Part shown: positions 1 through 41,562 of the stretch, piece after piece
Position numbering within the stretch: the stretch's first letter is position 1
Layout of the letters: each line of letters opens with the position of its first letter
From: a virus
DNA length: 41,562 nucleotides
IMG/VR virus record: IMGVR_UViG_3300050821_009708
Coordinates: 1-41,562 of that record
Direction: 5' to 3' (one strand)
Position numbers and translations under genes: made by a program
The notes under the pieces: model-generated
The model's input: the letters and a program-made list of their open reading frames with translations, nothing else
The model's database searches: none
Told to the model about the DNA's origin: nothing

Positions 1-1616
<1,616 letters not shown>

Positions 1617-1633
<17 letters not shown>

Positions 1634-1805
1634 GCGGCTCCTCCTCGAGTTTCTCGTCGACTCCCACAATCTCCGCGACGAAGTGCAGGACACCGTCGAG
1701 GTCGTGCGCCACGTAGGCGGTTCGCAGGTTCGTGAGGATTCGCTGGCGCTCTTTGCCGACTTCCTCGAGAGCGTCGATGAGACCGGATTGGTTGGTGGTA
1801 GACAT
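1617..1805 (-). CDS. Small protein upstream of integrase, possible accessory or directionality factor
   Basis: A 62-residue, acidic, helix-rich protein beginning M-S-T-T-N-Q-S-G. It starts at ATG 1805 behind GAAGGG and overlaps the integrase by 17 bases, so the two are translationally coupled. It is the first gene after the only good promoter at this end (1921-1950). No family is recognised. Position and coupling make a recombination directionality factor possible, since these are small, diverse and often next to serine integrases, but that is inference. An alternative in-frame start at 1880 is less likely because its extra residues are low-quality and basic. Confidence 0.75.
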
Positions 1806-2045
1806 GGCCCTTCTTTTCCTTTCACCTTTCAGGGAAACCGCTGCCAGGAGGAAACGTCGAGGGCGGAGCAGCGAATTCAAACCCTGTGAGTTTTTCTCAC
1901 TTACTTACGAAAGGGTCAAGACCATAGTATTACTCAGTACGAGTTGTCAAGAGGGACAGTACACATATGCACGAGTATCCACATGGGTTATAGTTGTTTT
2001 ATTTATTTCAGTAACCCCCGAGATACGCATGCAGCAAGAGTAACT
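1806..2045. promoter_or_regulatory. AT-rich regulatory intergenic region with dyads
   Basis: No credible gene. Beside the promoter it contains an imperfect dyad GTATTACTCAGTAC (about 1927-1940) overlapping the -10/spacer, a GTGAG/CTCAC hairpin (1886-1900), an inverted repeat GGGTTA/TAACCC (1985-1990 and 2012-2017), and repeated CAGTAC words. These look like operator sites controlling the integrase promoter. The regulator is not identifiable from sequence; the Cro/CI-type protein at 40417-40695 is the obvious candidate. Confidence 0.45.
1921..1950 (-). promoter_or_regulatory. Probable sigma70 promoter for integrase operon
   Basis: On the - strand, TTGACA (1945-1950) and TATGGT (1921-1926) are separated by 18 bases, in an AT-rich island (about 1880-2045) that stands out from the GC-rich surroundings. 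It points at the 62-residue gene and the integrase. Confidence 0.55.
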
Positions 2046-2666
2046 TCACTTGCAGTGTCCTGAACCGCACAGCGCGGCCGCGCCTGCCAGGAGGCCGATA
2101 GCGAGCCACTTCGCGGCCCGCTCGATGCGCTGCAGTTTGCTTCCGCCCTTCGCCGCGATGACCGCCTCGTCGCGTTCCTTCGTAAGACCGCCGATTTTTA
2201 CGGCATCGTCGACTTTGTCCTGCTGCAGAGAGATGACCTTCGCTTGACATTCCTTGCAGGCAGCCGCGAAGTCGAACAGCGGCTTTAGATCCGCCGCCGG
2301 GATCGTGGCAGTCTGACCGGGTTGGACCCCTGCGGGAATGGGGGTGCCCTGCGCCAGAGCCGCCGGCAGGTTGAGCGTAATCGGTTGGGGAAGGGGAAGT
2401 ACCTGGGGCATTGCCTGAATCACCTGTGGCGGCGTCTGTGTACGATTTTTGAGGTCCTCGATTTGCGCGAGCGAATCCCGGAGCGTCGCCGCCCGAGCGT
2501 CCTCCCGTTTGGCGGCCTCGGCGATGATGGAGTTTTGAGCGTCGAGCGTGGCCTTCAGACGAATGCCTTCCTCGCGCGCTCCAATCCATGAACCGCCGAC
2601 GATGCCGATGATCACGAGCGCGAGCAGCGCGCCCGCGATTTCAAGTTTGTGTCTTAGGGTCAACAT
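2046..2666 (-). CDS. Membrane-anchored coiled-coil protein, Rz/spanin-like
   Basis: A 206-residue protein with an N-terminal membrane segment (about residues 9-29), a charged coiled-coil region (about 33-75), a proline-rich linker rich in P, Q and L (about 75-115), a second helical part and a hydrophobic C-terminal segment (about 188-200) ending in a short Cys-containing tail. ATG 2666 follows AGGAGGACCGG. It is the last gene of the lysis cassette. Inner-membrane anchor plus periplasmic coil and Pro-rich part resemble phage i-spanins (Rz), which disrupt the outer membrane after the endolysin acts. The second hydrophobic segment is unusual, so the assignment is tentative. Confidence 0.6.
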   Translation of the reverse strand: MLTLRHKLEIAGALLALVIIGIVGGSWIGAREEGIRLKATLDAQNSIIAEAAKREDARAATLRDSLAQIEDLKNRTQTPPQVIQAMPQVLPLPQPITLNLPAALAQGTPIPAGVQPGQTATIPAADLKPLFDFAAACKECQAKVISLQQDKVDDAVKIGGLTKERDEAVIAAKGGSKLQRIERAAKWLAIGLLAGAAALCGSGHCK

Positions 2667-2901
2667 CCGGTCCTCCTGGCGTGCTGGGCAAGTTCGCAGC
2701 GAGCACGTTCTCCTGAATCGAATGCCCGAGTACGAGACCGCCGAGCGTTCCCATGAAGCCGACGTAGACCGGCGTGAGCTTGCCGAGCAGAGCCATCGCG
2801 TGCCCCGCCAAAAAGAATGCGATGAAAAATGCGGTGGTCCTCCCGTGAGTGACCTGGAGGACCTTGTGCGAGAGATCTCGGAGCCATGCCATGCCGCTCA
2901 T
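2641..2901 (-). CDS. Candidate holin, two membrane segments
   Basis: An 86-residue protein with two hydrophobic stretches (about residues 23-40 and 45-60) joined by a short turn and a polar C-terminus. This size and topology fit class II holins, which open the inner membrane for the endolysin. ATG 2901 overlaps the upstream stop in ATGA, and the 3' end overlaps the next gene by 26 bases, so expression is tightly coupled within the lysis cassette. No specific holin family is recognised; it could be another small lysis membrane protein. Confidence 0.55.
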   Translation of the reverse strand: MSGMAWLRDLSHKVLQVTHGRTTAFFIAFFLAGHAMALLGKLTPVYVGFMGTLGGLVLGHSIQENVLAANLPSTPGGPDVDPKTQT

Positions 2902-3104
2902 AACTTCTTTTCGATATCCGAGATCACGGCCGCGACCTTCGTTTTGGCCGTGGCGGTATCAGAGTCGAACGCGGTTAAGAGTCGCATGCGAAAAGCCTCG
3001 AGCTCTTTCTTCGACGCCGCCTCCTTCGCCGCGAACGTCGCGTGGAACACGGCACCGATAACGATTCCTCCTACCAAGCAGAGACCTGCCACGATGAAGT
3101 GCAT
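2898..3104 (-). CDS. Small membrane-anchored helical protein in lysis cassette
   Basis: A 68-residue protein with an N-terminal membrane segment or uncleaved signal (residues 3-25) followed by a charged helix rich in K, E and A to the end. It directly follows the endolysin (stop 3105) and overlaps the candidate holin by 4 bases. It may be an antiholin, a spanin subunit or a holin. The sequence alone does not decide between them. Confidence 0.65.
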   Translation of the reverse strand: MHFIVAGLCLVGGIVIGAVFHATFAAKEAASKKELEAFRMRLLTAFDSDTATAKTKVAAVISDIEKKL

Positions 3105-3689
3105 TTAAGTTACCTCCTGTGAATTGCCCGCCGCTGGCGGGGGATTTCTTAGCGCGGCCACGAGCCGCGCGACGGTGTCGCTGAACCGCGGCCAGCCCGT
3201 GAGCCCGCCGTTTACTTTGCGCCGGACCATTTCCCAGTTCTGCTGGTCCGCGGCCGCGGGGACACCGCGCTCGTGAAAGAACAGCGCCAGGATGTCCGCG
3301 GAGACGGCGGGATCGAGCGCCAGGTCGGGATTCGCCACGAGGTCCTGTCCGATTTCCGCACCGAAGTGCGCGTAATCCCATCGACCGGTGATCTGAACGA
3401 ACCCGCGGCCGCGGAACCGCACGCCGTCGCCAGGCGTTGTGTTCCCGAGATCCTTCCGGTTCTCGTAAAGATTTGTGAGGTACGTGGGACCGCCCTGCTC
3501 TTTGATTGGCCCGAACTTCCCCGTCTCGACCGCGACCGTCGAGATCGCCGCGACAGCGCACAGCGCGGAGTAGATCCCGCGCCTGTCGAGCGCCGCCTCG
3601 ATGAGCGGCCAGTTCGCGCTGACGTTCACGAACGGACCGTAGGGTCCGAGGATCGCCGCGATGATTTCTGGCGAGAGCGGGAAATTCAT
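3105..3689 (-). CDS. Endolysin, glycoside hydrolase family 19 type
   Basis: Degrades peptidoglycan for lysis. The 194-residue product has the GH19 (chitinase-like lysozyme) core: V-E-T-G with probable catalytic Glu55, a second acidic residue in K-E-Q-G-G (Glu64), the Y-L-T-N-L-Y-E-N-R motif (70-78) and the signature G-R-G-F-V-Q-I-T-G-R (94-103). No signal peptide is seen, so release probably depends on a holin. ATG 3689 overlaps the upstream stop in ATGA. Length fits single-domain phage GH19 endolysins without a separate wall-binding domain. Confidence 0.92.
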   Translation of the reverse strand: MNFPLSPEIIAAILGPYGPFVNVSANWPLIEAALDRRGIYSALCAVAAISTVAVETGKFGPIKEQGGPTYLTNLYENRKDLGNTTPGDGVRFRGRGFVQITGRWDYAHFGAEIGQDLVANPDLALDPAVSADILALFFHERGVPAAADQQNWEMVRRKVNGGLTGWPRFSDTVARLVAALRNPPPAAGNSQEVT

Positions 3690-3973
3690 TTGTGTACGTA
3701 ACCCTTCACCACTTCGAACAGGAGCGCCGCGACGACTGAGAGCACCGCGGTCATGATCCAGTTCTTCATTTTTAGCGTCGACCCCGAGCTCTCGAGGGTG
3801 CGGATTTTGTCGTGGGCGGCCTTGATGTCCTGCGACGCCTTTACCATCTGCCCCTGGATGAGCAGCGCGTCCGATTCCGCTTTTCTGCGCTGTTCTAGCT
3901 GCACCGCCTCGAGCGTTTTCAAAACATAGAGCCGCTCGTCACGCCACTCGCCGGACGTTTCGACAGGACTCAT
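3686..3973 (-). CDS. XhlA-like membrane protein, lysis-associated
   Basis: A 95-residue protein with an N-terminal coiled-coil half (about residues 10-68, rich in E, K, Q and A) and one C-terminal membrane helix (about 71-90) ending K-G-Y-V-H-K. This layout matches XhlA/hemolysin-type proteins that work with phage endolysins. It starts at ATG 3973, overlapping the previous gene in ATGA, and overlaps the endolysin by 4 bases. It could alternatively be an accessory holin. Confidence 0.65.
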   Translation of the reverse strand: MSPVETSGEWRDERLYVLKTLEAVQLEQRRKAESDALLIQGQMVKASQDIKAAHDKIRTLESSGSTLKMKNWIMTAVLSVVAALLFEVVKGYVHK

Positions 3974-4269
3974 GATCGGTCCACCTTCGCGATTGTCACG
4001 TCGCACTCGAAGAGTTCCTTCGCGAGTTCTTTCATGCGCTCGGTGAGAGCCGTCGCCGCGGTCTTTCGAGCCTCGTCGATTCTCGCGAGCAGCAATTCCC
4101 GCGCGAGGTACGGAGCGAGCGCCCTGCGATAGTCGGCGTAGTCCGGTTCCCGCGGACCCTGGCCGGTCTTCTCGAAGCGCGCCTGCATCTTCATCGCGAG
4201 CGACCGCGCGACCGCAGCGATGCGGCCCACTGGAGTTTCTTCGTGTTCGAGTCTTCCGTTCAATTTCAC
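3970..4269 (-). CDS. Uncharacterised helical protein between tail tip and lysis genes
   Basis: A 99-residue, charged, mostly helical protein with no membrane segment. The GTG start at 4269 overlaps the previous stop (GTGA) and its stop overlaps the next gene (ATGA), so it belongs to the tail-lysis operon. No family is recognised. Position suggests a tail-fibre assembly helper or a minor tip component, but nothing in the residues shows this. Confidence 0.7.
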   Translation of the reverse strand: MKLNGRLEHEETPVGRIAAVARSLAMKMQARFEKTGQGPREPDYADYRRALAPYLARELLLARIDEARKTAATALTERMKELAKELFECDVTIAKVDRS

Positions 4270-4934
4270 TCCATGATGCAGACGACGGCCGCCGGCGCCG
4301 TCGGCGGAGCCGCCAAATAGAAAGCGACGATAGCCGCCGTGAACACTCCCGGAGAGCCGCCGTTCGAAGTCGCCGCGAACGTTCCGACGGAGCCCTGAAT
4401 TTGATAAGCGCAAACGTAGTAGCTGTAGGTTGCCGAGATCGTTGTCCAGCCGGCGCCGCCGCCGCTGCTTCCTCCGTTCCCGTCGTACACGGAGCCATAG
4501 AGGAAAGTGTTCGCCTTCGTCGTCGTGATATTTCCAGAGCTCTCAGTCCCGGTTCCCTGATCGCCCGTCGACTGATCGATCGAATTCGCGCCGGAGAGTT
4601 CGCACCCGTAGATCGAGGGATAATAAGCGGTCGTCGGGAATGTCGCGGTGATCGTGATGCTCGTTCCCGGATTGGTGATGATGGCCCACCAGAGCTGTTG
4701 ACCGGGAGGATTCGCGCCGCCGGAACCCTGCTCGAAAGTGTTCGGTACTTTTTGCCAAACGTTGCTGCCGCCCGGCGCATCGTCCGCGACCAGGATCGCG
4801 TCCGTCATGGTGTTGTACCAGGCCAGCGTGATCACCGCGACATCGCCCACATTGAACGTCAAGCCAGGCAGCGTCGCGGTGATATTGTTTCCCGGCGGCC
4901 GGTTGAAACCGTAGCTCCTGACGAATGCCGGCAT
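4266..4934 (-). CDS. Tail tip or fibre protein, beta-rich
   Basis: A 222-residue protein rich in G, S, T, A and aromatic residues with alternating beta-type patterning, typical of phage tip and fibre proteins. ATG 4934 overlaps the preceding stop (TAATG). The end approaches V-C-I-M-E. It resembles many uncharacterised fibre-locus proteins that may bind host surface sugars. No enzyme motif is visible. It follows two other fibre genes and precedes lysis. Confidence 0.75.
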   Translation of the reverse strand: MPAFVRSYGFNRPPGNNITATLPGLTFNVGDVAVITLAWYNTMTDAILVADDAPGGSNVWQKVPNTFEQGSGGANPPGQQLWWAIITNPGTSITITATFPTTAYYPSIYGCELSGANSIDQSTGDQGTGTESSGNITTTKANTFLYGSVYDGNGGSSGGGAGWTTISATYSYYVCAYQIQGSVGTFAATSNGGSPGVFTAAIVAFYLAAPPTAPAAVVCIME

Positions 4935-5749
4935 TAGGACCTGACCCCGGCGAGCGTGATTCCGACGTCGGCGAGCGTCGCGTCCGCGGTCGCTGGCCCG
5001 TCGATTTCCAGGAGATCGCCGGCAGCGAACACCGCGTCCGAGGCCTGCGTCCAGATTCCCACCGCGGCCGCGGCCGCGAAGTTCACCGTCGCGAATGACG
5101 TGCCGTTTTTCGAGAGCGTGAACGTGGTCGAGGCCGTGGCATTCGCGGACGCCGCCGTTTGAGAGAGAGCGGCCGTCGCCGGAAACGTCACCGCGCGCGC
5201 GAGCTTCGCGCGAAGCAATTTCTGATTGTTCGCGCCGACTCCAGGAGCGAACACGGAAACATCGAACGGCTTCGCGTTGAACACGAGCGCGGTCGCGCCG
5301 GCGTTCACCTCCACGGCTTTTCCACCTGCTCCGGTGTACGCGCTGGGCACATCTGTGAGCGCGACGAACGTCCCGCCGCCGCCGCCGGCGAGCGCGGCCC
5401 ACGCGCTGCCGCTGTACAGGTACACGAGGCCGTCGGCGAGATTCGGAACAAGCCAGCCGAACTTCGGAGCGTAGAACTCCCACAAGCCGCCAGGCGTCGC
5501 GGGATTGTCGGTGGTCCACACCGCGATGCTTCCCGCGTGGCCGGACCAGGCGCCGGTCGGCGACGCCGCGACGATGTAGCGGTCACCGTTCGCCGGCGAG
5601 CCAGGCGGAGCAGCGAGCGTTTTAGAGATCACCGCGGTCTGCACGAGGACATCGATCATGCGGAGGAAAGCCCGGAAGTCCGCGTCGAACGTGTCGCCCG
5701 TCAGCGCGTTGATCATCTTTCCCAGATTTGGTCCGTCAGATACGCTCAT
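4934..5749 (-). CDS. Tail fibre protein with DUF2793 domain
   Basis: A 271-residue protein. Residues about 45-115 match DUF2793 of phage and gene-transfer-agent tail proteins: P-P-G-S-P-A-N-G-D-R-Y-I-V, then G-A-W-S-G-H-A-G-S-I-A-V-W and G-W-L-V-P-N with Y-L-Y-S-G-S-A-W. A glycine run follows, then a beta-rich C-terminal part (about 130-271) rich in A, T and V. It probably forms part of the trimeric tip fibre. ATG 5749 lies behind GGAGGGTGAGCG. Confidence 0.85.
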   Translation of the reverse strand: MSVSDGPNLGKMINALTGDTFDADFRAFLRMIDVLVQTAVISKTLAAPPGSPANGDRYIVAASPTGAWSGHAGSIAVWTTDNPATPGGLWEFYAPKFGWLVPNLADGLVYLYSGSAWAALAGGGGGTFVALTDVPSAYTGAGGKAVEVNAGATALVFNAKPFDVSVFAPGVGANNQKLLRAKLARAVTFPATAALSQTAASANATASTTFTLSKNGTSFATVNFAAAAAVGIWTQASDAVFAAGDLLEIDGPATADATLADVGITLAGVRS

Positions 5750-5752
5750 CGC

Positions 5753-7189
5753 TCACCCTCCAAAATCGTCGCCGAAGTCCAGGCCGAACCCGTCTGTGAA
5801 CACGGGTCCTGGCTCCTCGAGATACGCGGCGTAGACTTTTAGCTGCACACCGCCGGTGCTTCCCGGCACCTGGCAAATCGCCGAAACCTTCGTCGCGAAC
5901 GTCGGCGCCGACACGCCGGATGCGACCGATAGCGTGACGGTCTGCCGCGCCACAGTTCCAGCGCCAGGAGCTGCGGACGCGAGCACGGTCTCCGTCACGC
6001 CGACGAACGCGCTGACTTTCCACGCGGGGAGCGTCTGCGACGGAGCCACGAGATCGTTCTGCGTCACTTCAAAATCCACCACGAGAGCGCCCGTGCCTCC
6101 GGTCGTCCCGTTCATCATGTTTGTTTTGACCGCGACCACGTCCCCCGCGGCGCCGCCACAAGTAAGCGTCGCGAAAGTCGTATCGTCGCCGTCGATGATG
6201 TTCCCCGGACTAGCGCACGTCCCGGTGAAGATGTCGTAAACCCCGGTCACCACGCTGCTGTTCGCCCAGAACCCCGGCGGCCAGGCGCCGCCGGACGGCT
6301 GCACCGCGATGGCCTTCAGCGTGGTCGTCACGTTGATCGAGATCGGCCCGGAGTACAGCGTCGACGCGGAGGTCGGCGTCGACCCGTCGGTCGTGAAATG
6401 AATATCGAACCCCTGGTCCTGCGCGAGCGTCACCGTTTGGTGCGCGGCGAATTCGCCGCCGCCCATGCCCGTCGGCGCGTCCGCGACGGCCGGGATCGAA
6501 GCGAACGCGAAGATGATCGCGTTCACAATCGAGGACACGTAGGCCCAGAAAACATTCTCCGAGACCGGCGAGCCGAAGAAATTCCCAATCACATCGAACG
6601 TCGCCTGCGAGCCGAGCACCCCGAGACTTCCGACGGCCGCGGTGTTCGGTTCGTACTCTCGAGCCGTGAACCCGGAGCAAGTAGGGTTGATGTTCCCGGA
6701 GCGCGTCGCGAACACGAGCAGCGCGTACAGGGTGACATTGCGCGTGGTCGGTGACGTCTGGATGAGCGTGCCGAACGGAAACGAAAAGTCCGATGTCCAG
6801 CCGATGCCCTGATTCACGCCCACGACATCAGGAACGAAAATCTCGCCGGCGTTCGGCGACACTTCGTGAATCGAAATGAACATCAGACCAGGAGCCGTCG
6901 CCGTCGCGATGACGGCGCCGTTCGCTCCGATTTTGGAGAAGGGAATAAAGAAGATCTTCGTGAGGATGTCCCCGCCGAGCGGAACCTCCGACTGCGAGCT
7001 CGGAGCCCACGCGCCGTGCGCCGTGTCCGCGACGGTGATCGTGGGATACGGCGTGGAATTGCTGTTCGGATCGATCCACGTCACCGCGGCGAGCAGACCG
7101 GTCTGCCCGAGCAGCGCCGACGTGAACGACTTCGACACCGTGTTCCCGGAGGCGGAAAAATTACTCGCCGATTGAACGAACGAGACCAT
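5753..7189 (-). CDS. Tail fibre protein with chitobiase C-terminal-like (FN3) module
   Basis: A 478-residue beta-rich protein. The N-terminal half lacks a recognised family. Residues about 250-315 read as a CHB_HEX_C-type module (I-H-F-T-T-D-G-S-T-P-T, then L-Y-S-G-P-I and L-K-A-I-A-V), common in surface adhesins and phage fibres. The C-terminal ~150 residues form another beta region ending in repeated D-F-G / G-F-G. The gene starts at ATG 7189 in TAATG overlap with the J-like gene, so it is probably attached to or next to the host-specificity protein in the tip. Confidence 0.8.
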   Translation of the reverse strand: MVSFVQSASNFSASGNTVSKSFTSALLGQTGLLAAVTWIDPNSNSTPYPTITVADTAHGAWAPSSQSEVPLGGDILTKIFFIPFSKIGANGAVIATATAPGLMFISIHEVSPNAGEIFVPDVVGVNQGIGWTSDFSFPFGTLIQTSPTTRNVTLYALLVFATRSGNINPTCSGFTAREYEPNTAAVGSLGVLGSQATFDVIGNFFGSPVSENVFWAYVSSIVNAIIFAFASIPAVADAPTGMGGGEFAAHQTVTLAQDQGFDIHFTTDGSTPTSASTLYSGPISINVTTTLKAIAVQPSGGAWPPGFWANSSVVTGVYDIFTGTCASPGNIIDGDDTTFATLTCGGAAGDVVAVKTNMMNGTTGGTGALVVDFEVTQNDLVAPSQTLPAWKVSAFVGVTETVLASAAPGAGTVARQTVTLSVASGVSAPTFATKVSAICQVPGSTGGVQLKVYAAYLEEPGPVFTDGFGLDFGDDFGG

Positions 7190-10059
7190 TAGAGGAGCAG
7201 GCCTCCGACTTCGGTCGCGCCGAATTCATAGCGCCCTGGCGACGCCAGAGTCGTGGCGGCACCGAACATTTTTGTCGAGACCACTTGCGGGAAATAACTC
7301 GAGAGCAGGCCGACGTTCGAAGACACCTCGAGCGTCGTGAGTTTGGTGAAGTCCGAGTCGTCGATCCCGCGCTGCACCGCGGTGTAGGTGAAAGACTCGC
7401 CGGCGCCCACAGAGATCGGAGCTCCGACGGCGATGCCCGCGATTTTCCTCTGGACGGTGAAGAATTGGCCGGCCTCGCCGGCGACATCGCCCGCGTCTTG
7501 CTGAACGGTGAGCGCCTGCGTGAGCCGGTTCCTCGAGCTCCACGAGACCGTGAAGTCGCCAGGCACGCTCGCCGGCCGAACGCCGTACGCGTGCCCGTTC
7601 ACGCTGATGTTCCCCGGAGGATACGGACGCAGGTACCTCGAGCGCGTGGTGAGCACCACATCGGACGCTGAGGAGACGGCGAGCTGATCGATGGACGTGT
7701 TCGGAGTGAAGCGCGCCGTCACCGTGAGATCCGCGGGATACGGCGCCTGCTGCGTAACCTGCATCGCGAGCGAGAAGAAAAACACCTGCGCGCCCATCGC
7801 GTGGTCCGCGGGGACGGTATCGAGCAGGCCGCGCGCGACGCCGGCGATGGAGTAGGTGCCGTCCGAATTCAGCGTCGGCGTGCTCCACGCCATGATCTCG
7901 CCGTCGACCATGCAGAGATTCGCGCCATTCGCATAATCAGTAGCGTCCGCGGCCGCAAGCGAGTCGAGGTCGACGCCGCCGGCTGCGGAGAGAACGAACC
8001 CGGTGGAATCGAACGCCGGCCCACTGGCGGCATACGCGGCATTGAGCACGCCGACGGGACAGAAACTCGACTGCCGCCCGGAGTCGGCGAAGCCGGCGCC
8101 TGGGTTGACCCAGATCTCGAAAGACTTCTCATAGACCGCCGGATCGCGCGCGGCCATCGCGAGCGCGTAGATGCCGAGCGGGAGCGTCGCGCCGAACTGC
8201 AGCGCGTAGGGGAGCTCCACGAGCTGCTCGGCCGAACACGGCGTGGCGGCGCCGGCCGGGTTCACCCAGCCTGACGCCGGCGGAGCGACGAACGCCACGC
8301 TGTTAATTCCGAAGATGTCCTCGACGGCGTCGATGCTGATCTTCCCATCGGTGAGCTCGCCGTAGCTGATGCGCGTGATGCGAAACACCTGGTCCACCAC
8401 GCCGAGCGGAACCCACGTGAGACGGAACAGACCGCCAGGACGGAACTGCCAGGCGGTGCGGTTCGCCACGAGCTTTATCTTCGCCAGGGGATACGTGAGC
8501 GTCTTCAGGACCCGCATCGCCACGAGCGCCGCCGCGGCCTCGGAGCTTAGGCCCTTGAAGTCGATGGTTTGCGAGCGGACCTCCTCGGTCACCGCGATGT
8601 TGGCCGGATCGTACGCGCGGATCGAGCGGTCGTCGAAATTCGCTTCTCGTGAGGAGTAGCGAATATTCAGGAGATTCGAGGTTTCCGTCCAGGAGCCGCG
8701 CGAGAAGTCCGGCGTCGCCAGGATGTTATCGACGGTCAAAACCGGCAGCGTCGTCGGGTCGTAGCCGCCGCGCGCGAGCACGATGGTCCAGAGCCCCGTC
8801 GCCGGATCGGTATAGATCAGGCCGTCGCAATGACGGAGGAGCTCGCCGATGAGCTGGTCCGCGCTTGCCTGCGTGTCGAACATCATCGAGATTCCGAGGC
8901 CTTCGCCGGCCAGGGTGACCGCTGCGGCTTCGAAACTTGCCGCATCCATTCGCGCCGCGGGGATGCCGAGACCGTAGTCGACGTTCGTGAGGCATTCGTA
9001 AACGGCGAGCGCCGGGTTCGCGTCGCCGGCGATGTTGGCGATGCCCGCGCCCTGAGCCAGCGGATCGGGACAGCGCCGCACTACCGGCGCGAGCGGCTTC
9101 AGGTAGTTCGAGGTCCCCACATAGAGCTGCCTGAAGACCATGTAGCATTTCCCGCGATAAGCGGACGCCACATGGGAATGCTGCGTCACGATGGTGAACG
9201 TGTCCCCGAGCGCGAACTGCGTCGAGCCCGTCGCGATAAGAACGTTGATTTTCGAGCAGGAGAATGCCTGGTCCGCCCAGCAAGCGTACGAGCCGTCGCT
9301 GTTCTCCGTGGTGTTGCTTTGCGCGCCGGAGACGGAGCCCACCACAGAAAACTTCATCTTCTGGAACGTGCCGTGGAGCGAGTTCGCGTCGATGCCGATG
9401 GCTGTGATCGTGAACGTTTCGTCGAGGGAGCCGCTGCCGGCGGACAGGGAAGTTATCAGCCCGTTTCCCACGCCGTGGAAGTCGCTGCCGATTCCCGATT
9501 GGTCCGTCACGATGCGGCCTTGCTTCGCGCTGAGGTAGTCGTCCGGCTGCTGCGTTTGGAGGCCTCGGTAAAAATCGATGATTCCCGAGATCCCGCCGCC
9601 GCCGCCCGGAGCGGTTCCGCCGAAGAGATTCGGACCGGCCGCGGTGACCTGGATGTAGTTCTCGCTTCCGTCGCCGTTCGTGATGACTTCGGTGGTCATC
9701 GGGATGTTTTTCTTGTCCGCCTGGATATCCACGAGCGCGTCGACTGGACCGTGGCAGAGCATGAACTGACAGCCGAGATAATATTTGTAGCCGATGACCG
9801 TGGTCGAAAGCAGCGAGGCCCCAAAAGAGAAGATGGCTCCGAGGACGTTCGTGGGAGGATTTATCGCCTTGGATTTCAGGTCGCCCCACCATACCGTGTT
9901 CCCGCCTCTGATCATGCAGGTGCCAAATATCACGGGGATCGCGCGACCTTCTTCGGCCGTCGGGACAGCGAAGTCCCCGAGCGCGGACGGCTGCGGCCCC
10001 ACGGCATGCGGAGCGAGCAGCGCGCCTACTACAGTTGTCGCGACGAACAAAAGCAGCAT
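7189..10059 (-). CDS. Host-specificity (J-like) tail tip protein
   Basis: A 956-residue central tip protein. The N-terminal hydrophobic stretch and E-E-G-R-A-I-P-V-I-F-G-T motif (about 36-47) are characteristic of phage tip/host-specificity proteins. The middle (about 430-600) has the Phage-tail_3/J-like pattern with S-R-G-S-W-T-E-T-S-N-L-L-N-I-R-Y. Later parts look like FN3 or other beta modules. Residues about 196-292 are an inserted beta module also present in the tail protein at 13604-14776. ATG 10059 has no Shine-Dalgarno of its own; it overlaps the stop of a five-codon leader (10059-10076) with a good one. It determines host attachment and tail fibre docking. Confidence 0.9.
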   Translation of the reverse strand: MLLLFVATTVVGALLAPHAVGPQPSALGDFAVPTAEEGRAIPVIFGTCMIRGGNTVWWGDLKSKAINPPTNVLGAIFSFGASLLSTTVIGYKYYLGCQFMLCHGPVDALVDIQADKKNIPMTTEVITNGDGSENYIQVTAAGPNLFGGTAPGGGGGISGIIDFYRGLQTQQPDDYLSAKQGRIVTDQSGIGSDFHGVGNGLITSLSAGSGSLDETFTITAIGIDANSLHGTFQKMKFSVVGSVSGAQSNTTENSDGSYACWADQAFSCSKINVLIATGSTQFALGDTFTIVTQHSHVASAYRGKCYMVFRQLYVGTSNYLKPLAPVVRRCPDPLAQGAGIANIAGDANPALAVYECLTNVDYGLGIPAARMDAASFEAAAVTLAGEGLGISMMFDTQASADQLIGELLRHCDGLIYTDPATGLWTIVLARGGYDPTTLPVLTVDNILATPDFSRGSWTETSNLLNIRYSSREANFDDRSIRAYDPANIAVTEEVRSQTIDFKGLSSEAAAALVAMRVLKTLTYPLAKIKLVANRTAWQFRPGGLFRLTWVPLGVVDQVFRITRISYGELTDGKISIDAVEDIFGINSVAFVAPPASGWVNPAGAATPCSAEQLVELPYALQFGATLPLGIYALAMAARDPAVYEKSFEIWVNPGAGFADSGRQSSFCPVGVLNAAYAASGPAFDSTGFVLSAAGGVDLDSLAAADATDYANGANLCMVDGEIMAWSTPTLNSDGTYSIAGVARGLLDTVPADHAMGAQVFFFSLAMQVTQQAPYPADLTVTARFTPNTSIDQLAVSSASDVVLTTRSRYLRPYPPGNISVNGHAYGVRPASVPGDFTVSWSSRNRLTQALTVQQDAGDVAGEAGQFFTVQRKIAGIAVGAPISVGAGESFTYTAVQRGIDDSDFTKLTTLEVSSNVGLLSSYFPQVVSTKMFGAATTLASPGRYEFGATEVGGLLL

Positions 10060-10076
10060 TAGCCAGAAGAAGACAT
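10059..10076 (-). CDS. Five-codon leader ORF upstream of J-like gene
   Basis: ATG at 10076 behind GTGAGGTG encodes M-S-S-S-G and stops in TAATG, whose ATG is the J-like start. The J-like gene lacks its own Shine-Dalgarno, so ribosomes probably load on this leader and re-initiate. This is a translational-coupling element rather than a functional peptide. Confidence 0.55.
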   Translation of the reverse strand: MSSSG

Positions 10077-10095
10077 CACCTCACGTTCTCGCGAG

Positions 10096-10893
10096 CTAAC
10101 CGATGCTCGCGCTCCCGTCAAATGGGTTCACCGTCGGAATCAGGTCGAACCCGAGAAAATTAATCGTCTGCCCGTAGTGCGCGCACGTTGAAAAGTCCAG
10201 AGCGCAGCCGGCCGTCCCGCTCACTGTCGCGCCGTCGGCCAGGCCGGTGATCGGCGAGATGAGCGTCACCGTCGCGCCGGAGTGCGCGACTACCATGCGG
10301 TACTCGTCGCCGGCTTGCAGGTAGCCGGCCTGCAGCGTGTCCGGCAGCGCCGCGAACGCGGGGATCGTCAGCACCGTCCCGGTCGAATCAATCGCGGTAA
10401 TCGTGCCGACGTAGGTGTGCGCCGCCAGGTCCGCGCCGCATCCCGCGTCACCGAAGACGTGCGAGCACGGCGCCTGGTAGAGCTGCTGCGGGATTTTCCG
10501 CTGCAGCAAGTACTGCGCGGAATTGCAGGTGAGCTCGCACTGGTCCGTGAAACGCGCTGAGGCGATGACCCCGGTGAACAGGACCACGGTCTCGGTGTCG
10601 GCGTAGTGGGAGCCGAACACCGTAATGGCAATCGGCGACGATGGCAAGTAGGGAAGGACCAGCCTGGCCAGAGGATGGTCTTTTGAAATAAAAATTTTGA
10701 TCTGGCCTGAGACCACTTCGTTTGACTGCTCGGATTCGCTCCGGGTGATCGTCGCCGGCGCGTAGATCTCGCCCAAATAGGTGATCGGATTTTCCGCGCT
10801 CGTGAGCGCGAACGAGATGTCCGTCCCCTGGAAGAGATAGAGCTCGTAGGGTTGCGCGCCGAACCCCGATTGCTCGAGAGCGTCAAAACTCAC
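10096..10893 (-). CDS. Tail tip protein, phage BR0599 / DUF2163 type
   Basis: A 265-residue protein with paired cysteines in C-S-H-V-F-G-D-A-G-C-G (about 155-165) and a C-terminal C-A-L-D-F-S-T-C-A-H-Y-G followed by N-F-L-G-F-D-L-I-P, the signature layout of BR0599-type minor tail proteins, analogous to lambda gpL that joins J to the tail tip. Start GTG 10893 overlaps the upstream stop (GTGA) with GGGAGG before it. The conserved cysteines may bind metal or an iron-sulfur cluster as in gpL, but that is inference. Confidence 0.85.
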   Translation of the reverse strand: MSFDALEQSGFGAQPYELYLFQGTDISFALTSAENPITYLGEIYAPATITRSESEQSNEVVSGQIKIFISKDHPLARLVLPYLPSSPIAITVFGSHYADTETVVLFTGVIASARFTDQCELTCNSAQYLLQRKIPQQLYQAPCSHVFGDAGCGADLAAHTYVGTITAIDSTGTVLTIPAFAALPDTLQAGYLQAGDEYRMVVAHSGATVTLISPITGLADGATVSGTAGCALDFSTCAHYGQTINFLGFDLIPTVNPFDGSASIG

Positions 10894-12602
10894 GGGACCT
10901 CCCGCGGAACTTCCACGAGCGCAAGCAGCGATTCGGCGTGGTCCGTCGAATCCCACTTAATGGACACGCGGTCGGCGTCGAGCCGCGCGAGTGTGAGGAG
11001 CGAAACCATCGTGGTCGCGGCCGCGAAGTTCTTCCCCACTGGCGCCTCGAGAGAGAGAGTTTCGGTACCGTTCAGGTTGTCGATAGCGCCGGTGACCTTC
11101 AGGTACACGTTCCCGGAGCCATCGGTGGGGATGAAAGCGATGAACCGGCGCGCCTCCGTGGGAAATAAGAATCGAGAGTAGAACTCCGACTGGATGGTGA
11201 TTCCCGAGTCCGTCGACCCCACGTCCTCGGCGAGCACGAGATCTTGATCCCAGGTCGGAATCCAGAACGGATTAAACTGCCCGAACCGCCGGAGGATGAA
11301 CGCGCGGAACGCGGTCACCACGGGATGCGTGTCGAGCCACCACGGGAACTCCTGACCCACGAGCGCCGTCCCGCCTTTGTCGATGACTTCAATCGGTCCG
11401 ACTTTCGGATCGATGGTAACCATCGAACGCTTGTAGCTGCGCTTCAGCGGAGCACTCGCCCAGTTCGGCGGGATCTCCAGGACGTCGAACCCTTTGAACT
11501 GCGTCGGCGCCGCGGCCGGCGCCGGCGCCGGCTGGCCGGCTTCGCCGATGAAGTTCAAATCCATCTGGTCGATTTCACTGCTGTGCCTCGAGACCTCGAG
11601 CGCGGCCGGCAGCCGGCAGAGGAAAACTGGAATGACGCGCGTGCCGGCCCCGCCCGTCCAGGAGAGAACCGTCGGTGAAGAGACCGTCACCGAATCAGGA
11701 AACACGTCGACGATGGACAGCGCCTCGAACGTGTACTCGTCGGCCCAGATCGTAACCAGGCCGCCCGCGGCGAATTGGCGGTCCGCCGTTTCCACGGGGA
11801 TAACGAACGCGCCTGGTGCGAGGTCTGAGAGCAGCGGCTGCGCGTCCGGCCACCAGGGGACGCCAAACGGCTGGTTCTGCCAGCCCCAGATAAGCGACTC
11901 CATGCCGGCCGCGTCGCGAGCATTCAGCGTGAGCGCGCGATAGCGCATGGCGCGCCGCGGGAGCTGGCGGAGCGCGCGCCGCTGCTCGGCATCGGAATAG
12001 GAGCGGAGCACGTCCGTCAAGTACTCGAGCGTCTCCTCCATTCCCTCGCCCCACTCCGGCGCGACAGAGAACAGCACAATGCGCGAGCCGGTGACCGCGA
12101 TACCCGTGCCGGCGATGCCGCCGAGAAAAGTAAAAACCATGTTCTCGTCTATTTGAGCGGGACCGGCGTTCGGGACCGTCGCCTCGTAGATGTAGGAATC
12201 GAGCGCAGCAAAAAGCAGCGGCTCGCCGTGGATGTCGTTGATCGTGAGGCCGCCGGCGCCCGTGATGGCGATGGACTCGAGCGTCTCGGTCGAATCCCTG
12301 AACGTGTTCCACACCTCGACAGCAAACTGCGCGCCCGTCAGGACGAACCCGAGATCCTTCACGCTCGGAATCACGAGGATTCGGCCGAAGAGTTGTCCGC
12401 CGAAGGCCTCTACGCGCTGGCCGGCGAAATTGCGGTGCGCGATGGCGACAGCCGGCGCGCCGGCGCCAGGCCCCGAGACCGGCGCAGATCCGCGGCCCAG
12501 AATCGCCGTGGCCGAGAACACCGCCGCGGTGATATCCGACGAACGGTCTGCCGGGTCGAGCCGGAGCGTGAAAGAGTCGAGCACACCTGAGAAGTTTGTC
12601 AT
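10890..12602 (-). CDS. Distal/minor tail protein
   Basis: A 570-residue protein with two similar halves. The first has W-G-W-Q-N-Q-P-F-G-V-P-W-W at about 237-249, the second W-L-D-T-H-P-V-V followed by F-N-P-F-W-I-P-T-W about 220 residues later, a repeat typical of distal-tail proteins in this type of siphovirus. A proline/alanine linker (about 385-395) separates them. ATG 12602 overlaps the upstream stop (ATGA). It lies between the tail tube-associated paralogues and the L-like tip protein, fitting a ring linking tube and tip. Confidence 0.75.
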   Translation of the reverse strand: MTNFSGVLDSFTLRLDPADRSSDITAAVFSATAILGRGSAPVSGPGAGAPAVAIAHRNFAGQRVEAFGGQLFGRILVIPSVKDLGFVLTGAQFAVEVWNTFRDSTETLESIAITGAGGLTINDIHGEPLLFAALDSYIYEATVPNAGPAQIDENMVFTFLGGIAGTGIAVTGSRIVLFSVAPEWGEGMEETLEYLTDVLRSYSDAEQRRALRQLPRRAMRYRALTLNARDAAGMESLIWGWQNQPFGVPWWPDAQPLLSDLAPGAFVIPVETADRQFAAGGLVTIWADEYTFEALSIVDVFPDSVTVSSPTVLSWTGGAGTRVIPVFLCRLPAALEVSRHSSEIDQMDLNFIGEAGQPAPAPAAAPTQFKGFDVLEIPPNWASAPLKRSYKRSMVTIDPKVGPIEVIDKGGTALVGQEFPWWLDTHPVVTAFRAFILRRFGQFNPFWIPTWDQDLVLAEDVGSTDSGITIQSEFYSRFLFPTEARRFIAFIPTDGSGNVYLKVTGAIDNLNGTETLSLEAPVGKNFAAATTMVSLLTLARLDADRVSIKWDSTDHAESLLALVEVPREVP

Positions 12603-13594
12603 TGCTTCACGACTGCGAAGTTCGGGAAGAGTTTGTACGTGGTTCCGCCGAGCACATACTCCTCGGCGTTCGAAAAGCCGTTCCCCACGGCGTTCGACCA
12701 GAAAACGTTTGGAACGGTCCCGAGCAGGGAGTAGCCGGTGGTCGTGCCGTCGCGCAAGACCCAAAGGTAAATGGGGAGCAGGTTCGACCTTCCGTCCTGC
12801 GCGCTGGTCTGCGCGAACTGAAACTTAAACGCGCCGGCTCCATCGGCGTAGACCGGAATGTTCGGGTTCGGAACGCTGCCCGTGCCCATGACGGATGAGT
12901 CGCCGGCCCGCCCCGCATAGCCATCGTCGCGCGTGGTGGTTGTCGCGATGCTTACCCAGAGCCCCGTATAGGAATCGACATCGGCGCGAACGAAACCGCA
13001 CCCCGCGCTCTGTCCATCGCGGTTCACGAATGGGCAGTCGGTCGTGCTGGTGAAACCCGGACTGCCCGGAGTGGTGTACAAGTAGCCGGTGTAGAGGCCG
13101 GACGTCGAGCCGAAGAAATATGGTCCGCCGGTGAACGCGCCGGCCTTCTTAATCGAGAGTCCCCACCCAAGATGCACAAAGAGGCCCGGAGTTCTCTCCA
13201 CCACGATCACGATGTTGTCGGCCGTGGCATCTGCGAAAAAATAATAATTTGAGAACGGACCTGCGTTGAGCTGCATCCCCACGCCGACCGGGAACGTGGA
13301 ACTGCCGAGCGGACCGCCCGCCTGATTGTTGAACGGCTGGCTCCCATCGAACGCCGTGCCGAGATACATGTGCAGGCCGTACGCGCCGGAGACACTCGCA
13401 TGCCAGGGAATGGTGCCGGTTTCGTTTTCGACGGCGCGCAAATTTACAAAGTTCCCGTTGTGGTTGAGCGACGCCGTCCAGCCGAGCCCTTCGACCGCGC
13501 TGCGGTCCTGGGTCCAGCCGAGACTCACGAGCCAGGTCACGAGCGTCTCGAGCAGATTCGTCGCTGTGGTTGCGGTCCCGGTTTGATAGCTCAT
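12599..13594 (-). CDS. Tail protein, paralogue of the preceding tail gene
   Basis: A 331-residue beta-rich tail protein. Its N-terminus (S-Y-Q-T-G-T-A-T-T-A-T-N-L-L) and C-terminus (E-Y-V-L-G-G-T-T-Y-K-L-F-P-N-F) mirror those of the 390-residue neighbour at 13604, so the two are tandem duplicates. ATG 13594 follows GAGGAACC. It lacks the inserted beta module of its neighbour. The role is probably structural in the distal tail; no enzyme motif is seen. Confidence 0.8.
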   Translation of the reverse strand: MSYQTGTATTATNLLETLVTWLVSLGWTQDRSAVEGLGWTASLNHNGNFVNLRAVENETGTIPWHASVSGAYGLHMYLGTAFDGSQPFNNQAGGPLGSSTFPVGVGMQLNAGPFSNYYFFADATADNIVIVVERTPGLFVHLGWGLSIKKAGAFTGGPYFFGSTSGLYTGYLYTTPGSPGFTSTTDCPFVNRDGQSAGCGFVRADVDSYTGLWVSIATTTTRDDGYAGRAGDSSVMGTGSVPNPNIPVYADGAGAFKFQFAQTSAQDGRSNLLPIYLWVLRDGTTTGYSLLGTVPNVFWSNAVGNGFSNAEEYVLGGTTYKLFPNFAVVKQ

Positions 13595-13603
13595 GGTTCC
13601 TCT

Positions 13604-14776
13604 CTAGGCCAGCCGCACAGCAAAAAAGTCCGCCTTCGTGTTTCTAAAAACGTTCTGCACCACGAGGTACGGAATCCCGCCGACGGTGATCGTGTTCTCG
13701 GCGCCCTGCGAAAAGCCGCTGGTCGCATAGACCCCGTCGAGCTCGCCGTAAACGTTTGGCGTGGAGTCGAACAGCACCACGGGGAGCAGGGGATAGCTGC
13801 CGTCGAGATTCGGCCGCCAGTCGTACGTGCCGGGGACGTTGTAAGCGAACGGCCACACCTGGCCGAACGTGTGCTCGGCGCTCGAGCAGTCGAACCCCTG
13901 CCACGTTCCTGTAGCGAGCCGGAGCAGGAGCGAGCTCGTCGAGGCGGCCGAAATCGTGCCCACGAGCGGAATCGCGAAATTTCGCATGTCGGTACCGGCG
14001 TTGCTCCACCGCCACGAGGCGTCGGTCGTCGCCGGCTCCGTCACAAAAGCCAGGTTGCCGCCGACGATGAGCGGGTAAGAGAACGAGCCCGGAGCCATGT
14101 AGCTCGCCAGGAATCCCAGATACGCGGTGACGTAAACGGTTGAGACCTTCGCGATGACAATCACGCGCCGGCCGTTCGCGATAAACCAGTAGGGGATCGA
14201 AGAGTTCCACAGCGTGAGGATCGGAGACGGGACGGCCTGCGACGCGCCGCCCACGTAGCCTGGCTGCGCGTTGAAAGCAGCCGCGGAGTTGTACGCGCTG
14301 AATGCTCCGAGCCGCCAGTTGTAGTAGTCGGTGGGGACGTCCGAAAAGGCCTTGGCGCCGACGATGATCTGGTCGAGGCCTCCGTTTCCCGGAGCTTGCC
14401 AGATCATCTCGGAGCCGGCCACGCGCCGGAGCGAAGTCCACGGCGGACACACTGCGAACGTAAACGCGTCCCCGGAGACGAACGCGGTCCCGCCGGCCGT
14501 GACGGTCAGATTCGCTTTTGTCGAGGCGAACGCCGTGCCCACCGTGCCGGCGCCGAGCGCGCCGGAGACGGAGCCCACCACGGCGAACGCCGTCGCGCTC
14601 GAGAATGTGACGGTGATCGTTTCGGCGACGCTGGCGGAACCGCCGAGCGCGGCGATGGTTCCGTTCCCCGTGCCGGTGAAGGACGGCGTAAGCGCCATGC
14701 CGGCCGCCGTCAGAAACGTGTCGAGCGCATTCAGGAGATCGGCGTAGTCGGTCGCGGTTCCAATTTTGACGGACAT
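13604..14776 (-). CDS. Tail protein with inserted beta module
   Basis: A 390-residue protein. The first 30 residues and the last 40 align with the downstream 331-residue paralogue. Residues about 35-110 form a beta module (G-T-G-N-G-T-I, then V-V-G-S-V-S-G-A, ending G-D-A-F-T-F) also seen inside the J-like protein; the duplicated module shares 25 identical bases (14557-14581 and 9321-9345). Start ATG 14776 follows GAGGAGCACCTG and overlaps the tape-measure stop (TGATG). Probably a distal tail or adhesion component. Confidence 0.8.
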   Translation of the reverse strand: MSVKIGTATDYADLLNALDTFLTAAGMALTPSFTGTGNGTIAALGGSASVAETITVTFSSATAFAVVGSVSGALGAGTVGTAFASTKANLTVTAGGTAFVSGDAFTFAVCPPWTSLRRVAGSEMIWQAPGNGGLDQIIVGAKAFSDVPTDYYNWRLGAFSAYNSAAAFNAQPGYVGGASQAVPSPILTLWNSSIPYWFIANGRRVIVIAKVSTVYVTAYLGFLASYMAPGSFSYPLIVGGNLAFVTEPATTDASWRWSNAGTDMRNFAIPLVGTISAASTSSLLLRLATGTWQGFDCSSAEHTFGQVWPFAYNVPGTYDWRPNLDGSYPLLPVVLFDSTPNVYGELDGVYATSGFSQGAENTITVGGIPYLVVQNVFRNTKADFFAVRLA

Positions 14777-17478
14777 CAGGTGCTCCTCGAAAGCGCTTTC
14801 CCCGCGGCCTTCGGATTGTTTGACAGGTGCTGCAGGATGATGTTGCCCGCGGCCTTGCTCGAGAGATGTTTTAGAATCAGCCCCTCGTCCAGGCCGATTC
14901 CCAGGTTGATGTTCGAGTCGCCGCCGCCTCCGCCGCCGGTTCCCACGAGACCGCCCTCAGCGAACTTCGGCAGAGCCAGGTGCTCGAAGGCCGGCACTCT
15001 CATGCCGCGGTTGATCGCATCCAGGTTGCCGACACCGAACGCGGAGACTGCGTCGGCTTTCACCACGTACTCACCGTGAGAGAGCCGCGCGGGAATGGAA
15101 TCGGACTTCGGACCGCCAGGACCCCGGATGAGACCGCCCTCGGCCGCGCCGAATGCTTTTCCGAGCATGCCTAAGAATCCGCCGGCGCCGCCGCTGCTGC
15201 TGTCGTCGCCGCCTCCGAACATCTTCAGGAGGAGCTGCTTCTCGATGATTTGCGAGAGCGACTGAAGGACGCTCGCTGCGAGGCCCTGAAACGATTTCGC
15301 GATGGACTCCGTGCCCCGCCCGACACTTTGGAAAAATGTCTGAAAGTCCTGGGTGATCGCGCCGGAGATTTGCTTTCCGAGTTGGTTAGAGGCGGTGCCG
15401 AGGTTCTGGACCTCCTGAACCGTGGCCTGCGCGTTGGCGACATCTTCCTGCTTGTCCGTCTTCTGCGCCGCGGCCAGTTCCGCAGCGGCGTCGGCCTTCA
15501 GCAGCGGGAGCCTTTCTTTGATGAGCTGGTTTATTGCCCGCTCCTCTTCGAGCGGAGTGAGGTCGCCCGACTTCGCCTTGATCTCGATACCCTTTTTCTG
15601 AATCTCAAAACTCTGCGTGTCTTGCTTCGTTTTCTCCTTCGCGATTTCGTATTCCGCGGCCGCCGTTTTCAGACGCGCGTAGCCCGCTAGTTCCGTTTGG
15701 ACCTGCGTCTCGGACTCGCCGGACTGACGGAGGATGATGGCCATCTTCGCGCTTTCGGCCTGAATTTCCTGCTGCGCCGCGGCGAGTGTCTTGCCCTGCG
15801 TCTTGTCGATTTCCTTGTGGAACTCGAGGACCTTCTGCAGGTTCTCGCTCTCCGTTTTGAACTGCTCGTCATTCAGCGCCTGGATTTTCGTCCCGGAGTT
15901 CACGCGGAGCTCCGTGAGTTTCGTTTCCAGTTCGTCGACCTTCGCGAGAGCGTTCAGCCGCGCGCCCTCCTGTTTGTCCGCGTCCTTCGGCGTCGCGGCT
16001 TTTGCTTTTTCCTCCGCGGCCCTCGCGACAGCAGATCTCGCCGCGTCGAGGCCTTTCTGGACGATGGCAATTTCCTCCTCGCTGTCGGCCAGGACCGCGG
16101 CGCGCTTCCGCTCGAAGTACTCGTGGATCGAGAGCTCGCCGGCATCGTACATTTCCTTGTCGACCTGCTCGGTCTGTTTGGCGTACGCGCGGTGGACAGC
16201 GAGCTCGTCCTGCATTTGCTTCTCGAGCAGCGAGAGCGCAGCCTTCGCCGCGGCATCGCTCGGAGCGGAGGAGACAATCGACGGAGCGTCCTTCTGCTGG
16301 TCCGGCCGGAGCCTCTTCATGCGCTCCTTCTTCCGCTTTTCTTCTTCCTCGTCCGACGGGAACAGCGAGTCGTAGATTTTCGCCTGCTGTTTTTTCGCGT
16401 CGTCGTCGATAGCCGCGAGCCGAGCCGCGAACTCCTTCGTCGCGTTATCGGTAGCGGAGGAGATCTGCAGCGCCGCGGCGCCGGCCGCCCCCGCGGTCCC
16501 GCCCGTGATGTAGCCGCCGATGGCGGCGAAAGTCGTCTTAGCGAACTCCTTCGTGTGATTGAACGCGAAGTCGAATACTTCCTCGACCTCGGCCGCGGCG
16601 TGGCCCGCAGTTGCGCCGACGGAGAGCAGGCCGAACGCGATAGCCTTGATCGCCGTCCCCGCGGTCTTTCCCATGTCCCTGAACGCGCCGCCGGCGCCGT
16701 CATCGCCCAGAGCATCGAGCAGCGCGTCGCCGACATCGGAGATCGCCGGCAGCATCCCGGCTTCAAACTGCGTCGCGAGGCCTTTGCCCACATCGCTCAA
16801 TTCCTGCAGCGAGGCCTTTGCAGCGCGGAACGTATCGGTGGTGTCCTGGTCCAGGAGCAGCCCGAGCCTCGAGACGGACGCCGTGATCTTGTCGAACCCC
16901 TCGCCGGCGATTGCGTTCGCGACGGGGATGATGTCGGTGCCGGCTTTGGCGCCGAAGATTGCGGCCGTCACCGCGGCCTTTTGGAAGGACGCACTCATCT
17001 GCCCGAGCCGCGTGGTCACGAGCGCGAGCATCGCGTCCGGCTTCAGGCCGATGAAATCTTTCTGCGTGATCCCGAGCGCCTTAAAACTGACCGCTGCTTT
17101 CCCGGTTCCCTGCTGGAACTCCGTGATCGATCGCGCGGCCTTGATGAGAGCCTTATCGACGCCCTCGGTGGACACGCCTACCTCTTCGGCGACGTGATGG
17201 AACACGGAGAGCGTCTGCGTGGACAGGCCGGTCTTGTCCGCCATCTTTCCGATATCGACGGCGGAGTCGAACGCCTCCTTTCCAATTCGGCCGAGCTCGA
17301 GCGCGCCGGCAGCCACGACAAGGCCCTCGAAGGCCTTCTTGAGAGAGAGCCCGGAGCCGGCCGTCTCGTCCTGCTGCTTCTTCAAGTTTTTGAGCTGGCT
17401 GGTGAGCTCCTTGATGGCAGCGGACACACCTGTGTCTTCGGCCGTTAATTTGACTTTGATTTCAGGAGCGTCAGCCAT
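14776..17478 (-). CDS. Tail tape measure protein
   Basis: A 900-residue protein that sets tail length, similar in size to lambda gpH (853). It has an alpha-helical, alanine/lysine/glutamate-rich pattern, coiled coils (about 340-640), a hydrophobic region around 285-345, and a glycine-rich C-terminal third with G-L-I-R-G-P-G-G-P-K-S-D-S-I-P-A-R-L-S and G-E-Y-V-V-K, the standard C-terminal signature of siphovirus tape measures. ATG 17478 follows the chaperone stop with GAGGGTAACCG. The length predicts a long, lambda-scale non-contractile tail. Confidence 0.93.
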   Translation of the reverse strand: MADAPEIKVKLTAEDTGVSAAIKELTSQLKNLKKQQDETAGSGLSLKKAFEGLVVAAGALELGRIGKEAFDSAVDIGKMADKTGLSTQTLSVFHHVAEEVGVSTEGVDKALIKAARSITEFQQGTGKAAVSFKALGITQKDFIGLKPDAMLALVTTRLGQMSASFQKAAVTAAIFGAKAGTDIIPVANAIAGEGFDKITASVSRLGLLLDQDTTDTFRAAKASLQELSDVGKGLATQFEAGMLPAISDVGDALLDALGDDGAGGAFRDMGKTAGTAIKAIAFGLLSVGATAGHAAAEVEEVFDFAFNHTKEFAKTTFAAIGGYITGGTAGAAGAAALQISSATDNATKEFAARLAAIDDDAKKQQAKIYDSLFPSDEEEEKRKKERMKRLRPDQQKDAPSIVSSAPSDAAAKAALSLLEKQMQDELAVHRAYAKQTEQVDKEMYDAGELSIHEYFERKRAAVLADSEEEIAIVQKGLDAARSAVARAAEEKAKAATPKDADKQEGARLNALAKVDELETKLTELRVNSGTKIQALNDEQFKTESENLQKVLEFHKEIDKTQGKTLAAAQQEIQAESAKMAIILRQSGESETQVQTELAGYARLKTAAAEYEIAKEKTKQDTQSFEIQKKGIEIKAKSGDLTPLEEERAINQLIKERLPLLKADAAAELAAAQKTDKQEDVANAQATVQEVQNLGTASNQLGKQISGAITQDFQTFFQSVGRGTESIAKSFQGLAASVLQSLSQIIEKQLLLKMFGGGDDSSSGGAGGFLGMLGKAFGAAEGGLIRGPGGPKSDSIPARLSHGEYVVKADAVSAFGVGNLDAINRGMRVPAFEHLALPKFAEGGLVGTGGGGGGDSNINLGIGLDEGLILKHLSSKAAGNIILQHLSNNPKAAGKALSRST

Positions 17479-17481
17479 CGG

Positions 17482-18152
17482 TTACCCTCGCAGAATCCGC
17501 GGAACCTTCGGCGGATCGGTTCTTCTTCGCTGGTGCGGAGCCAGCGCGCTCCACACGAGCAATTCAAGTTCGTAGTTCCGCCGCGCGATGACTCTCAGGT
17601 GCTCCAGGTACGCGAGCAAGAGATCCCGGAGCGGCCACTCGAAGATTTCGCGGACACGGCCGGCGTCGTGACGCGCGACCTCGCGAATCATCCCTGAGAA
17701 GTCTCCGAGGTCGACGGAGCCTCGTTCTTTGTAAGGGGGACCTTTCCGCTCCGGGTCGAAGATTTCTGGGAAGTCTCCGACGATGGTTCCCCTGATGAAA
17801 AAAAACCGACGACGAATCCGACAATTTCCCGCCGCATCGAGAGCTTTTCATCCGGGTCTGTGATCCCCGCGAAGCGCTCGGCGTTCAGGTCGGCGTCCTT
17901 GCGGTTCCAGATCTTCCCTTCCTCGGTGAGACAGCCGGCCAGGATGTGGTGCGTTTGGCCGGAGAGCAGGATGCGGGTTAGCAGATCCTCCGCGCGCTTT
18001 TCCTTCGGCCGCTTGGCACCGTCGAGGTCGCTGAGGATCTCGACCGCGCCGGCGGTTCGGATGTGCGCGAGGATGTAATCGTCTTGGCTTGCGGTGAGAG
18101 CTTCGGTGATACTGCGGAACTTCCTGCCGTCGAGCGTGATGGTTTCGAGCAT
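17482..18152 (-). CDS. Tail assembly chaperone GT made by -1 frameshift
   Basis: Ribosomes starting at 18152 and slipping back one base at T8 (17798-17805 on the + strand read as A8) make a 223-residue G-T fusion instead of G. After the slip at codons 117-118 (Phe-Phe) the frame reads through F-I-R-G-T-I-V-G-D-F and W-P-L-R-D-L-L-L-A-Y-L to the stop at 17482. The T part ends P-P-K-V-P-R-I-L-R-G. This frame continues seamlessly upstream of the internal ATG at 17691, showing T is made only as a fusion. As in lambda, G and GT load tail tube subunits on the tape measure just downstream. Confidence 0.85.
17688..18152 (-). CDS. Tail assembly chaperone G
   Basis: A 154-residue in-frame product, the abundant partner of the GT fusion. 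The first 115 residues are a compact helical domain; the C-terminal ~36 after the slippery site are S/T/E-rich. It lies between tail tube and tape measure, the canonical position. ATG 18152 precedes a recognisable M-L-E-T-I-T-L-D-G-R start. Short of the frameshift, the stop overlaps ATG 17691 of the T frame. Confidence 0.88.
   Translation of the reverse strand: MLETITLDGRKFRSITEALTASQDDYILAHIRTAGAVEILSDLDGAKRPKEKRAEDLLTRILLSGQTHHILAGCLTEEGKIWNRKDADLNAERFAGITDPDEKLSMRREIVGFVVGFFSSGEPSSETSQKSSTRSGKVPLTKNEAPSTSETSQG
17798..17805 (-). promoter_or_regulatory. -1 programmed frameshift site (T8)
   Basis: GG-T8-CATC on the - strand. In the G frame it reads GGT-TTT-TTT-TCA; slipping -1 re-pairs both tRNAs on TTT. 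The downstream T frame is open and protein-like, while the +1 alternative gives an arginine-rich nonsense peptide. A GGGAA/TTCCC stem shortly downstream might stimulate slipping. Confidence 0.85.
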
Positions 18153-18194
18153 TCATCCTCCGGGACGGATTCGCCGCCCGCTGACTGCGATGAA

Positions 18195-18217
18195 GGGGAG
18201 CTTCGGTGAGACTCCCC
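18195..18217. terminator. Weak stem-loop between tail tube and chaperone genes
   Basis: GGGGAG (18195-18200) and CTCCCC (18212-18217) form a 6-bp stem in the 109-base gap between the tail tube and chaperone genes. No U-run follows on the - strand. It may dampen expression after the tube gene, since chaperones are needed in far lower amounts. Confidence 0.3.
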
Positions 18218-18261
18218 CTCGGCACTCCTTAGCGCCTTCCCCGTTGCCGGGACGCCCGCGC

Positions 18262-19059
18262 TTAGAAGAACGTGTACTCGTAGAACGGCGCCAGGGGATG
18301 ATTCGCCGTGTCGTCGAGAATATTTCCGTCGAGCGTCCAGTTCGAGTAATCCTCCGTGATCAACCCAAATTGACCGTTGGGGTTCAGGTTCACGCGCCAG
18401 ATGTCACAGCCGATTTTCTGGCCGTCGACCGGATCGGGAGAGAACAGGATGTGCCCTTTAACGAACGGAACCGTGGCGCCGGCGACTTGATCGAAACTCC
18501 CCACGAGCGTGTGGTAGGTGATCGTCACCGCGTGCGTCGAGATCGTGGAACCGACCGGGATGTAGTAAATATTCTGGACCGGGTCCACGAGGATGTAGTC
18601 CGAGCCTGGCGTGAGCGGAACCGCGTTCGACGTGAGCACTGGCGGAGTGGCGGTGGGATCGGCATTCATCTGCGCCGCGCGGAAGTACCGGCCGATGGCG
18701 TTCGGAGCTTGCGCCGCCGAGATGAGCGTCTCCGCAGTGATCGTCTGCACAGTTTGAACGAGCGTGGATTTGCCTGCGCTCATCTGCGCGATGGCGATGT
18801 GATTCGAAGAAAAGTCCGTGCCCGTGATGGTGATTTTCGGCTGGCGCTTTTTCACCGCGGTCGCGATGAGCGTCACGTTTTTGTTGATCGACTGGTAGAG
18901 CTCGGCGATGTCGTCTTTCAGGTCGAGCTCAAACTTGGTGCAGTTCCCGAGATGCTGAAGACCCGTGGGCAGTCCTGAGACCGGATCGAAAATGTCGAGC
19001 AGGATAGACCCCTTGCCGAGCATCGGGATGTGCGGAACTGGATACAGAATCGGTTGCAT
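18262..19059 (-). CDS. Major tail tube protein
   Basis: A 265-residue beta-rich protein in the place of lambda gpV, starting M-Q-P-I-L-Y-P and preceded by GGAGGGG. The core contains L-G-N-C-T-K-F-E-L-D and E-L-Y-Q-S-I-N-K, typical of siphovirus tube proteins, which stack in rings around the tape measure. The C-terminal region contains a longer insertion with S-D-Y-I-L-V-D-P. No decoration Ig domain is obvious. Confidence 0.85.
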   Translation of the reverse strand: MQPILYPVPHIPMLGKGSILLDIFDPVSGLPTGLQHLGNCTKFELDLKDDIAELYQSINKNVTLIATAVKKRQPKITITGTDFSSNHIAIAQMSAGKSTLVQTVQTITAETLISAAQAPNAIGRYFRAAQMNADPTATPPVLTSNAVPLTPGSDYILVDPVQNIYYIPVGSTISTHAVTITYHTLVGSFDQVAGATVPFVKGHILFSPDPVDGQKIGCDIWRVNLNPNGQFGLITEDYSNWTLDGNILDDTANHPLAPFYEYTFF

Positions 19060-19071
19060 TTTTTCCCCTCC

Positions 19072-19536
19072 CTAAGACTTCGAAGTCGGATCGAGCCTGC
19101 TCGTCCGGTACCGAATGGTGATGCTCCACTTCGCCGCGGCGACCGTAGTCGTTCCCTCTTTCGAGGACCACACCGTTCTGCCTTCTTCGACGCCGTTCGC
19201 GAGACCGCCGAATGTCTCGTCGACGCTCACCGCGGCCGCAGCCCACACGAGAATCGGGTCGAGCGCTTCATCCGGCGTGACGGAGCTCGAGCCGGCCGCG
19301 CGGCATTCGAGGCCCAGAGATAACTGCCGCTCGGTGAGCGGAGCCCTGTACGTCTGGCCGGCGAGCGGCTTCGGGACGTCGTCGTCCGCGTAGACCATGA
19401 TCGCCGGCAGCGAATCCGTCTCGATGGGACGCGTCCGCTCCCGGTGGACCGTGAGGCCCGCGGGAGTGGCGCCGCCGCTGGCAGAGAGCGCCGCCACGAG
19501 CGCGGTCATGATTTGCTCGCGAATCGAAGTCGGCAC
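19072..19536 (-). CDS. Tail terminator protein (gpU-like)
   Basis: A 154-residue protein starting at GTG 19536. It begins M-P-T-S-I-R-E-Q-I-M and has L-P-A-I-M-V-Y (43-49), L-E-C-R-A-A-G and a C-terminal W-S-I-T-I-R-Y-R-T, the layout of tail terminator/minor tail U proteins. It lies directly before the tube gene. A perfect stem-loop (19548-19573) lies immediately before its GGGGGTG Shine-Dalgarno. Confidence 0.8.
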   Translation of the reverse strand: MPTSIREQIMTALVAALSASGGATPAGLTVHRERTRPIETDSLPAIMVYADDDVPKPLAGQTYRAPLTERQLSLGLECRAAGSSSVTPDEALDPILVWAAAAVSVDETFGGLANGVEEGRTVWSSKEGTTTVAAAKWSITIRYRTSRLDPTSKS

Positions 19537-19547
19537 TCATCACCCCC

Positions 19548-19573
19548 TGGACAAAACTCCCGAGTTTTGTCCA
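19548..19573 (-). promoter_or_regulatory. Perfect 11-bp stem-loop before tail terminator gene
   Basis: TGGACAAAACT (19548-19558), CCCG loop (19559-19562), AGTTTTGTCCA (19563-19573). It ends directly at the GGGGGTG Shine-Dalgarno of the next gene. No U-run follows on the - strand, so termination is unlikely to be strong. Processing, mRNA-end protection or attenuation between head and tail modules is more likely. Confidence 0.6.
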
Positions 19574-19577
19574 CCCC

Positions 19578-19892
19578 TTAGACCCCGAGCAGCAGCAATT
19601 TGGTGAGTCCACCATCGCCCTCCCGAAGCCGCTCGCGGACCGTGAAGTTCTTGCCGCCGGCCACTACTGCCTGGCCGATTGCGGCTGCCGGAAAAGCAGA
19701 CGATTGAATCGTGAGGGTCGTCGCCGTGGCCACTACCTCGCCGCGGTTCACGTCCTGCACGAGGATCTGGTCTGCCTCGTCGAGCAAACCTATGCCGGCC
19801 ACGCCCCCAACGGTGATCGCGATACCCATGTCCTTCATCAGAGCAGGGATATCGGAGTCACCGAAAGCGGGAGCAGTGGACGGCGTCGGCAC
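19578..19892 (-). CDS. Head-tail joining protein (gpFII-like)
   Basis: A 104-residue beta-rich protein. The pattern L-T-I-Q-S-S-A-F-P then I-G-Q-A-V-V-A-G-G and F-T-V-R-E-R-L-R-E-G-D-G-G-L-T fits lambda gpFII-like attachment proteins that seal the head-tail interface. GTG 19892 is the most convincing start, with only a weak Shine-Dalgarno. It lies between the capsid genes and the tail terminator, the expected place. Confidence 0.75.
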   Translation of the reverse strand: MPTPSTAPAFGDSDIPALMKDMGIAITVGGVAGIGLLDEADQILVQDVNRGEVVATATTLTIQSSAFPAAAIGQAVVAGGKNFTVRERLREGDGGLTKLLLLGV

Positions 19893-19895
19893 GGC

Positions 19896-20225
19896 TTACT
19901 TCTTGACCTTTGGAGCAGGACCGGAGATCCGCCGCGGCTCTGGCTCGCGGTTCACGGGTTGCTCCATCCTGTTGACCGTCGTGGCATTTCCGGGATCGCC
20001 CGGTTCGCCGGCGTCATCGTAGACCGCGGACGATTCTCCGACGAGCCGATGTGCGAGAGCGCGCGACACTTCGTGGATGGAATCCGCCTCGGCGTGCTCT
20101 GCCCCCAAAACAATGGAGCGTAGGAGCCTGATGCGGCGCGTTCCTCGTCGCTCTTCCCGATTCCCTTCCGGTCTTGAGTCGACTGCCTCTCCCGACTCCC
20201 GTTTCGTTTCGTCTTTCTCCGACAT
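19896..20225 (-). CDS. Small virion-region protein of unknown role
   Basis: A 109-residue, very charged protein (many E, R, K and D) with a disordered N-terminus and a proline-rich tail ending P-A-P-K-V-K-K. ATG 20225 follows GAGGACTGCA. It lies between major capsid and head-tail joining genes, where lambda has gpFI, a packaging helper. Position and charge suggest an analogue, but there is no sequence proof. Confidence 0.65.
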   Translation of the reverse strand: MSEKDETKRESGEAVDSRPEGNREERRGTRRIRLLRSIVLGAEHAEADSIHEVSRALAHRLVGESSAVYDDAGEPGDPGNATTVNRMEQPVNREPEPRRISGPAPKVKK

Positions 20226-20246
20226 TGCAGTCCTCGCTTTCTGGCC

Positions 20247-20270
20247 GTGAGCGGGACGAATCCCGCCCAC
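20247..20270. terminator. Stem-loop after major capsid gene
   Basis: GCGGGA (20251-20256), CGAA loop, TCCCGC (20261-20266), extended by GTG/CAC with one unpaired base each side. It lies in the 79-base gap after the capsid polyprotein gene. No U-run follows on the - strand. It probably lowers read-through or sets an mRNA end, raising capsid over tail mRNA. Confidence 0.45.
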
Positions 20271-20304
20271 GCGCCACAACGCCGCGCCGGAGCGCGGGAA
20301 GAAA

Positions 20305-22380
20305 TTAGGTGCTGATGACGTACTTCGCGACGACAAACGCCAGGGGGTACTTCAGGACGACGTCGACGAGCATGAACGTGGTGAGCTCGATCATCCCCTG
20401 CTTCTTCAGCCGGTAGGGGTCAACCACGAGTTCAAAACCGCTGCCCCACATTCCGATCACCATCGTTTCAAAAATCCCTCGGATGATCGTATGCAAGGTC
20501 GCGCCGCTGGTGCCCTTCGTGTTGGTTTTCGCGACCTGGTTCGAGGAAGCCGCCTGGTAGCCGTCGACGGTGTTGTTATCGGTCCAGATCGGCAGGCCGA
20601 TGGTGTTCCCCAAACGCGGGAGCCCCTTCAGCGTGCCCTTGATGCCAGGCGTGGTGAGCCATGCGCCGTCGCCGAGCTGGTCCGCGTTCGCAGCCTCGAG
20701 GAGTTCGGTCATCTTCACGATGTCAGCCCACGCGGGAGCGCCGCCGTTGCCGGCGTCCGCACTCGTGACGTAGGACTGCACGCCGGATGTGGCGCCGATA
20801 CCGACGGGTTGGTTCGTGCCGCCGCCGAGGATAGCCACGCTGTCGACGGCCAGCGCCAGGTCGCGGCCGAGATCTTCACGCACGAGGGTGTCGATATCGA
20901 CTACCGCTTGCGCGAGCAATTGACGCGAATAGCTCGTCGAGGACTGGTAGGTCTTCGGCGAACTTGCGATGGAGCCGAGCGTGAGCGCGGAGTCCGCCAC
21001 GTCGATGCCGGGATTCTCTCCCACCCACGAGCCGGTTGCTTTGCCCGTTTGTTTCGGGTACGAAACGTTGTCGCGGAGCCCGGAGATGGTGCGAGCGCCG
21101 AGCTGCTTCACGCGCATGCTGTTGTACAGGAACTGGATGAACTCCCCCGGTTCCGTGAACTTCAGCTCGGCGCCGGCCGTCGCGGTCGCAGAGTCGAGAC
21201 CCGCGCGCTTTTTCACTTCCTGCGTGCCGTACTTTTTCTGCAGGTCCGGCGTCCAGGCGTGGCGGAGACTCCACGGCACAAAGAGACCGCCGTGACGTGC
21301 GCCTTTCCAGTCCTTCTCGATGGAATCGGAAATCTCCATCTCGAAAGAGTTCGCGCGTTGCGTTGCAGTTCCGCTCGAGGCCGCTTCGATGTTGCGGACG
21401 GCGGTCATGATTCCGCGCGCCAGGTTGTAGTCCTTCTGCTCCTTGTTGGTCAGATTCAAACGGTCCTGATCTTCGGCACCTTCGGCTCCCGGCTGCGGGA
21501 GCGGCTGCGCGCCGCGCTTCGAGACTTCGTCGAGAACGAATCGCGAGAATGCATCGACGGACTCGCCGTCAGCTACAGCCTTCGCCACGCGTTCCTGATC
21601 GATTTTGTGGACCTTGCCGAGCCGAATAATTTCAGCGCCGGCGGCCCGTGAATCTGCTACGGTAATTTCTGGCACGGTACCCTCCTTAAGATTCGGCTCG
21701 GAAGCCGGACTAGCACTGCGAACTAAAACTGGAAAGAGCCTGTCTCCCGCCTTGCGCTCGTGGCCCACGGTCAGGTCGGCGGGAGCTCCGACCGAACTCG
21801 CCTCTACCGGCGTCCACTTCGTCGCGCGATACGTGTCGCCTTCCTCCTTCGAGGATTTCTCGAGTGTGTACTCGCTGACCATGTAGCCGACGGAGATGAA
21901 CCGCCGAATGCCATCCTTGACGTCCGTCTTCACGGCTTGCGCCGGCGCGCTGCGAGAGAACCTGAGCTGGCCGCGGAGTTTTTTGTCGTCGCCGATTTTC
22001 CCTTTCTCGACAATCCCGATGACGGCCTTCGCATCGTGCGAGTCGAGGAACGGAAGTCCTTTCTTCACTCGCGAGAGATCGACGGCCTCAGGAGAATGGT
22101 CGAGGATTTCCTTTCCGAACCACCGCTCCACAGGAGTCTCGGAGGAGATGGAGATGTTGAAGCGGTCCGGGTCCGCCCCGGCTTCCTCTTCGTCCTCGTC
22201 GTCTGGATCTGGCTTCTCGCCGGCGTCGGCTTTCGCCTTGCGGCGCAATTCGCGAGCAGCGCGGTCCGCGTCGGAGAGAACTCGCTTCGCGACGGGAACC
22301 ATTTCCAGGATTTCAAAGTCCCTGGTGAGCATCGGGAGTGCGTCCCCGAGTTTTTCTTTTGTGCGTGTCGTCGGGTTCAT
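20305..22380 (-). CDS. Fused prohead protease / HK97-type major capsid protein
   Basis: A 691-residue polyprotein. Residues about 75-225 form an HK97-type prohead protease: F-L-D-S-H-D with probable catalytic His115, R-R-F-I-S-V-G-Y with probable nucleophile Ser163, then W-T-P-V-E-A-S-S-V and P-A-D. A helical scaffold-like delta segment (about 240-350) follows, then the HK97-fold major capsid domain (about 355-690, with G-G-L-F-V-P, G-G-G-T-N-Q-P-V-G-I and a C-terminal P-Y-R-L-K-K-Q-G). ATG 22380 overlaps the portal stop. The protease is expected to process the fusion during prohead maturation. Such fusions are known, but here it stands beside lambda-type terminase and portal genes. Confidence 0.92.
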   Translation of the reverse strand: MNPTTRTKEKLGDALPMLTRDFEILEMVPVAKRVLSDADRAARELRRKAKADAGEKPDPDDEDEEEAGADPDRFNISISSETPVERWFGKEILDHSPEAVDLSRVKKGLPFLDSHDAKAVIGIVEKGKIGDDKKLRGQLRFSRSAPAQAVKTDVKDGIRRFISVGYMVSEYTLEKSSKEEGDTYRATKWTPVEASSVGAPADLTVGHERKAGDRLFPVLVRSASPASEPNLKEGTVPEITVADSRAAGAEIIRLGKVHKIDQERVAKAVADGESVDAFSRFVLDEVSKRGAQPLPQPGAEGAEDQDRLNLTNKEQKDYNLARGIMTAVRNIEAASSGTATQRANSFEMEISDSIEKDWKGARHGGLFVPWSLRHAWTPDLQKKYGTQEVKKRAGLDSATATAGAELKFTEPGEFIQFLYNSMRVKQLGARTISGLRDNVSYPKQTGKATGSWVGENPGIDVADSALTLGSIASSPKTYQSSTSYSRQLLAQAVVDIDTLVREDLGRDLALAVDSVAILGGGTNQPVGIGATSGVQSYVTSADAGNGGAPAWADIVKMTELLEAANADQLGDGAWLTTPGIKGTLKGLPRLGNTIGLPIWTDNNTVDGYQAASSNQVAKTNTKGTSGATLHTIIRGIFETMVIGMWGSGFELVVDPYRLKKQGMIELTTFMLVDVVLKYPLAFVVAKYVIST

Positions 22381-23951
22381 TTTCTCCCCCTGAGTGAAAT
22401 GAGGCGGCGAGAGCCAGCCGCCGCAGATTTTTTCTTCCCGTCCTCGCCGTCGGCGGCATCATCGGCCGCCTCGTCCGGGTTGTCCGGGTTGTCTTCCTCG
22501 ACCACCTGGTCCTTCGGACCCTTGTCGACAATCGGAGCCTTCGCCGTGATCGAGAGATGCAGGTCGTAGGTCTCCGCGAGCTTTTCCTCTTCCGCGAGCT
22601 GCTCGAAGACTTCCTCGAAGTCGCCGCCCTGTTCGGAGATCGCCGCGTCGCGCGTCTGCAGGCCGGCGCCGATTCCGAGAATGGTCGACTGCACGTCCTT
22701 GAGAGGATCGACCCAGGCCCATCCCCGCGGCTGCCACTTGCCAACACAGAATCGCGCGGGATCGCGGGTGTCGAGCACGAGAGAGCCGGAGAGCAGCGCC
22801 ATCGAGATCCACGGATTGAAGATCGGCTGCAGCATCTGCTCCTTCAGGAACGACTGCAGCATCTTCCACTGGTCGCGCTCGATGAGCAGGCCGGAGCGCA
22901 TGGAGGAGTAGTTCACCCCCTCGAGGTCGGACGCGAGCGCGTTATATGAGACACCCATCGACGATGCGACGAACCGCAGCATCGCCTTCAGGAAGGCCGG
23001 GAACGCGGTCGCGGGATGCTCGGGACTCCAGGCCTGGAAGTCGAGGCCCGGAGGAAGAGTTTCAATCACCCCGGGTTGCGCCTCGATGCGGTACTTCGCG
23101 TCGGGGTTCGGCTGGTCGAACGCGGACGCGTCGGTGTACTTCAGGAACCCCATCTTCGCAGCGCCCGTGCGCGCGGCGATGAGTTCCGCCTCGACGTACC
23201 CGCCGAGCATTCGCATCTCGAACATGCAAGGGTGAAACCAGGTGATCCCGCGGGTTTGATTCACGCGCTCGGGATCGTAGAGATGGAGGATCTGGTCCGC
23301 GGGGATGCGAGTGCGGAGCAGCGAGCCGCCGAGATCGGACGGGTGCTTTTCATTGACGTGGTAAGCGACCGGCCGTCCCCACTCGTCGACCTCGATGCCC
23401 ATGCGAATTTCGTTCTGGCCTTTCGCAACGAAGCGAGAGAACAGATGGTCGACCTGGTCGGCGTCGATGATCTGCAGCGCGAAGCGGTACTTATTCGCGA
23501 ACCCGAGGACCTTCCGAACGAACACCTCGCCATCGGTCGCGATGTTTTTCAGCACTAGAGTCTGGACACCGCGGAAAGAGAGCTTGCCGTCGACCGTGCA
23601 GTTTCCGACCTGGCCCCACTCGTTCCACGCGTCCTGAATTTTTTCATTGAACGCGGTGTTCAGGGTTTTGTCATTGTTCCGCACCTGCGGCTGGAAACCG
23701 ATTCCTTTTTCCCCGAGCACGTTCGACGTGAGGATCTTCAGGTAGGACTTCGCGACGGGATTATTCCGCGACAGTTCGCGCGCGCGCGCGCGGAGCAGCC
23801 GCATGTTCCCTTTGATTTCCTGGTCCGCGGAGAGAATCGCCGCAACCCAGTCCATCGTCAGCCGGCCGCCCATCGCGCCATTGAAGACCGTCTGCGCGCG
23901 CTTCCCGGCCAGTAGGGAACCGAGCCGGCGGAGCCAGGACGGCGCCTTCAT
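22377..23951 (-). CDS. Portal protein (lambda gpB type)
   Basis: A 524-residue portal protein forming the dodecameric ring at the prohead vertex for DNA entry and exit. It has N-N-P-V-A-K-S-Y-L-K (63-72), R-G-I-T-W-F-H-P (244-251), V-S-Y-N-A-L-A-S-D-L-E-G-V-N-Y-S-S (344-360) and W-Q-P-R-G-W-A-W-V-D-P, the hallmarks of the lambda-type portal family. The C-terminus is acidic then basic. ATG 23951 overlaps the upstream stop (ATGA). Confidence 0.94.
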   Translation of the reverse strand: MKAPSWLRRLGSLLAGKRAQTVFNGAMGGRLTMDWVAAILSADQEIKGNMRLLRARARELSRNNPVAKSYLKILTSNVLGEKGIGFQPQVRNNDKTLNTAFNEKIQDAWNEWGQVGNCTVDGKLSFRGVQTLVLKNIATDGEVFVRKVLGFANKYRFALQIIDADQVDHLFSRFVAKGQNEIRMGIEVDEWGRPVAYHVNEKHPSDLGGSLLRTRIPADQILHLYDPERVNQTRGITWFHPCMFEMRMLGGYVEAELIAARTGAAKMGFLKYTDASAFDQPNPDAKYRIEAQPGVIETLPPGLDFQAWSPEHPATAFPAFLKAMLRFVASSMGVSYNALASDLEGVNYSSMRSGLLIERDQWKMLQSFLKEQMLQPIFNPWISMALLSGSLVLDTRDPARFCVGKWQPRGWAWVDPLKDVQSTILGIGAGLQTRDAAISEQGGDFEEVFEQLAEEEKLAETYDLHLSITAKAPIVDKGPKDQVVEEDNPDNPDEAADDAADGEDGKKKSAAAGSRRLISLRGRK

Positions 23952-24580
23952 CGGTCGAGGCCTGTGACGTCCTGCCAGGTCGGCGGATATTCAGAACTTT
24001 CGTTCTCGAGCGGGAAAGTAACGCGATAGGGAACGCCGAGCTGGCCGGGATGCTGCAGGCGCCACACTGCCGAGCGGAGCTCGCCGCGGATCGTGCGGAG
24101 TTCCGCGATGGGGATTTTACTGACGGAGCGCCCCGCAATTTGGTAGGCCTGAATGTCGGCGGTGAGCCGGCCGGCGATAGCCGCCTCGACGATGACAAGA
24201 GTTTGCTCCTCCCAAGTGTTGAACGCGCCGGCCGCGGCGCTCGCCACGTTCGGCTCGATGTTGATCACGAGCTCATCGCCCGTGATGTCGTACGTTTCGC
24301 CCGTGAGGGTCGAGTCGGTGGAGCCATCGTTCACGAGCCGCTCGGCGTAGCGGTAGGCGCCGGGAGTCAGCGAGGCGGTGTCGGTGGGAACGAATTCAAT
24401 CTGGAAAACATTCGCGTCCAGGACCGTCGCGGCCTTGCTGAATTTTTGGGTGAGCCCATTCAGGTAGATCGTGTAACTCCACCCGTCCGATGGCAGGAAG
24501 TCGTCGAGGGAGCGCGTGAACTTGACAGTTGTGCCAGCGGGGAAATGCTTCGGCACGAGATCGGGGATGATTGGCGGCAC
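23948..24580 (-). CDS. Two-domain protein with gpW-like C-terminus, probable head-tail joiner
   Basis: A 210-residue protein between terminase and portal. Residues about 1-110 look like a beta (Ig-like) domain (K-H-F-P-A-G-T-T-V-K-F-T-R-S). Residues about 125-185 are helical with A-I-A-G-R-L-T-A-D-I-Q-A-Y-Q-I-A-G-R-S-V and L-R-T-I-R-G-E-L, resembling gpW, the lambda head-completion protein, which sits in the same order. The GTG start at 24580 has no Shine-Dalgarno; no better in-frame start is visible. Confidence 0.7.
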   Translation of the reverse strand: MPPIIPDLVPKHFPAGTTVKFTRSLDDFLPSDGWSYTIYLNGLTQKFSKAATVLDANVFQIEFVPTDTASLTPGAYRYAERLVNDGSTDSTLTGETYDITGDELVINIEPNVASAAAGAFNTWEEQTLVIVEAAIAGRLTADIQAYQIAGRSVSKIPIAELRTIRGELRSAVWRLQHPGQLGVPYRVTFPLENESSEYPPTWQDVTGLDR

Positions 24581-24657
24581 TGAGGGAAACGCTACGCTGT
24601 TTACCCTGCGGACCTATAGCAGAGACTTGCTCAGTTGTTAGTTAAGCCAATGGAGGA

Positions 24658-24682
24658 GCTGCTCCCTTGGGGCGGGAGCAGC
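24658..24682. terminator. Stem-loop after BamE-like gene
   Basis: GCTGCTCCC (24658-24666), TTGGGGC loop, GGGAGCAGC (24674-24682), a 9-bp perfect stem in the 175-base gap between 24580 and 24756. Without a U-run its terminating power is uncertain. Nothing else gene-like lies in this gap. Confidence 0.45.
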
Positions 24683-24755
24683 GGGGATGTGGAAAGTGAA
24701 ACGAGGAACACCTGGTGAGGCGGGGGGGGATGCGCTGTTCGATTTTACCCGTTCC

Positions 24756-25148
24756 TCAGCGCGGCGTCTGCATCGATTTCAGAACTCCGTTCTGCATGTA
24801 GAGATACTGCTTCCCGTAGACCCACTGCTCTCGTTGACGTTCGGAGGAGAGCGTGGCGTTGATCTTGTCCGGTTTTCCCCACGAGAGCCGCACCTGGTCG
24901 GCGGTCATTCCAATCGAGACCTCGCCCTGGTCGATGGTCTGGCAGGCCTCCATTTCCCATTCGGGATGCGCGGCGCAAGCGGCGCGCACTTTGGGATGTT
25001 TGAGGAGCTCCAGGTCGCGCGGACGCGTCTCGGCCGCGGCCTGAACCGCCTGCGCCTGGACGTGCATCTCCGCCTTCGTGCTCTTGTGCATGACGGAGAC
25101 GGCGAGTATCACCAGCAAGAGAGCAAACCCGACGATTACCTTTTTCAT
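24756..25148 (-). CDS. Membrane-anchored BamE/SmpA-like protein
   Basis: A 130-residue protein with an N-terminal membrane segment or signal (K-K-V-I-V-G-F-A-L-L-L-V-I-L-A-V) without a lipobox and a C-terminal BamE/OmlA-like domain (about 75-130: I-G-M-T-A-D-Q-V-R-L-S-W-G-K-P, E-Q-W-V-Y-G, M-Q-N-G-V-L). The fold is known from outer-membrane assembly proteins. In a phage head operon it may be a moron that alters the envelope or excludes other phages; this is inference. ATG 25148 follows GGAGG and overlaps the upstream stop. Confidence 0.75.
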   Translation of the reverse strand: MKKVIVGFALLLVILAVSVMHKSTKAEMHVQAQAVQAAAETRPRDLELLKHPKVRAACAAHPEWEMEACQTIDQGEVSIGMTADQVRLSWGKPDKINATLSSERQREQWVYGKQYLYMQNGVLKSMQTPR

Positions 25149-25366
25149 AACGTTCCTCCGTTTACTGAGTTTAACTCACCATCCGACGCCTTGATCGTGA
25201 CGCGGACTTCCGTGATGTGCTTACCAGCAATACCCGCCCGCGCGCGGAGTACTTTAAGGGCGCGAGCAGCGGCCTCGTCGAAACTTCCGGCGTGGACCGT
25301 GACGGTCTGCCAGGCCAGGTGCGCCTTCACTTCGGGAAAGAACGCCGTGACGCTGAAGGATTTCAC
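25145..25366 (-). CDS. Small protein of unknown function
   Basis: A 73-residue alpha/beta protein (V-K-S-F-S-V-T-A-F-F-P-E-V-K-A-H-L) with a helix E-A-A-A-R-A-L-K and a closing strand V-R-V-T-I-K. GTG 25366 overlaps the upstream stop (GTGA). It belongs to the run of six coupled small genes after the terminase. No family is recognised. Confidence 0.7.
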   Translation of the reverse strand: MKSFSVTAFFPEVKAHLAWQTVTVHAGSFDEAAARALKVLRARAGIAGKHITEVRVTIKASDGELNSVNGGTL

Positions 25367-25557
25367 GGCTTCACCCCGAAGGCCTCGCGCGAGGCCTCGA
25401 GCCGCGCCAGGACGCCGGCGACGGTGAGACCGTCCTCGAGCAGCGCGAGCGTGGACCGGGTGACGGGATCGCGGAACAGGACAAGCGCCCCGTCCTCCGA
25501 TGGTTGGACCCCAACCCACTGCGCCGCGGCGCGTTCGACAATGAGCGCCGCCGTCAT
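25363..25557 (-). CDS. Small protein of unknown function
   Basis: A 64-residue protein with G-A-L-V-L-F-R-D-P-V-T and an amphipathic helix G-V-L-A-R-L-E-A-S. ATG 25557 overlaps the upstream stop (ATGA) with only a weak Shine-Dalgarno, so it is probably expressed by coupling. No family is recognised. Confidence 0.65.
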   Translation of the reverse strand: MTAALIVERAAAQWVGVQPSEDGALVLFRDPVTRSTLALLEDGLTVAGVLARLEASREAFGVKP

Positions 25558-25748
25558 GACTTGGCCGCCGTCTTGTACTCGTTCGCGACCGGCACGACGC
25601 GCTTCAATTCCGTGGCGACCAGGCGAGCGAGGACTTCCTTCATCGTCGACCGGGTGAGAGCAGCAATCACTTTTAGCTGGTCGCGGACCTCGTGCGTGGA
25701 CAGGATTAGCGCCGGCGCCGAGCCCTCTTCTTTTGCGATTCGCTTCAC
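25554..25748 (-). CDS. Small helical protein, possible ribbon-helix-helix DNA binder
   Basis: A 64-residue protein. The central part L-I-L-S-T-H-E-V-R-D-Q-L-K-V-I-A-A then M-K-E-V-L-A-R-L-V-A resembles a ribbon-helix-helix/Arc-type fold. GTG 25748 follows GGAGGAAATC and overlaps the previous stop (GTGA). It could regulate this operon; this is inference from fold-like pattern only. Confidence 0.6.
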   Translation of the reverse strand: MKRIAKEEGSAPALILSTHEVRDQLKVIAALTRSTMKEVLARLVATELKRVVPVANEYKTAAKS

Positions 25749-25885
25749 GATTTCCTCCAGAGCAGATACCCGGAGAGCTTCCGCCAGGCCGAACGTTCGA
25801 ACAGGATGACCACAACTGTTGACACGGGGTACGGAGCGTCGTGCTTCAGGAGTTCCGCGATGGATGTGATCGGCTTCAGTTTCAT
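25745..25885 (-). CDS. Tiny coupled ORF (46 residues)
   Basis: A 46-residue protein starting M-K-L-K-P-I-T-S-I-A-E-L-L and ending L-L-W-R-K-S with a hydrophobic stretch (S-T-V-V-V-I-L-F). It exactly fills the gap between neighbours: ATG 25885 overlaps the upstream stop (ATGA) and TGA 25745-25747 overlaps the next GTG (GTGA). That fit supports reality more than its composition does. Confidence 0.6.
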   Translation of the reverse strand: MKLKPITSIAELLKHDAPYPVSTVVVILFERSAWRKLSGYLLWRKS

Positions 25886-26148
25886 GAGCGCACCGCCGCC
25901 GCGCGCTGGCACTGAACGTAAGCGCGGACATGACGCTGCACGGCGACAGCACTCGGAGCAGAGACCATGATGATTTCATCGAAGGACCCGAGCACACAGT
26001 CCTCGATTTTCCAGAACTCCTGGCGCTCCGGGTCCAGAGCGCGGAGCTTGGCGGTGAGCCTTTCCAGGTCGTCGGCGCCGCACCCGTCCACCACAACCAT
26101 CAGCATCCGGTTCACTTTTGCCATTTCGATTCTGAATGCGCTTTTCAC
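25882..26148 (-). CDS. Small protein of unknown function, first gene after mid-genome promoter
   Basis: An 88-residue protein beginning at GTG 26148 behind GGAGGCTCCCAAA, which favours this over an earlier in-frame GTG at 26181 that lies upstream of the Shine-Dalgarno. It contains M-V-V-V-D-G-C-G-A-D-D-L-E-R-L and E-I-I-M-V-S-A-P-S-A-V-A-V. No family is recognised. It is the first gene of a run after an AT-rich regulatory island. Confidence 0.7.
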   Translation of the reverse strand: MKSAFRIEMAKVNRMLMVVVDGCGADDLERLTAKLRALDPERQEFWKIEDCVLGSFDEIIMVSAPSAVAVQRHVRAYVQCQRAAAVRS

Positions 26149-26273
26149 TTTGGGAGCCTCCGTGTTTTGCTTTCTTGCCACACACAGAGTTTCGCTCAGT
26201 ACAGAGAATAAGTACAGTTATTATACTTATCAAACTAGTTATATGTTCCCAAAGATTACGTGTCACAAAAGGT
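26149..26273 (-). promoter_or_regulatory. AT-rich promoter/operator region between terminase and head genes
   Basis: On the - strand a consensus TATAAT (26220-26225) lies inside a 7-bp inverted repeat ATAAGTA/TACTTAT (26208-26214 and 26224-26230, 9-base spacer). A -35 match is weak. CTCAGTAC and AGTACAG words also occur in the integrase promoter region near 1930-1960. It probably drives the small genes and capsid operon under repressor control; this is inference. Confidence 0.5.
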
Positions 26274-28208
26274 CTAACGCCATCCATCCACCCACGAGGA
26301 CCCGCCGCCGGCACGGCCAGGCCCCCCGGATGACCCGCCAGAGCCGCCCTGCGGCCCGCCACTAGGCTCGGTCGGCGGGAGCCGGAGCGCGGCCGCCAGT
26401 TCCCCGAGCCGGCGGATCGCGGCCTGGCCGAGCACGTACAGAGCAGCGAGAGCATAGACCTCGAGATCGAGCGCTTCATTCCGCGCGCGCGTTTTGATGT
26501 ACTCGCGGATCGTTCCCTTGCCGCGGCGATAGCGACGGACCGCCTTCTCGGAAGTGAGCTGCGCCAGGTACTCGTCCTCGGCGAAGTCGGGAAGATGCAT
26601 GAAGCCAGGACCGGGTCCAGGAATTTTCAAGCGAGCGAAGATGCGGTCCTTCGCCGTGTCGGTTCCGATGAGCCAGAGCTTAACGCGGTACTGATTGTTA
26701 ATGCTGAACTTCCCGAGGATTTCCTTCCCCGCCTCGCTCGAGCCTTTGAGCGCGAATATTTTTCGCTGCTGCCGCGCGCGGACGAACCGATAGACGGAGT
26801 CGGTGTGCAGGCCGCCGGAGTCGATCATGGTGCAGGAGATCCTGACCTTCTGACCGGACGCGTGCTCCCACGTCGAGAGCAGGAACGAATCAAGTTCGTT
26901 CCACACGGCCTCCTGGCCGGGATCGCCGAAGAGTTGCTGGTAGGCGATGAGCCAGGATTCCTCTTTCTCGCCCCACCCTTTCACCACACACTCGAGGCGG
27001 TCGCTCTGGACGTCGACGGCCGCGGTGAGCAGGCCCACGCCGTCGGGGACTTCCGCCTGGTAGGCCTCGAGTCGGCTCTTCAGCGTGAGCGCCTCGACGG
27101 AGTCGCCCTGCTCCTCCCACGTTTCGCCGAGCCGGAGATTGATAAAGGCCTTCAGTTTCTCCGGGTTATTTTCCTTGTTGGCCTCGTGCCACTCCTGCGC
27201 GAGCGCGTGCCAGTTTTCCCGCCACGGGGAATAGAGCGCGTTGATGTGGAACCCCACGGTGGTACGGTCCGGGAACTCGGCGAGCCATTCGCCGGCGTTC
27301 AACATCTGCTGCTTGTAACGTTCCGGGATGCGCTTCTCGCAGCCGGCGCAAACGTAGGCCACGCTCTGCGGGTCGACCTGGCCGTCGGTGTTGACGGAAT
27401 AGAAAAGCCGGTACATCCCGGAGCCGGCCGGCGGCGCCGGATCGCGCCAGCGCAGCGGCTGCCGGACGGAACAGAACGGACACGGGACGTGGAAGCGCCG
27501 CATGTCGGACCGGAGGAAGTCGCGCTCGATGGGTGAGATCCCTTTCGGTTTCGCCGGCGTGGAACCCTTCACGATTTTGTAATCGGCGTAGCCGTCCGTG
27601 CGGCGCGTGCCGATGGCCACGGGATCGCCCTCGCCGTCGACATCGATGGGATAGCCGTCGACCTCATCGAACAGCACCACGGGGACGGGATCGGAGCGGA
27701 GGCCTGCGCCGGAGTTTGCTCCGGTCAGTTTCAGGAACCCGCCGGGGAATTCCTTCAGCGCGAGAGTGTTCCCCGCGCGACGGGACGTCGGCGGTTTTAT
27801 TTTCGAGCGGAGCGCCGGACAGGACTCGATCATCGGCGTGATCCGTTTCTTCCCGTAGTCCTTGGCGTTCTCGATTGTGGGTTGCACCAACATAATCGGT
27901 TTGGGATCTGCATCTACGTAGTAGCCACAGATGTTATTGATCACCGCATCGGAGTAGCCCACCTGCGTGCTTTTCTGAATCACGACCTCGTGAACAAGCG
28001 GGTCCAGGACCACGTCCATCATTTCGATTTGAAACTTCTCCGGCTTGAACGGACCCGGCCGCGACGTCGTGCCCTTTGGCAGTACGCGGTTCCTGACCGC
28101 CCACTCGGAGACGGTGATGTCGGGAGGAGGATCGAAATGGTTGTAGACGCGCGCCAGGACCGCGGCGAGATTAACGAGCGCGCTCGGGTGGGTTTGGGTT
28201 TCCGCCAT
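26274..28208 (-). CDS. Terminase large subunit (GpA family)
   Basis: A 644-residue packaging motor and nuclease. The N-terminal ATPase has a deviant Walker A at 79-86 (K-S-T-Q-V-G-Y-S) and Walker B V-V-L-F-D-E-V-D (177-184). A zinc-like site C243/C246 and C287/C290 follows. The nuclease domain carries acidic residues at Asp399 (A-V-D-V-Q) and Asp463 (M-I-D-S-G-G). A low-complexity Gly/Ser tail ends the protein. ATG 28208 overlaps the small subunit gene by 38 bases. Lambda-type cos cutting would be expected, but no cos site was identified. Confidence 0.95.
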   Translation of the reverse strand: MAETQTHPSALVNLAAVLARVYNHFDPPPDITVSEWAVRNRVLPKGTTSRPGPFKPEKFQIEMMDVVLDPLVHEVVIQKSTQVGYSDAVINNICGYYVDADPKPIMLVQPTIENAKDYGKKRITPMIESCPALRSKIKPPTSRRAGNTLALKEFPGGFLKLTGANSGAGLRSDPVPVVLFDEVDGYPIDVDGEGDPVAIGTRRTDGYADYKIVKGSTPAKPKGISPIERDFLRSDMRRFHVPCPFCSVRQPLRWRDPAPPAGSGMYRLFYSVNTDGQVDPQSVAYVCAGCEKRIPERYKQQMLNAGEWLAEFPDRTTVGFHINALYSPWRENWHALAQEWHEANKENNPEKLKAFINLRLGETWEEQGDSVEALTLKSRLEAYQAEVPDGVGLLTAAVDVQSDRLECVVKGWGEKEESWLIAYQQLFGDPGQEAVWNELDSFLLSTWEHASGQKVRISCTMIDSGGLHTDSVYRFVRARQQRKIFALKGSSEAGKEILGKFSINNQYRVKLWLIGTDTAKDRIFARLKIPGPGPGFMHLPDFAEDEYLAQLTSEKAVRRYRRGKGTIREYIKTRARNEALDLEVYALAALYVLGQAAIRRLGELAAALRLPPTEPSGGPQGGSGGSSGGPGRAGGGSSWVDGWR

Positions 28209-28674
28209 CGTTGACTGCCTTCGCCAGGTACGCGAGCGATTCCTTACAGGCCTTCTCGAGCTTCGCCTGAATCATGATGCGGGAAGTTTCCCCCACGAGT
28301 TCCGGCGCGAGCCGCGGTGCAATCGCCATGATGCGAGCCTTCGTGGTGAGCACGAGGTCCGTGAGCCGCGCCTCGATATCGGGAAGCGCCACTACCAGTC
28401 CGCGCTCGCGCGCGAGCTCCATCTCGCGGAGATCGGCGTCGGCCCGGAGCAGCCGCACGCGCTCCTCGCGCTCGCCGACGAACCCGCCGTCAAGAGTGGG
28501 AACGGATTTCTTCTCGAGTGCGGCCTGCAGGTACCGAACGTACCAGAGCAGGCACTTTACAGGGTCGTATTGCCCGCGCGTCTCGCGCGGCATCCCTTCC
28601 TTCACGAGCTGCTGGACGCGCCGCTCGTCGAGGTTCAAAGCGCTCGCGACTTTGGTGACGTCGACGGTGGGCAT
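28171..28674 (-). CDS. Terminase small subunit (Nu1-like)
   Basis: A 167-residue DNA-recognition subunit. An N-terminal HTH (V-A-S-A-L-N-L-D-E-R-R-V-Q-Q-L) is followed by L-L-W-Y-V-R-Y-L and a coiled coil (about 70-95), the layout of Nu1-type packaging proteins. ATG 28674 starts 7 bases after the upstream stop. It overlaps the large subunit, as in lambda-like phages. Confidence 0.88.
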   Translation of the reverse strand: MPTVDVTKVASALNLDERRVQQLVKEGMPRETRGQYDPVKCLLWYVRYLQAALEKKSVPTLDGGFVGEREERVRLLRADADLREMELARERGLVVALPDIEARLTDLVLTTKARIMAIAPRLAPELVGETSRIMIQAKLEKACKESLAYLAKAVNDGGNPNPPERAR

Positions 28675-28680
28675 CGATGC

Positions 28681-28998
28681 CTAGCCTTTGACCGGTTCAT
28701 GATTGCCTCGAGGCGCCGCGGCGACGCAGGTGAACGGCGAATCGACCCGGAGCTCCCCGTTCTTAATCCAGGAGTGGTAGTGATCGATGGCCAGGAAACT
28801 CGGCGTGAGCGAAATGGTTTCGAGCGTCTCGCCGAATCTGGCCCACGTTCCTAGCGTCTTGACCGGAGCCCCACCGCCGATGGGGTTCTGAAAAAACGCC
28901 ATGTGCTGGCTCCCGCAGTTCGGACATCGGATCGCGAGTCCGACTTTCCGTCCTTCGAACGTCCAGAATTCCGCGGCGACTTTCAGCGGGTAGTTCAT
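28681..28998 (-). CDS. Small zinc-ribbon protein, possible DUF6527-like
   Basis: A 105-residue protein with R-C-P-N-C-G (one CxxC) and a later L-T-P-S-F-L-A plus S-W-I-K-N-G-E-L pattern that recalls DUF6527. ATG 28998 follows GGGAGG and overlaps the methyltransferase stop (ATGA). The function is unknown; zinc binding would need other ligands. Confidence 0.65.
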   Translation of the reverse strand: MNYPLKVAAEFWTFEGRKVGLAIRCPNCGSQHMAFFQNPIGGGAPVKTLGTWARFGETLETISLTPSFLAIDHYHSWIKNGELRVDSPFTCVAAAPRGNHEPVKG

Positions 28999-30305
28999 AC
29001 GCGTGCCTCCCTCTTTGCTTTTTTCCCGGTGACCTCTTCCCACCTGAGCGCGATGACGTCACAGAACTTCGGCTCGAGCTCGCAGAGGTAAGCGGTTCGG
29101 CCGAACTTTTCGCAGGAGATGAGTGTCGAGCCGGAGCCGGCGAACGGATCGAAGACCACGTCTTTCTTCTTCGTGGAATTCCGCAGCATCTTGTCGATGA
29201 GCGCGACCGGCTTCATCGTCGGATGGTCCTCGCTCTTTTTCGGCTTCGGGATTTTCACCACGGTGGTCTGCAGTTCCTCGATGGCCAATTTTTCCCCGCG
29301 GATCTGATACCACTGGTCCCCGAGCCGGAGCCGGTAGAGATTCGGTTCGACCTGCGTGAGCGGAGCCTCGAGCATGAACTCGGAGATCGTCGTGGACTTC
29401 CGGTCGCCGTACCACTTGTGCGGCCCGCTCGGTTTCCAGCCATAGAGAATCGGCTCGTGCTGCCACTGGTAGTCGGACCGCCCGAGCACGAGCGAGTCCT
29501 TGCACCAAATCAGACAGCCGGAGAGTTTGAAACCGGCGTCGGCGAACGCGCCGCGAAAATTAAGACCCTCGGTGTCAGCGTGGCAAACGTAGACCGCGGC
29601 GCCGTCCTTCAGGACGCGGAACATGACGGAATACGCGCGGAGCAGGAACTTCCTGAAGTCCCCGTTCTCCATGTTGTCGTTTTTGATTTTCCCGGCGCCG
29701 CCTTCATAGTTCACGTTGTACGGCGGATCGGTGAAAACCGCGTCGGCCTTCGCGCCGGCGAAAAGTTTCTCGATGACGAACGGGTCGGTGGAGTCCCCGC
29801 AGATGAGCCGGTGCTTCCCGAGCTGGATGAGCTCGCCAGGGAACGTGATCGGCTTCGCCGGCGTCGCCGGCACGGCGTCCTCTTCGGCGCCAGGGAGCAG
29901 CCCGCCCTGGTCGATGTTCAGGAGCGCGTTGATCTCGTCAGCGTCGAACCCGGTCGCCTCGAGATTGAACCCGAGCTTAGAGAGATCGCCGAGCTCGAGC
30001 GCCAGGAGTTCCTCATCCCACTCGGCCTCTTCGTGAACGCGGTTGTCGGCGAGCCGGTAAGCCTTCACCTGCGCCGGCGAGAGATCGGTCGCAATCAGAA
30101 CGGGGACCTCCTTGATGCCGAGACGGAGAGCAGCGAGCAGCCTGGTGTGGCCGACGATGATGACGGAGTCCTTGTCCACCACGATGGGTTGCTTGAAACC
30201 GAACTCCTTAATGGACGCCGCTACTTTTTCGACGGCCTCGTCGTTCTTCCGCGGGTTCCGCTTGTACGGAATCACGCGGTCGACGCTCCACATCTGGATT
30301 TTCAT
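28995..30305 (-). CDS. ParB-domain DNA methyltransferase fusion
   Basis: A 436-residue protein. Residues about 5-95 are a ParB/Srx-like domain (P-Y-K-R-N-P-R-K-N-D, V-G-H-T-R-L-L-A-A). The C-terminal part is an N4/N6-type DNA methyltransferase with D-P-P-Y-N-V (193-198) before D-P-F-A-G-S-G-S-T (386-394), the beta-class order. It methylates adenine or cytosine-N4 in phage or host DNA. No cognate endonuclease is next to it, so it is an orphan, probably for restriction evasion or regulation. ATG 30305 with GGAG is preferred over GTG 30311. Confidence 0.92.
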   Translation of the reverse strand: MKIQMWSVDRVIPYKRNPRKNDEAVEKVAASIKEFGFKQPIVVDKDSVIIVGHTRLLAALRLGIKEVPVLIATDLSPAQVKAYRLADNRVHEEAEWDEELLALELGDLSKLGFNLEATGFDADEINALLNIDQGGLLPGAEEDAVPATPAKPITFPGELIQLGKHRLICGDSTDPFVIEKLFAGAKADAVFTDPPYNVNYEGGAGKIKNDNMENGDFRKFLLRAYSVMFRVLKDGAAVYVCHADTEGLNFRGAFADAGFKLSGCLIWCKDSLVLGRSDYQWQHEPILYGWKPSGPHKWYGDRKSTTISEFMLEAPLTQVEPNLYRLRLGDQWYQIRGEKLAIEELQTTVVKIPKPKKSEDHPTMKPVALIDKMLRNSTKKKDVVFDPFAGSGSTLISCEKFGRTAYLCELEPKFCDVIALRWEEVTGKKAKREARV

Positions 30306-30539
30306 GAGCACCGCTCCAAAAAAGCCCCCCGCGAATAACCGAAACGAAGTCCGTCAAAAATTCTCAGTGCGTGGACATCTCGTGCAGTCGCCGTCACCCG
30401 CGGACGCCACCCCCACGGGGGAGGACCCTGCGCGAACCGAGACCACCCGGCCCAATTGCCCCACGCAAGCCACGCCAGGCGAGCGCCACGAGCCACACCG
30501 CACACCACACAACGAGACACACACGACACACGAGACACT
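30306..30539. other. Gene-poor GC/GT-rich gap
   Basis: About 230 bases without a convincing gene. The right part (about 30480-30540) is an alternating GT/CA-rich tract. A CCCCC/GGGGG stem occurs near 30409-30421. A 49-codon ORF on the - strand (30394-30543) overlaps the upstream stop in ATGA and would encode a short Cys- and Val/Leu-rich peptide, but it has no Shine-Dalgarno and skewed composition. Confidence 0.5.
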
Positions 30540-30974
30540 TCATGTGTCACGCTCGAGCACGATGCCTGAACCGCCTTCGTCCACGGGTGCGATAGCGCAC
30601 CACGCTGCAGGCAAGCCAGCGAGCTCCAGGTCCGTCAGACTGCGACGGTAGTGGATTGCAAGTTCCCACTGTTCGACAGTGCTCGGCAGTTGACCGACCT
30701 CGTGAAGCAAAGTCTTTGACATCTCGATGAGAATCATCTTGTTCATCTCCGATAGCTTGGCCACACGGAGAGTCTTACCTTTCACCACGTCCATCAGAGC
30801 GACTGAGGCGTGCCACACGGGACGCCCGGAGTTGAAGGTCAGTCACTTGTTCACGGTTAGAATCGTCGACAGTGTGCGACCTTTCAGCCACGCACGATCC
30901 CAGAATCGCGACTGCATGGTTTCACGTCCACGAGCACACGGGAATTCAAACGCCGTTCGTTGTCTGTCGTTCAT
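30540..30974 (-). pseudogene. Broken gene with in-frame TGA, unknown function
   Basis: ATG 30974 overlaps the upstream stop (ATGA) and gives 43 residues to a TGA at 30843-30845. The same frame continues without another stop to 30540 with protein-like sequence (G-R-P-V-W-H-A-S-V-A-L-M, A-I-H-Y-R-R-S-L-T-D-L-E-L). There is no good Shine-Dalgarno for a restart near GTG 30818. Base composition is less GC-rich than the neighbours. A nonsense mutation in one ~144-residue gene is the simplest reading; two short genes or read-through remain possible. Confidence 0.55.
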
Positions 30975-31651
30975 GTGCGTGCCGCTTTCTTTAAGATCTC
31001 CTTCGTGAACTCTTCAGAGAAGATCGCGTTGAACCGCTCACCGATCACCTTCACCATTGCAGCGCGCAAGTGCGTGTGCTGCGGCAGTTTCGCCGACGGT
31101 TGAAACGAGTAGATCAGGACGGTTTGATTGTCGAGATCTGACTGCGAGCCGCCATGAAAAGCCCTCGAGACAGCCGCGCCGGCGCCGATACGCTGAAAGA
31201 TCCCGACTCCAGGAATAATGAACGTGCGCTTTTTTCCGCGCCGATTGTCGAATTGGAGATTCGTATAGCGGAGCGACGTCGGAACGGATTGTGAAAACGA
31301 CGGCCGAGCTGCTTCGCCAGTGAGCGGAATCGCGATGTCTGGACCTTTCGTCGGTTCCTTCGTTCCGCCTTCTTCGAAAAACCCCAAGAGCAGAGGAGCT
31401 CCCTGCACTTTGGTGTCGATGCCGATGATCGCCGTTAGATTTCCGACTTTTGAGTACTGCAGAATTTTGATCCGGTTCAGAATGAACCGTTTCCTGAGCT
31501 GCAGGTCTGCAGCGATTTCCTTCTGGCCGGCATCGACGGCTTCCTTCGCGGTTCTGGTGATCGCGTTGTTTGCGGCGTATGGAAGTTGCCGGAGCACGGT
31601 CGCACACAGTTTCACCACGCCGTCGACGTCGACCTCGGCTTTGATGTTCAT
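30971..31651 (-). CDS. Possible tail-completion protein, minor tail Z-like
   Basis: A 226-residue protein starting M-N-I-K-A-E-V-D-V-D-G. An N-terminal helical part with A-A-N-N-A-I-T-R-T-A-K-E-A and a basic R-K-R-F-I-L-N-R, a beta middle, and a C-terminal helix after H-L-R-A-A-M-V-K-V resemble phage minor tail protein Z, which binds the tail top. Its place among early genes, upstream of the terminase, is odd for a tail gene, so the assignment is tentative. ATG 31651 overlaps the upstream stop. Confidence 0.45.
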   Translation of the reverse strand: MNIKAEVDVDGVVKLCATVLRQLPYAANNAITRTAKEAVDAGQKEIAADLQLRKRFILNRIKILQYSKVGNLTAIIGIDTKVQGAPLLLGFFEEGGTKEPTKGPDIAIPLTGEAARPSFSQSVPTSLRYTNLQFDNRRGKKRTFIIPGVGIFQRIGAGAAVSRAFHGGSQSDLDNQTVLIYSFQPSAKLPQHTHLRAAMVKVIGERFNAIFSEEFTKEILKKAART

Positions 31652-31827
31652 CGAATCGCGTACCCGCCGAACGTGAGAATCCAAAGCAGGATGAACGCGC
31701 CACAGCAGAAAATGCACCTCCACACTTCGGCGTTTTTGCCGTCCTTGCATCTGAAGTAGCCGACTAAGCCGGCCAGGATCGCAAGGACCGGAAACACCCA
31801 CATCCGAAAGTCGTGCAGATTGTTCAT
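31648..31827 (-). CDS. Small two-helix membrane protein
   Basis: A 59-residue protein with two hydrophobic segments (about 8-24 and 41-56) separated by F-R-C-K-D-G-K-N-A-E. ATG 31827 follows AAAGGAGAAACC and overlaps a tiny upstream gene (ATGA). A membrane role such as superinfection exclusion is possible but unproven. Confidence 0.7.
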   Translation of the reverse strand: MNNLHDFRMWVFPVLAILAGLVGYFRCKDGKNAEVWRCIFCCGAFILLWILTFGGYAIR

Positions 31828-31931
31828 GGTTTCTCCTTTTCTTTTTCGAGCTTTCTGTACTTCCAGCCTTCGTGAACCGGCAGCGCCAGGACGATGACAA
31901 CGAACGAGAGCGCGAGCCACAGATTCAACAT
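31824..31931 (-). CDS. Tiny membrane ORF (35 residues)
   Basis: A 35-residue peptide with one membrane helix (L-A-L-S-F-V-V-I-V-L-A-L) and a basic E/K tail. ATG 31931 follows AAAGGAG and its TGA overlaps the next ATG (ATGA), so translation is coupled to the two-helix membrane protein. Composition, Shine-Dalgarno and coupling support it. Confidence 0.65.
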   Translation of the reverse strand: MLNLWLALSFVVIVLALPVHEGWKYRKLEKEKEKP

Positions 31932-31949
31932 CACGAACTCCTTTCCGCA

Positions 31950-31966
31950 GTGGGTCGTATACCCAC
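31950..31966. promoter_or_regulatory. Hairpin in AT-rich gap
   Basis: GTGGGT (31950-31955), CGTAT loop, ACCCAC (31961-31966). On the + strand it is followed by a T-rich tract (about 31971-31976), as in a + strand terminator, though no + strand gene is present. On the - strand it lies just upstream of the tiny membrane gene. The role is unclear. Confidence 0.3.
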
Positions 31967-32005
31967 TACTATTTTTCTCAAGATCAGGTGACCGTGCTCT
32001 TCACA

Positions 32006-32377
32006 CTACTCAGCGCGGCCGGCGGAACTGGTCCGCTTTCGGACACGTTGCCCAATGCGGAACGAGCGAGCCGTCCTCTCGGACCGTGAATGGCATCTTC
32101 TTTTTGCGCCACGTTTCCCACCACTCGATAGGCGCGCTGCACGCGGAGCAGTGCGAGTCACCGAGCTTGCTGTAGCCAAACGATTCGAGATCCTTGCGGT
32201 TGTCTGGAATGGGCATTGGTCCTCCTTCCAAACGGGAACAGTCCCGAAGTCCGCGGTGAACCGAACCGCATCCTCCACGGTTTTGATCCTGGCCAGGCGG
32301 AATTTCTTCGCCTCTTCAATCCAGAGACGCTCCTGCTCGCGAGAGCTGATCTGCCGGTAGTTGCCGTCTTTTTTCAT
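32006..32377 (-). CDS. Out-of-frame ORF overlapping the next gene
   Basis: ATG 32377 (GGAAAGG Shine-Dalgarno) opens a frame starting M-K-K-D-G-N-Y-R-Q-I-S-S-R-E-Q-E-R-L. The first ~55 residues look like a normal helical protein. The frame then runs through all of the 32010-32216 gene in a different frame, with an Arg/Ser-rich, shadow-like sequence, to a stop at 32006. Either the original stop was lost or moved, or only the N-terminal part is functional. Confidence 0.5.
   Translation of the reverse strand: MKKDGNYRQISSREQERLWIEEAKKFRLARIKTVEDAVRFTADFGTVPVWKEDQCPFQTTARISNRLATASSVTRTAPRAARLSSGGKRGAKRRCHSRSERTARSFRIGQRVRKRTSSAGRAE
32010..32216 (-). CDS. Small zinc-binding phage protein
   Basis: A 68-residue protein with C-S-A-C followed by M-P-F-T-V-R-E-D-G-S and H-W-A-T-C-P-K-A, a recurrent zinc-finger-like phage family with a C-terminal W-A-T-C-P. 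ATG 32216 follows GGAGGACCA. The function is unknown. It is completely overlapped by another frame from upstream. Confidence 0.78.
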   Translation of the reverse strand: MPIPDNRKDLESFGYSKLGDSHCSACSAPIEWWETWRKKKMPFTVREDGSLVPHWATCPKADQFRRPR

Positions 32378-32388
32378 TTGGCCTTTCC

Positions 32389-33042
32389 CTAGCCAGCGCT
32401 TTTGAATTCCCTCTGGACGGCCTCGGCCTGGTCCAGGAGCAGCAAGCGCCGAGCCTCGAGCTCTTTCTTGGTTTTCCACACACGCGGCATAGCGTGAGCG
32501 GCCGCCACGGCGCCGATTGTTTCTTCTGCTAGGTTCTTAACTTCTTTATGGGGCAAAGTTTTGCCCCCAACGGGGGCAAAGTCTTGCCCCATGTGAATCT
32601 GAGACACAGTCGATTCCGACTGCTTTTCCACAGGGTTTCCCACAGATTTTCCTTTCATCGTGGCGACAGCCGGGAGGAGCAGCGAGAGCTGCACCGCCGG
32701 TGCCGGACGTGCGGTTTGCCACTTCGCAGACCCGATGAGCCGAACGGTCATGCCGCCGCCGAATCCCACGGCGCGGACCTCCACGAGGCCGGCGCGTTTC
32801 AGTTTTGCCATGTGGTACTTGAGGGTGCGAACACACGGCCGGTCGTCAGGATTTCCCGGCCAGTGCGCCAGGAGCCAGGCGTAACCGAACGCGCGACCGT
32901 AGTTCACACGGCCGCTCGCATCGGTTTGCAGGTCTGTCAGGACGTCGTGAAGATGGGACGCGGTCTTGATCGTGTCCCACTTCCCGGCGCGTTCCGGTTG
33001 GACCGCGACGTATCTGAACGCGTGCTGCGTTTCCTCCCCCAA
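32389..33042 (-). CDS. Winged-helix DNA-binding protein, possible replication initiator
   Basis: A 217-residue protein with a winged-helix-like region (about 70-102: T-L-K-Y-H-M-A-K-L-K-R-A-G-L, then G-G-G-M-T-V-R-L). The C-terminal part is Lys/Glu-rich and helical. It may organise replication, as no DNA polymerase, helicase or primase is visible in the window. No ATG or GTG opens the frame; TTG 33042 is the best start, CTG 33054 an alternative. The frame extends back to the in-frame TGA of the VRR-NUC gene. Confidence 0.65.
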   Translation of the reverse strand: MGEETQHAFRYVAVQPERAGKWDTIKTASHLHDVLTDLQTDASGRVNYGRAFGYAWLLAHWPGNPDDRPCVRTLKYHMAKLKRAGLVEVRAVGFGGGMTVRLIGSAKWQTARPAPAVQLSLLLPAVATMKGKSVGNPVEKQSESTVSQIHMGQDFAPVGGKTLPHKEVKNLAEETIGAVAAAHAMPRVWKTKKELEARRLLLLDQAEAVQREFKSAG

Positions 33043-33117
33043 ATCTCTGGACAGAAATTTGGAAAAGGGCTGGCTCGGCCCTGGACGGCCAAGGAAGACT
33101 GTTAAAACCCGCTCGAG

Positions 33118-33624
33118 TCAAAAATTTTTGACCAGCCTCCGGTTCCTGTGGAGCTGCGCGGCGCACCAGGCCTCGACGTCCCCCGAGCACCACGCCACGA
33201 GAACACAAGCGCCGCGGCGATGCTTCGCGAGCAGAAACTCGAGCTGCTCCTTCGACGGCTCGCCGGCACGGCGAATGATTTTCTTTTTCGCATCGATCCA
33301 AGCCGGAGCTTTCACTTCGATGTAGAGCGCGCGGCCGAACGGCGCGAGCGTCGCCTCGAGATCCGCAAACCCCGCGGGGATCGCGGCGCCGGTCGCGACG
33401 TTCTGAACGCCGGCGAGATCCACACCTCGAGCCTTCGCCGCGCCCATCATCCGGCCGCGCTGCCGGCGGCCGCCGGCGTCGATGGGAACGGCGTCGACGT
33501 TGTAGAGCGCCAGGAGCTCGAGGATTGCCTTCTGGACCTGCGCTTCGGTGACGGACTGCATGAGGTACAAAACACCATAGCGGTCGATTTCGAACTTCCA
33601 CGGAAATGGGTACGCCTCGGTCAC
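33118..33624 (-). CDS. VRR-NUC domain nuclease
   Basis: A 168-residue PD-(D/E)XK-type nuclease. It has the VRR-NUC core: V-T-E-A-Q-V-Q-K-A-I (25-34), G-G-R-R (51-54), A-G-F-A-D-L-E (84-90) with Asp88, I-E-V-K-A-P (102-107) with Glu103 and Lys105, and K-E-Q-L (125-128). Phage members may resolve branched DNA or nick replication intermediates. GTG 33624 overlaps the upstream stop (GTGA). Confidence 0.88.
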   Translation of the reverse strand: MTEAYPFPWKFEIDRYGVLYLMQSVTEAQVQKAILELLALYNVDAVPIDAGGRRQRGRMMGAAKARGVDLAGVQNVATGAAIPAGFADLEATLAPFGRALYIEVKAPAWIDAKKKIIRRAGEPSKEQLEFLLAKHRRGACVLVAWCSGDVEAWCAAQLHRNRRLVKNF

Positions 33625-33821
33625 GGTTTTTTCGGCTCGCCGGTGATGTCGCGGAGATCGTTGATGCTTTCCTTCATGACCTCGAGAGAATTGTTCGCGA
33701 GGCCCGACTGCGCGTAGGCCACGGTGCGCCTGGCGTTGTCGAGTTCGGCGCCGTGCAGAGACGCGTAGAGCTGCTCGACGCGGTGAATCTCGCGCGTCAG
33801 TTCCAGGATGATGTTCGGCAT
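33621..33821 (-). CDS. Small coiled-coil protein
   Basis: A 66-residue helical protein (L-T-R-E-I-H-R-V-E-Q-L-Y then L-E-V-M-K-E-S-I-N-D-L-R-D). ATG 33821 lies shortly downstream of the structured RNA region with Shine-Dalgarno AAAGG. It is coupled to the VRR-NUC gene. No family is recognised. Confidence 0.75.
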   Translation of the reverse strand: MPNIILELTREIHRVEQLYASLHGAELDNARRTVAYAQSGLANNSLEVMKESINDLRDITGEPKKP

Positions 33822-33836
33822 TTTTTAGCCTTTCTT

Positions 33837-34127
33837 TTCGACAGGAGCCGCCGCAGTTCCTCTCCGAACTACGGCGGTTCCGCGTGTTCCATGACGCCCT
33901 GTCGAATCCCCGCCGCTCTACCACGGCGGAAACTTAAGTTTCACGGGAGGCGGCCGCGAACTTAAGGGAAACGCGGCCGCCGGGGTGTGCTCACCGTGTC
34001 CGCCGTCTCGCAACAGCGGAAACCCTCTTCGACGGGGGACCGCCGCAGCACCCCTTCCGTGGAGTTGCTACGGCGGCCCTGTCCCCTGTCGAACCCCGCC
34101 GAGCTACCCAGCCAGGAGCCCGGCGGG
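33837..34127 (-). ncRNA. Candidate structured RNA, two related units
   Basis: A 312-base gap (33822-34133) without genes. On the - strand, unit A (34127-34028): stem CCCGCCG/CGGCGGG (34095-34101, 34121-34127), then an 11-position outer stem with one mismatch (34028-34038, 34083-34093) enclosing a hairpin CCGCCGTAGCA/TGCTGCGGCGG (34040-34050, 34066-34076). Unit B (33929-33837): stem CCGCCG/CGGCGG (33910-33929), outer stem TTCGACAGG/CCTGTCGAA (33837-33845, 33898-33906) and hairpin CCGCCGTAGTTC/GAACTGCGGCGG (33848-33859, 33866-33877). Between them: hairpin 33999-34020, a perfect 10-bp stem (33949-33958, 33972-33981) and palindrome 33929-33942. Matching base-pair changes between units and mostly G-U-type pairs on the - strand support a - strand RNA. 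Confidence 0.7.
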
Positions 34128-34133
34128 AAATTC

Positions 34134-34493
34134 TTACTTCGGAACGTTCCTCAGCGATTCGAGAGATCTCTTCATGCGCTCCACGTCGCCGGAGGCGATG
34201 CTCGCCTCGCCTTCCCGGACAACGATTTGCACCATGTCCCGCACGAGCGTTCCCGCCGGCACGATGGATTCGTACGTGGGAAGCAGGAGCTGCACGCGCC
34301 GGCATTCCGCCCGGATCTTGTCGATCAAGTCTTGGTCCGGCACTGAGCCCTCCATCGGCGATGTATTTTTCCGCCCACAGTTCGGACAGAACTTCGGAGT
34401 CCACTCCGACGGCCAGCGAAAGTCCACGCGACACCTCGAGCACACCGCCTGGAATCCCCGGAGCACGAGCCTCGTCGTGGATGAAGCATTCAA
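34134..34493 (-). CDS. Zinc-ribbon protein
   Basis: A 119-residue protein with two CxxC pairs (A-V-C-S-R-C at about 17-22 and F-C-P-N-C-G at about 35-40) forming a zinc ribbon, followed by a helical region to the end. The start is TTG 34493, four bases after GAGGAGG. No function is recognised; a DNA- or RNA-binding accessory role is possible. Confidence 0.7.
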   Translation of the reverse strand: MNASSTTRLVLRGFQAVCSRCRVDFRWPSEWTPKFCPNCGRKNTSPMEGSVPDQDLIDKIRAECRRVQLLLPTYESIVPAGTLVRDMVQIVVREGEASIASGDVERMKRSLESLRNVPK

Positions 34494-34502
34494 CCGGCCT
34501 CC

Positions 34503-34700
34503 TCACAGCCTCCGCATGATCGGCATCTCGGTCAGTTCGGCCAGCGGGATCGCGCCGACGCACAGCGGGTTGGTGCAGAGCGTGTGGTCGAAGTCGAGCC
34601 AGGCACACGGCACGAGCGGCGAGCCCGGAGCGACGAAGAGAAGGCACGGCCGCAGTTTCGAGCAGCCGCACACGCGGCACTTTTCGGTTTCCACGAGCAT
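34503..34700 (-). CDS. Small Cys-rich phage protein (CRVCGC type)
   Basis: A 65-residue protein with K-C-R-V-C-G-C-S at the start and C-A-W then L-C-T-N-P-L-C. This matches a widespread small Cys-rich phage family of unknown function, probably zinc-binding. ATG 34700 follows the cassette TGAAGGAGGCGGAG. Confidence 0.75.
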   Translation of the reverse strand: MLVETEKCRVCGCSKLRPCLLFVAPGSPLVPCAWLDFDHTLCTNPLCVGAIPLAELTEMPIMRRL

Positions 34701-34711
34701 CTCCGCCTCCT

Positions 34712-34885
34712 TCAGTGAAACAAGAGCCACGCCGCCCACGCCGTCCAGCAAAGGGAGTAGAGCGTCCAGGTTCCGACCCAGAATTTTTGTAACCGCGGAA
34801 GAGTGCCGGGTTTCAAAAGCATCCACAGCCGGCCCAAGTTCCCGAGTACTCCGATCACGAAGGTCGTCATCACGAACGCCCGCAT
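34712..34885 (-). CDS. Small membrane protein (57 residues)
   Basis: A 57-residue protein with two hydrophobic segments (about 3-20 and 35-56). ATG 34885 follows GGAGGCGCGG, inside the end of the preceding tiny gene. Its stop is part of a TGAAGGAGGCGGAG-ATG cassette. No family is recognised. Confidence 0.65.
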   Translation of the reverse strand: MRAFVMTTFVIGVLGNLGRLWMLLKPGTLPRLQKFWVGTWTLYSLCWTAWAAWLLFH

Positions 34886-34998
34886 CCGCGCCTCCGAATC
34901 CGCCGCTGCGCGCGGCGAATTTTCCAGCGGGTCCACTCGAGGTCGAGTTTCGCCGGTGGGATAGCGAACAGCGCCCAGATCGCGCGCAAGAGCAGCAT
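34870..34998 (-). CDS. Tiny ORF (42 residues)
   Basis: A 42-residue peptide beginning M-L-L-L-R-A-I-W-A-L-F-A-I-P-P, then very basic (many R). ATG 34998 overlaps the upstream stop (TGATG), and it carries the Shine-Dalgarno of the next gene inside. An amphipathic or membrane-active peptide is possible. Confidence 0.5.
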   Translation of the reverse strand: MLLLRAIWALFAIPPAKLDLEWTRWKIRRAQRRIRRRGCGRS

Positions 34999-35318
34999 CA
35001 GTTGACCTCGCCGGTTCCGGCAGGCCGTACCGGCCGCCCTCCCTGAAACATCGCGTCGCCGTGGATCTCCTCGAGCGCCGGCTTAAACACCTCGAGGAAG
35101 ACCGGCTGGACCGGCCGGCGGAACGTCCAGACCCAGAGGTACAGATCGCCGCGGAACAGCACCTGCAGCCGCTCGCGCCAGGACAATCGCCAGCGCGTGA
35201 TGATTTTTTGTGCGTCGTCGACCGGGAGCGCCGGCAGCGGCTCGTACTCCGGTTGGTTTTTCGCGACCACGATCTCCAGGTGCTCGAGGCCCGGAACCAC
35301 TGGTGAAATCGATTTCAT
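34998..35318 (-). CDS. Small protein of a phage early-gene family
   Basis: A 106-residue protein starting at ATG 35318 within a TGAAGGAGGCGGAG cassette. The motif R-W-R-L-S-W-R-E-R-L-Q-V-L-F-R-G then L-W-V-W-T-F-R-R-P-V-Q-P-V recurs in unrelated phages, with a hydrophobic middle. The function is unknown; peripheral membrane association is possible. Confidence 0.75.
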   Translation of the reverse strand: MKSISPVVPGLEHLEIVVAKNQPEYEPLPALPVDDAQKIITRWRLSWRERLQVLFRGDLYLWVWTFRRPVQPVFLEVFKPALEEIHGDAMFQGGRPVRPAGTGEVN

Positions 35319-35329
35319 CTCCGCCTCCT

Positions 35330-35485
35330 TCAGGTCTCGAATCCTTCCTTTGTTTTTGTGAAGCGAAGTCCGTAGAGAACTACGCTTTCCCCGGTCTTCA
35401 AATTCATCGCGCGCACTTGCTTCAAAACCGTTTCGAGTCGCGGTCCTCGCTTGCGGCCTTTCGGCGGTCCTGGCTTCTTCTTCAT
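35330..35485 (-). CDS. Tiny basic protein with AT-hook-like motif
   Basis: A 51-residue protein starting M-K-K-K-P-G-P-P-K-G-R-K-R-G-P-R, a Pro/Gly/Lys/Arg segment like AT-hook DNA-binding motifs, followed by a helical and beta part. ATG 35485 lies in a TGAAGGAGGCGGAG cassette. The role is unknown. Confidence 0.65.
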   Translation of the reverse strand: MKKKPGPPKGRKRGPRLETVLKQVRAMNLKTGESVVLYGLRFTKTKEGFET

Positions 35486-35496
35486 CTCCGCCTCCT

Positions 35497-35712
35497 TCAG
35501 ACGCGGTTCGGCCAGTTCCACTGGCAAGGTCCGTCGCCCTGCGTGAGTCCTTCGTCCATGTGCTGACCCTTCGGACCGAACACAAAGAGGCGAACGGTCC
35601 CGTCCGGCGCCACGTTCTGGATGATCGCCGGCGATTGCTGAGGCGGGAATTTGCCGTCCTTCGAGCCGGGATGGTTGTAGATCACGATTCGACCGATGGT
35701 TGGTTTGTCCAC
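35497..35712 (-). CDS. Small conserved phage protein
   Basis: A 71-residue protein: G-R-I-V-I-Y, then S-P-A-I-I-Q-N-V and R-L-F-V-F-G-P-K-G-Q, ending C-Q-W-N-W-P. This pattern recurs in phage early regions without known function. GTG 35712 follows TGAAGGAGGAAGT. Confidence 0.72.
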   Translation of the reverse strand: MDKPTIGRIVIYNHPGSKDGKFPPQQSPAIIQNVAPDGTVRLFVFGPKGQHMDEGLTQGDGPCQWNWPNRV

Positions 35713-35722
35713 ACTTCCTCCT

Positions 35723-35971
35723 TCAGCCCGAGTGTTTCGGGCAGAAATCTTTATCGCCGACGCGCCGCGCGCAGCGCGTGCACATCTTCGCGTCGCAGGT
35801 GATCGGATCGCCGCCGAGCGTTCGGCCGATTTCAAAATCGCAGAGCTGTGTCGCCGGCCAGCCGGCGACGTCGTGAAGGACCTGACAGAACTTGCAGCGG
35901 GGAACCCGAGGAGCTCCGTGCTTCACGATGGCGACGGTTCCGTCCGGGAACTTCACGTGGGAGCACGGCAT
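35723..35971 (-). CDS. Small Cys-rich, probably zinc-binding protein
   Basis: An 82-residue protein with many Cys/His ligands: M-P-C-S-H, R-C-K-F-C, L-C-D-F-E, C-D-A-K-M-C-T-R-C and D-F-C-P-K-H. A two-zinc treble-clef-like fold is likely. ATG 35971 follows GGAGGCCGTG and overlaps the tiny upstream gene (TGATG). The family recurs in phages; the function is unknown. Confidence 0.78.
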   Translation of the reverse strand: MPCSHVKFPDGTVAIVKHGAPRVPRCKFCQVLHDVAGWPATQLCDFEIGRTLGGDPITCDAKMCTRCARRVGDKDFCPKHSG

Positions 35972-36111
35972 CACGGCCTCCGTGTACTGCAGACCGCAGT
36001 ACATTTGCTACGCACGCGGACGCGGCGCGCGGATCTAAAGAACAGAGCGTCGTCGCGGTGCGGGTTCGCGCGGCGCGAAGAGAACAGCGGGAGCTCGCGC
36101 TTCTTCTTCAT
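35971..36111 (-). CDS. Tiny coupled ORF (46 residues, basic)
   Basis: A 46-residue basic peptide starting M-K-K-K-R-E-L-P-L-F-S-S-R-R. It exactly bridges two genes: ATG 36111 overlaps the upstream stop (ATGA) and TGA 35971-35973 overlaps the downstream ATG (TGATG). The fit supports translation; no function is recognised. Confidence 0.55.
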   Translation of the reverse strand: MKKKRELPLFSSRRANPHRDDALFFRSARRVRVRSKCTAVCSTRRP

Positions 36112-36719
36112 CGGTCCACCACTGGCGTGGCCTTGGCCTTCGCGACGCAATCGAGGATCTTGCTCCGACAGCCGCCGCCGTCCGGCCGGTATTCGAACGG
36201 CACGCCGGGATACTCGAGCGAGACCCAGCCGGAGCCGCGCTCGACGCTGACGTGGATCTGGAAGCCATCCGGGAGATCGCGCGCCGCGAGCTGCACTGCG
36301 CGGTAGAGAGCGCGCTCGTCAATCGGCTCGGGGTCCGGCGCCGGCACGGACCTGACCACGCCGCGACAAGAGCCGGAATACAGGTGAGCGGTGCGGAGGC
36401 AATCGCAGGTGACCCACTGCGGCTCTTCGACCGGCGGGAGCGCCGCGGTGTGGCCGAGAGAGGCCGGCTTGCGAATCGTGACCATCGCCTCCGGTACCGA
36501 GAGCGAGAAGGGGACGCCCGTGCAGCCGAGCGGATCGCCCGGAGCCGGCGCGCCGTGTGCATCGCGCGGCTTTCCACACGCGGCGCAGGAGCCCCCCAAT
36601 ACGCGCGCGCTCAAGCCAGGAGCGGCCGTGGGAGGCTCGGCTTGCTGGACGATTCGGGGTGACGTCCCTCCGACTTTGTCGTGCCCGATGAACGTCCCTG
36701 CTTCGTGTTTTTCGGCCAT
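36108..36719 (-). CDS. Protein with possible zinc motif, unknown function
   Basis: A 203-residue protein with C-A-A-C-G-K (near residues 45-50) and C-D-C-L plus C-R-G-V-V further on. The N-terminal ~60 residues look disordered. ATG 36719 follows AGGGGGTCAA immediately after a perfect hairpin (36731-36757). No family is recognised. Confidence 0.7.
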   Translation of the reverse strand: MAEKHEAGTFIGHDKVGGTSPRIVQQAEPPTAAPGLSARVLGGSCAACGKPRDAHGAPAPGDPLGCTGVPFSLSVPEAMVTIRKPASLGHTAALPPVEEPQWVTCDCLRTAHLYSGSCRGVVRSVPAPDPEPIDERALYRAVQLAARDLPDGFQIHVSVERGSGWVSLEYPGVPFEYRPDGGGCRSKILDCVAKAKATPVVDR

Positions 36720-36730
36720 TTGACCCCCTA

Positions 36731-36757
36731 AACCACAGGACACGTAGTCCTGTGGTT
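36731..36757 (-). promoter_or_regulatory. Perfect 11-bp hairpin before an AGGGGGT Shine-Dalgarno
   Basis: AACCACAGGAC (36731-36741), ACGTA loop, GTCCTGTGGTT (36747-36757), lying between genes on the - strand. The Shine-Dalgarno follows on its 3' side, as at 19548-19573. No U-run. Likely an mRNA processing, stability or translation-control element. Confidence 0.6.
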
Positions 36758-36782
36758 ACCATTACTGCCCGCTAACTCGTAG

Positions 36783-37295
36783 TCACTTCGCGGCTTGCGC
36801 CGCCGAATTTTCCCTCTCACAACTGGTGCCACTCGCGGTGCCAGGGATTTCCTTCGCGAAAAGCAGTTTGCCGCGCCGGATTTCGCGGACAAATTGCCAG
36901 CCGGCCTTCAGGAAACAGAAGCCGGGAACCGGAACGCCGCGGCGTTTCACGATGCGGATCCTCGCCGGGTCGATGTAGGTGTAGAGCCGAGCCGGTCCCC
37001 ACTTCTCGAACGCCCACGCCTCGGCCTCCAGGATGATCTCGCTCGCTCGCCGGCCGGACTCGGTACGGAAGAGAGCGCAGTTGTACCCGAGCTGGCCGTC
37101 CATTCGCTTCTCGGCATCGGGGAACATCCAGACCCACAGCACACTGCCCTCGGAGTTGCGGAGCACGAGCTTTCTGCCGGAGTAGCTGAACTGCCGAGCT
37201 CCCACAGTGCGCCGTGAATAGTGGCGGTCCGCCAGCGCCGACATCTCGATATCCATGTGCGACGTCCGCATCAGACGGTCGTGGAACGGGAGCAT
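36783..37295 (-). CDS. Uncharacterised alpha/beta phage protein, GNAT-like pattern
   Basis: A 170-residue protein. S-A-L-A-D-R-H-Y-S-R-R-T, then W-V-W-M-F-P-D, G-Y-N-C-A-L-F-R and Y-I-D-P-A-R-I with a closing G-F-C-F-L-K-A-G-W recall GNAT-like folds, but no acetyl-CoA motif is clear. ATG 37295 overlaps the upstream TGA. The function is not assigned. Confidence 0.65.
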   Translation of the reverse strand: MLPFHDRLMRTSHMDIEMSALADRHYSRRTVGARQFSYSGRKLVLRNSEGSVLWVWMFPDAEKRMDGQLGYNCALFRTESGRRASEIILEAEAWAFEKWGPARLYTYIDPARIRIVKRRGVPVPGFCFLKAGWQFVREIRRGKLLFAKEIPGTASGTSCERENSAAQAAK

Positions 37296-37549
37296 CACGC
37301 CGGCACCTCCGGCGGTCGCAGTTGCGGGTAGTCGCGCCAAAACCGCGACAGCACCGCGTGTGCGTGCTGCTGAGGAGATTTGAACCGATGCCCATCCAGC
37401 GGCCGGATGTAGTCGTCGAAAAATTGCTGACCCGTCAGGCCCACCTGAGCAAGTTCTTCGTGCGACGGGAAATGCAAACTCGCCAGGGTGTGCCGGCGGT
37501 ACCGCGTCGCCGCTGCAGGGACAAACCGCTTCAAGAATTCGTAGATCAC
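37295..37549 (-). CDS. Small protein, first of a cassette series
   Basis: An 84-residue protein starting V-I-Y-E-F-L-K-R-F with a central P-S-H-E-E-L-A and C-terminal A-V-L-S-R-F-W. GTG 37549 overlaps the upstream TGA (GTGA) behind GGAGGTGCCGGC. It ends R-P-P-E-V-P-A, whose codons form the Shine-Dalgarno of the next gene. The function is unknown. Confidence 0.65.
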   Translation of the reverse strand: MIYEFLKRFVPAAATRYRRHTLASLHFPSHEELAQVGLTGQQFFDDYIRPLDGHRFKSPQQHAHAVLSRFWRDYPQLRPPEVPA

Positions 37550-37794
37550 GCCGGCACCTCCGACTTCTTCCTCGCGAGCCGCGCCTTCGCCTGCGGAGTG
37601 CCGAGCCAGATCGTCCAGTCCTCGATGCGACCGCCGGGATACACCCGGAACAGATCCGGCTCCGGCCCGATGCAGCACCACACCCACGAGCGCAAGATGC
37701 GCGTGAACTCCAGCGCGTCGGTCAGGTTCTCGAAGCGGTACGGGTCCTCGCGCGAGGACAGCGGAGTCAGCCGAACGTTGCCGATGTAGATCAC
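37546..37794 (-). CDS. Small protein, second of a cassette series
   Basis: An 82-residue protein starting V-I-Y-I-G-N-V-R-L and containing W-V-W-C-C-I-G and G-G-R-I-E-D-W-T-I-W-L. GTG 37794 overlaps the upstream TGA behind GGAGGCGCAGGC. It shares the start V-I-Y and the end E-V-P-A with the next gene, through the shared junction sequence. The function is unknown. Confidence 0.65.
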   Translation of the reverse strand: MIYIGNVRLTPLSSREDPYRFENLTDALEFTRILRSWVWCCIGPEPDLFRVYPGGRIEDWTIWLGTPQAKARLARKKSEVPA

Positions 37795-38054
37795 GCCTGC
37801 GCCTCCGGCGGAAAAGCGCGCCGGCCTTTCCGGTGCTGCACCGTCTCCGACTCGACGAACTCCGCGATGTCGCGGAGACAATCCTGCTCGTAGAGCGTCT
37901 CGGCCGCGGGAAAGAATGCGTACTTCCGCCACGGCCCGTACCACTTCACGACGCCGAGATGCGCCGACTCGCCGAGATTCCAGACGTGCCACACGTCGGT
38001 CTTCAGTTCGCGCCGGCGCGGCTCCTCGAGTTTGAAACTGACCCACTTCGCCAT
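37791..38054 (-). CDS. Small conserved phage protein
   Basis: An 87-residue protein: T-D-V-W-H-V-W, V-V-K-W-Y-G-P-W-R-K-Y-A-F-F-P, then E-Q-D-C-L-R-D-I-A-E-F. The K-W-x-G-x-W-R-K-Y-A-F pattern recurs in small phage proteins. ATG 38054 follows the tyrosine recombinase gene. The function is unknown. Confidence 0.75.
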   Translation of the reverse strand: MAKWVSFKLEEPRRRELKTDVWHVWNLGESAHLGVVKWYGPWRKYAFFPAAETLYEQDCLRDIAEFVESETVQHRKGRRAFPPEAQA

Positions 38055-38072
38055 CAGCCGTTCTCGGCGGAT

Positions 38073-39224
38073 TCAGCGGCGATTTTTGTTTCGTTCTCGG
38101 CGAACTCCGCCTGGTCCGTCTTCGCCGTCTGTTTCCTGACCGCTGGTTTCTTCTTGGCCGGCTTCTTTTTCTTGGCCGGGTTCCCGCTCTTTTTGCTTTT
38201 CACGTCGTTCCTCCTTTGCGCTCATCTTCTCGGCCGCCGCCTGACGATGGTCCTGCGCCAGGTGCGCGTACTTCATCGTCTGGACGATGGATTTGTGGCC
38301 CAGAAGTTCTTGCACCGTTCGGAGGTCGACGCCTTCCATCACGAGGCGCGACGCGAACGTGTGACGGAGATCGTGCCAGTGGAAGTCCCGGACGCCGGCC
38401 TTGTCCACGGCCTCCTCAAACCAGGTCCGCCAGTCCCGCTTCGCCGAGCCGTCGTTCTCGGGACAGACGAACTCGCGGTCGCCCGAGATCTTCTGTAGCT
38501 TCCGCAGCGCAGCGATGGCGCCTTCATTCGCGGTGACGTGGCGCCTTCCGCTTTTTCCGTTGACGGTGAGGACCTTGTTCTCGAAGTCGACATTTTTCCA
38601 GCGGAGCGTGAACTGTTCGCCGCGGCGCATTCCGGTGAGCATCGCCAGGTCGAACTCCCACTCGTGCGAGTCGGCGACGAACTCCTTCCTGATCTGCGCT
38701 TCTTCCACATCACGGAGCCAGCGCACGCGCGAATCGTTCTCCTTGTACCTCGAGACCTGCCTCGCAGGATTCACGGCCAGGCGGCCGGCCTTGACCGCGA
38801 ACTTGAAAATGGAAGACACGAGCGCGTGGAAACGGTTCACCGTCGAGCCGCTCAGACCGGACTGCTTGAAGCGCGAGAGCGTCTCCTCGAGGCGCGCCGG
38901 CGTGAGCTGGTCCGCGGGAAGATTTCCGATGAGGAGGAGGAGCTGCTGCAGCCGGCCGGCGTCGGTTTCATAAGACAGATCCGCGAGCCGGAGTTTCTTC
39001 TGGACCATCGCCGCCATCGCGAGCTCGCGGAACGTGAGCCGCGCGCCGGCGCGAGGCGGGATGTAGCGCCCCTCCTTGACCTCGAGCCGGCGCCGGCCGA
39101 GAGCATCGAGCGCAGCGGAGCGCCGGCCGGCTTTCTCGCGGTGACGTTTGCCTTCGCCGTCACAGTAAGAGATCCACCAGACGCCGCTGCGCGGGGGACG
39201 CTCGAAGATGCCGCGGATCGGCAT
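38073..39224 (-). CDS. Tyrosine recombinase, second integrase of the phage
   Basis: A 383-residue tyrosine recombinase. It has an N-terminal arm-type domain (about 15-45), a core-binding domain (about 62-160) and a catalytic domain with Arg200 (T-G-M-R-R-G-E), Lys224 (N-G-K-S-G), His284 and Arg287 (H-D-L-R-H), His310 (L-G-H-K-S) and nucleophile Tyr319 (M-K-Y-A-H). All catalytic residues are intact. A long Glu/Lys-rich tail follows. ATG 39224 follows AGGGCC. The att sites at the prophage ends fit the serine integrase, so this enzyme probably acts elsewhere. Confidence 0.93.
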   Translation of the reverse strand: MPIRGIFERPPRSGVWWISYCDGEGKRHREKAGRRSAALDALGRRRLEVKEGRYIPPRAGARLTFRELAMAAMVQKKLRLADLSYETDAGRLQQLLLLIGNLPADQLTPARLEETLSRFKQSGLSGSTVNRFHALVSSIFKFAVKAGRLAVNPARQVSRYKENDSRVRWLRDVEEAQIRKEFVADSHEWEFDLAMLTGMRRGEQFTLRWKNVDFENKVLTVNGKSGRRHVTANEGAIAALRKLQKISGDREFVCPENDGSAKRDWRTWFEEAVDKAGVRDFHWHDLRHTFASRLVMEGVDLRTVQELLGHKSIVQTMKYAHLAQDHRQAAAEKMSAKEERREKQKEREPGQEKEAGQEETSGQETDGEDGPGGVRRERNKNRR

Positions 39225-39228
39225 GGCC

Positions 39229-39975
39229 CTAGCTGATGATCTTCACGTCGGTCGTGAACGCGTTGCCGAGCCAGGCCGCGATGGCCGAGACCGCTGCAAG
39301 TTTCCAGCGGCCGCCGTCGCCTTCGTACAGCGCGAGCTTCGGCATGCTGCCCTCAATGCGCGCGCGGAAAACGAACCTCGAGAGCACCTGGTCGATTTCG
39401 GCGAACGTCCGGTATGGCGCCAGGTTCACGAGCGGCCGCAGCGTGATCTCGCTCTTCAGCGCGATGCCCTGCTTCACCGCCACGCGCTGCGCGAATCCGT
39501 CGTCCGTGTTAGCGACGGCGTTCTCCGCGGTGATATGCGAGGCGATGTCCAGGACGTAGTCCAGATCCTTCACGTAGGAACCGTCGTCGGTCTGGACCTT
39601 CACGCGCTGGAAGTGCTGCTGCGCCGTGATGATGAACGTTTCCGGGTCCAGCCAGGTGCCGAACGCGAACCCCTTCAGTTCCGGGTATTTCGCTTTCGCC
39701 CAGACGCGCCGCCGGCCGAACTGGTCGGACGCGCGCGAGATGAGGTCGACCTCGGTCGGCGATGTGATGTGCACGAGCAGATCGCCCTTCGTCTTCGCGT
39801 CGTCGAGCTCGCCGGCCCACAAGTCCACGAGACCCTCGAGCGTCGAGCACGCGACCGGCTGTGGCGCCGGCGGGACGATGAGCGTCAGCGGCTTGTCGGT
39901 GTAGTCGAGATCGCCGAACTTTGGAGTGTTCGGCGGAGAGAGACCCAAAATCTTCGTAACGAATTCCGCGAGCAT
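39229..39975 (-). CDS. DUF2303-like phage protein
   Basis: A 248-residue protein with S-T-L-E-G-L-V-D, L-L-V-H-I-T-S-P-T-E-V and a C-terminal L-R-P-Y-R-T-F-type pattern (N-L-A-P-Y-R-T-F) plus A-W-L, matching the phage DUF2303 family found near recombination or early genes. ATG 39975 follows GGAGGAAGCT. The family's function is unknown; it often pairs with the small protein upstream. Confidence 0.82.
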   Translation of the reverse strand: MLAEFVTKILGLSPPNTPKFGDLDYTDKPLTLIVPPAPQPVACSTLEGLVDLWAGELDDAKTKGDLLVHITSPTEVDLISRASDQFGRRRVWAKAKYPELKGFAFGTWLDPETFIITAQQHFQRVKVQTDDGSYVKDLDYVLDIASHITAENAVANTDDGFAQRVAVKQGIALKSEITLRPLVNLAPYRTFAEIDQVLSRFVFRARIEGSMPKLALYEGDGGRWKLAAVSAIAAWLGNAFTTDVKIIS

Positions 39976-40024
39976 AGCTTCCTCCTTTAGAGATTCGGAC
40001 CGCTTCAACATGGCCTCCGAGGCC

Positions 40025-40366
40025 CTAGTTCGCTTTAGGTTTTTCACTTGCGGCCGTCCCGTCGAACAGACGGATCTGCTGCGGGTCGTGCGCGATGGCC
40101 ACGAGCACCGTGCCTCGCCGGTGCAGGAAGACCGTGCCCTTCACCGCGGTGGTCGGAACCGTTTTCGATTTGCAGGCGAACGTCACCGTCGCGCCGGAGC
40201 GGTCCGCGAACGGCTCGAGCGTGAACTCGAGCGTGATCTTCCGCTTCGCTTCCGGGTCCGTGTTCACATCGCCGACGTTCTCGAGGACCTCGGCGAACTC
40301 CCGCTGAAAGCGTTCCTCGACAGCGCCGCCGCAAAGATTGCTGAGAGTGACTGACTCGTTTTCCAT
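40025..40366 (-). CDS. Small conserved phage protein, partner of DUF2303
   Basis: A 113-residue protein: L-S-N-L-C-G-G-A-V-E-E-R-F, then D-V-N-T-D-P-E-A-K-R-K-I-T-L-E-F. This pattern recurs in siphovirus early regions next to DUF2303. ATG 40366 follows GAGGAGG. The function is unknown. Confidence 0.75.
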   Translation of the reverse strand: MENESVTLSNLCGGAVEERFQREFAEVLENVGDVNTDPEAKRKITLEFTLEPFADRSGATVTFACKSKTVPTTAVKGTVFLHRRGTVLVAIAHDPQQIRLFDGTAASEKPKAN

Positions 40367-40416
40367 GTAACCTCCTCATCGACTCGGACTAGTGGTGATG
40401 GTGGACCGCAGCGCGA

Positions 40417-40695
40417 TTAGGCGCGCGCGAGTTTGGGTTTCAGAGCGCGAGGCCGGTAGCGCTTGCTGCCGACTTCGCGGAAGTGCTGGAAGATGTCGTC
40501 GAGGGATAGATCGATGCCGCGCTCCTTGGCGAGCATCTGAATCTTGATCGCGTTCGAGCCGTGGATGGAGTTGGAGCCGCTGATCCAATGCCAGACCGCA
40601 GAGGAGTGAATACCGAGCCCGCGCGCGAGCTCCTCCGCACCGTACTCGCGAACGAAGAGGTCGAACTTTGTCTGACCTTCCAGTTTCCTGGGCAT
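40417..40695 (-). CDS. Cro/CI-type helix-turn-helix protein
   Basis: A 92-residue DNA-binding protein. Residues about 18-60 form a helix-turn-helix (E-E-L-A-R-G-L-G-I-H-S-S-A-V-W-H-W). ATG 40695 follows AGGAGGTTTC and is preferred over an upstream in-frame start at 40752. It probably represses early or integrase promoters; likely operators are the AT-rich islands near 1.9 kb and 26.2 kb or the hairpin upstream. Confidence 0.82.
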   Translation of the reverse strand: MPRKLEGQTKFDLFVREYGAEELARGLGIHSSAVWHWISGSNSIHGSNAIKIQMLAKERGIDLSLDDIFQHFREVGSKRYRPRALKPKLARA

Positions 40696-40713
40696 GAAAC
40701 CTCCTGAGATTTC

Positions 40714-40742
40714 GGCAGACGGTTTTTCGGGGACGGTCTGCC
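40714..40742. promoter_or_regulatory. Inverted repeat upstream of repressor-like gene
   Basis: GGCAGAC (40714-40720) and GTCTGCC (40736-40742) flank a 15-base spacer, about 20 bases before ATG 40695. It could be an operator for the helix-turn-helix protein or an mRNA hairpin limiting its expression. Confidence 0.45.
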
Positions 40743-40767
40743 AGCGGCCCACTCGTGTGGTTTTCCG

Positions 40768-41385
40768 CTAGACAACCTGAACCGGAACGTCCGTCTCGTT
40801 TTCTCCATTCGGGTCCGCGACCGAGAGCGTCGTGGTCCCGGCCTTGATTCCCGTGACCAGACCGGAGCTCGAGACCGAAGCGATTGTCGGATCGGCGATG
40901 GAGTACTCCGCCGTCGACGTGATGTCCTTCCCGGTCGAATCTTTGACCGTCACTTGGCCGGCGGAACCGCTCGAAATTGTCATCGCTGCCGGCAGCACCG
41001 ACACCGCTGACGCCGGCGTGTTCGCGACGATTGCCGCGGCCATCGCCGTGGAACTCGTCTGCATCGCGGCGACGGTTTTCTGGATGGTCACACGGTCCGC
41101 GGCCGAGATCGGCCCGGAGCCGGCGACGGCTGTGGCGAGTTTGCTGAACAGCGTCTGCAGGAGCGTTGCCGCTGCCGCTTCCGCGTTCTCGTCTGCTGCA
41201 GCTTGGTCGATCATTTTCTGGATATCTGCGTCCACTTGAGTCTCCTTCGTGATGAGGGTTTGAACAGCTAACAGCAGCGCATCGAGCTTCGAGTGACACT
41301 CCAGGCAGCCGCAGCCCGCCGGAACGACAGCCGCGGGAGCCGGATCGACTCCAGGGAGCACCTCGCTCGAAATTTGGTTATCCAT
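40768..41385 (-). CDS. Protein with Big2 (Ig-like) domain
   Basis: A 205-residue protein. An N-terminal part with C-G-C-L-E-C at 25-30 and a helical region (about 32-120) precede a Big2-type Ig-like domain (about 130-200: I-A-D-P-T-I-A-S-V, G-L-V-T-G-I-K-A-G-T-T-T-L-S-V). No signal peptide. ATG 41385 follows AGGCGGACCTTTCAG, preferred over an in-frame start at 41532 that would begin in host DNA. It is next to attR; a surface or decoration role is possible but unproven. Confidence 0.72.
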   Translation of the reverse strand: MDNQISSEVLPGVDPAPAAVVPAGCGCLECHSKLDALLLAVQTLITKETQVDADIQKMIDQAAADENAEAAAATLLQTLFSKLATAVAGSGPISAADRVTIQKTVAAMQTSSTAMAAAIVANTPASAVSVLPAAMTISSGSAGQVTVKDSTGKDITSTAEYSIADPTIASVSSSGLVTGIKAGTTTLSVADPNGENETDVPVQVV

Positions 41386-41389
41386 CTGA

Positions 41390-41562
<173 letters not shown>

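Follow-up and report, generated by a model that had tools for sequence, protein, structure and literature searches.

A new, small family of structured elements ahead of a conserved 66-aa gene in two phages

In this work we describe a real and new, although small, family of structured elements found in two phages. In one of them the elements lie in a gap between two genes of the stretch analysed here, which is the whole 41,562 nucleotides of the IMG/VR virus record IMGVR_UViG_3300050821_009708 (the window, see Table 1); in the other, the related contig L002, a single element lies at the same place. The gap element is probably a working RNA, and most likely it controls the gene just after it, which encodes a conserved 66-aa protein.

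Most genes of this 41.6-kb record run leftward, and a phage integrase is encoded at 38073-39224. The search of an annotated phage collection found no relative. From sequence, the host is probably a member of the Terriglobia/Acidobacteriota group from soil, because relatives of a neighbouring 147-aa protein turn up in one Terriglobia (Acidobacteriota) MAG as well as in some two dozen viral contigs. The replication origin of the phage is likely formed by repeats inside a gene at 32389-33042. In this putative replication gene, on the - strand, there are strong inverted repeats (ATGGGGCAAgACTTTGCCCCCGTTGGGGGCAAAACTTTGCCCCAT, 32501-32640), which are kept in the relative L171 (10870-10930). In two other relatives, L006 and L192, different palindromes (ACCGCCAAAAGTGGCGGT) lie within or close to the putative replication gene.

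Table 1. Positions of the gap, its structured units and selected genes in the window
Feature	Position	Strand	Basis or remark
Gap, 312 nt	33822-34133	-	between the 119-aa ORF stop (34134) and the 66-aa ORF start (33821)
119-aa gene, upstream of the gap	34134-34493	-	
U2 H1, short hairpin (CCCGCCGGGCT / AGCTCGGCGGG)	34095-34127	-	fold
U2 outer stem S (TTCGACAGGGGAC / GTCCCCCGTCGAA), enclosing H2	34028-34093	-	fold
U2 long hairpin H2 (CCGCCGTAGCAACTCC..GGGGTGCTGCGGCGG)	34040-34076	-	fold
U3, third block of similar shape	33942-34022 (about)	-	fold, z -4.3
U3 stems H1' (TCCGCTGT/ACGGCGGA), S' (CACGG/CCGTG, weak) and H2' (GGCGGCCGCG/CGCGGCCGCC)			
Perfect palindrome, 14 bp (GAAACTTAAGTTTC)	33929-33942		
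U1 H1, short hairpin (TTTCCGCCGT / GCGGCGGGGA)	33907-33932	-	fold; pairs conserved in L002
U1 outer stem S (TTCGACAGG / CCTGTCGAA)	33837-33906	-	fold
U1 long hairpin H2, 12 bp, conserved U-G at step 7	33848-33877	-	
AAGAAAGG, likely Shine-Dalgarno of the 66-aa gene	33829-33836	-	sequence
66-aa gene, conserved, downstream of the gap	33621-33821	-	82% identical in L002
ParB-like N-terminal domain fused to a DNA methyltransferase domain, one protein	28995-30311		

The first-pass annotation had proposed that this gene-free gap folds into a series of stems, and folding it bears this out. As - strand RNA the gap reaches -181.2 kcal/mol with a z-score of -8.4, i.e. it is far more structured than its shuffles, none of which folded as well; the + strand has a z-score of -5.9. 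Folded singly, the two homologous units described below give z-scores of -6.2 and -6.3 and the third block, U3, gives -4.3. Long overlapping ORFs are present within the gap, as elsewhere in GC-rich DNA. A search of Rfam 15 returned nothing at or above the curated gathering threshold, only weak matches far below it, and hence no family match. The gap had been judged not to be a standard tRNA, and indeed neither a tRNA nor a tmRNA model matched. The segment GGATTCGACAGG was considered as the 5′ end of a tmRNA and dropped; in L002 it changes jointly with its pairing partner.

Two units, U1 and U2, share one layout, in which an outer stem (S) comes straight after a short hairpin (H1) and encloses a long hairpin (H2). 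In U1 the outer stem also encloses an extra small hairpin (GCGT/ACGC). The two related units of the first-pass annotation, with their outer TTCGACAGG stems and CCGCCG/CGGCGG hairpins, therefore stand, but the word 'duplicated' understates the array, because a third, diverged block (U3) sits between them, with no sequence match to either. U3 is less certain, since its S' stem consists of 5 bp only and, when the block is folded by itself, is missing from one minimum-energy structure; the minimum-energy and centroid structures disagree on this stem. Between U1 and U2 the inner hairpin changes from U-A to C-G and from U-A to A-U with pairing kept, exactly as had been read from the sequence. Both units likewise have a U-G pair at step 7 of H2, and so does L002.

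L002 has the same gene order as the window and exactly one unit in the corresponding gap, which measures 128 bp. The flanking proteins are 61% (119-aa) and 82% (66-aa) identical between the two phages. By inspection, none of the frames of at least 30 aa that overlap the L002 gap has a counterpart in the window, i.e. this homologous gap holds no protein-like ORF. The outer stem of L002, TTGCACAGG/(T)CTGTGCAA, differs from that of U1 in two pairs that are swapped on both sides and in one G-C that has become G-U, so pairing has been kept through double-sided changes. Furthermore, a covariance model trained on just U1 and L002 recovers U2 (36.1 bits, E 2e-4, in 578 kb of relatives). The units are 59-66% identical to each other in sequence. 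In a three-row alignment of U1, U2 and L002, which leans towards structure because it was fitted to the covariance model, and which at n=3 is too small for formal covariation statistics, 8 of the 31 pairs are altered on both sides and 96.8% of the cells pair; 0 of 500 shuffles matched this, and slid controls gave 0-3. These compensatory changes, the unit at the same place in L002 and a homologous gap without a protein-like ORF lend good support to the earlier proposal of a functional - strand RNA.

Could the units be a chance cluster of inverted repeats, without function? High GC content, the abundance of adjacent hairpins and the L002 unit alone, which at z -1.6 is no better than shuffles, would all agree with this. 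Set against them are the covariation among three units, the independent recovery of U2 and the fold z-score of -8.4 for the gap, and we consider a chance origin highly improbable.

On the coding strand, the non-Watson-Crick cells of U1, U2 and L002 comprise 12 G-U against 1 A-C, at 6 and 1 pair positions, respectively. The first-pass annotation had taken such a bias as a sign of a - strand RNA. The counts uphold the bias, but it is weaker than it appears, because the positions are shared by descent and because single-unit z-scores are alike on both strands, the sense strand not being favoured. RNA is nevertheless favoured, since the unit lies on the coding strand within an operon and stops some 5 nt short of the Shine-Dalgarno sequence of the 66-aa gene, both in the window phage and in L002. 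Judged in this way, the structured element probably acts as RNA.

A competing possibility is that the element works as DNA, either as single-stranded hairpins or cruciforms in replication or recombination, or as a mobile hairpin of the REP/MITE type. The arms are near-perfect inverted repeats that fold on both strands, copy number varies, and a 16-mer tail recurs near hairpins at another gene in L190. However, the excess of G-U over A-C on the coding strand (12 vs 1), the unit at exactly the same place in L002 and a likelier replication origin inside the gene at 32389-33042 all argue against this, as does a search of the window, of relatives and of 95 host-order genomes, which turned up no dispersed copies. 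We regard a DNA-level role as clearly unlikely.

The searches behind the last point used a model built from U1 and L002. It found no dispersed copies within the window, no more copies in 41 sources around relatives, 34 pattern-derived loci and 19 whole relative records, and none in the 95 host-order genomes, the last being a weak negative because strict filters were applied to a two-sequence model. A mobile hairpin of the REP/MITE type would have such dispersed copies, and with a two-sequence model their absence counts for little; one further record, L190, shares the 16-mer near hairpins. The best match in a Terriglobia MAG (26 bits, E 0.14) is apparently protein-coding sequence. In viral contigs, the pattern TTCGACAGG-N-CCTGTCGAA occurs in 29 records, none of which was confirmed as a relative, and a pattern for the H1 junction occurs in 35, with the full unit in L002 only. 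Among the matches listed for the inner hairpin pattern with its U-G pair, the top ones that were inspected look like chance and are mostly gene-like sequence. Matches in viral contigs to the palindrome after U3 looked unrelated outside L190, and the one in L008 is coding sequence. Generic descriptors (the unit shape, or two adjacent hairpins) gave many matches everywhere and were dropped as evidence. Shape alone proves nothing, because chance alone makes adjacent hairpins frequent in genomes this rich in GC (2368 matches over 24 loci).

Within this phage group, structured leaders appear repeatedly without being fixed, since L183, L189 and L190 have hairpins whereas several relatives have no gap. 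In L183 (about 293-361) and L189 (about 8907-9000) a two-hairpin element lies directly upstream of the 66-aa gene; the two are homologous to each other and unlike the window units. They share the core GAGTTCCTRCCCGGAACGATCC, which was found in no viral contigs besides these two, and have compensatory stems (TTCGGCTG/CAGTCGAA and TTCCGTCTG/CAGACGGAA). The 16-mer GTGAAACTTAAGTTTC, which follows U3 in the window, is also found at 2852-2867 of L190, ahead of another gene; there, two adjacent hairpins, then the 16-mer (together 2783-2870) and a Shine-Dalgarno sequence, lead up to a small gene at 2878. L173, L174, L177, L178 and L192 have no gap here; another gene directly adjoins the 66-aa gene.

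How might the element act? The reading we prefer, put forward tentatively, is that of a cis-acting intercistronic RNA that may well determine how the 66-aa message is processed, how stable it is or how it is translated. The gap would be transcribed as a structured RNA within the leftward early transcript. No sigma-70-like promoter was found at 33.4-36.1 kb, which fits co-transcription of the gap, although the consensus used by promoters of the host may differ. There are three blocks in the window phage and a single one in L002, its nearest relative, and the final unit stops just ahead of where ribosomes would bind to translate the 66-aa gene. Within the mRNA, the array would serve either as a stable block or as a double-strand processing site between cistrons. 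The S and H2 stems together run to about 21 bp or more and would suit RNase III as a candidate site. The stability and translation of the 66-aa gene could thus be set independently of the gene upstream.

The two flanking genes are themselves connected. In a profile comparison, the C-terminal half of the 119-aa protein (34137-34346) is distantly related to the whole 66-aa protein (33624-33821; E 1.4e-7), which places the RNA between two distantly related gene copies; pairwise BLASTP of the two proteins gave nothing. The 66-aa protein is predicted to form a three-helix bundle (pLDDT 91), and a structure search with this model returned only generic three-helix bundles (E >= 0.5), with no hint of function.

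Alternatively, the units could form a trans-acting small RNA, either standing alone or processed out of the transcript, that serves as an antisense regulator or as a decoy or sponge for a host or defence protein, with tandem copies raising the dose. Compact, stable tandem units in one to three copies among relatives would be in keeping with this, as would the GGA motifs in some window loops. Yet no promoter of its own was found. A search for intrinsic terminators (a GC-rich hairpin plus a T run) gave 4 sites against 3.3 expected, none of them after U1 or U2, so these units are followed by no terminator U-run; one candidate site on the - strand overlaps the palindrome after U3. The loop sequences are conserved neither between units nor with L002, hence there is no shared recognition loop. 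PADLOC matched none of ten neighbouring proteins, and the counter-defence role that had been suggested for the gap thus finds no support. On balance we think a trans-acting RNA unlikely. The further idea of a new trans-acting phage RNA family directed at a host factor or a defence factor, with a copy number (one to three) that would shift in an arms race while its stems are rebuilt by compensatory change, is decidedly unlikely.

Structured RNAs in phages beyond the model hosts have hardly been catalogued. The element described here is directly testable, with compensatory changes in two relatives, a clear unit, a variable copy number and a defined neighbour gene. If it is truly a trans-acting or antiterminator RNA, this would be unusual for Acidobacteriota phages; if it is a leader element, it would be a modest addition to what is known of phage mRNA control.

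Several known systems invite comparison. The CsrB and RsmZ sponge RNAs carry tandem hairpins with GGA in most hairpin loops. The window units are tandem hairpins as well, but GGA is found in some of their loops and is absent from those of L002; a CsrA sponge was dropped, as the loop GGA is not conserved. A ToxI-like RNA of a type III toxin-antitoxin system would be a run of tandem repeats beside a gene for a ToxN-like endoribonuclease, but no protein of such a family was found among the neighbours (Pfam, PHROGs, PADLOC).

The put RNA of HK022, found in early operons of this temperate phage, acts in cis, measures about 70 nt and has two stem-loops (PMC9378689). By analogy, the units might be cis antiterminators whose stem-loops attach to RNA polymerase and allow it to pass terminators. 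The outline is alike, with a hairpin and, straight after it, another stem-loop in an operon of the early type, yet such two-hairpin shapes are common by chance here. The units also differ in having no sequence match to put, Rfam included, in the outer stem over a long hairpin, in their tandem arrangement and in the host phylum. They lie right before a ribosome-binding site and start codon, several genes into the operon and not near a found promoter. We therefore hold this reading to be quite improbable.

In cluster K mycobacteriophages, the extended start-associated sequences are noncoding inverted repeats of 17 bp with 4-13 bp spacers, just upstream of the start codons of many genes, with a common 13-bp motif (PMC3203893). 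Our units resemble them as inverted repeats outside coding sequence, just before a start codon, but are longer and composite, occupy one gap and share no start motif. A search of the window for copies within 400 bp found no such repeats shared by the starts of several genes.

Finally, RNase III sites of the T7 type are long double-stranded hairpins on the coding strand, between early cistrons. As putative cleavage sites, the window units are like them in position and in their long hairpins, although several units stand in tandem here.
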